Shown here in pieces: positions 1-37,767 of a stretch of DNA of 37,767 bases; the first letter of the stretch is position 1; each line of letters opens with the position of its first letter. Location: contig JAMOQG010000110.1 of the NCBI GenBank assembly GCA_027064135.1, forward strand, positions 1 to 37,767. The letters run 5' to 3'. The notes under the pieces were generated by a model, which did not search any database, was not told the origin of the DNA, and saw only the letters and a list, made by a program, of their open reading frames with translations. The translations under genes and the position numbers were made by a program. The DNA is from Peptostreptococcaceae bacterium. GTDB lineage: Bacteria > Bacillota > Clostridia > Peptostreptococcales > Acidaminobacteraceae.

Positions 1-277
1 TTAAATCAGGAGAATCTTTAAGTATGGCTAACAGAGTTGAATCTTTCGAAATAGAACGAAAATTTTTATAAATGAAAAACATAAACATTGATTCAAGAGA
101 ATAAGTTCTATCACGACCCATTGTTTTGTAATAAAGATTATAAAATGAGTCAGGAATAATATCAGTAAAAGAGATAAAATTTTTGAATAATTCAAAGTAA
201 TTACTTGAATTATCAGTAAGAAATTTACGAGTTTCTTTGTTGATATCAAAAAAAGAAAGTTGATAAAAGTTTGACAT
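1..277 (-). mobile_element. Transposase, N-terminal part (runs off the left edge)
   Basis: Reading the minus strand from ATG at 277 gives 92 open codons to the window edge, starting MSNFYQLSFFDINKETRKF. An AAAGGAG ribosome binding site lies just upstream (plus strand about 284-290). The segment YYKTMGRDRTYSLESM followed by MFFIYKNF resembles the N-terminal helical region of DDE transposases of the IS4/IS5/IS1182 type that are common in clostridia. The catalytic part lies outside the window. The right edge carries the C-terminal part of a transposase of this type on the same strand. I could not find a convincing terminal inverted repeat between 278 and 434, so the outer end of the element is undefined. 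The transposase call rests on resemblance by eye. Confidence 0.72.
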
Positions 278-434
278 AGTTTTCTCCTTTCATGGGAATT
301 TGTTTGTTATTTGTTGATATATAGATACTCATATTGGAGGAAACTATTCAAAATAAATGAAAGAAAGTTGCTGATTGCAATGGGTTGTATAGTTTTGCAA
401 TTAGCTAAATGTATTGATATTAAGGAGGAAAATT

Positions 435-845
435 ATGGATAATGAAAAATCTTTAGTTCTTATTAAACCAGATGCAGTAAAAAAGAAATTAATTGGAAGA
501 ATAATTCAGATGTATGAAGAGAATGGGTTAATAATTGAAGACATGTATATGACAGAAGCTAATTTAGAAACTTTAGAAAAGCATTATGAAGAGCATACTG
601 AAAGAGACTTTTTTAAACCGTTATTATCTTTTATGACAAGTGGACCTATATGTGCGCTTTTGGTGTCAGGCAGTAATGCTGTGAAAGTGATAAGAGAAAT
701 TAATGGTGCAACAAATCCTGCAAAAGCGAGACCAGGTACAATCAGATATTTATTTGGTACTAGTGTGCAAAATAATGCTGTTCATGGTTCTGCTAATATA
801 GAAGATGCTCAAAAAGAACTTAAAATATGGTTTAATTTAGACTAG
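435..845 (+). CDS. ndk: Nucleoside-diphosphate kinase
   Basis: This enzyme transfers the gamma-phosphate from one nucleoside triphosphate to a nucleoside diphosphate through a phospho-histidine, which balances cytosolic NTP and dNTP pools. The 136-residue protein has the usual family length. It shows the N-terminal SLVLIKPDAV strand and the active-site stretch NAVHGSAN, whose His is the phosphorylated residue. Most family members have Asp (HGSD) where this one has Ala (HGSA), a small deviation. A TTG seven codons upstream is in frame, but AAGGAGG at 422-428 sits correctly in front of ATG 435, so I chose that start. The gene appears to be monocistronic. No good promoter is visible in the short stretch between it and the left transposase. 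Confidence 0.96.
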   Translation: MDNEKSLVLIKPDAVKKKLIGRIIQMYEENGLIIEDMYMTEANLETLEKHYEEHTERDFFKPLLSFMTSGPICALLVSGSNAVKVIREINGATNPAKARPGTIRYLFGTSVQNNAVHGSANIEDAQKELKIWFNLD

Positions 846-880
846 TATCGTAAATGCTATTGTAATACTTTTGTAATATA

Positions 881-912
881 TTGTTGCGAGTCATCAAAAG
901 TCATGATATAAT
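881..912 (+). promoter_or_regulatory. Promoter of the NSS transporter
   Basis: A -10 TATAAT at 907-912 is preceded 17 bases upstream by TTGCGA (884-889), a weak -35; TTGTTG at 881-886 overlaps it. The gap to the start codon is about 55 bases and contains a palindrome at 920-939. Confidence 0.6.
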
Positions 913-919
913 TCTTGTA

Positions 920-939
920 ATGTTAAAATAATTTAACAT
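920..939. promoter_or_regulatory. Palindrome at the transcription start (possible operator)
   Basis: ATGTTAAA-ATAA-TTTAACAT has perfect 8-base arms around a 4-base centre. It lies just after the expected +1 of the promoter at 881-912, a typical repressor position. The half-site resembles the clostridial Rex half-site TTGTTAA, but the G-to-C distance is two bases longer than in the Rex consensus as I know it, so no regulator is assigned. Confidence 0.35.
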
Positions 940-968
940 TTAGTGAATATAAAAGGAGGCTAGGAAAA

Positions 969-2348
969 ATGGAAAATATGAATAACAATTTACCAGAAAG
1001 AGACGGGTTTGCGTCGAAATTTGGTATTATAGCTGCAGCAGCAGGTTCTGCAATCGGTTTAGGTAATATTTGGAAATTCCCTTATATTACAGGTATTTAT
1101 GGTGGTGCCGCATTTATTATAGTTTATTTGGTATGTATTACTCTTATTGGTGCACCAGTTATGTTATCAGAATTTACAATTGGTCGTAAAGCTCAAAGAA
1201 ATGCAATTGGTTCTTTCAAAAAAATAGCTCCAAATTCACCTTGGTTTATAACAGGTTGGATGGGCTTTTTAGCTGCATTTTCAATTTTATCTTTTTATGG
1301 TGTAGTTGCAGGATGGTCTTTAGACTATATTGTAAGTGCTATAATGAATAAGTTTGCTACTATGGGACCTGATGAAATTGGTGGACACTTTGGTGGATTA
1401 ATTAGTTCCGCTTGGAGACCAATATTCTGGCAAGTGGTATTTATGGCTATGACTGCTGGAGTTGTATTAGGTGGGGTTAAAGATGGTATTGAAAAATACG
1501 CAAAAATATTAATGCCATTATTATTAGTTATTATTGTAATTTTGGATATTCGTGCTGTAACACTTCCTGGATCTGGAGCAGGAGTTAGTTTCTTATTAAA
1601 ACCAGATTTTACAAAAGTTTCAAGTGAAGCAATATTATCAGCTCTTGGACATGCATTCTTTAGTTTATCTTTAGGTATGGGTACTATGATTACTTATGGT
1701 TCTTATATTGGTAAGAAAGAGAATTTAGGAGAAGTTGCAATGCAAGTTACTATTGCTGACACATTAATTGCATTATTAGCTGGTTTAGCTATATTCCCAG
1801 CAGTATTTGCATTTGGTATTGAGCCTTCTGCTGGACCTGGTTTAGTATTTATTACTTTACCAAATGTATTCCAACAGATGCCTGGTGGATATATATTCCA
1901 AATTTTATTCTTTGTATTATTAGCTGTTGCTGCGTTAACTTCTTCAGTATCAATTTTAGAAGTAGTAGTTGCTTATTTCCAAGAAGAGAAAAATATGTCT
2001 AGAACTAAATCTGTAATAATTGCTACAGTTGCAATTACTATTTTAGGTATGGCAGCTTCATTATCAATGGGACCATGGTCAGATATAAAAATCTTATTAC
2101 CAGGTTTTGGACAATTAAATATATTTGACTGGTTAGATAAATTCTCAGCTAATTATATGTTACCACTTGGTGGATTATTTATTTCGTTATTTGTTGGATT
2201 TAAAATGGACAGAGAAGATGTCTATAATGAAGTTTCAGATGAAGGCGATTTAAGTGTTTCTTATTTTGGAGCTTATATGATATTAACTAAGTTTATTGCA
2301 CCAATTGGAATCTCAATTGTATTCTTACACAACTTTGGCTTATTTTAA
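969..2348 (+). CDS. Sodium:neurotransmitter-symporter (NSS) family amino-acid transporter
   Basis: This is a membrane transporter that couples Na+ entry to amino-acid uptake, in the family of LeuT, TnaT and MhsT. The 459-residue protein has about 11 predicted membrane helices, the count seen in many bacterial NSS proteins rather than the 12 of LeuT. Helix 1 carries the unwound Na+/substrate segment GSAIGLGNIWKFPY at about residues 26-39. Helix 6 carries the second unwound segment, FSLSLGMG. The start at ATG 969 has AAAGGAGG about 10 bases upstream. The substrate cannot be deduced from sequence; a hydrophobic amino acid is a guess from the family. The gene stands alone with its own promoter and a terminator shared with convergent pyrI. 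An uptake system for amino acids suits the fermentation enzymes in this window. Confidence 0.93.
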   Translation: MENMNNNLPERDGFASKFGIIAAAAGSAIGLGNIWKFPYITGIYGGAAFIIVYLVCITLIGAPVMLSEFTIGRKAQRNAIGSFKKIAPNSPWFITGWMGFLAAFSILSFYGVVAGWSLDYIVSAIMNKFATMGPDEIGGHFGGLISSAWRPIFWQVVFMAMTAGVVLGGVKDGIEKYAKILMPLLLVIIVILDIRAVTLPGSGAGVSFLLKPDFTKVSSEAILSALGHAFFSLSLGMGTMITYGSYIGKKENLGEVAMQVTIADTLIALLAGLAIFPAVFAFGIEPSAGPGLVFITLPNVFQQMPGGYIFQILFFVLLAVAALTSSVSILEVVVAYFQEEKNMSRTKSVIIATVAITILGMAASLSMGPWSDIKILLPGFGQLNIFDWLDKFSANYMLPLGGLFISLFVGFKMDREDVYNEVSDEGDLSVSYFGAYMILTKFIAPIGISIVFLHNFGLF

Positions 2349-2383
2349 TCAATAAAATAACAATAAAAAATAACAATAAAAAA

Positions 2384-2410
2384 ACTAGAAGCGATTGCTT
2401 CTAGTTTTTT
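2384..2410. terminator. Bidirectional terminator between the NSS transporter and pyrI
   Basis: ACTAGAAGC (2384-2392), loop GATT, GCTTCTAGT (2397-2405) is a perfect 9-bp stem with T's after it and A's before it, so it can end transcription from both convergent genes. Confidence 0.9.
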
Positions 2411-2415
2411 CATTC

Positions 2416-2847
2416 TTAAAATTTGTATTCAGTAATTTCTTCGCAGTATGAGCAAGAATATTTTAATGTTCCATTTGAAGAAATTAATGTGAATTCTGGA
2501 ATTGCGTAATCATCAGTATGACTTATACATCTAGGATTTTTACATTTTATGAAGCCTTTAATTTTTTTAGGAACTACTACATTAATTTTTTCTTTTAATT
2601 TATTGTTTTTAATAATATTTACAGTAATATGTTTATCAATCAAGCCTAATAGATTTAAATCAAAATTATATTCATTTTCTATTTTAATAATATCTTTTTT
2701 TCCTAATGTTTTACTTTGAACATTCATAAGTAATACAACTGGACTATTAACATGAGCGCTAAATAATGTATTAAATATTCTTGGTCCTTTTCCAGCAGGA
2801 ATGTGATCTATAACAATACCATTATTAATACCGTTTACTGTTAACAT
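2416..2847 (-). CDS. pyrI: Aspartate carbamoyltransferase regulatory chain
   Basis: PyrI is the nucleotide-binding regulatory subunit that joins PyrB trimers into the allosteric aspartate carbamoyltransferase, the first committed step of pyrimidine synthesis. The 143-residue protein has the normal two-domain layout. An N-terminal nucleotide-binding part begins LTVNGINNGIVIDHIPAGKG. A C-terminal zinc part has four ligands, C102, C107, C132 and C135, which contact the catalytic chain. Its ATG shares one base with the pyrB stop codon (TAATG), so the two are translationally coupled in a pyrBI operon. This layout is known from enterobacteria and several clostridia. Effector specificity cannot be read from the sequence. 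Confidence 0.95.
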   Translation of the reverse strand: MLTVNGINNGIVIDHIPAGKGPRIFNTLFSAHVNSPVVLLMNVQSKTLGKKDIIKIENEYNFDLNLLGLIDKHITVNIIKNNKLKEKINVVVPKKIKGFIKCKNPRCISHTDDYAIPEFTLISSNGTLKYSCSYCEEITEYKF

Positions 2848-3770
2848 TATATCGCCCCCAATAATTTTGCAATAAGTGCCATTCTAACATATACACCAAG
2901 TCTAGCTTGTTCAAAATAAATTGCTCTTTTATCATCATCTACTTCTTTTGAAATTTCATTTACTCTAGGTAGTGGATGCATAATTATCATATCTTTTTTT
3001 GCGGGTTCAATTTTTTCATTAGTTAATATATATGAATTTTTCAGTTTAATATAATCTTCTTCATTAAAAAATCTTTCTTTTTGAATTCGAGTCATATATA
3101 AAATATCTATTTTATCCATAACGGCTTCGAGTTCAGAAGTCTCTTCAATTTCAATATCATAGTTCAATTTTATTTCATTGACGATTGACTTGGGTAAACT
3201 CAATTCTTTTGGTGAAATTAAATAAAACTTTTTAGTATTGAATCTTGCTAAAGTTTTAATTAAAGAATGAACAGTACGTCCGAATTTTAAATCACCACAC
3301 AAAGCAATAGTATGGTTAGAAACTGTATTTTTGTACTTTTTAATTGTAATTAAATCGGTTAAAGTTTGAGTAGGATGTTGATGACCACCGTCACCACCGT
3401 TGATAATAGGTATTGTTGAATATTCAGAAGCAAGTTTTGGAGCGCCTTCTTTTGGATGTCTCATTACAATGATATCTGTGTACGCACCCATTATTTTAAT
3501 AGTGTCTCCAAGACTTTCGCCTTTCTTAGCAGAAGTGGTATTTACATCTGTAAAGCCCATTAAGTTGCCACCTAATCTAAGCATAGCAGAATCGAAACTA
3601 AATTTTGTTCTAGTACTAGGTTCAAAAAACAATGACCCTAGAATTTTTCCTTTGCATAAGTTTACATAATCTTGTGGATTTTCTTCCATTTGGATGCCCA
3701 TATTAACCAATTCCATAATTTCTGAATTTGATAGATCTTTTGGCTCAATCAAATGTCTTACATTTTTCAT
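2847..3770 (-). CDS. pyrB: Aspartate carbamoyltransferase catalytic chain
   Basis: PyrB joins carbamoyl phosphate and aspartate to give N-carbamoyl-aspartate in the cytosol. The carbamoyl-phosphate loop S52-T-R-T55 (FEPSTRTKFSF) and the later HPLPRVNEI motif are intact. I place the start at ATG 3770 because AAAGGAGG lies directly before it. An in-frame ATG ten codons further upstream has no such site and would add MIQRNQKEEI. The resulting 307 residues match the normal PyrB length. The gene leads the pyrBI operon and is divergent from rex. It has a clear promoter and a leader of roughly 55 bases with no recognisable PyrR-type attenuator. Confidence 0.97.
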   Translation of the reverse strand: MKNVRHLIEPKDLSNSEIMELVNMGIQMEENPQDYVNLCKGKILGSLFFEPSTRTKFSFDSAMLRLGGNLMGFTDVNTTSAKKGESLGDTIKIMGAYTDIIVMRHPKEGAPKLASEYSTIPIINGGDGGHQHPTQTLTDLITIKKYKNTVSNHTIALCGDLKFGRTVHSLIKTLARFNTKKFYLISPKELSLPKSIVNEIKLNYDIEIEETSELEAVMDKIDILYMTRIQKERFFNEEDYIKLKNSYILTNEKIEPAKKDMIIMHPLPRVNEISKEVDDDKRAIYFEQARLGVYVRMALIAKLLGAI

Positions 3771-3831
3771 AATTTCCTCCTTTTGATTTCTCTGAATCAT
3801 TTTAAAGGTGCATATTTTAATATCTTAAGGT

Positions 3832-3860
3832 ATAATAACATAGTATTTTAACTGAGTCAA
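3832..3860 (-). promoter_or_regulatory. Promoter of pyrBI
   Basis: On the minus strand, -35 TTGACT (plus 3855-3860), a 17-base spacer and -10 TATTAT (plus 3832-3837) lie about 60 bases before the pyrB start. Confidence 0.75.
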
Positions 3861-3871
3861 TTGAAAAGTAA

Positions 3872-3900
3872 TTGAATCTTTAGTAAACAAGTGCTATAAT
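3872..3900 (+). promoter_or_regulatory. Promoter of rex-thl
   Basis: TTGAAT (3872-3877), a 17-base spacer and TATAAT (3895-3900) precede the rex start by 29 bases. It is back to back with the pyrBI promoter. I see no TTGTTAA-N4-TTAACAA Rex box here, so autoregulation is not evident. Confidence 0.78.
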
Positions 3901-3929
3901 GATGTAAAAAGAGTGAAGGATGGTTTATA

Positions 3930-4556
3930 ATGAACGAAAACATTTCTATGGCAGTGATAAAGAGACTACCAAAATATCACAGATATTTAAGAGAATTATT
4001 AAAGAACGACGTTAACAGGATTTCTTCTAAAGAATTAAGTAATATTATTGGTTTTACTGCAAGTCAAATTAGACAAGATTTAAATAATTTTGGAGGATTT
4101 GGGCAACAAGGTTATGGTTATGATGTTTCTAATTTATTTGATGAAATAAATACAATATTAGGATTAGATAAAACTTATGATACTGTTATTATTGGTGCAG
4201 GAAATTTGGGACATGCACTTGCTAATTATAGTTGTTTTAATAATTTTGGGTATGACCTTAAAGGTATATTTGAAATTAGTTCAAGACTTATTGGGATGCA
4301 AATATCAAATGTAGAAGTTTATGATGTTGATTTAATGGAAGAATTTATTGAAAAAAATGATATTGATATTGCAATTATTTGTACAAATATTAATTCCGCT
4401 CAAAAAATTACTAATAGATTGGAAAAAACAAAAATTAAAGCAATATGGAATTTTGCTCCAGTGGATGTGGTTACTAAAACTGATATAGAGATTCAAAATG
4501 TGCATTTGATTGACAATTTGTTAACATTAACTTACTTTATTAAAGATAAGGAATAA
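3930..4556 (+). CDS. rex: Redox-sensing transcriptional repressor Rex
   Basis: Rex binds DNA when NAD+ is high and leaves it when NADH rises, so it sets expression of fermentation and energy genes by redox state. The 208 residues fit the family. There is an N-terminal winged helix with the conserved stretch SQIRQDLNNFGGFG (about residues 45-58). A Rossmann domain with the NADH loop G89-AGNLG-H95 follows, then a C-terminal swapped helix. GAAGGA at about 3915-3920 supports ATG 3930. Thiolase follows after 23 bases with no terminator, so the two are probably co-transcribed. Clostridial Rex commonly controls thl/crt/bcd-type C4 genes, so the linkage is meaningful. Confidence 0.96.
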   Translation: MNENISMAVIKRLPKYHRYLRELLKNDVNRISSKELSNIIGFTASQIRQDLNNFGGFGQQGYGYDVSNLFDEINTILGLDKTYDTVIIGAGNLGHALANYSCFNNFGYDLKGIFEISSRLIGMQISNVEVYDVDLMEEFIEKNDIDIAIICTNINSAQKITNRLEKTKIKAIWNFAPVDVVTKTDIEIQNVHLIDNLLTLTYFIKDKE

Positions 4557-4579
4557 TTTGAAAGATAAAGGGAGGAAAT

Positions 4580-5761
4580 ATGAAAGAAATAGTAATAGCT
4601 AGTGCAGTAAGAACAGCAGTAGGCTCGTTTGGAGGAAGTTTAAAAAACATTAGGCCTGATAAGCTAGGAGCAATTTGTATTAAAGAAGCAATAAAAAGAG
4701 CAAATATTACAGTTAACGATGTAGACGAAGTATTATTTGGATCTGTATTACAATCGGGTTATGGACAAGGAGTTGCACGTCAATCAGCAATACATGCTGG
4801 ACTACCAGTAGAAGTGCCTGCAACAACAATAAATATGATATGTGGTTCAGGATTGAAATCAGTATCAATGGCAATGCAATCAATAGTTGCTGGAGATAAT
4901 GAAATAGTAATTGCAGGTGGAACAGAAAACATGTCAATGGCACCATATTTATTAAAAAATGCACGATGGGGTCAAAGAATGGGCGATGGCAAATTATATG
5001 ATCCAATGGTAAAAGATGGACTATGGGATGTATTTAACGATTATCATATGGGGATAACAGCTGAAAATGTAGCTGAATTATATAAAATAACAAGAGAAGA
5101 ACTTGATGAATTTTCAGCAATAAGCCAAAATAAAGCTGAAAAAGCTAAAAAATCAGGAAGATTTGAAGATGAAATAGTACCAGTAGAAATACCACAAAAA
5201 AGAAAAGATCCAATAATATTTAAAGATGATGAATTTATTAGAGATGGAGCAACATTTGAAGGTTTATCAAAATTAAGACCAGCATTTAAAAAAGATGGTG
5301 TTGTAACAGCAGGAAGTTCTTCAGGAATTAATGATGGAGCGGCAGCATTAGTAATAATGAGTAAAGAAAAAGCTGATGAATTAGGAATAAAACCAATGGC
5401 AACAATTGTAGCACATGCTTCAGCAGGAGTAGATCCTTCAATAATGGGAACAGGGCCAATAGCAGCTACAAGAAAAGCAATTAAAAAAACTAATTATGAA
5501 ATAAAAGATCTTGATTTAATAGAAGCAAATGAAGCGTTTGCCGCTCAAGCAATAGCTGTTAATAGAGAGTTAGGATTTGACACTGAAAAAGTAAATGTAA
5601 ATGGTGGGGCAATTGCGATAGGTCATCCAATAGGAGCAAGTGGAGCAAGAATACTTGTAACGCTTTTACATGAAATGGAGAAAAGAGATTCAAAACTTGG
5701 TTTAGCTACATTATGTATAGGTGGCGGAATGGGCGAAGCTTTAATAGTAAAAAGATATTGA
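4580..5761 (+). CDS. thlA: Acetyl-CoA acetyltransferase (thiolase)
   Basis: This enzyme condenses two acetyl-CoA to acetoacetyl-CoA, or runs in reverse to cleave acetoacetyl-CoA. The 393-residue protein has all three catalytic elements in their expected places: nucleophile C88 ([10 protein letters not shown]), H349 (GHPIGASGA) and C379 (CIGGGMGEA). GGGAGG precedes the ATG. It is the second gene of the rex operon and ends at a hairpin shared with the convergent ferredoxin gene. In an amino-acid fermenter it links acetoacetate or crotonyl routes with acetyl-CoA. Its codon use differs from rex: I counted 27 ATA against 10 ATT isoleucine codons here, versus 7 against 20 in rex, and A-ending codons dominate. 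That may reflect transfer or strong expression. Confidence 0.95.
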
Positions 5762-5770
5762 AAAGTAAAA

Positions 5771-5796
5771 TAGGCATAATCAAATGATTATGCCTA
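5771..5796. terminator. Hairpin terminator between thlA and the ferredoxin gene
   Basis: TAGGCATAATC (5771-5781), loop, GATTATGCCTA (5786-5796) is a perfect 11-bp stem. The better U-tract is on the minus-strand side (TTTTACTTTT), so it mainly ends the ferredoxin transcript and perhaps thlA too. Confidence 0.8.
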
Positions 5797-5807
5797 TAAT
5801 TTATTAT

Positions 5808-5978
5808 TTACTCTGGAATTGGTGCATCTACAGGGCAAACACTTGCGCAAGCGCCACAGTCGATACATGCGTCTGCATCAATAACATAAATGTCATCGCC
5901 AGCAGTTATTGCGCTAACTGGACATTCTGCTTCACAAGCACCACATGAAATACAAGAATCTTGAATTACATAAGCCAT
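5808..5978 (-). CDS. 2[4Fe-4S] ferredoxin, clostridial type
   Basis: This is a small cytosolic electron carrier for low-potential reactions such as pyruvate:ferredoxin oxidoreductase, hydrogenase or electron-bifurcating enzymes. The 56-residue protein carries two cluster motifs, CISCGACEAECP near residues 9-20 and CIDCGACASVCP near residues 38-49. This is the classical clostridial layout and size. AAAGGAGG directly before ATG 5978 fixes the start; an in-frame extension of 17 codons upstream would run back through the ribosome binding site. The gene is monocistronic with its own promoter and terminator. Confidence 0.97.
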   Translation of the reverse strand: MAYVIQDSCISCGACEAECPVSAITAGDDIYVIDADACIDCGACASVCPVDAPIPE

Positions 5979-6009
5979 TTTAAATCCTCCTTTAAACTTT
6001 ATCAACGTT

Positions 6010-6038
6010 ATTATACCAAAAAAAATCAATTAAAACAA
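6010..6038 (-). promoter_or_regulatory. Ferredoxin promoter
   Basis: On the minus strand TTGTTT (plus 6033-6038), a 17-base spacer and TATAAT (plus 6010-6015) form a strong promoter. TGG before the -10 makes it an extended -10. Confidence 0.8.
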
Positions 6039-6080
6039 TGGATTATGTAAAAAATAATTAATTATTTTGAAAGGAAAAAG

Positions 6081-6893
6081 ATGAAAATATATGCTTTAGT
6101 TGGCAAAAGTGGAACTGGGAAAAGTTATAAAGCGCTTAATGTTGCTTATAATTATAATATTGATCTTGTAATAGATGATGGACTTTTGATAAATGGAAAT
6201 AAATTACTTGGTGGAAAATCTGCTAAGAAAGAAAATACTACTATTGGTGCTGTAAAAAGAGCAATTTTTCATCATAATGATCATAAAAATGAGATAATGG
6301 ATAAAATCAGATTAAAAAATTATAATTCTATATTAATTTTAGGAACATCTAAAAGAATGGTAAGAAGAATTACAGATAATTTGGAATTAGGTGAGATTGA
6401 TAAATATATTGATATTAATGATATATCAACTAAAGAAGAAATTGAATTAGCAAAAATGAATAGAAATAAAAAAGGAAAGCATATTATCCCGCTTCCAACG
6501 ATGGAATTAAAGAAACATTTTAGTGGCTTTTTACTTGATAGAGTAAGACATATATTAAAACATGAAACTGGAAATAGAGAAATGATTGGAGAGAAAACTG
6601 TCACAAGACCAACATTTTCGTTTTATGGTAAATTTACAATATCTAATGAAACTTTAATAGATATTATTAGAATTTCAGTAAAAAACAATAAAAAAATATT
6701 ATTAAGGAAAGTTAAGATTGTTAAGACGGATGATGATATTAAAGTTGCACTTAGCATAAATACATTATGTGGAATAGATATTCCGAAAGAAGTCTCTAAA
6801 TTACAGCGTTGTATAATTGCTAATCTTTATCAAATGACATTACTAAATGTAATAAAATGTGATGTTATAATTAAAAATTTAAAAATAGAATAA
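6081..6893 (+). CDS. P-loop ATP-binding protein with C-terminal Asp23/Gls24-like domain
   Basis: The 270-residue protein begins with a Walker A motif, G8-KSGTGK-S15. An IDDGLLI stretch and GKSAKKENT (about residues 45-53) follow. About residues 88-125 (LILGTSKRMVRRI onward) look like the rest of a small nucleotide-binding domain. From about residue 165, TVTRPTFSFYGKFTISNETL and the following strand-rich part look like an Asp23/Gls24 envelope-stress domain. I recall proteins with this fusion as widespread but uncharacterised in Clostridia. Function is unknown; nucleotide binding is likely, the rest is inference. GAAAGGA precedes the ATG. It lies between the ferredoxin gene and gdhA, with no evident operon partner and no clear promoter. 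Confidence 0.85.
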   Translation: MKIYALVGKSGTGKSYKALNVAYNYNIDLVIDDGLLINGNKLLGGKSAKKENTTIGAVKRAIFHHNDHKNEIMDKIRLKNYNSILILGTSKRMVRRITDNLELGEIDKYIDINDISTKEEIELAKMNRNKKGKHIIPLPTMELKKHFSGFLLDRVRHILKHETGNREMIGEKTVTRPTFSFYGKFTISNETLIDIIRISVKNNKKILLRKVKIVKTDDDIKVALSINTLCGIDIPKEVSKLQRCIIANLYQMTLLNVIKCDVIIKNLKIE

Positions 6894-6899
6894 AATATA

Positions 6900-6928
6900 T
6901 TTACAGCAATATCTATATATGTTATACT
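6900..6928 (+). promoter_or_regulatory. Promoter of gdhA
   Basis: TTTACA (6900-6905), a 17-base spacer and TATACT (6923-6928) give a leader of about 100 bases before the gdhA start. Confidence 0.78.
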
Positions 6929-6940
6929 CAATTTGCAAAG

Positions 6941-6972
6941 ATGGTAATTATAAATTTAACAATAATTGCCAT
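6941..6972 (+). promoter_or_regulatory. Hairpin in the gdhA leader
   Basis: ATGGTAATTAT (6941-6951) pairs with ATAATTGCCAT (6962-6972) with one G-U pair and a 10-base loop. It starts a few bases after the expected +1. It has no U-tract, so it is more likely a stabilising element or an operator than a terminator. Confidence 0.45.
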
Positions 6973-7034
6973 TTTAACGAGTGCCAGGAAAACGTTTTTT
7001 TAGTGGTGTTTAATTATTAAAAGGAGATGTTTAA

Positions 7035-8378
7035 ATGAAGTACACAGAAAGAGTTTATAAGATTGTTGAATCTAAAAATGCAGAACAAAAAGAATTTTTA
7101 CAGACAGTTGAGGAAGTATTTAAGTCTATTGAGCCTGTTTTAGATCAAGATTCAAGATATGAAGAACAAGCAATTTTAGAAAGAATTACTGAGCCTGAAA
7201 GACAAATAATTTTCAGAGTTCCTTGGGTAGATGATAATGGTAAATTACAAGTTAATAGAGGATTTAGAGTTCAGTTTAATGGGGCTATAGGACCTTATAA
7301 AGGCGGATTAAGATTTCACCCATCAGTATATATGGGAATTATCAAATTTTTAGGATTTGAGCAAATATTTAAAAATGCTTTAACTGGACTTCCATTAGGT
7401 GGAGGAAAAGGTGGATCTGATTTTGCACCAAACGGAAAGTCAGATGCTGAAGTTATGAGATTCTGTCAGTCATTTATGACTGAGTTATATAGACATATTG
7501 GACCAGATGTAGATGTACCTGCTGGAGACATCGGCGTAGGTGGAAGAGAAATTGGATACTTATATGGTCAATATAGAAGAATTAAAGGTAGATTTGAAAA
7601 TGGCGTATTAACTGGTAAAGGTTTAAGTTTCGGTGGATCTTTAGTTAGACCTGAAGCTACTGGATTTGGAATTACTTATTTCACAAATGAAATGTTAAAA
7701 GCAAATGGCGAAACTTTTGAAGGAAAAACTGTTGTTTCTTCTGGTTTCGGAAATGTAACATGGGGAACTTGTAGAAAAGTTGCTGAATTAGGCGGAAAAG
7801 TTATTACACTTTCTGGTCCAGATGGATATATTTATGATCCGGACGGAGTTACTACTCAAGAAAAATTTGAATATATGTTAGAAATGAGAGCTAGCGGAAG
7901 AAATATGGTTAAAGATTATGCTGATAAATTTGGTGTTGAGTATTTTGAAGGTCAAAAACCTTGGGGAACTAAAGGCGATATCATAATCCCATGTGCTACT
8001 CAAAATGAAATCCATATGGAAGATGCTAAAAAAATAGTTGCAAATAATATTAAATTTGTTTGTGAAGGTTCTAATATGCCTACAACAAATGAAGCGTTAA
8101 CTTATTTACAAGAGCAAGGCCTTATTGTAGGACCTGCAAAAGCTGCTAATGCTGGTGGAGTTGCTACTTCTGGTTTAGAAATGTCACAAAATAGTATGAG
8201 ACTTTCATGGACAGCTGAAGAAGTAGATGCAAAATTAAAAGAAATTATGGTTACTATCCATAAAAACTGTGCTGATGCATCGGAGAGATTTGGTTTAGGT
8301 TATGATTTAGTAGCTGGCGCAAATATCGCTGGTTTCTTAAGAGTATCTGAAGCTATGATGGCTCAAGGTAATTACTAA
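7035..8378 (+). CDS. gdhA: Glutamate dehydrogenase, NAD-type hexameric
   Basis: This enzyme reversibly deaminates glutamate to 2-oxoglutarate and ammonia, the entry step for glutamate fermentation. The 447-residue protein can be numbered like the Clostridium symbiosum enzyme, as I remember it. Substrate and catalytic residues K89 (PYKGG), K113, K125 (GGGKGGSDF) and D165 (VPAGDIG) fall at identical positions. In the coenzyme domain F238, W243, P262 and D263 (SGFGNVTWG, LSGPDGYIYD) match the NAD+-specific C. symbiosum enzyme rather than NADP-using forms, so I predict NAD(H). AAAGGAG precedes ATG 7035. It is transcribed alone from a good promoter with a hairpin-bearing leader and ends at a clear terminator. 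Automated annotation may call it NADP-specific. Confidence 0.95.
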   Translation: MKYTERVYKIVESKNAEQKEFLQTVEEVFKSIEPVLDQDSRYEEQAILERITEPERQIIFRVPWVDDNGKLQVNRGFRVQFNGAIGPYKGGLRFHPSVYMGIIKFLGFEQIFKNALTGLPLGGGKGGSDFAPNGKSDAEVMRFCQSFMTELYRHIGPDVDVPAGDIGVGGREIGYLYGQYRRIKGRFENGVLTGKGLSFGGSLVRPEATGFGITYFTNEMLKANGETFEGKTVVSSGFGNVTWGTCRKVAELGGKVITLSGPDGYIYDPDGVTTQEKFEYMLEMRASGRNMVKDYADKFGVEYFEGQKPWGTKGDIIIPCATQNEIHMEDAKKIVANNIKFVCEGSNMPTTNEALTYLQEQGLIVGPAKAANAGGVATSGLEMSQNSMRLSWTAEEVDAKLKEIMVTIHKNCADASERFGLGYDLVAGANIAGFLRVSEAMMAQGNY

Positions 8379-8396
8379 AATTATAAATAATAATAC

Positions 8397-8425
8397 AATC
8401 TCCTCTTTTTAAGGGGAGATTTTTA
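8397..8425 (+). terminator. Terminator of gdhA
   Basis: AATCTCCTC (8397-8405) pairs with GGGGAGATT (8413-8421) with one G-U pair, and is followed by T's to 8425. Confidence 0.9.
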
Positions 8426-8458
8426 TTATAAAATATACATATAATAGGTGGTGGTGAT

Positions 8459-9490
8459 GTGAATATTGAAATTAAAGACTTAGATAAAAATATGATGAAT
8501 AAAGCTGTTAATCGTGTAAATAGACTAATAAAACCTAAAGGATCTTTAGGTTATCTTGAGGATATTTATATTAAATTAGCTGGAATTACAGGAAAGCTAT
8601 ATCCTGAAATTGAAAAAAAGTCCATTATTGTAATGGCGGCGGATCATGGAATAGTTGATGAAGGAATTTCTACATCAACAAGTGAAATTACACTTTTTCA
8701 AGCTGAGAATATGATAAGAAAAATTACTGGAGTGTGTGCTTTAGCTCATCAAGCAAAAGCTGATGTAGTAGTTGTTGATATAGGTATAAATGGTAATGTA
8801 AAAGAAAAAAAAGCAATTAATAGAAAAATCAAATATGGGACAAATAATTTTTTAAAAGAAGATGCAATGACTAGAGAAGAGGCAATTAAATCAATAAATG
8901 TTGGGATTGAAATTGCCGAAAAAGAAATTAAAAAAGGTGTAAACCTTTTAGGAACTGGCGAAATGGGTATTGGAAATACGACCGCATCTTCAGCAATTGT
9001 TTCTGTAGTTTGCGATCTAGAGCCAATTGAAGTTACAGGAATTGGAGCAAATCTACCTACTGAAAAAGTATCTTATAAAGCTGATGTTATAAAAAGAGCT
9101 ATTAATAATAGAAAACCTAATATTGATGATGGAATTGATATATTATCAAAAGTTGGCGGTTTAGAAATAGGCGGAATGGCTGGAGTTATGCTTGGTGGTG
9201 CTAAAAACGGTGTACCTGTTGTTATTGACGGATTCATTTCTACTGCAGCTGCATTAATAGCTTACAAAATCAATCCAAAAGTACTTGATTATTTAATTCC
9301 GTCACATAAATCAATGGAAAAAGGAGCTCAAGTAGCATCGAAATATTTGAATTTAAATCCTCCTTTGGAATTAGGGTTAAGGTTAGGTGAAGGTACTGGA
9401 GCAGCTATAATGTTTAATGTGATTGAAGCTGCAACATATATGAATTTAGATATGGTAACATTTGAAGAGGCTGGATTTGAAGTGAAATAG
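8459..9490 (+). CDS. cobT: Nicotinate-nucleotide:dimethylbenzimidazole phosphoribosyltransferase
   Basis: CobT activates a lower-ligand base such as dimethylbenzimidazole to its alpha-ribotide for cobamide assembly or remodelling. The 343 residues are of normal length. The early RLIKPKGSLGYLE motif, the MAADHGI strand, GEMGIGNTTASSA and the C-terminal GLRLGEGTGAA, whose Glu is at about 311 (catalytic-base position), are all present. The start is GTG 8459, with AGGTGGTG at 8447-8454; the overlapping ATG at 8457 is followed at once by a stop. No other cobalamin gene is in the window, so it is an orphan here, consistent with salvage and remodelling or with genes elsewhere. It lies between the gdhA terminator and the promoter of the PucR-type regulator. 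Confidence 0.95.
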   Translation: MNIEIKDLDKNMMNKAVNRVNRLIKPKGSLGYLEDIYIKLAGITGKLYPEIEKKSIIVMAADHGIVDEGISTSTSEITLFQAENMIRKITGVCALAHQAKADVVVVDIGINGNVKEKKAINRKIKYGTNNFLKEDAMTREEAIKSINVGIEIAEKEIKKGVNLLGTGEMGIGNTTASSAIVSVVCDLEPIEVTGIGANLPTEKVSYKADVIKRAINNRKPNIDDGIDILSKVGGLEIGGMAGVMLGGAKNGVPVVIDGFISTAAALIAYKINPKVLDYLIPSHKSMEKGAQVASKYLNLNPPLELGLRLGEGTGAAIMFNVIEAATYMNLDMVTFEEAGFEVK

Positions 9491-9519
9491 TAATTTATAA
9501 GAAACATACAATCATTTTT

Positions 9520-9548
9520 TTGTATACTTAATATTTCTGTGATATTAT
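9520..9548 (+). promoter_or_regulatory. Promoter of the PucR-type regulator
   Basis: TTGTAT (9520-9525), a 17-base spacer and TATTAT (9543-9548). The -10 lies downstream of the alternative GTG at 9539, which rules that start out. Confidence 0.72.
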
Positions 9549-9574
9549 TATATAAAGTATATAAAGGGGAAGAT

Positions 9575-11236
9575 ATGAATAAGGAAATTGGTATTAAATT
9601 AAGTAAAATTATTGCTAATGGTTATATTGGTAAATCTAAAGTTTTAACTGGTAAAAAAGCACTTGGTAATATTGTTACTAAAATAAATGTAATGGTAGAT
9701 CCTGATATTTTAAAATGGGTAAATGAAGGAGAGTTTATTCTTTCTACATCGTATTTTTTTAAAAATTCATCTTTAGAAGTTCAAACAAAAATGATTAGAG
9801 AAATGGCAAGATTGAAAGTATCAGCTTTAGGTATTAAAGTAAAACCATATTTAGATAAATTGCCAGATGAAATAATTGAATTAGCTGATGATTTAAATTT
9901 TCCAATTATTGATATTGATTATGAAATTTCTTTTACAAGTATTATGATACCGATATTACAAGAAGTATATAATAAACAATCTCAGATAATTAGAAAAGTT
10001 GAAATTATTCATCAGGACAATATGAATGTTGTTTTAAAAGGTGGCGGTGTTAAAGATATTTTAAAAAGTCTTTCTAAAACAATGATAAATCCTATTTATG
10101 TAGTAGATCATCATTTTGAAGAAATTATAAAACAAAGTAGTATGGAAAATAAAAAAGAAAAGCAATTAGTTGAAATAATTGATAATTTTTTTGAATCTAA
10201 AAAAAATAATATGATGATTTCAAAGACATCAGAAAGGTCGGTTTTTATTGATGGTAAGGAAGTAAAACAATTAATGGTTCCAATTATGGTAAAAAATAAT
10301 GTATACGGTCATTTGATTACTTTTGGAATTAATCAACCGCTTCAAAAATTTGATATATTAAATTTAGAATCTAGCTCAAATGTGATGGCTTTAGAATTTT
10401 TAAAGAGATTATCAGTTCAGGATGTAGAGAATAGATATAAAGCAGAATTTTTTGAGGATTTAATTTCATTTGACAAAAAACGAATTAATAAAGCAATTGA
10501 AAGATCGAATCATTATGGTTTTAATAATGATGCATTTTATACTGTAATAAAAATTAAAATTTATAATAAGTTTCCTGAAACGGATAAGGATTTTTTAACA
10601 CAAATAATTAATAAATCAATATATTTAATAAATTTAATATGTAAAGATAAAAAGAAGCCATTTTTAATTTCAAATAAAGGAAATGATATTAATATTCTTG
10701 TTATGTTTGAAAATGATGAAAATAACGCACAAAAAATTGAGGTGCTTGTAAAAAATATAGATATGATATTGAAATCAAAAATTAGTAATCTAGAAAATTG
10801 CTTTGGAGTTGGAAGAAATTACAAAGGCCTTATAAATGTACATAAAAGCCTAAATGATGCTGCGAAAGCGGTGGATGCATATTTGAATTATTCAAATGAT
10901 AGAATAATATATTTTGATAAACTTGGAATTTACAAGTTGTTTTGTCACGATGTTATAAAAAAGGAACTTATTGAGTTTTACAATTTAACTTTAAAGAAAT
11001 TAGTGGAATATGATAATAAAAGAGATGCAAATTTAGTGAAAACTATGGAAATGTATTTTGAAAAAAATGGCAATTTAAAAAAAATGTCTGAAGAACTATA
11101 CACTCATTATAATACCATTCTTTATAGAATGAAAAGGATTCAAGAAATATTAGGTATTGATATTAATGATAGAAGTGATAGATATAATATTGAAACGGCT
11201 TTAGAGATTTATAAAATTATTAAGAATGATAATTAA
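9575..11236 (+). CDS. PucR-family transcriptional regulator
   Basis: The 553-residue protein has the family layout. The N-terminal PucR sensing domain (about residues 5-120) includes a NEGEFILSTSYFF stretch. A long variable middle (about 150-330) follows, then a GGDEF-like degenerate region. The C-terminal PucR helix-turn-helix is at about residues 485-545 (NGNLKKMSEELYTHYNTILY, then RMKRIQEILGI). Such proteins control purine, amino-acid or other catabolic genes, and the inducer cannot be predicted. The start ATG 9575 has AAAGGGGA upstream and lies about 20 bases after the expected +1. It stands alone between cobT and fhs, which itself has a strong promoter, so either neighbour is a possible target. 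Confidence 0.88.
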   Translation: MNKEIGIKLSKIIANGYIGKSKVLTGKKALGNIVTKINVMVDPDILKWVNEGEFILSTSYFFKNSSLEVQTKMIREMARLKVSALGIKVKPYLDKLPDEIIELADDLNFPIIDIDYEISFTSIMIPILQEVYNKQSQIIRKVEIIHQDNMNVVLKGGGVKDILKSLSKTMINPIYVVDHHFEEIIKQSSMENKKEKQLVEIIDNFFESKKNNMMISKTSERSVFIDGKEVKQLMVPIMVKNNVYGHLITFGINQPLQKFDILNLESSSNVMALEFLKRLSVQDVENRYKAEFFEDLISFDKKRINKAIERSNHYGFNNDAFYTVIKIKIYNKFPETDKDFLTQIINKSIYLINLICKDKKKPFLISNKGNDINILVMFENDENNAQKIEVLVKNIDMILKSKISNLENCFGVGRNYKGLINVHKSLNDAAKAVDAYLNYSNDRIIYFDKLGIYKLFCHDVIKKELIEFYNLTLKKLVEYDNKRDANLVKTMEMYFEKNGNLKKMSEELYTHYNTILYRMKRIQEILGIDINDRSDRYNIETALEIYKIIKNDN

Positions 11237-11252
11237 TAAACACAGAAAATTA

Positions 11253-11281
11253 TTGTTAAGTTTAAATTTATCACTTATAAT
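11253..11281 (+). promoter_or_regulatory. Promoter of fhs
   Basis: TTGTTA (11253-11258), an exact 17-base spacer and TATAAT (11276-11281), about 40 bases before the fhs start. Confidence 0.85.
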
Positions 11282-11324
11282 GAGTATAGATTGTCGAATT
11301 TTTAAGTTTTAATTGGAGGGGAAA

Positions 11325-12992
11325 ATGAAAACAGATGTACAGATTGCACAAAATGCAAATAAAAAACATATTTTAGAAATAGCAAAAGAATTGAATATTG
11401 ATGAAAAAGATGTAGTTTTATATGGAAATGATAAAGCAAAAATTGATTTATCTGTTTTAGAAGAATCTACAAATGAAAACGGAAAATTAATTTTAGTTAC
11501 TGCAATTACTCCTACACCTGCAGGAGAAGGCAAAACAACTACTAATGTTGGATTAAGCATGGCTTTAAATAAACTTGGTAAAAAAGCATTTACTACATTA
11601 AGAGAGCCATCTTTAGGACCATGTTTTGGGATAAAAGGTGGAGCTGCTGGTGGTGGATATTCACAAGTTGTACCGATGGACGATATTAATCTTCACTTTA
11701 CTGGTGATATTCATGCTGTAAGCACTGCAAATAATTTATTGGCTGCACTTATTGATAATCATATTCACAGATCTAATCCTTTAAACATTGATCCTAGAAG
11801 AATTGTGTGGAGAAGAGCAATGGATATGAATGATCGTGTATTAAGAGATATTACTATTGGTCTTGGGAAAAGAGGAAATGGTGTTGTTAGACAAGATGGA
11901 TTTGATATTGCAGTAGCATCAGAAATTATGGCAATTTTATGTTTAGCTGATAACATGGAAGATTTGAAAGTAAGATTAGGAAAAATGATTATTGCATATA
12001 CTTTCGATAACAAACCTGTAACAGCAAAAGATTTAGGAGCTGTTGGTTCTATGGCGTTATTGTTAAAAGATGCAATTAAGCCAAATTTAGTGCAAACAGT
12101 TGAAAATACACCAGCAATTGTTCATGGTGGCCCATTTGCCAATATTGCTCATGGATGTAATTCAGTAGTGGCTACTAAAATGGCATTGAAACTTGCTGAT
12201 TATGTTGTAACTGAGGCTGGATTTGGAGCAGATTTGGGTGCTGAAAAGTTCTTTAATATTAAATCTAGATATGCTGAATTAAAGCCAAATGCAGTAGTTA
12301 TTGTTGCAACTGCAAGGGCATTAAAAAGACATGGTGGAGCTAAAAAAGGTGAATATGAATTTGAAAATATGCATGCATTAGAAATTGGGTTTGAAAATTT
12401 AGAAAAACACATTGAAAATGTTAAAAAATTCAATGTACCTGCTGTTGTTGCTATTAATAAATTTCCTACAGATACGGATAAAGAATTAAAATATATTGAA
12501 GGAAGATGTAATGAACTTGGTGTTGAAGTTGCTCTTTCTGAAGTTTGGGGAAAAGGATCGGAAGGCGGATTGGATTTAGCTAAAAAAGTAATTGAATTAG
12601 TGGAATCTGATCAAGCTGATTTCTCACCATTATATGATTTAGATTTACCGTTAATTGAAAAAATTGAAATTATATGTAAAGAAATGTATGGTGCTGATGG
12701 TGTTGAATTTTCTAGTCTAGCATTAAAAAACATTAAAAAATATGAAGAGGATGGATATAGAGAATTACCAATTTGTATGGCTAAAACTCAAAGTTCATTA
12801 TCTGATGATCCTACTAAAATTGGAAGACCAAGAGGATTTAAGATTTCTATAAGTGATGTTAAAATATCTGCTGGTGCTGGATTTGTTATTCCAATGGCAG
12901 GAAATGTAATGAGAATGCCTGGTTTGCCTAGTGTTCCTGCAGCAATGAAGATGGATATTAAGAAAAATGGAGAAATTGTAGGATTATTCTAG
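11325..12992 (+). CDS. fhs: Formate-tetrahydrofolate ligase
   Basis: Fhs makes 10-formyl-tetrahydrofolate from formate, ATP and tetrahydrofolate. It also works in reverse, making ATP and formate, in anaerobes that ferment purines or glycine. The 555-residue protein matches the family length. It has the P-loop TPAGEGKTT (about residues 64-72), [20 protein letters not shown], and [13 protein letters not shown] in the middle. ATG 11325 has TGGAGGGG before it; an in-frame TTG at 11313 overlaps that site and is rejected. The gene has a near-consensus promoter and ends at a long hairpin that lies only 20 bases before the next gene. Confidence 0.97.
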
Positions 12993-13000
12993 TAATTAGG

Positions 13001-13043
13001 ATGCTTTATCAAAAGATTATATCTTTTTATAAAGCATTTTTTT
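13001..13043 (+). terminator. Long interrupted hairpin terminator after fhs
   Basis: ATGCTTTAT, then AAAAGAT, loop TAT, then ATCTTTT and ATAAAGCAT form a 16-bp stem with one internal mismatch, followed by seven T's (13037-13043). The next gene starts at 13063, leaving no room for a separate promoter. Confidence 0.85.
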
Positions 13044-13062
13044 GAAGATAGAAAGGATAATT

Positions 13063-13863
13063 ATGGTTGATTTACATGTTCATTCAAGTTTTTCAAGTGA
13101 TTCAAATGAGAAAATGGAAGATATTGTTATAGAAGCAATTAATAGAGATATTAAAACGATAGCTTTTACTGATCATATCGATTATGAATATTCAGATCCT
13201 AATATTTGTTTTGATTTTGATATATCAGAGTATTTTTCTGAAATTGAAAGACTTCAAAATAAATACAAAAGTAAAATAAAAATACTAAAAGGTTTAGAAC
13301 TTGGACTTCAGAGTCATATTATTGATAAACTTAATGAAATTTCAAATAAAAATGAATTTGATTTTATTATAGGATCTTTCCATACTGTAGAGAAAAAAGA
13401 TTTGTATAATGGAGATTTTTATAAAATGAAAACGGCAGAAGAAATGTGGGATGTCTATTTAGATGAAGTTTATGAAACAATTAAGAATTTTGATAATTTT
13501 AGCGTGCTTGGGCATTTAGATTTAATAAAACGATATTCTGAATCTGTGAGAAAGGTTGATTTTTCATATTATAGAAATAAGCTTGAGAAAGTTTTTAGTG
13601 AAATAATAGAAAAAGGAATTGGAATTGAAGTAAATACATCTGGATTAAGAGGAAACTATGGTCTAAATGAGACTTTGCCTTCAAAAAAAATATTAAAACT
13701 GTATTATGATTTAGGCGGAAGAATTATAACGATTGGATCTGATTCACACGATAAATCAACTATTGGTGATAATTTTATTGAAGCAATTAAATTTATTAAG
13801 AATATTGGCTTTAAAGATATATATGTCTTTGAAAAAATGAAAAATGATAAAATAAATATTTAA
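13063..13863 (+). CDS. PHP-domain phosphatase (histidinol-phosphatase HisJ-like)
   Basis: The 266-residue protein is a PHP-type metal-dependent phosphoesterase. All metal-ligand motifs are visible: H5-V-H7, D37-H38, E79 (KGLELG), H107 (GSFHTV), H151-L-D153 (GHLDL) and D227-S-H229 (GSDSHD). This set and length fit histidinol-phosphatase of the HisJ/HisK type. No histidine genes are near, so the substrate is uncertain. ATG 13063 follows GAAAGGA; the in-frame TTG 13042 lies inside the terminator U-tract and is rejected. With the fhs terminator 20 bases upstream, it is probably expressed by read-through from fhs. Confidence 0.88.
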   Translation: MVDLHVHSSFSSDSNEKMEDIVIEAINRDIKTIAFTDHIDYEYSDPNICFDFDISEYFSEIERLQNKYKSKIKILKGLELGLQSHIIDKLNEISNKNEFDFIIGSFHTVEKKDLYNGDFYKMKTAEEMWDVYLDEVYETIKNFDNFSVLGHLDLIKRYSESVRKVDFSYYRNKLEKVFSEIIEKGIGIEVNTSGLRGNYGLNETLPSKKILKLYYDLGGRIITIGSDSHDKSTIGDNFIEAIKFIKNIGFKDIYVFEKMKNDKINI

Positions 13864-13871
13864 TATTAAAA

Positions 13872-13898
13872 AAAACTAACCGATTTGGTTAGTTTTTT
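13872..13898. terminator. Bidirectional terminator between the PHP gene and metK
   Basis: AACTAACC (13874-13881), loop GATTT, GGTTAGTT (13887-13894), flanked by A's on the left and T's on the right. Confidence 0.88.
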
Positions 13899-13901
13899 GT
13901 T

Positions 13902-15083
13902 TTACTTAAAGGCTTCTTCTTTTAAAATATCAGCCAGATCAGTTTTTTCCCAAGGAAGATCGAGATCGTTTCTTCCAAAATGACCGTAAGCTGCAGTTTG
14001 TTTGTAAATTGGTCTTCTTAGATCAAGATAGTCAATGATTGCAGATGGTCTAAGATCGAAATGTTTTTCAACTAAAGCTTCGATTTTTTCAATATCAATT
14101 TTTTCAGTATTAAATGTCTCAATAAATATTGAAACTGGATGAGCAACGCCTATTGCATATGCAAGTTCTATTTCACATTTATCAGCAAGACCTGCAGCAA
14201 CGATGTTTTTTGCAACATATCTAGCGGCATAAGCAGCAGATCTATCAACTTTTGTTGGATCTTTTCCACTAAATGCTCCGCCACCATGACGTGAATATCC
14301 GCCGTAAGTATCAACAATTATTTTTCTTCCTGTTAAGCCAGCATCACCTTGAGGTCCGCCAATAACGAATTTTCCGGTTGGATTAACATAATATTTTGTG
14401 TTTTCGTCTAATAGACTTGGATCAATTATTTCGTTAACTGCATATTTTATTAAATCTTCTTTAATTTGTTCTTGTGAAACGTTAGGTGAATGTTGCGATG
14501 ACATAACTATAGTATCTATTCTAGCAGGTTTGTCATCGTGATATTCAACGGTAACTTGAGTTTTGCCATCAGGTCTTAAATAATCAAGTTTTCCTGATTT
14601 TCTAAGTTTAGTCATTTTTTGAGCTAATTTATGAGCAAGTACTATTGGTAGTGGCATTAATTCTTCAGTTTCATTACATGCAAATCCAAACATTAAACCT
14701 TGGTCGCCAGCACCTAAATCTTCAAAGTTTTTATTACCTTCCTTTGATTCAAAAGAAGCATTTACGCCCATCGCTATATCAGTTGATTGTGGATCAATTG
14801 CAGTAAGAACTGCACATGTTTCAGAATCAAATCCGTATTTGGCTCTTGTATAGCCGATTTCTTTAACTGTATTTCTAACAATGCTTTGCATATCAACATA
14901 ACAATTGCATGTGATTTCTCCTGTTAATAATACTAATCCAGTAGTTACGCTTGTTTCACAAGCAACACGTGCATTTGGATCTTTTTCAAAAATAGCATCC
15001 AAAACTGCATCAGAAATTTGGTCGCACATTTTATCTGGATGTCCTTCAGTAACAGATTCTGAAGTAAAAAATCTTTTCCTCAT
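13902..15083 (-). CDS. metK: S-adenosylmethionine synthetase
   Basis: MetK makes S-adenosylmethionine from methionine and ATP. The 393-residue protein shows the full family signature: [20 protein letters not shown] at the N-terminus (catalytic His15), [12 protein letters not shown], and [21 protein letters not shown] lies before the ATG. The gene is transcribed leftwards from its own promoter through a long leader holding a SAM-I riboswitch and an intrinsic terminator, so its expression should fall when SAM is abundant. It shares a bidirectional terminator with the PHP gene. Identification is firm. Confidence 0.98.
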
Positions 15084-15165
15084 TTTAGTTCCTCCTCTTA
15101 TTATATGAAATTTATAGAATATTACGTATAAGTTTATACTTTATAATTAAACGGTTAATTTTTAA

Positions 15166-15195
15166 ATAAAAAAACCTTCACATAAAATGAAGGTT
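15166..15195 (-). terminator. Riboswitch-controlled terminator in the metK leader
   Basis: On the minus strand AACCTTCA (plus 15188-15195), a 7-base loop and TGAAGGTT (plus 15173-15180) are followed by T's. The AACCTTCATTT segment can instead pair with the 3' strand of riboswitch helix P1 (AATGAGG), which gives the antiterminator. Confidence 0.9.
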
Positions 15196-15202
15196 ATGAA
15201 AG

Positions 15203-15293
15203 CCTCATTTTTCAGTATGAACTGTAGGATTTAGCACCTGAATTAGGTTGCTGGACTTCATAGGGCCTATTCCCTCCGTCACTCGTAATAAGG
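15203..15293 (-). promoter_or_regulatory. SAM-I (S-box) riboswitch aptamer of metK
   Basis: Read on the minus strand, helix P1 is CCTTATT (plus 15287-15293) with AATGAGG (plus 15203-15209). Between them come the conserved S-box blocks GACGGAGGGA, GGCCC-TATGAAG, CCAGCAACC and AGGTGCTAAATCC in the right order. P1's 3' strand overlaps the alternative antiterminator pairing with the downstream terminator. Known mechanism: SAM binding stabilises P1, the terminator forms and metK is shut off. The match is good across the whole consensus. Confidence 0.95.
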
Positions 15294-15314
15294 TAATATT
15301 CAATTTGCTTAAAC

Positions 15315-15343
15315 ATTATAGCATAGGAATTAATATAAATCAA
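15315..15343 (-). promoter_or_regulatory. Promoter of the metK riboswitch transcript
   Basis: On the minus strand TTGATT (plus 15338-15343), a 17-base spacer and TATAAT (plus 15315-15320). The -35 begins two bases after the stop of the small reading frame upstream. Confidence 0.85.
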
Positions 15344-15344
15344 A

Positions 15345-15544
15345 CTAATTAAAAATTAGTTTTAAAAGTCCAACAAAAACAGTAACTATTAGAATTGGTA
15401 CTAGCATTATTGCAATAAGTGGAAATATTAAAAAAAAATAGAAATCATTAATATACCTATTAATAACTTAATAAGTAATGATGTTGCAAAAAACATGATT
15501 TTAAATAAAATAATAAAAATTATTAAAAATAAAATTGCGTTCAT
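15345..15544 (-). CDS. Small hydrophobic protein, frame broken at a run of nine T
   Basis: A start ATG at 15544 has GAGAGGTG about 7 bases upstream and a TATAAT at plus 15565-15570 (minus strand). As written, the frame gives 38 residues (MNAILFLIIFIILFKIMFFA, then TSLLIKLLIGILMISIFF) and stops at plus 15428-15430. The stop comes immediately after a run of nine T on the coding strand (plus 15430-15438). One extra T would continue the frame through LIFPLIAIMLVPILIVTVFV and GLLKLIFN to a stop at plus 15345-15347, giving 66 residues with two or three membrane helices. The even hydrophobic character on both sides suggests one gene. The break could be a sequencing or assembly error, a real frameshift, or a slippage site. 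I do not recognise the family. It lies on the metK strand, directly upstream of the metK promoter. Confidence 0.45.
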
Positions 15545-15671
15545 ATTATCACCTCTCTGTGAATATTATAAACTGAAATTATTAATGAAAATTAAATGGA
15601 TTATTAAAAAATGATTAGAAATAACAAAAATTATGATACTATTAATATATAGTTTCTTCGGAGGTGAAATA

Positions 15672-17924
15672 ATGATTTCAGTTTTAGATTTTCAGTTTTT
15701 TTTAGGTATAATGTTTGCGGTAACAGTTGTGTTATTAATTATGGTTATTTATTATTCAAAAGCTTTTATAAACATTAAAAATATTATGAAAAATTCTATT
15801 GATAAGAATAATTTGTTGATTAATGAAAACGATGGATTGAAAACCGAATTAGCAAATAAAATGGAAACTATTGATTTAGAGTATACTAATATTGATATAA
15901 AAAGAAGGATGATTGAATTTGAATTTGCATCTATAAAATTCAAATTTGAGGATAAAAATATATATTTATTAAATGCTATTGAAATAGGTGAAAATTTATT
16001 AAATGATTACCAAACAAATGCTAAGTTCTTAGAAGGTAGTATGAATCTAGGACTTCTTAAATTTAATGTGTTTAAACTTAAACTTGAATTAGCTAAGAAA
16101 TTATATAATGAGGAAAAGCTTAAAAATGCACTTGATATTCTTGACAATATAGAAATTGTTGAAAAAAAATATAATATGGAAAAAGAAATATTAAAAACTA
16201 AAATATATTTTAAAATGTTTAAAAAAAATGGAGATGTAAATTATATTTTAAAAGTGCGTAAAATTGGTAATGTAGATATTTTAGCTCAACTGTATGTAAT
16301 GGTAAGTGAGTATCAAAAAGCTTATGATCTAGTTAAATTTATAAATAATGATGATATTAAATATTATGTTTCTGCAAGTTTTTTTCATAATAAGAATGAT
16401 TTTACAAAAGCAATTAAATTATATAAAAAATCAAATCTTAAAGAGTCTAAAGATAAATTAAGTTCACTTTATTTTAAAAACAATAAATATTTTGAAGTTA
16501 TTAATTTATTTAGTGAAATTGAATATAATAATAGTTTTATTATATTGAGTTCTTTTTTAGCTCTTGATAGATATGAAGAAGCAAAAGAATTGTATCTTAA
16601 GTTTCAATCAAAAGAAAATAAATTTATTATAATTGACTACCTTCAAACAAAATTGTTTATTAAAAATGATAATTTTTATAGAAAGGAAATTAATACTTTT
16701 ATTGATTATAAAAATGAGACTTCATTGGAAAAATATTTTATTGAATATCTTAGAGTTGGTGAAATAAAAGATAATAATCCGCTGTCTAAAAACAGATTAC
16801 AAAAATCACTTATTAAAACAAAAATAGTTTCTTCAATTGAGAGACTGAAAAAAAATGATATTGAGAAATATAAATATCCTTGGGTGTTTTTAGAAATTTT
16901 TGAATTGCTTCTTAGATATAGTGATTATAAAAATTCATTAATGAATTTGTTATATGTACTTAAGAATATCGATGAATTTTCTTATTCAAAATTATATGTT
17001 TTTAATAATTTCATTAAATGGAGCAATAAATTCATTGCTAGTAATTTTGAAAGCGATGAAAAAACAATTATTGAGAAATTTAATACTTATTTTAAAGATA
17101 AAAATTTTGAGAATGAAATCATTCTAAAAAATATTTTTAAAATGATTCTTATAAAAGATTATATGGATATTGATGCTTTAGCTTATATAAATGATATTGA
17201 AACAAAAAATGAAACTGAAAATTATTATTTAGGAAATATGTATTATTCTTTTAAACTATACGATAAATCAAAAGAAATTAATAATGATTTAATTATAAGT
17301 TCAAAGTCAGAAGATCTAATTGCAATGGCTTTAGTTTTAAGAAGTAAAATTTATTTAAGTAGAAAAGCATATGAATATGCATTATTTGATTTGAAAAACG
17401 CTTCTGAAAGAAAAACTAATAAATGTTATTTTGATGTAAAATATCTTGTCTCTTATATTTATTATGAAATTTATATTGATTTAAATATGCAAAATAAAAA
17501 AAGAATTCCAAATAGAACATTAATTGGGAGTAATGAAAGAATTTATTTTTTTAAGGCTTTAGAAGAGATTGAATTAACGGTAAAAGAAATGGGAGGAATA
17601 AATTATAAAATTTTAAATTTATATTTAAAATTAAAAAGAGTGAAAGTTTCTATGGAGATAAAATTAAAAGTTGTAAATAATATTGAATTTTTAATTAATT
17701 CTAAAGATAAAATAAGTGATGAGAATATTAAAATTCTTAGGAATGAATATTCTAAAATAAAATTAATAATTGATGATATAATTAGCATGGGAAATACAGT
17801 GAAATTTGATTCTTTGGATGAAGAATATTTATTAAATAAAAAAGAGTTTTATAAAGAGTATAAAATAGTTAAGTTGTATGGTAGGAAAAGAAAAAATGGT
17901 AATGTGATTGACTTAAATTATTAA
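15672..17924 (+). CDS. Membrane-anchored TPR-like helical protein, unknown function
   Basis: I do not recognise this 750-residue protein. It starts with one membrane helix (about residues 9-29, LGIMFAVTVVLLIMVIYY). A probable coiled coil follows (about 40-80). The rest is a long Lys/Asn/Ile-rich alpha-helical stretch with TPR-like helix pairs, for example KLYNEEKLKNALDILDNIE, SEYQKAYDLVKFI, NKNDFTKAIKLYKKSN, and near residue 565 YEYALFDLKNASERK. A cytosolic TPR scaffold on the membrane is the best description. GGAGGTG at 15660-15666 selects ATG 15672; an in-frame ATG at 15633 precedes that site and is rejected. The next gene follows after 14 bases with a GAGGTG site, so the two form an operon. 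The family and partners are unknown. Confidence 0.8.
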   Translation: MISVLDFQFFLGIMFAVTVVLLIMVIYYSKAFINIKNIMKNSIDKNNLLINENDGLKTELANKMETIDLEYTNIDIKRRMIEFEFASIKFKFEDKNIYLLNAIEIGENLLNDYQTNAKFLEGSMNLGLLKFNVFKLKLELAKKLYNEEKLKNALDILDNIEIVEKKYNMEKEILKTKIYFKMFKKNGDVNYILKVRKIGNVDILAQLYVMVSEYQKAYDLVKFINNDDIKYYVSASFFHNKNDFTKAIKLYKKSNLKESKDKLSSLYFKNNKYFEVINLFSEIEYNNSFIILSSFLALDRYEEAKELYLKFQSKENKFIIIDYLQTKLFIKNDNFYRKEINTFIDYKNETSLEKYFIEYLRVGEIKDNNPLSKNRLQKSLIKTKIVSSIERLKKNDIEKYKYPWVFLEIFELLLRYSDYKNSLMNLLYVLKNIDEFSYSKLYVFNNFIKWSNKFIASNFESDEKTIIEKFNTYFKDKNFENEIILKNIFKMILIKDYMDIDALAYINDIETKNETENYYLGNMYYSFKLYDKSKEINNDLIISSKSEDLIAMALVLRSKIYLSRKAYEYALFDLKNASERKTNKCYFDVKYLVSYIYYEIYIDLNMQNKKRIPNRTLIGSNERIYFFKALEEIELTVKEMGGINYKILNLYLKLKRVKVSMEIKLKVVNNIEFLINSKDKISDENIKILRNEYSKIKLIIDDIISMGNTVKFDSLDEEYLLNKKEFYKEYKIVKLYGRKRKNGNVIDLNY

Positions 17925-17938
17925 TATTGAGGTGAAAA

Positions 17939-18292
17939 ATGCAAGATTTCAGAATAAAATATTCATGGTTTAAAGTAATACAAATTAATTCTGAAGATGA
18001 AGAGATGTTTTTAGAGATGTTCTATTTAAATAAAATACCAATAAAAATAAAGGACAATATGGTTTATTGCCCTTTTCAGTATGTTGAAACTGTAAATGTA
18101 ATAATTACTGCTCATTATGATAATAATCTATCTCAAGAATATTATGGCACATTTGAAAATAGCAGCAAATTTGAATATCGATCAAATAAAAACATTGTAA
18201 AAAGAAGTTGGCTAAAAGTGATAGGTCCTGTAATTTTAGTAATAATTTTATTAGTTTTTTTTAAATTTCTTTTTCAATATGGTGTTTTATAA
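17939..18292 (+). CDS. Small C-terminally anchored membrane protein, unknown function
   Basis: The 117-residue protein has a soluble N-terminal part of about 90 residues, which may begin with a small alpha/beta unit like the DUF2007-type signal-transducing fold (FKVIQINSEDEEMFLEMF). One membrane helix closes the C-terminus (about residues 93-113, VIGPVILVIILLVFFKFLF), preceded by Lys/Arg (IVKRSW), which suggests a cytosolic N-terminal domain. The DUF2007 resemblance is a guess. It follows the TPR-like gene by 14 bases with GAGGTG as its ribosome binding site. Its stop overlaps that of the convergent gene by six bases. Confidence 0.75.
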   Translation: MQDFRIKYSWFKVIQINSEDEEMFLEMFYLNKIPIKIKDNMVYCPFQYVETVNVIITAHYDNNLSQEYYGTFENSSKFEYRSNKNIVKRSWLKVIGPVILVIILLVFFKFLFQYGVL

Positions 18293-19105
18293 TAATTTTT
18301 TAATTTCTTTATCAAATTCTTTAAATGAACTTTTAGCTTCGTATGTGTAATTGATTTTATAAGTAGTATTGTCCTTAAATATTAATATTAGTGAAAATAA
18401 AAATTTGTTTTTATTGTTTTCAATTTTTAAGTTTCTAATTTTTTTTATAGGGATATATACCCAAGTACCGCCATATAAACTGGTATCAGGTTTGCTTAAT
18501 TCATCAGTTTCTTTTATAAAAACAAGTTCATTAGTACTTAAAATTGTTAGATTACTTTCAATATTTTGTTTTTTATTTGCTGATTGATAGACCGTATCAA
18601 TAATATCTTCACGACGTTTCATTGCAAATTTTGAATAATTGAATAATTTTAAATTTATATCTTTCAAATAATCTAGTTTTGATGATTTTAAATCTTTAAA
18701 ATACTGATTGTTTTGATAATTTCTAATTTTTTTTATTATTGCATGAAAATATTCTTCATTTGCTGTATTGAAGTAAATTTTTTTATTTACTAGTCCATTA
18801 TTAATTAGTAATGATGAATTTAAAAGAATTATTGTTAATTCAATATAGTTAATATCATTGTATTTCAATTCAGTTGTAATTACGGTTTTATCTAAAGTTT
18901 CAAGGATATAAAGAGATGAATCGAATGATAAAATAAATATTTCGGATAAATTGTGATTTTTTTCAAAAGGTATTTTTAAAATGAGAGGTCGTATATTGCT
19001 ATGAATGTTTTTAATTTCATCAATTTTATTTTGTATATCCAATGATAAACCAGAGAAATCAGTAATTTTTTTAGTCCACGTGTCCGTTGTAAATAAGTTT
19101 TCCAT
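18287..19105 (-). CDS. Unknown protein with two possible PH-like units
   Basis: The 272-residue soluble protein is not recognised. Two strand-rich parts (about residues 50-130 and 180-272) each end in an amphipathic helix (YFHAIIKKIRNYQ and SSFKEFDKEIKKLL). Each contains the alternation of a bacterial PH-like or GRAM-like fold, including ILILSTNELVFIKE-like strands in the second. They are joined by a helical linker with KRREDIIDTVYQSA. This reading is an inference from pattern only. AAGGAGG (plus 19112-19118) fixes ATG 19105. The gene is convergent with the tail-anchored protein gene, with no terminator between them, and divergent from the metallophosphoesterase gene. Its ribosome binding site overlaps the -35 of that gene's promoter. 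Confidence 0.75.
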   Translation of the reverse strand: MENLFTTDTWTKKITDFSGLSLDIQNKIDEIKNIHSNIRPLILKIPFEKNHNLSEIFILSFDSSLYILETLDKTVITTELKYNDINYIELTIILLNSSLLINNGLVNKKIYFNTANEEYFHAIIKKIRNYQNNQYFKDLKSSKLDYLKDINLKLFNYSKFAMKRREDIIDTVYQSANKKQNIESNLTILSTNELVFIKETDELSKPDTSLYGGTWVYIPIKKIRNLKIENNKNKFLFSLILIFKDNTTYKINYTYEAKSSFKEFDKEIKKLL

Positions 19106-19116
19106 ACTTTGCCTCC

Positions 19117-19145
19117 TTGTAGGTTATTACAACACTAGCTATAAT
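19117..19145 (+). promoter_or_regulatory. Promoter of the metallophosphoesterase operon
   Basis: TTGTAG (19117-19122), a 17-base spacer and TATAAT (19140-19145), about 60 bases before the start at 19206. Confidence 0.78.
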
Positions 19146-19205
19146 ATATATACACCAAAATTCAAAAATTAAACATTTTATTCATTTAAGAAAGTAGGAG
19201 AAGGT

Positions 19206-19823
19206 ATGAATATAAAAAAAATATTTGATGTATTATTATGTCATGTTTACTATGAAACAGAATCTATTTTAAATGATGCAAAAGTACTTCATATAACAGA
19301 TACTCCATTAGTATCGCATGGTGCATTGTTGAAATTTATAAAAGAAATTAAACCTGATTATATTATTCATACTGGAGATATTGTTGATAATATAAAATTA
19401 GAATTATATCCAGATAGAATAGATGATTATAAGAAAAGTGCTAAAAAATTTATTTCAGAATTAATGAAATATAGTGACAATATTATTATTGCTATTGGGA
19501 ATCATGATGATTATAAATTTATTTCAGATACATTTAAAGAAATTTTAGTTATTGAAAAATTTAGAGTGGTTGATATAGAAAATAAGAAATTTTTACTAGT
19601 TCACGATGTTAAAGATATTTTTAAAAGAAATGATTTTGATGATTTTGATTATATTCTATATGGACATACATATTATAACGATGAAATTGAAAAAAAATAT
19701 AATTTTTATAACGGTTTGGAATCGATAAATTTAATTTATCCTAAATTGAATATTGTTCAAAAATTCAAATATCCAAGAGGAACTGATGATAGTAGATTAA
19801 TGAAATTTAGGCTTGGAATTTAA
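19206..19823 (+). CDS. Metallophosphoesterase-like protein with altered motif I
   Basis: The 205-residue protein follows the calcineurin-like phosphoesterase plan: HITDTP (D32), HTGDIVDN (G57-D58), GNHDD (N99-H100-D101), LVHD (H133) and YGHTY (G153-H154). The usual first motif D-x-H reads D32-T-P34, so one metal-ligand His is replaced by Pro. A His at 38 is nearby. The other motifs are intact, so the protein may use one metal differently or be tuned for another substrate. No signal peptide; probably cytosolic. TAGGAGAAGG precedes the ATG. It forms a two-gene operon with the next, unknown gene (12 bases apart). Confidence 0.82.
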   Translation: MNIKKIFDVLLCHVYYETESILNDAKVLHITDTPLVSHGALLKFIKEIKPDYIIHTGDIVDNIKLELYPDRIDDYKKSAKKFISELMKYSDNIIIAIGNHDDYKFISDTFKEILVIEKFRVVDIENKKFLLVHDVKDIFKRNDFDDFDYILYGHTYYNDEIEKKYNFYNGLESINLIYPKLNIVQKFKYPRGTDDSRLMKFRLGI

Positions 19824-19835
19824 AGGTGGTGGCAT

Positions 19836-20858
19836 ATGAAATTTTTTAAAAACTGTCCGGGTATTTTAATAGTGTTTACAAATGAATATGAAAAAATGAT
19901 TGACTATTTTAAAGTAGAATATGAAATATATTTTGAAGAAAGATTAGATGAGAAACAGCCAAAGAATATTGAAAGAGTATTGAATAAAGCAACTGAAGGA
20001 AGTACGATAGTTGTGCTTACTGATAAGTTTAAAAAATTTGTTTCTTATGAAGATGCTAAAAAAACTCTTATAATTAATGCAAGAGTGAACAAAATATTAG
20101 AAGATATTATTAATAACGATGTTGGTTATTTAATTGATAAAATAAGAAAAGGGCCAGAACTTATAGCGATGCGTAATTATGGTGATATGGAGAAGTTTTT
20201 TAAAAGTATAAAAGAGGATTTTAAAGGTCAAGAAGGAGAAGTTCTTAATTTTTTGGAGTCAAAAAATAGTGGAACTGTAATAACTATCACGGATCATAGT
20301 GTTAATAAAAAAATAAGTATTAATAATTTATATAAAAAGGCTATTTACACACCAATATTGAAAAATAATGTTTTAAATCAGATAAATGTTAATATTTTTA
20401 AATATATTAACGAAAGTATTTCAAAAACAGGATGGAACGAATATAAAATTAAAATATATGATTCATATGATCAATATAAATATCATTATAATAGATTGTT
20501 GTTTTTAATTGATATATTAAATTTAGGATTAGTTTTAAAAGAAGGCTGGGGACTTGATGCTGGAACTATTTTTAGGCATGTTGAAGTATATGAAATATTT
20601 TTGTATTCTACTATAAAAAAAGAAAATTTAAAAGGGATCTTAGTAGGTGCAGAATATTTAGATAACGGCGAAAGATTTGTTGATCTTGATTTATTTGTAA
20701 ATAAGAAAAAAGTGAAATGGACTGATCTTAAAAATGATGAAGTGTTTAAAAAAGAAGAAGTTGGAAAAAAATGTAGAGAAAAACTTATGAATAGGCTTGA
20801 TAGTAATGAAAGAAAATTTTTGTTGGATATAGAAAAAAGAATGATTGATGAAAAATAG
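19836..20858 (+). CDS. Unknown protein paired with the metallophosphoesterase
   Basis: I do not recognise this 340-residue soluble protein. Its N-terminal part (about residues 1-90) alternates strands and helices in a Rossmann-like manner (PGILIVFTNEYEKMIDYF, then STIVVLTDKFKKFV). A helical middle part and a C-terminal part with GWGLDAGTIFRHVEVYEIFL and GILVGAEYLDNGERFVDLDL follow. No catalytic motif is obvious, and there is no membrane segment. AAAGGTGGTGG precedes the ATG, 12 bases after the metallophosphoesterase stop. The pairing suggests a shared job, for example making or sensing what the esterase cleaves, but that is speculation. Confidence 0.78.
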   Translation: MKFFKNCPGILIVFTNEYEKMIDYFKVEYEIYFEERLDEKQPKNIERVLNKATEGSTIVVLTDKFKKFVSYEDAKKTLIINARVNKILEDIINNDVGYLIDKIRKGPELIAMRNYGDMEKFFKSIKEDFKGQEGEVLNFLESKNSGTVITITDHSVNKKISINNLYKKAIYTPILKNNVLNQINVNIFKYINESISKTGWNEYKIKIYDSYDQYKYHYNRLLFLIDILNLGLVLKEGWGLDAGTIFRHVEVYEIFLYSTIKKENLKGILVGAEYLDNGERFVDLDLFVNKKKVKWTDLKNDEVFKKEEVGKKCREKLMNRLDSNERKFLLDIEKRMIDEK

Positions 20859-20896
20859 TAAAGTAATTGAAATGTAATGAAAAAGTTAAAAAAAAA

Positions 20897-20905
20897 TGGT
20901 ATAAT
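20897..20905 (+). promoter_or_regulatory. Extended -10 promoter of the SLH protein gene
   Basis: TGGTATAAT (TG at 20897, TATAAT 20900-20905). No good -35 is seen at 17 bases; the extended -10 may compensate. Confidence 0.6.
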
Positions 20906-20937
20906 ATATGTAAATGTATAGTATTTGGAGGAGATTT

Positions 20938-22764
20938 ATGTTTAAAAATAAAATTATTTCAGTTATTTTAGTGCTGTTTTTATTAAGTGTGCCAATGAGT
21001 TTTGCTGTTTCTGAATTTTCTGATGTTACAAGTGAGTTTTGGGGTTACAATATAATTCAAACTGTTTCAGCAAATGCAGTTATGGAAGGTTTTGATGATG
21101 GGAAATTTTACCCTAATAATGAAGCAACAAAACTTGAAGCAATATTGACAATTTATAAGACAATGAAAAATAATAAAGTGTTAAACATTGAAGATGTTAC
21201 AGCTTTAGTTAATGAATATAAAAGTGTAATGGAAGAAATTGGAATTCCACCAATGCTTGCACCTTATAGTGATGGAGATGTTTATCCTGCGGTTGCATTT
21301 GCTTTAAAAAATGGAATTATTACAGAATCTGAATTGAAATATTTTATTGAAGATTCAAAATTATCTTCTATATCAAAAATTGAGGTTTCAGTTTTTTATG
21401 CAAAAGCTTTAAATTTGGTTAAAAAAGAAAATTTATATGATGATATTATTTCCTTTGATTATAAAGATCAATTTGAAATTACTAAAGTTGCAGCTCCTTA
21501 TGTAGATTTATTGATAAAACACAATATAATTTCAGAAAAAGGTGATAGTGAAGGTAAATTTAATCCAAATCAAATTTTGAATAGAGTGATTTTAGCGGTA
21601 TTTGCAAATGGTTTTGATAGTGCAATAAAAAATACTGATGTTCCATCTGAATCTGATGATGCTAAAATAGGTAATATTGTTGAAGCTTCAGGAGAAATTT
21701 CATATGTTCATGAAGCAATGAATATTATTGAAATAAAAGATAATAATAATAGTTCTCATGTTTATGATTTAGATAATACTAAAGTATATATTAATGGTAA
21801 CAAGGCTAATACTTCGAATTTAGAAGCTTTGCAAAGTGTAACATATTCATATCAAGATGATAAAATTATTGAGATTAATGTAGTTCAAACATACGAAAAA
21901 ATTGAAGGTACGATTGTTAAACTTTCTAAAAAATTCGTAACTGATATGGAATCATATCAAGTAATAGCAATCAGTGATGTGGATGGAAATAATAAATATT
22001 TAAAAATATTTGATTCTACATATGTTAAAATTGATGAAAAAGAAAGTTCGGTTGATAATTTAATTGAAAATTATAAAGTTGTTGTTGATTATTCAGATTT
22101 AGATGCAAAAATAATTAAAGCATATAGTGAAAGTAGTATTTTAACTGGAGTATTAACAAGACCGGTAGATGCTGATAATCTTGTCAAAGTTGAACTTAAT
22201 GATGGAACTGAATTTATTGGAGTTGCTGAAAATATTGATGAGACTGTTCAAAGAGGTGAAATCGTAAAATTATATTTAAATTATGGAAAAATAGTAAAAG
22301 TTGAATCAACTGGTAAAAAATCTGTGGTTAATGGAACAATTAGTGAAATTGTAATTTCTAGTACACCAAGCATTGTTATAGTTAAGGAAGATGGTTTATC
22401 TGAAAGATTTAATGTTCTTGATAATACAGAAATTGTAGATTTTAATACGGATGAAAATTTAAAAATTTATGATTTAAGACTTTCAAGAGCTTGTGAACTT
22501 AATGTAAATGCAATGGGTATTTCTAAAATAAGTTTAGTTAAACCAATTGAAGAAATTAAATTTAGCGGTGTTGTTGAAAACATTTATTTGGAATTGAATT
22601 TAATTGAAGTATTAAATCAAAATGATGAAAATATTAAAGTCGGTTTTAGTACAGATAGTAATTTTAAAGCAATTGATTTTGAAAAAGGTGATAAAGTTTA
22701 TATTTCAGGTGTGAAAGTATCAGATGAACTTTTTCAAGCTAAAAACATTGTTATTGTTGATTAG
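20938..22764 (+). CDS. S-layer-homology (SLH) domain exported protein
   Basis: The 608-residue protein starts with a signal peptide (about residues 1-23, ending PMSFA). Three SLH modules follow (about 27-85, 105-165 and 175-230). They should bind pyruvylated cell-wall polymer, but the usual T-R-A-E core reads TKLE, SKIE and LNRV, so binding may be weak or different. From about residue 240 to the end I see five strand-rich repeats of 55-80 residues, each beginning with a G-x-I/V-like strand (EASGEISYV, IEGTIVKL, LTGVLTRP, VNGTISEI, FSGVVENI) and often containing a T-x-V unit. TTTGGAGGAG fixes ATG 20938; an in-frame ATG eight codons upstream is rejected. It is monocistronic, with an extended -10 and a strong terminator. 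It is a surface protein, not necessarily the main S-layer. Confidence 0.87.
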   Translation: MFKNKIISVILVLFLLSVPMSFAVSEFSDVTSEFWGYNIIQTVSANAVMEGFDDGKFYPNNEATKLEAILTIYKTMKNNKVLNIEDVTALVNEYKSVMEEIGIPPMLAPYSDGDVYPAVAFALKNGIITESELKYFIEDSKLSSISKIEVSVFYAKALNLVKKENLYDDIISFDYKDQFEITKVAAPYVDLLIKHNIISEKGDSEGKFNPNQILNRVILAVFANGFDSAIKNTDVPSESDDAKIGNIVEASGEISYVHEAMNIIEIKDNNNSSHVYDLDNTKVYINGNKANTSNLEALQSVTYSYQDDKIIEINVVQTYEKIEGTIVKLSKKFVTDMESYQVIAISDVDGNNKYLKIFDSTYVKIDEKESSVDNLIENYKVVVDYSDLDAKIIKAYSESSILTGVLTRPVDADNLVKVELNDGTEFIGVAENIDETVQRGEIVKLYLNYGKIVKVESTGKKSVVNGTISEIVISSTPSIVIVKEDGLSERFNVLDNTEIVDFNTDENLKIYDLRLSRACELNVNAMGISKISLVKPIEEIKFSGVVENIYLELNLIEVLNQNDENIKVGFSTDSNFKAIDFEKGDKVYISGVKVSDELFQAKNIVIVD

Positions 22765-22788
22765 TTAATTAATTATTAATATTTATTG

Positions 22789-22818
22789 AAAGCAGGATTA
22801 AAAGCCTGTTTTTTTTTT
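22789..22818 (+). terminator. Terminator of the SLH protein gene
   Basis: AAAGCAGG (22789-22796) pairs with CCTGTTTT (22805-22812) with one G-U pair; the T-run spans 22809-22818. Confidence 0.85.
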
Positions 22819-22827
22819 GTAAATAAG

Positions 22828-22858
22828 TTGTTAATCAGGTATCAAAAAGTGGTATTAT
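22828..22858 (+). promoter_or_regulatory. Promoter of the V-ATPase operon
   Basis: The extended -10 TGGTATTAT (TATTAT 22853-22858) follows TTGTTA (22828-22833) at 19 bases or TTAATC (22831-22836) at 16 bases. It is the only promoter-like site upstream of the nine ATPase genes. Confidence 0.6.
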
Positions 22859-22878
22859 TAAGTATGGGGGTGTTTTAA

Positions 22879-23208
22879 ATGAAGAGCAGTGATATTGAAA
22901 GAACATTAGAAGAAATTTTAAAAATTGATATCGAAGCATCAAAAAAGGAAAGTGAAAAATCCATTCTTAAGGAAAAATACAACGAAGAAATTTCTATTAA
23001 AAAAAGAGAAATAGAACGCGAATATTTTAAAGAAGCCAGAAAGAAAGTGAAAATTGAAAAAGGAAAAATTGTTCGTGAAATGAATGATATTGTAAATAGT
23101 ATAAATAGAAATACAGAGAAAGAAGTTGAAAGATTAGAATTTTTATTAGATAATAATATCGATGAAATTACGAGTAAGATATTTACTAAAATTTTGAATA
23201 ATATTTAA
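22879..23208 (+). CDS. ntpF: V-type ATPase peripheral-stalk subunit G-like
   Basis: The 109-residue protein is almost entirely one charged alpha-helix (about residues 5-95, rich in Glu and Lys), as expected for the G subunit that pairs with subunit E in the peripheral stalk. The position as first gene of a V-ATPase operon supports this, since sequence conservation in this subunit is low. GGGGGTG precedes the ATG. ntpC follows 14 bases later. Identity rests on coiled-coil character and context. Confidence 0.8.
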   Translation: MKSSDIERTLEEILKIDIEASKKESEKSILKEKYNEEISIKKREIEREYFKEARKKVKIEKGKIVREMNDIVNSINRNTEKEVERLEFLLDNNIDEITSKIFTKILNNI

Positions 23209-23222
23209 TATGAGGTGTTAAT

Positions 23223-24266
23223 ATGAAAAATGTTGCTGATTTCGCTGCGTTAAATACAAAAATAAGAGTAATGGAACGTGAAATGTTAAAAGACAATGAT
23301 TATTTACACTTGATAAAACTAAAAAATTTAGATTCGATTATAGAATATTTTAAACTGAATACTTCATATGCTAAATTATTTGAAAATTCAAAAAAATATA
23401 ATCTTGCGAGTGTAGAGAAATTATTTTATGATAATTTGTTAGTAAAGTATGATAAAATAATTTGTTATTTACAACTTGATTATAAAAGGCTTTTTAAGAA
23501 AATTTTTATGCGATATGAGGTTGAGAACCTAAAGGTTTATATTAGAAGAATTGATAGTGGAATAAGTGTTAAGGAATTATATCATATGTTTGAAAACGAA
23601 AAATTTTCAAATATAGATTATAAAAAAATAAGTAGTTCAAAAAGCATGAGTGAATTAGTGGGAAATTTAAAAGAAACTGATTATTTTGAGGTTTTGTCAT
23701 ATCATGTAAATGATAAAAATAGATTGTTTTATATGGAAATGAGTTTGGATATTTTTTATTTTAAAGAACTCGATAAAGAAATGAAAAAAACAATTGGTAG
23801 AAATAAAGAAAATACAATTTTAGAAGTACTTGGAAAAAATTCTGATTTATTAAACATTCAATGGATATATAGAGGCCTTAAAAATTATAAATTATCATCA
23901 GAAGAACTTTTAAATTATGTGTTATTGACAGGGAGTAACTTGAATTATAAAGATTTAAAGAAATTATGTTACTCAAAAAATATAGAAAGTTTAGTAAATC
24001 AAATAAAAGAATCAAAATATGGATTTTTATTTAGTGAAGAAGGAAATTTTGAACTTTTAATGGAGAGAAATGTTGAGAGGTATATTTATAATTTATTTAA
24101 AAACATTGAAAAAATATCGACAATGAATTTAAATAAATCAATTTCATATATGCATAAACTGGAATATGAAATGCGCGATGTTTTTACAGTAATGGAAGCA
24201 GTAAGATATAATTACAATCCGGATGAATTAAGAAAAATGTTAGTACGAGAGTTAGAAAGGAGGTAA
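23223..24266 (+). CDS. ntpC: V-type ATPase subunit C
   Basis: Subunit C (called d in eukaryotes) is the cytosolic funnel-shaped socket joining the central stalk to the proteolipid ring. The 347-residue, mostly helical protein has the family pattern: an N-terminal NTKIRVMEREML, a repeated LKNLDSIIEYF-type helix unit, and near the C-terminus MEAVRYNYNPDELRKML. ATGAGGTG precedes the start. The AGGAGG of ntpI lies inside its 3' end, so the two genes are translationally linked. Confidence 0.88.
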   Translation: MKNVADFAALNTKIRVMEREMLKDNDYLHLIKLKNLDSIIEYFKLNTSYAKLFENSKKYNLASVEKLFYDNLLVKYDKIICYLQLDYKRLFKKIFMRYEVENLKVYIRRIDSGISVKELYHMFENEKFSNIDYKKISSSKSMSELVGNLKETDYFEVLSYHVNDKNRLFYMEMSLDIFYFKELDKEMKKTIGRNKENTILEVLGKNSDLLNIQWIYRGLKNYKLSSEELLNYVLLTGSNLNYKDLKKLCYSKNIESLVNQIKESKYGFLFSEEGNFELLMERNVERYIYNLFKNIEKISTMNLNKSISYMHKLEYEMRDVFTVMEAVRYNYNPDELRKMLVRELERR

Positions 24267-24268
24267 AT

Positions 24269-26233
24269 GTGTCTGTTGAAAAAATGAAAATAATGAATTT
24301 GGTTGGACAGTTGGATGATTACAATGATATTATGAGAGAAATTATTTTAGCAAATAATATTCAATTGATTAATGCTTATAATCAAATTGATGAAAGTAAA
24401 TTCACTTTAGAAATGGCAAAGGATAATATCGATGAAATTGTTGATATGTCACATATTGGGATATATGAAAATGATTTTGAAATATCTGAAATTGAGCGAA
24501 AATTGAATGAAATCATTAAAAATATGGATGATGAATTTAATTTGGATTTTAATGTTTTAGAACAATCTTATAATTTTCAAGTGGTAGTAAAAAAAATAAA
24601 TACAGTATATGACTTACTTAAAGAAGATAATTCAAAAATTGAATCAATCCTTAATAAAATAAAAATCCTAAAAAAAATGTTAAGTGTTGAAGCTTTGATA
24701 AATATTGATTTTGATTTTAGAAGTTTATTTTCGATGAATGTATTTAACATTAAATTCGGAAGAATGGGCGTTAAGAATAGAAAAAGATTAAATATGAATT
24801 ATGAAAATGTTACAGCTGCTGTAATGCATATTGAAACGCATTATGCAGATGATTTATATTTAATTGTATATCCTAAAGAATTAGAAAATGAAACTGAGAG
24901 GATATTAAAATCGGTTTATTTTGAAGAGATATATATTGATGAAAAGTTTTTAGGGAAACCTATTGAAATATTAGAAGCGATTAAAATAGAAATGAAATTA
25001 TTAAAGGAAGAACTTAATAATTTACATGAAAGAATTAATGAAATGAAAGAAAATTATTATAAAGAGAGTTATGAAGCTTTTTCTTTTATTCAGATGCAGA
25101 AAAAAATAATTGAATTTAGTGCTTTGATTGCTTCAACTAAGCATTTCTTTTATTTATCAGCTTGGATTCCTGAAAGTGAAATTGAAGTTACTAAGAATTT
25201 TATTGAAAAAAATGATCGTAATGCAATAATTGAATTTGTTGATAATTCGAGAACGAGTATAAAGCCACCTACAAAATTAAAAAATAATTGGTTTTCAAAA
25301 CCATTTGAAATGTTAGTAAATATGTATGGAGTGCCTAATTATTATGAAATTGATCCAACTATGTTTTTTTCAATTACGTATATGATTTTATTTGGAGCAA
25401 TGTTTGGTGATTTAGGGCAAGGATTGGTATTTGCTTTAGTAGGATTATATTTAATTAAAATAAAAAATCAAGATATATTTGGTGGGCTTGCACTTAGAGT
25501 TGGAATTAGTTCTATGTTTTTTGGTTTTCTTTATGATTCTTTCTTTGGATATGAACATGTTATAAGCAGAATTATAGCTTTAAACATATATATAAGACCT
25601 ATTGAAAATGTTAATATAATGTTGATAACGGCTGTTGTATTAGGTATTGTATTATTATTTATTGGATTTGGGTATTCAATTTATAATAAGTTAAAAATTG
25701 GTGATATTAAAGAAGGCGTATTTGGAAAAAATGGCATTACAGGTCTTTTATTATATGCTTCACTTCTTATAATAGTACTTGTGAAATTAATGGAGAGTAT
25801 AAATATAAATACTTTTATATTTGTTATTATTTCTATTGTTGCAGTGATTTTATTATTATTAAGAGAACCTATAACAAATAAAATATTAAAAAATGATAAA
25901 TTATATTCTGAATCGGCTTCAGATTATTATGTTGAAAGTGCTTTTGAACTATTAGAAACATTTTTAAGTATGCTTTCTAATACTGTTAGTTTTATTAGGA
26001 TTGGGGCGTTTGCATTAACTCATGTCGGTCTTTTTATTGCCTTTCACACAATGGCAAGATTGATTGGATCTACTGCAGGTGATATTTCAATGTTCTTTAT
26101 AGGTAATGTTATAATTATTCTTTTAGAAGGATTAATTGTATTTATTCAAGGTTTAAGATTAATGTATTATGAAATTTTTAGTAAGTATTATACAGGAGAT
26201 GGATATAAATTTGAGCCATCAGGATTAGAGTAG
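24269..26233 (+). CDS. ntpI: V-type ATPase subunit I
   Basis: Subunit I (called a in eukaryotes) is the membrane stator that forms the ion half-channels beside the rotor ring. The 654-residue protein has the usual two halves: a cytosolic helical, coiled-coil N-terminal half, and from about residue 365 seven or eight membrane helices starting ITYMILFGAMFGDLGQGL. The conserved stretch SNTVSFIRIGAFALTHVGLF contains the Arg that faces the rotor carboxylate. The start is GTG 24269, four bases after AGGAGGT; the ATG two bases earlier is out of frame. Length and motifs are normal. Confidence 0.95.
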   Translation: MSVEKMKIMNLVGQLDDYNDIMREIILANNIQLINAYNQIDESKFTLEMAKDNIDEIVDMSHIGIYENDFEISEIERKLNEIIKNMDDEFNLDFNVLEQSYNFQVVVKKINTVYDLLKEDNSKIESILNKIKILKKMLSVEALINIDFDFRSLFSMNVFNIKFGRMGVKNRKRLNMNYENVTAAVMHIETHYADDLYLIVYPKELENETERILKSVYFEEIYIDEKFLGKPIEILEAIKIEMKLLKEELNNLHERINEMKENYYKESYEAFSFIQMQKKIIEFSALIASTKHFFYLSAWIPESEIEVTKNFIEKNDRNAIIEFVDNSRTSIKPPTKLKNNWFSKPFEMLVNMYGVPNYYEIDPTMFFSITYMILFGAMFGDLGQGLVFALVGLYLIKIKNQDIFGGLALRVGISSMFFGFLYDSFFGYEHVISRIIALNIYIRPIENVNIMLITAVVLGIVLLFIGFGYSIYNKLKIGDIKEGVFGKNGITGLLLYASLLIIVLVKLMESININTFIFVIISIVAVILLLLREPITNKILKNDKLYSESASDYYVESAFELLETFLSMLSNTVSFIRIGAFALTHVGLFIAFHTMARLIGSTAGDISMFFIGNVIIILLEGLIVFIQGLRLMYYEIFSKYYTGDGYKFEPSGLE

Positions 26234-26244
26234 GAGGATTTTAT

Positions 26245-26670
26245 ATGAAAATAATTTTAGCTGTTGCAATATTAGTAGCTATTGGGACTATTTTAGTAGG
26301 AATTTATTATGATAAGAAAAATATTAGAGGTAATAAATTTAAATTGAAAAGGGCATTACTTTATAATTTATCTATTTATATACCGGTTATATTGATGGGT
26401 ATATTAGTTATTGTGCCAGACATAGCTTATGCAGCAACAACGTCAAGTGCACCAGAAGTTAATGGATTGGGTCTTTTAGCTGTTGCACTATCAACAGGAT
26501 TTGCAACTATTGGAGCTGGAATTGCGGTTGGTTCAGTAGGATCATCTGCATTAGGTGCTATTAGTGAAGATCCTGATATTTTAGGAAAAACATTAATTTA
26601 TGTAGGTCTTGCAGAAGGAATTGCGATTTATGGACTTATTATTTCAATTTTAATTCTTGGAAGGTTATAG
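26245..26670 (+). CDS. ntpK: V-type ATPase proteolipid subunit K
   Basis: This is the rotor-ring subunit carrying the ion-binding carboxylate. The 141 residues comprise an extra N-terminal helix (about 2-22) and a signal-peptide-like helix ending DIAYA (about 43-63). One proteolipid hairpin of two helices (about 74-106 and 115-139) carries E124 in GLAEGIAIYG. It is thus a one-hairpin c-type subunit, not the two-hairpin form of Enterococcus hirae. At the position of the E. hirae Na+ ligand Q110 (GIAQG), this protein has V95 (GIAVG). That argues for H+ rather than Na+, but by alignment from memory only. TAGGAGG precedes the ATG. Confidence 0.93.
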   Translation: MKIILAVAILVAIGTILVGIYYDKKNIRGNKFKLKRALLYNLSIYIPVILMGILVIVPDIAYAATTSSAPEVNGLGLLAVALSTGFATIGAGIAVGSVGSSALGAISEDPDILGKTLIYVGLAEGIAIYGLIISILILGRL

Positions 26671-26677
26671 GTGTTAT

Positions 26678-26983
26678 ATGAGATCAATTATAGTAACGGA
26701 TAATGATGAAACTATTGTTGGGCTCAGGCTTGCAGGTGTTGAAGGAAGATTGATTAAAAATGATAAAGATTTTTTAAATGTTATTGATGAATTAATAGCA
26801 GATGAAAATATTGGAATTGTTATGATAACACAAGGTATTTTTACAAAAAATCAAGATGAATTATTATTAAGAAAGCTTAAAGAAAAAGAAACTTTAATAA
26901 TTGAAATACCTGGGTTTAATGAAAAAGCAAAGGAAAGTCTAATTTCTGAACATATACAGAGTTCAATAGGATTAAAATTATAA
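26678..26983 (+). CDS. ntpG: V-type ATPase subunit F
   Basis: Subunit F sits on the central rotor with subunit D and modulates activity. The 101-residue protein shows the family's small alpha/beta fold: SIIVTDNDETIVGLRLAGVE at the start, then NIGIVMITQGIF and a closing LIIEIPGF. I chose ATG 26678, four bases after AGGTG at 26669-26673, over the in-frame TTG 26657 inside ntpK. The ribosome binding site overlaps the ntpK stop. Confidence 0.92.
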   Translation: MRSIIVTDNDETIVGLRLAGVEGRLIKNDKDFLNVIDELIADENIGIVMITQGIFTKNQDELLLRKLKEKETLIIEIPGFNEKAKESLISEHIQSSIGLKL

Positions 26984-27000
26984 TTGAAGAAGGTGATAGA

Positions 27001-27639
27001 TTGATTACTATTGAAGATAAAATTGAATTATTTAGAAGAATAGTGTTAGATAAAATAAATAATGATTTTAAAATAAATGAAAATCATTTGGAAAACGAGA
27101 AAAAAACAGAAGATATAAGAATTGAGAAAGATGCAATTGACAAATCTAAAAGTTATATTGATAAATTTGTAAAAAAAGCAAATGAAGAAAAGGAAAGAGC
27201 TATAATAGAAGCAAATAAAAAGAGTAAGGAAAAGATTTTAGAAATTAAAAACAAATTTATTGATGAAGTTTACCAATCGCTTTTGGAAATGTGTAGTATT
27301 TTTATAGATGATGACAGATATCTATTGATATTTGAGAAACTTGTAAACAATCTAAAAGATGCAGTTGACGAATTTAAAGAAATTAAGATTTATTTATTAA
27401 AAAAAGATTTTGATGAAAAACTAAATAATATACAAGAAATTTTCAAAAGAGTTTTCACTGAAAAAGAAATAAATTATTATATTTCGGAATATGATTTTAA
27501 AGGTGGGTTTATTCTTTATAATGGGGATGAATCTGTAAAAATGAATGTTAGTTTAGAATCTATTGTGTCTTACAATAGGCTATTCATTGGAAATGAAGTG
27601 CATAAATTATTGGAAGTAGATGGTGAAACAGATGAGTGA
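27001..27639 (+). CDS. ntpE: V-type ATPase subunit E
   Basis: This is a peripheral-stalk subunit: a long charged N-terminal helix (about residues 25-75) followed by a globular C-terminal part ending in the conserved SEYDFKGGFILYNGDESVKM stretch, which matches the family's GGxx signature. It should pair with the G-like subunit encoded first in the operon. The start is TTG 27001 with GAAGGTGAT upstream; no better codon lies nearby. The 3' end overlaps ntpA by eight bases (ATGAGTGA). Confidence 0.9.
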   Translation: MITIEDKIELFRRIVLDKINNDFKINENHLENEKKTEDIRIEKDAIDKSKSYIDKFVKKANEEKERAIIEANKKSKEKILEIKNKFIDEVYQSLLEMCSIFIDDDRYLLIFEKLVNNLKDAVDEFKEIKIYLLKKDFDEKLNNIQEIFKRVFTEKEINYYISEYDFKGGFILYNGDESVKMNVSLESIVSYNRLFIGNEVHKLLEVDGETDE

Positions 27640-29398
27640 TTTTTCTAAAGTAATTATGGTAAATGGCCCTGTTGTAAAAGCTGATAATATGCTAAAAACC
27701 AATATGAGAGAAATGGTGATGGTTGGTAATAATAAATTAATTGGTGAGATTATTTCAATAGATGATGGAGTTGGAACAATTCAAGTTTATGAAGAAACTG
27801 AAGGTTTAAAAATTGGAGAAAAAGTAGTTAGAACTTATAAACCTCTATCTTTGAAACTTGGACCTGGACTATTGGAAAATATATTTGATGGAATTGAAAG
27901 ACCTTTAAGAAAAATTAATGAAATTTCAAATGGATTTATTAAAGAAGGAATCGGATTATTATCAATTGATGAAACTAAAAAATGGGATGTTAAAATTATT
28001 GTTAAGCCTGGCGATATATTAAATGAAGGAGAGTTTTATGCTCTTATTGATGAAACTAGTTTAATTGAACATAGACTTATGGTGCCACCAAAAATTTCAG
28101 GTGAAGTCATCGAAGTAAAACCAGATGGCAGTTACTCTATAGAAGAAATTATTGTAAAGATTAAACTAAAAGATGGTAAAATTTATGATTTGAAAATGTT
28201 CCAGGAATGGCCTGTTAGAGAGCCTAGACCTATTTTAAATAGAATGAAATTATTTAAACCTCTTATTACAGGGCAAAGAGTACTTGATGTGTTTTTCCCT
28301 CTTGCAAAAGGAGGAACTGCTGCAATACCGGGAGGGTTTGGAACGGGTAAAACAATGACACAACATCAACTTGCAAAATGGTCTGATGCAGATATTATTG
28401 TATATATTGGATGTGGCGAACGTGGAAACGAAATGACTGATGTTTTAAATGAGTTTCCAAAATTAGTTGATCCGAAATCAAAAAAACCAATTATGGAGAG
28501 AACCATACTTATAGCTAATACATCAAATATGCCTGTAGCTGCCAGAGAAGCATCAATCTATACTGGTATTACATTGGCTGAATACTATAGAGACATGGGG
28601 TACCACATTGCTGTTATGGCTGATTCCACATCAAGATGGGCTGAAGCATTAAGAGAAATATCTGGACGACTTGAAGAAATGCCTGCCGAAGGCGGATATC
28701 CGGCATATTTACCATCGCGATTGGCTGAATTTTACGAAAGAGCTGGATATTGTAGAACTTTGTCTAAAAAAGAAGGATCAATTACAATAATTGGTGCAGT
28801 TTCACCTGCAGGAGGAGATTTCTCAGAACCGGTTACTGAAAACACAAAGCGATTTGTAAATGCATTTTTAGCACTTGATAAAAAACTTGCATATGCAAGA
28901 CATTATCCTGCAATTAACTGGTTAAGTAGCTATAGTGGGTATATAGATGATTTAAGTGATTGGTATACGGAAAATATAAGTGGAGATTTATTGATACTTC
29001 GTGGAAATATTATGAAAATTTTACATGAAGAGGATAAATTATCAGATATAGTTCAATTGGTTGGAGAAGATGTTCTAGCAGATGAACAACGATGGATTTT
29101 AACAATAGCACATATTGTTAAAGTTGCATTTTTACAACAGAATGCTTTTCATGCTATAGATACTTATGTTCCGCTACCTAAACAACATTTAATGCTCGAA
29201 TTGATTTATAACTTATATTTAAAAGGTAAATCAGCAATTGATAATGGAATTGCATTTTCTAAAGTTAAAAATGCTGAACTTTTTAGTAAAGTTATTAAAA
29301 TGAAATATACAATACCGAACGAAGATATTGTTGGTATTGGAAGTTTGATGAATGAAATTAATGACTATTTTAGTGAACTTGAAGAAAAATATGAATAG
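27632..29398 (+). CDS. ntpA: V-type ATPase catalytic subunit A
   Basis: Subunit A is the ATP-hydrolysing (or ATP-making) subunit of the head. The 588-residue protein has Walker A GGFGTGKT at residues 234-241, the non-homologous insert region ahead of it, [33 protein letters not shown], and the A-subunit signature [22 protein letters not shown] 27632 overlaps the ntpE stop and follows GGTGA. An in-frame ATG at 27620 would add MVKQ and is less well placed. Family identity is certain; the direction of operation in vivo is not. Confidence 0.97.
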
Positions 29399-29410
29399 GA
29401 GGAGAGGCGT

Positions 29411-30790
29411 ATGAAGTTAAAAAAAGAATATTTAAAAATAGATAAAGTAGATGGGCCTCTTATATTTGTTTCTGGCATCAAGGATGTTTTTTATGGTGAA
29501 ATAGTTGAAATACTTGTTGGTGATACTAAAAGAAAAGGAAAAGTAATAAGAATAGAGAATGAGAATGTTGCTATTCAAGTGTTTGAAGGTACGTCAGGTC
29601 TTTCGAATACAAATTCAGCAATATATTTTACGGGTAAAGCATTTGAATTAAATTTGAATGAAAATATTTTAGGACGAACTTTTAATGGAGTTGGGAATCC
29701 AATAGATAATGGTGGTGAAATTTATTCTGAGACTAGTTACAATATAAATGGAAGACCAATTAATCCGGTTGCAAGAGAGTATCCAAGAAATTTTATTCAA
29801 ACTGGAATTTCATCAATAGACACTTTAACAACTTTAATAAGAGGGCAAAAACTTCCAATATTTTCAGGTAATGGTATTTCGCATAATAAATTAGCTGATC
29901 AAATAGTTAGGCAATCTAACATTTCAAAGGAAAGTGGTGGAAAATTTGCAGTGGTGTTTGCGGCTATTGGAGTGAAATATGATGATGCGGCTTTTTTTAA
30001 GAAAAGTTTTGAAGAATCAGGAGCAAGTGAGAAAGTTGTAATGTTTATTAATCTTGCTAATGATCCGATTGTTGAAAGAATTTCTACTCCTAGGTGTGCT
30101 TTGACAGCTGCAGAGTATCTTGCATTTGAAAAAGAATACCATGTTTTAGTTGTAATGACTGACATTACTTCATACTGTGAGGCTTTAAGAGAAATCTCAT
30201 CTGCTCGTGAAGAGGTTCCTAGTAGAAAAGGATATCCAGGATATTTATATTCTGATTTAGCTTCATTATATGAAAGAGCTGGAATTTTAAGTGACAGAGA
30301 AGGTAGTATTACTTTGCTTCCGATTTTAACAATGCCAAATAATGATATTTCTCATCCGATTCCTGATTTAACAGGTTATATTACGGAAGGGCAAATTGTT
30401 TTATCAAAAGATTTTGAACAAAGCGATATTTATCCTCCTATTGATGTATTGCCTTCGTTGTCAAGAATTATGAAAGATGGTATTGGGGAAGGGTATACTA
30501 GAAAAGATCATCCAGATGTTGCAAATCAACTTTTTGCATCATATTCAAAAGTGAAGGATATTAGAGATTTAGCTCAAATTATAGGAGAGAATGATTTAAG
30601 TGATGTTGATAAATTATATATGAAATTTGGCAGAGAGTTTGAAGGTAATTTTATTAATCAAGATAGATTTGAATTAAGATCTATTGAAGAAAGTCTTGAT
30701 TTAGGTTGGAAAATGCTTTCTATACTTCCTAAAACTGAATTAGATAGATTAAGTAGTGAAGTGCTTGAAGATAATTATATTGAGAAGTAG
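29411..30790 (+). CDS. ntpB: V-type ATPase subunit B
   Basis: Subunit B is the non-catalytic nucleotide-binding subunit alternating with A in the head. The 459-residue protein lacks a Walker A loop at the corresponding place ([15 protein letters not shown]), as B subunits do. It has the diagnostic [20 protein letters not shown] and [21 protein letters not shown] precedes the ATG, 12 bases after ntpA. The following stop directly abuts ntpD. Confidence 0.97.
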
Positions 30791-30799
30791 GTGGTTTTT

Positions 30800-31414
30800 T
30801 TGCAAGGAAAAATGATACCAACTAAAGCCAATTTAATGAAATGTGAAGAAATTTTAAAGTTCTCCCAAAAAGGTTTTGAATTATTAGATAAAAAGAGAAA
30901 TATTTTAATTCAAGAAATGATGACACTTGTTAAACGTGCAGAAGTTATTCAAAGCAAAATTAATAATGAATTCATTGTAGCTTATAAATCTCTAGAAATT
31001 GCAAATATTATGATGGGAAGAAATAGTGTGAAAGAATTTTCATTTGCTGTAGAGGAAGAAAATGAATATAAAATTTTATTAACTAGTGTAATGGGTGTTG
31101 AAATTCCTAAAATAAAATATAATAAGGAAGAACCTGTTGCGAGTTACAGTTTTTTTAGAACTAATTCTAGTTTTGATAATGCGGTATTGAAATTTAATGA
31201 ATTAAAGTATATGATATATGAGTTAAGTGAAGTTGAAACTTCAGTCTATAAATTAGCAATGGAAATTAAGAAAACAAAAAAAAGAGCAAATGCTCTTGAA
31301 AAAATTAGAATTCCAATGTATATTGATTTAATAAAGGAAATTAAAGAAACTCTTGAAGAAAAAGAGAGAGAAGATTTTTTTAGACTGAAATTATTAAAAG
31401 GTAGAAAAAATTAA
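30800..31414 (+). CDS. ntpD: V-type ATPase subunit D
   Basis: Subunit D is the central rotor shaft: two long helices at the ends (about residues 8-60 and 130-190) with a short middle. MIPTKANLMKCEEIL, then FELLDKKRNILIQEMM, is the typical start; TKKRANALEKIRIPMYIDLI near the end is the best-conserved block. The start is uncertain. TTG 30800 is five bases after AGGTGG (30789-30794). ATG 30812 has only AAGGA three bases before it. GTG 30791 overlaps the ribosome binding site. I list TTG 30800 (204 residues). Confidence 0.9.
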   Translation: MQGKMIPTKANLMKCEEILKFSQKGFELLDKKRNILIQEMMTLVKRAEVIQSKINNEFIVAYKSLEIANIMMGRNSVKEFSFAVEEENEYKILLTSVMGVEIPKIKYNKEEPVASYSFFRTNSSFDNAVLKFNELKYMIYELSEVETSVYKLAMEIKKTKKRANALEKIRIPMYIDLIKEIKETLEEKEREDFFRLKLLKGRKN

Positions 31415-31436
31415 TTGCATTAATGGGGGGAGACAT

Positions 31437-32249
31437 ATGGAAAAATTAATAATTACGGCAGCTTTAACAGGTGCAGAGGTAACAAGAGAAATTCAACCGA
31501 ATTTACCTATAACACCTGAAGAAATTGGAATTGAAAGTAAGAAATGTTTTGATGCGGGGGCAAGTATTGTACATATTCATGCTCGTGATGAAAATGGAGA
31601 GCCTACACAAAGCTATGAGGTTTATAAAAGAATAAAAGAAGAAGTTGAAAAGAGATCAAATGTGATTTTTCAACCTTCAACTGGCGGAGCTGTACATCAT
31701 TCTCCAGAAGAAAGATTACAACCGGTAGATTTGAAACCGGAAATGGCTACTTTAAGTACTGGTACTACTAATTTTGGTAGTGATGTATTTATGAATACTG
31801 AAGAAAATATTGAAAAATTTGCGATTAAAATGAAAGAATTAAATGTGAAACCAGAAATTGAAGTGTTTGAACGTGGAATGATAAATAATGCGTTAAGACT
31901 TGTAAAAAAAGGTTTGATTGATGGACCTTTACATTTCGATTTTGTATTGGGAGTACCAGGCGCATGTCCTGGAACACCTGAAGATTTAATGCATATGCTT
32001 AGATTTATTCCGAATGATGCAACATGGACTGTTGCAGGAATTGGAAGACATGAGCTTCCTTTAGCTACTATGGCGATAATATTAGGTGGTCATGTAAGAG
32101 TGGGATTTGAAGATAATGTTTATTATAGTAAAGGAAAAATGGCTGAATCTAATGCTGATTTAGTTGCAAGGATTGTAAGAATAGCTAAAGAATTGGGAAG
32201 AGAAGTTGCTACTCCTGATGAAGCGAGAAAAATTTTAAATATAAAATAA
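31437..32249 (+). CDS. kce: 3-keto-5-aminohexanoate cleavage enzyme-like (BKACE family)
   Basis: Kce cleaves 3-keto-5-aminohexanoate with acetyl-CoA to acetoacetate and 3-aminobutyryl-CoA in lysine fermentation. The wider BKACE family acts on other beta-keto acids. The 270-residue protein has E14 (TGAEVT, amino-group anchor), H46-I-H48 (zinc), PSTGGAV (about 80-86), EVFERGM, LGVPGACPG, R221 and E225 (HVRVGFEDN) and a closing PDEARKIL. To my recollection, ITAALTGAE and the LGVPG loop are closest to the Kce subgroup, so lysine fermentation is likely but substrate specificity is not proven. A strong GGGGGGAG site precedes the ATG, 22 bases after ntpD with no terminator, so it is the last gene of the V-ATPase transcript. 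No other lysine-fermentation gene is in the window. Confidence 0.9.
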   Translation: MEKLIITAALTGAEVTREIQPNLPITPEEIGIESKKCFDAGASIVHIHARDENGEPTQSYEVYKRIKEEVEKRSNVIFQPSTGGAVHHSPEERLQPVDLKPEMATLSTGTTNFGSDVFMNTEENIEKFAIKMKELNVKPEIEVFERGMINNALRLVKKGLIDGPLHFDFVLGVPGACPGTPEDLMHMLRFIPNDATWTVAGIGRHELPLATMAIILGGHVRVGFEDNVYYSKGKMAESNADLVARIVRIAKELGREVATPDEARKILNIK

Positions 32250-32256
32250 AAAATCG

Positions 32257-32279
32257 CCCGGATTGTTCCGGGTTTTTTT
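32257..32279 (+). terminator. Terminator of the V-ATPase-kce operon
   Basis: CCCGGA (32257-32262), loop TTGT, TCCGGG (32267-32272), followed by seven T's. Confidence 0.92.
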
Positions 32280-32347
32280 ATAAAATTATTTATAAGTTTT
32301 TTAATCTTTTTTTTGGGTAATAATAATTGATACAAGGAGTGTGTAAT

Positions 32348-32812
32348 ATGCCGAATGATATAATGGAAAAAATATTAATTGCAAAAGGAATTGCTGTAAC
32401 TATTGTAACTGTAATTGTGGGATTGTATGTGATTTATCGAATTATTGATTATTTAATTAGAAGAAGAGAAACGACGCTTGAAGTAATCGCAAATAGTTTT
32501 TGTAATTATGAAAGTTATATACAAGTTGATTCGAATATTAATTATTTAAGAAAATTTGTACCTAATGTTAAAGTTTTTAAACCTATTGAGAAAGAATTGC
32601 TTGAGGAGCAGCATAATTTCAAAAAAACAATTGATAAATATACTTATAGAAAAAGTTTTGAATATTATATTTTTTGTGAGTATAAAGAAATTGAAAGCGG
32701 AAGTAGAGGAGCAAAGTTGTTAATTGTGAAATTATCACTTTTAGGAAGAGTTCATGAATTTAAGATAGAGGATAAAAAAGGAATGGAGCTTGAATATTTA
32801 AAGACAATATAA
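32348..32812 (+). CDS. Small membrane protein, unknown function
   Basis: The 154-residue protein has one membrane helix near the N-terminus (about residues 12-33, AKGIAVTIVTVIVGLYVIY), then IRRRE, which suggests an outside N-terminus and a cytosolic C-terminal domain of about 115 residues with alternating strands (FEYYIFCEYKEIESGS, LLIVKLSLLGRVHEF). I do not recognise it. CAAGGAGTG fixes ATG 32348; an in-frame TTG at 32327 is rejected. It lies between the kce terminator and the convergent secreted-protein gene and appears to be transcribed alone. Confidence 0.75.
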   Translation: MPNDIMEKILIAKGIAVTIVTVIVGLYVIYRIIDYLIRRRETTLEVIANSFCNYESYIQVDSNINYLRKFVPNVKVFKPIEKELLEEQHNFKKTIDKYTYRKSFEYYIFCEYKEIESGSRGAKLLIVKLSLLGRVHEFKIEDKKGMELEYLKTI

Positions 32813-32832
32813 AACCACCGATAAGGTGGTTT
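32812..32832. terminator. Hairpin between convergent genes
   Basis: AAACCACC (32812-32819), loop GATAA, GGTGGTTT (32825-32832). The stem is good but the T-tract is short on both sides. It overlaps both stop codons. Confidence 0.6.
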
Positions 32833-34600
32833 AATATTGTAGTATTTGATAATTTTCAGTATCTTTTAATATAAATTTATCAAAATAATTTTGATCATAA
32901 ATATTAAAATATTCAAAATTAGAATATTTTATATTTTCCCTATTCATAAGTTCGCTATATATGTCTGTAGTAATCCATTTTCCGTTAATGTAAATTTCAG
33001 TTTGATAATAAACAGTCTCTTCAGTATCTAGCCTTCTAATAATTCTTGAAGGGATATCCAAACTTCGAATAAGGCTTGAGAATAGAAAATTGATTTCAAT
33101 ATTAGTACCACTTGATGAATTAAATACTTCAAGTGCATTTTTCATTTCATTTGATTCAGTATTTTCATTTATAAGAGCTATGTTGTTAAATATCCATTCA
33201 TATAATATTTTAACTTTGTCGTATGAATTTGTTTGATCAATAGAAATTAATTTTGCTGCTGATAAAAGCGTTTCATTTGATGATAAAACCTTTTCGCTTG
33301 GTAGTAAATATAAAATATTTTCGCTATTAAGGTTTACTATGCTAAATTGCATAAGCACATTAGAATCGGGCTTATTCATAGTAATAATTGATTGGTTATT
33401 ATAATCTTTTTCTGTTTCATTATTAATAATAATGGTGATATTATGTTTTCCTAATCCAAATGGAGTATATATTTTTGTATTAAAATGTTTATCAATAACT
33501 GGAACGATGAAAATTTTCTTATGCCCATTTTTTTCAACTATTACATTAAAAGATTTAATAGTTTCATCTTCAAGTGAACCAACAAAATCAAAATTGTTGC
33601 TTATATCTTTATTTGCATGTAATTCAGTGTCTAAATTAATTTTATATTTAAAAAAATTCTTATATTCTAGATAATGTTCTTTTTCTCTATTGATAGTAAG
33701 TGTTGATATTTTTAGAGAATTAATTATAATATTTGTTAACCCTATTGCATCTTCATCTTGAATGCTTCCTGAATATGAAAAGTTAAAAAGATGAACTTTA
33801 TTATTATATTTAAAAAAATATAATATATTTTTTTTATTATTTTCACTTTGATCTTGAATGTTTGTATTTAAATGAATTATTTTAAATGGTATATCGTTTA
33901 TTGTTGAATTTTTAATATCTGAAAAAACAATTTCATTTGAATTATTTTTTTCTATTTGCGATTGGATATTTGAAATGTAATCGTCAAGTGACATTTCATT
34001 TAAGAAACCGCTTGATATAGACAAAGTATAATTTTGTAGACCGTCATAAAGGCTGAATGAGTATTTATTTGTACTTGTGTTTTCCCATCCTGCTGGAAGT
34101 GAAAATTCAATACCTTCATTTTTCAAATAATATTTTTTAAAAAAAGTTGAGCCAAGATATGAATAAATATTTTCACGGTATTTATTGTTAATATTTAATA
34201 TAGTTTTATCTTCATTCCAATTTAAGTCCATATCAAATGTTTTTGCAACAAATTCTACTGGTACTAGTGTTCTATCATCTACGATTATTGGTGGTGAAGT
34301 CAGATTTGTTTTTTTACCGTTGTTATAACAAACTGAATCGTTGATTTTTAATTTAATAAAAGTATTTCCTTTATAGGTTAATACTTCTTGAGTATCGTTA
34401 ATCCAATTTACGTTTGCATCAAAAGATTCAAAAAATTGTCGCATAGGGACCATCAATGTATTATCTTTTTCAATGGGACTAGTAGCAAAGTCGATTTTCT
34501 CACCATTGTAAAAAATTTCTACTTCTTTTTCGGCAAATGAAATTGTTGTTAATGATAATAGAAAAAATACTGTTAAGAGTATAAAAATATTTTTTTTCAT
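32831..34600 (-). CDS. Secreted protein: copper-amine-oxidase-N-like domain plus degenerate transglutaminase-like domain
   Basis: The 589-residue protein starts with a signal peptide (about residues 1-23, MKKNIFILLTVFFLLSLTT then ISFA). Residues about 25-140 are a copper-amine-oxidase N-terminal-like surface domain (VPMRQFFESFDANVNW, DDRTLVPVEFVAKTF). A middle part of about 180 residues begins GIEFSLPAGWENT. The C-terminal part is transglutaminase-like (YDKVKILYEWIFNNI, FLFSSLIRSLDIPSRII, YINGKWITTDIYS). The catalytic Cys and His expected in that fold are absent: the Cys position in SGTNIEINF and the His position in VYYQTEIYI read other residues, while the Asp remains (TTD). GAGAGG supports ATG 34600, and an in-frame ATG 23 codons upstream is rejected. 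It is probably a non-catalytic surface protein. Confidence 0.82.
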   Translation of the reverse strand: MKKNIFILLTVFFLLSLTTISFAEKEVEIFYNGEKIDFATSPIEKDNTLMVPMRQFFESFDANVNWINDTQEVLTYKGNTFIKLKINDSVCYNNGKKTNLTSPPIIVDDRTLVPVEFVAKTFDMDLNWNEDKTILNINNKYRENIYSYLGSTFFKKYYLKNEGIEFSLPAGWENTSTNKYSFSLYDGLQNYTLSISSGFLNEMSLDDYISNIQSQIEKNNSNEIVFSDIKNSTINDIPFKIIHLNTNIQDQSENNKKNILYFFKYNNKVHLFNFSYSGSIQDEDAIGLTNIIINSLKISTLTINREKEHYLEYKNFFKYKINLDTELHANKDISNNFDFVGSLEDETIKSFNVIVEKNGHKKIFIVPVIDKHFNTKIYTPFGLGKHNITIIINNETEKDYNNQSIITMNKPDSNVLMQFSIVNLNSENILYLLPSEKVLSSNETLLSAAKLISIDQTNSYDKVKILYEWIFNNIALINENTESNEMKNALEVFNSSSGTNIEINFLFSSLIRSLDIPSRIIRRLDTEETVYYQTEIYINGKWITTDIYSELMNRENIKYSNFEYFNIYDQNYFDKFILKDTENYQILQY

Positions 34601-34799
34601 AATTTTCCTCTCTTTGTATTGAATAATATTATAAACTAGTATAATATTATTAAAAATGCAACTATGCATCTTATATACAAATCTTCAAATTTAACTATTC
34701 TATTTTAAATAATACCACAAAACATATATGATTAAACTTAAAAATGAAAATTGTAACATAAGTGTAATAAATTTACTTGTATTAAAACATAGGAGGCTT

Positions 34800-36095
34800 A
34801 TGAGAAAAAGTGATTTAGAGAAGAAAACTGTCAATGATTTAAGAATTATAGCTAAAAGTTTAAATATGAAAAAAACGTCAAAATTCAATAAAGCTGAACT
34901 GATAGATATTATAATTAATGGTGAGAAGCATAAAATCGAAGAAATTCCTACTGAATTTATAGAAAAACTTGATGACAAAGATAATATGGATAAAGAAGTT
35001 GAAGGTGTATTAGAAACTACAGATAAAGGATATGGATTTTTACGATTTAGCAATTATATGTCAAGCGAGTATGATGTTTATGTATCTGCATCTCAGATTA
35101 AAAAGTTTAAATTGATAACAGGTGATAAAGTAAGAGGCGTTACTAGAAAAGCTAAAAGTAATGAAAGATTTAGCGCTTTATTATATGTTAAAGAAGTTAA
35201 TGGGTTAGACCCTCTCGAAGCAAAAAAACGCACCAGTTTTACTGATTTGACTCCTAATTATCCTACAGAAAAAATAAAATTGGAAGATAAAAAGGAAAAC
35301 TTATCTTTACGAATTATTGATTTATTTGTTCCAATAGGAAAAGGACAACGTGGAATGATTGCATCGCCACCAAAAGCAGGGAAAACAACATTGCTTCACA
35401 ATATAGCAAAACAGATAGAGAAAGAATATCCTAATATTGAGCTTATAGTTTTATTAATTGATGAAAGACCAGAAGAGGTTACTGAAATGAAAAGGCTTAT
35501 TAATAGTGATGTTATATTTTCAACGTTTGATGAAGAACCAAGAAATCATATTAAAGCTGCTGAAATGGTTTTAGCAAGAGCTAAAGCACTTGTTGAACAT
35601 GGTAAAGATGTTATAGTTTTACTTGATTCAATTACCCGATTAACACGAGCTTATAATCTTGTGATTCCATCTAGTGGAAGAACTTTATCAGGGGGGCTTG
35701 ATCCTGCAGCGTTATATAATCCTAAGAGATTTTTTGGCGCAGCAAGAAATATTGAAGCTGGAGGGAGTTTAACAATTTTGGCTACTGCACTTATTGAAAC
35801 AGGTTCTAGAATGGATGATGTTATATTTGAAGAATTTAAAGGAACAGGAAATATGGAGATTACTTTAAGTAGAGAATTATCTGAAAGAAGAATATTTCCA
35901 GCAATTAATATTAATAAATCAAGTACACGAAAAGAAGAATTACTTTTAAATAAAGAAGAAATTGAAGCTATTTGGAAATTAAGAAGGGCTTATGGTAAAG
36001 AAACCACTGCAAAAGCTACTGAAAAGATGATTAGTTTATTAAAACAGACTGAGAATAATAATGAATTTATTAAATTAATTTCTTTAGAATTTTAA
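34800..36095 (+). CDS. rho: Transcription termination factor Rho
   Basis: Rho is a hexameric RNA-dependent ATPase that ends transcription. The 431-residue protein has an N-terminal SAP-like helical part, an OB-fold RNA-binding part (GVLETTDKGYGFLRF at about residues 63-77), the Walker A stretch ASPPKAGKTTLL, the ATPase motif LIDERPEEVTEM, and the Q/R-loop region SSGRTLSGGLDPAAL. AGGAGG at 34791-34796 fixes ATG 34800; an in-frame upstream ATG at 34728 is rejected. It is followed by rpmE with its own promoter. The order rho-rpmE-tdk is common in clostridia. Confidence 0.97.
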   Translation: MRKSDLEKKTVNDLRIIAKSLNMKKTSKFNKAELIDIIINGEKHKIEEIPTEFIEKLDDKDNMDKEVEGVLETTDKGYGFLRFSNYMSSEYDVYVSASQIKKFKLITGDKVRGVTRKAKSNERFSALLYVKEVNGLDPLEAKKRTSFTDLTPNYPTEKIKLEDKKENLSLRIIDLFVPIGKGQRGMIASPPKAGKTTLLHNIAKQIEKEYPNIELIVLLIDERPEEVTEMKRLINSDVIFSTFDEEPRNHIKAAEMVLARAKALVEHGKDVIVLLDSITRLTRAYNLVIPSSGRTLSGGLDPAALYNPKRFFGAARNIEAGGSLTILATALIETGSRMDDVIFEEFKGTGNMEITLSRELSERRIFPAININKSSTRKEELLLNKEEIEAIWKLRRAYGKETTAKATEKMISLLKQTENNNEFIKLISLEF

Positions 36096-36096
36096 T

Positions 36097-36125
36097 TTGA
36101 TTATTTTTTTCATTCATGTTATAAT
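36097..36125 (+). promoter_or_regulatory. Promoter of rpmE
   Basis: TTGATT (36097-36102), a 17-base spacer and TATAAT (36120-36125) with TG one base before the -10. It starts two bases after the rho stop. Confidence 0.88.
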
Positions 36126-36200
36126 GTGAGAGTTGATAAAATGAATAAATATATATTATTTATATAGAGGAAAAAGAAAAATTAAGAAAGAGGTGGAAAT

Positions 36201-36410
36201 ATGAAATCTGGAATTCATCCTGAGTATACAGAAGTAGAAGTTCATTGCTCATGCGGGAATAGATTTACTACTAAGTCAACAAAAGGTTCAGACATAAGAT
36301 TAGATGTTTGTTCACAATGTCATCCTTATTACACTGGTGCTAAGAAATCAGGCGTAAAAGATGGAAGAGCTGAACTATTTAAAAAGAAATATGGAATGGA
36401 AGTTGAATAG
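36201..36410 (+). CDS. rpmE: Ribosomal protein bL31, zinc-binding type
   Basis: The 69-residue bL31 sits on the large subunit and helps bridge it to the small subunit. The zinc ligands are all present: C16-S-C18 and C37-S-Q-C40. This is therefore the zinc-containing form rather than the zinc-free paralogue used in zinc shortage. MKSGIHPEY and HPYYTGAKK are diagnostic. GAGGTGG precedes the ATG. It has its own promoter and a strong terminator, separating it from rho and tdk. Confidence 0.98.
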
Positions 36411-36420
36411 TAAAAGCATG

Positions 36421-36450
36421 ATAGGTTAGGTGATTCCTAACCTATTTTTT
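36421..36450 (+). terminator. Terminator of rpmE
   Basis: ATAGGTTAGG (36421-36430), loop TGATT, CCTAACCTAT (36436-36445), then T's to 36450: a perfect 10-bp stem. Confidence 0.93.
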
Positions 36451-36455
36451 GTATT

Positions 36456-36580
36456 GATTGATACTATTTAAGCAAAAATATATTATGTGGCTATGTTTAT
36501 ATAAAAAAATGTTGACTAATAGACCAAACGAAAAAAACTGAAAGGTTTTGGCGGGAATCGATTGATACTATTTAAACAAA
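36456..36580. repeat. 21-bp direct repeat pair in the tdk upstream region
   Basis: GATTGATACTATTTAAGCAAA (36456-36476 and 36560-36580) differs at one base between copies (AGC against AAC), with 83 bases between them. Each copy contains TTGATA. The first is followed at 17 bases by TATTAT (36481-36486), a plausible promoter; the second is followed at 16 bases by TAATAT. Read together, they may be duplicated promoters or operator iterons for tdk. The intervening stretch has a weak hairpin (CCAAAC at 36524-36529 with GTTTTGG at 36545-36551). Confidence 0.6.
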
Positions 36581-36677
36581 GAATAATATAAAGAATAATA
36601 TTATGTAATAATAATTAAATAGAATATATCTGATAGTAAAAAATAAATTTTTAGACTAAAAATGGTAACAATTTGAT

Positions 36678-36720
36678 AGATGTCTATATGGCATCTTTTG
36701 TTATTTAGAAATAACAAAAG
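36678..36720 (+). promoter_or_regulatory. Overlapping hairpins in the tdk leader
   Basis: Hairpin A: AGATGTC (36678-36684) with GGCATCT (36690-36696), followed by TTTGTTATTT, looks like a weak terminator. Hairpin B: CTTTTGTTATTT (36695-36706) with AAATAACAAAAG (36709-36720) is perfect over 12 bp and uses hairpin A's U-tract as its own 5' arm. The two overlap, so they may be alternative folds. Confidence 0.5.
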
Positions 36721-36754
36721 CTAGAGAAAATATGTATTATACATCGTGGGGAAT

Positions 36755-36788
36755 GGGGGTGAATACTACTTCTAAAGTAGTGGTTATG
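36755..36788 (+). promoter_or_regulatory. Shine-Dalgarno, hairpin and start codon of tdk
   Basis: GGGGGTGA (36755-36762) matches the 16S-complementary GGAGGTGA at 7 of 8 bases, but lies 23 bases from the ATG. A 7-bp hairpin, ACTACTT (36765-36771) loop CTA with AAGTAGT (36775-36781), fills the gap. Folding removes 17 bases and leaves about six between the Shine-Dalgarno and AUG 36786, the normal distance. Confidence 0.55.
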
Positions 36789-37391
36789 GCAAAATTATAT
36801 TTTAGATATGGTGCTATGAATTGCGGAAAATCAACAAATTTAATGCAAGTAGCATATAATTATAAAGAAAGAGGTATGAAATCAGTTATAATTAAACCTA
36901 TGGTTGATACTAAAGGGGCTGATTCGGTAGTTTCTAGATTGGGAATTAATAAGAAAATTGATATGCTTATTGATGATAGGATGAATGTTTTTAATGAGAT
37001 AAATAGAGATAATGAAAATGAAAAAATTGATTGTATTTTAGTTGATGAAGTTCAATTTTTTAAAGCAAATCAAATAGATCAACTTCTGATGATAGCTGTT
37101 AAGTTAAATATCCCTGTTATTGCATATGGTCTTAGAACTGATTTTAAAATGAATGGATTTGAAGGTTCCGAAAGATTACTTTTAATTGCACATACAATTG
37201 AAGAATTAAAAACAATTTGTAGATGTGGTAGAAAAGCTACGCTAAATGCTAGAAAAATTAATGGTAAATTTGTATCGGATGGAGATCAAGTAGCAATTGA
37301 TGGAGAAAATAAAGTGGAATATGAATCATTATGTAGTAATTGTTATTATAAATTAGTTTTAGATATAGGCAATTGCGAAACAGACTATTAA
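36786..37391 (+). CDS. tdk: Thymidine kinase
   Basis: Tdk phosphorylates thymidine to dTMP for salvage. The 201-residue protein has Walker A G9-AMNCG-K15-S16, the catalytic VDEVQF (D87, E88), AYGLRTDF, and a zinc site of four cysteines (C145, C147, C183, C186). The start at ATG 36786 gives MAKLYFRYGAMNCGKS, which lines up with the E. coli protein start (MAQLYF). In-frame ATG 36732, ATG 36753 and GTG 36759 would add up to 18 residues with no homology. The strong Shine-Dalgarno sits unusually far upstream with a hairpin between. The 375 bases between rpmE and the start hold the features listed separately and no other gene. A hairpin (37393-37417) follows the stop, without a clear T-tract. Confidence 0.95.
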   Translation: MAKLYFRYGAMNCGKSTNLMQVAYNYKERGMKSVIIKPMVDTKGADSVVSRLGINKKIDMLIDDRMNVFNEINRDNENEKIDCILVDEVQFFKANQIDQLLMIAVKLNIPVIAYGLRTDFKMNGFEGSERLLLIAHTIEELKTICRCGRKATLNARKINGKFVSDGDQVAIDGENKVEYESLCSNCYYKLVLDIGNCETDY

Positions 37392-37466
37392 CAACTTGTT
37401 ATTAAAATAAGCAAGTTAAACTAAGAATGCAGATATTAAGTTTTTCAAATATGAATAAGTAATAAA

Positions 37467-37767
37467 TTAAGCAACCGTTTTAAAAGCTCTTAAATGATCT
37501 ATGTGACCTGAATGAATCATAATAAGAACACCAATTAATTGAGTTATACCAGCAAGTAAAATTGTTGATTTAAGAGAAACTGTATTTCTAATTTGAGAAC
37601 TATTGATATTAAGATAATCTTTTAATTGTCCAATAGCTCTTTCACAAACAGTTCTAGTTTTATATAGATTTTGCCATTTTTCAGTATTTTGAGGTAAAGA
37701 AGTATTAAATCGATATTCTTCATCAATAGCAATATTAACTTTTCTACCATGAATGGCATCAGAACAA
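37467..37767 (-). mobile_element. Transposase, C-terminal part (runs off the right edge)
   Basis: Read on the minus strand, this gives 100 codons ending FKTVA-stop at plus 37467-37469. YKTRTVCERAIGQLK matches the IS4-type DDE signature Y-(2)-R-(3)-E-(6)-K exactly, so the Glu in VCERAI is the third catalytic carboxylate. A hydrophobic closing part follows (STILLAGITQLIGVLIMIHS). The frame is intact to the edge. The N-terminal portion lies beyond the window. Together with the left-edge fragment it suggests two same-strand copies of one element, but the two pieces do not overlap, so identity of the copies is not shown. It lies 75 bases beyond tdk. Confidence 0.85.

Follow-up and report, generated by a model that had tools for sequence, protein, structure and literature searches.

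The window analysed here, a stretch of 37,767 nt from Peptostreptococcaceae bacterium, an uncultured member of the Clostridia, is an entire contig of a 2.68-Mb draft genome, and its 3′ end carries rho, rpmE (L31) and tdk in that order. The tdk gene (forward strand, 36786..37391, opening at ATG 36786) encodes a type II thymidine kinase, residues 3–187 of which match the full Pfam TK domain (PF00265, E 2.2e-42, profile positions 2–176 of 176) and whose MAKLYF-type start is common to its relatives. An AT-rich stretch of ~340 nt separates it from the terminator-like hairpin of rpmE (36420–36446, located by terminator scan). Comparisons were made with Clostridiaceae bacterium HSG29 (referred to hereafter as the sister), the other genome of the same genus, which is represented in the collection searched by these two genomes alone; the coding regions of the two tdk genes are identical at 542 of 579 positions, and 14 of 54 fourfold sites differ.

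Several other elements surround the gene. The upstream stretch contains two copies of GATTGATACTATTTAA(G/A)CAAA, ~100 bases apart in 36456–36580, and the sister contig ends within the second. Closer to tdk, a forward-strand leader stretch that we read as promoter-like (36632..36702) includes a terminator-like hairpin (36678–36696 by terminator scan, AGATGTCTATATGGCATCT-TTTGTTATT) that is kept in the sister; this leader element is possibly an attenuator or a small-RNA start. Another perfect hairpin (CTTTTGTTATT / AATAACAAAAG, 36695–36720) is mostly missing from the aligned sister. A known RNA family in the leader was rejected, the sole Rfam match over 36390–37000 (n00280) scoring 21.2 bits against a gathering value of 65.2. 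At the other end of the gene, the final codons of tdk appear to have been invaded by an insertion sequence (37366–37767): after LVLD, the window reads IGNCETDY-stop and the sister N-stop, the DNA of this segment is found again at or near other contig ends (87–99% identical), and a DDE transposase-like fragment, slightly under the Pfam cut-off, follows as far as the contig end.

Distal Shine-Dalgarno sequence, spacer hairpin and start codon

The region directly before tdk combines a remote Shine-Dalgarno (SD) sequence with a palindrome that occupies the intervening space (all features on the forward strand). The SD, GGGGGTGA, lies at 36755..36762, leaving a linear gap of 23 nt (36763–36785) before the start codon at 36786–36788, as the preliminary description had proposed. 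Filling this gap is a perfect 7-bp hairpin with a 3-nt loop (36765–36781), its arms read directly from the sequence: a 5′ arm ACTACTT (36765..36771), a loop CTA (36772..36774) and a 3′ arm AAGTAGT (36775..36781), with a further U36764–G36782 pair possible at the base. Once folded, the gap is reduced to 6 nt; the earlier claim of a 7-bp, 3-base-loop hairpin that fits the gap and leaves about six bases thus holds in each particular.

The anti-SD tail used for duplex energies is the standard sequence. Against this assumed tail, which may not be the host's own 16S 3′ end (looked for in the assembly and not found), the distal SD pairs at −14.3 kcal/mol (best duplex in 36741–36763) and the best proximal SD of AUG 36786 at −1.5 kcal/mol. 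For 227 genes in 282 kb of the genome, the median proximal SD energy is −9.3 and the 95% quantile −2.83, values that are somewhat flattering because the best of several starts was taken per gene; 990 internal ATGs from the same genome sample have a median of −2.3. The SD had been described as too far away for normal use; the strong distal site is accompanied by no good one at the normal distance.

Alignment with the sister reveals that a conserved block begins at the SD. Positions 36756–36788 are the same at 32 of 33 sites (the lone change is in the loop, CTA to TTA), whereas the sequence directly 5′ (36703–36755) is kept at merely 23 of 53 positions, with a 19-nt gap in another alignment; farther 5′, conservation returns (70/73 over 36630–36702). 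The sister therefore keeps the SD (GGGGTGA), both hairpin arms, the spacing and the AUG of tdk. Since 370 of the 430 remaining aligned noncoding sites are also identical, the 14 unchanged stem bases are not improbable by themselves, and the stem, without any change between these two sequences, offers no compensatory change.

The same comparison informs on the choice of start codon. The tdk frame is open 5′ as far as ATG 36732, the start listed by the ORF tool, with another ATG at 36753; both are absent from the sister, which has in-frame stops, and we rejected both. AUG 36786, which the preliminary description had favored by homology, is upheld by the retention of SD, stem and AUG spacing in the sister, where the upstream ATGs are not retained. 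The tdk relatives listed likewise begin with a MAKLYF/MSKLYF-type peptide at the place of AUG 36786, and an SD is positioned for this start in 107 of 116 distinct tdk upstreams (the start in each relative was taken as the nearest start codon before the motif, and so is partly chosen by construction).

Predicted folding of the spacer

The 34-nt stretch 36755–36788 has a predicted energy of −8.0 kcal/mol (z −2.2), with 4 of 200 shuffles at least equally stable. The hairpin in isolation is of modest stability, at −4.4 kcal/mol, or −5.4 kcal/mol with the U–G pair, and its formation in the window depends on context: the six outer stem pairs have a probability of 0.71–0.79 in two shorter contexts, and the stem falls to ~0.45 at −120/+120 and ~0.22 at −120/+60. 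In the sister, the stem pairs reach 0.68–0.96 across four contexts. Forcing open the SD and AUG alone gives a best 60-nt fold that lacks the hairpin (−6.2 kcal/mol), in which the loop and 3′ arm pair instead with the early coding region.

Folding under a constraint that mimics 30S-bound mRNA, in which the SD and the opening 16 nt of coding sequence are both kept single-stranded, restores the hairpin: the six outer pairs have probabilities of 0.86–0.91 in the window and 0.83–0.92 in the sister (high values that depend on keeping those 16 nt unpaired along with the SD), and the innermost pair, beside the loop, is weaker in both (~0.6). These models suggest that the hairpin is likely folded on the ribosome and is not assured in free mRNA.

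The start codon itself is predicted to lie within a coding-region hairpin (−8.5 kcal/mol) that spans codons 1–12 (36784–36820) and pairs the AUG with codons 10–12; low AUG accessibility is predicted in other tdk mRNAs too.

Occurrence among tdk genes and a second case

We define the full arrangement as the lack of a proximal SD, a stem of at least 7 bp ending no more than 12 nt from the start, and a strong distal SD. A proximal SD is missing from nine of 96 distinct tdk upstreams. A strong distal SD is present in three of the nine, and each time a hairpin occupies the gap; these are the window, its sister and Tissierellia bacterium CSBr16_49. Counted by rows on the 96 upstreams, the association has a Fisher p of 0.0006, but this value counts window and sister, which belong to a single lineage, as separate cases, and it includes the window, which was selected on account of the feature; the three cases accordingly amount to two independent events. 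Adding the loci found using a covariance model brings the set to 116 distinct upstreams. Of these, 107 carry a proximal SD, and 0 of the 107 have a 7-bp hairpin that ends 12 nt or less from the start; such a hairpin is present in 3 of the nine without a proximal SD (two lineages).

Shuffling predicts 0.13 full arrangements per set of 116 upstreams, and shuffled versions of the window upstream produced one in 10 of 20,000 trials. Perfect stems of at least 7 bp are themselves found in 298 of 48,728 windows of 23 nt from the genome sample, and in 102 of 20,000 shuffles of the tdk spacer. The suggestion that such structured spacers are rare was right, though the mechanism is already known from T4.

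The CSBr16_49 gene is distant from that of the window, and its hairpin is unrelated in sequence although the order of SD, hairpin and AUG is alike. Its upstream reads AAAGGAG-A-[AUAUACUAG GAAA CUAGUAUAU]-GAGUGGGU-AUG, with a 9-bp stem closed by a GAAA loop and an SD–AUG gap of 31 nt that shortens to 9 nt when folded; holding the SD and 16 coding nt open, its nine pairs have probabilities of 0.85–1.0. In-frame stops lie within this hairpin and at its 3′ end, so it cannot be a coding N-terminal extension (a GTG two codons 5′ of the AUG is also open). Seven other genomes of the same family were searched, with a tdk match in five; in each of these five the proximal SD is ordinary and a hairpin of this kind is absent. 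Judged from these sequences, CSBr16_49 seems to have gained its hairpin on its own.

Beyond tdk, nothing rises above chance. With looser thresholds, 500 candidate ATGs from 218 genes of the genome sample gave two matches where 1.6 are expected, and of these tdk is the more extreme; given this lack of excess, we rejected widespread use of the arrangement in this genome. A wider survey of 619 genes (1577 ATGs) from other loci, the window left out, gave three matches against 1.8 expected, namely the sister tdk, the CSBr16_49 tdk and a run of A/U in a gene that has a different good start. Nor is the hairpin a repeated genomic element, being present once in the genome at up to three mismatches.

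The covariance model was searched against 391 genomes of the class, of which 62 matched, the window's own included. Among the model-found loci that were read, leaving aside that of the window, 29 of 29 carry a proximal SD and lack a bridging hairpin; ten further listed places comprise nine without tdk and one tdk without a hairpin, leaving no new hairpin-bridged tdk among these 39 places read, with 25 more on the list. This search is not a census, since the model favors close relatives, and its strict filters lose matches; a three-sequence alignment including CSBr16_49 was kept out of the model because it misplaced the hairpins.

A probable split ribosome binding site and its known counterparts

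We consider it probable that the ribosome binding site of tdk is split, with a hairpin as the bridge, in the manner described for T4 genes 25 and 38. On this model the 30S subunit would pair with the strong SD at 36755–36762 and the 17-nt hairpin (36765–36781) would remain folded between it and the start codon; so long as the hairpin stays folded, the 23-nt gap would act like one of ~6 nt, allowing AUG 36786 to reach the P site. The data show the sequence, the spacing, its conservation in two species, the independent CSBr16_49 case and the link with a missing proximal SD; from there we infer the function, including folding in the cell and use of the distal SD. The hairpin probably goes back to the insertion of a small palindrome between an ordinary SD and its AUG, which would have been tolerated and then retained because it folds.

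Three other readings were weighed against the bridged site. Translation could begin at GTG 36759..36761, in frame and inside the SD, which would add nine residues (MNTTSKVVV) before MAKLYF and make the palindrome a chance feature of coding sequence. Window and sister both retain this codon and an uninterrupted frame from it to AUG 36786, and the window has a moderate SD energy (−5.5) ahead of the codon; in the sister, however, this energy is poor (a mere −2.1), the lone difference between the two extensions replaces Ser with Phe, the SD of other tdk genes is placed for the MAKLYF/MSKLYF start (107/116), and the CSBr16_49 hairpin cannot be coding, so that we regard a GTG start as unlikely. The palindrome could also be fortuitous with AUG 36786 used without SD help, as weak-SD tdk genes do exist (six of the 116 upstreams lack both proximal SD and hairpin) and the loose surveys were not above chance; set against this, the distal SD is strong and conserved, the hairpin fits the gap exactly, and two lineages were found where shuffling predicts 0.13, making coincidence the least credible of the three.

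The last reading is regulatory, with the structure hiding both SD and AUG and lowering tdk translation until melted or bound, whether as the hairpin itself, as a longer form extended by GUGA/UUAU pairs, or by alternating with a pairing to the start of the coding region. Such outer pairs, which could cover the SD and AUG, are predicted in short contexts, where GUGA and the AU of the AUG have low unpaired probability; the alternative pairing with the early coding region exists, and a conserved hairpin lies upstream in the leader. The outer pairs are nevertheless weak A–U/G–U pairs (−7.2 kcal/mol with them versus −5.4 without), and pairs of this type are absent from the predicted CSBr16_49 fold; we therefore think a masking role very improbable.

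If the bridged reading of the window and CSBr16_49 is extended, bacterial tdk genes would have gained bridging hairpins on two or more occasions, making thymidine kinase synthesis fold-dependent, a broader proposal that we consider unlikely. Were it true, anything that melts the hairpin, such as heat, a helicase or competing pairing by the coding region, would turn translation down, the reverse of the usual RNA thermometer. Apart from that proposal, the window and CSBr16_49 sites would be convergent bacterial cases of a known mechanism rather than a new kind of mechanism; as independent events, they would show that bacteria tolerate SD–AUG insertions that fold. They would also urge caution on gene finders and ribosome binding site models that count linear spacing alone, as illustrated here by the listing of a start 54 nt upstream.

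Ordinary tdk genes of Clostridia and others (the 107/116 with a proximal SD) share the gene and start peptide, but unlike the window tdk they place the SD directly before the start and have no spacer hairpin. Within the open literature, covered as titles and abstract openings and mostly excluding subscription papers, we recognised no hairpin-bridged site in a bacterial chromosomal gene; the structure-bridged SD sites that we found in print are those of two T4 genes, as presented in a review (PMC3014915). There, intervening structure shortens the SD–AUG spacing from 22 to 5 nt in gene 38 and from 27 to 11 nt in gene 25, and destabilizing mutations lower initiation (PMC3014915). For gene 25, lacZ fusions together with DMS probing confirmed the structure, which is described as present in close T-even phages and absent from more distant ones (PMC3014915).

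The tdk site shares the features of this class: a strong SD that is too distant, none at the normal distance (−14.3 versus −1.5, with the assumed anti-SD), and a local structure predicted, in a context-dependent manner, to restore the spacing. The change from 23 to 6 nt closely parallels that of gene 38, a phage gene whose function was tested, whereas for tdk the function is proposed and the structure predicted. The likeness to gene 25, at the gene 26–25 junction, lies in both the shortening of the gap by structure and the limited spread among relatives; gene 25 is a phage gene with a reporter- and DMS-confirmed structure, and tdk a bacterial chromosomal gene with a predicted one.
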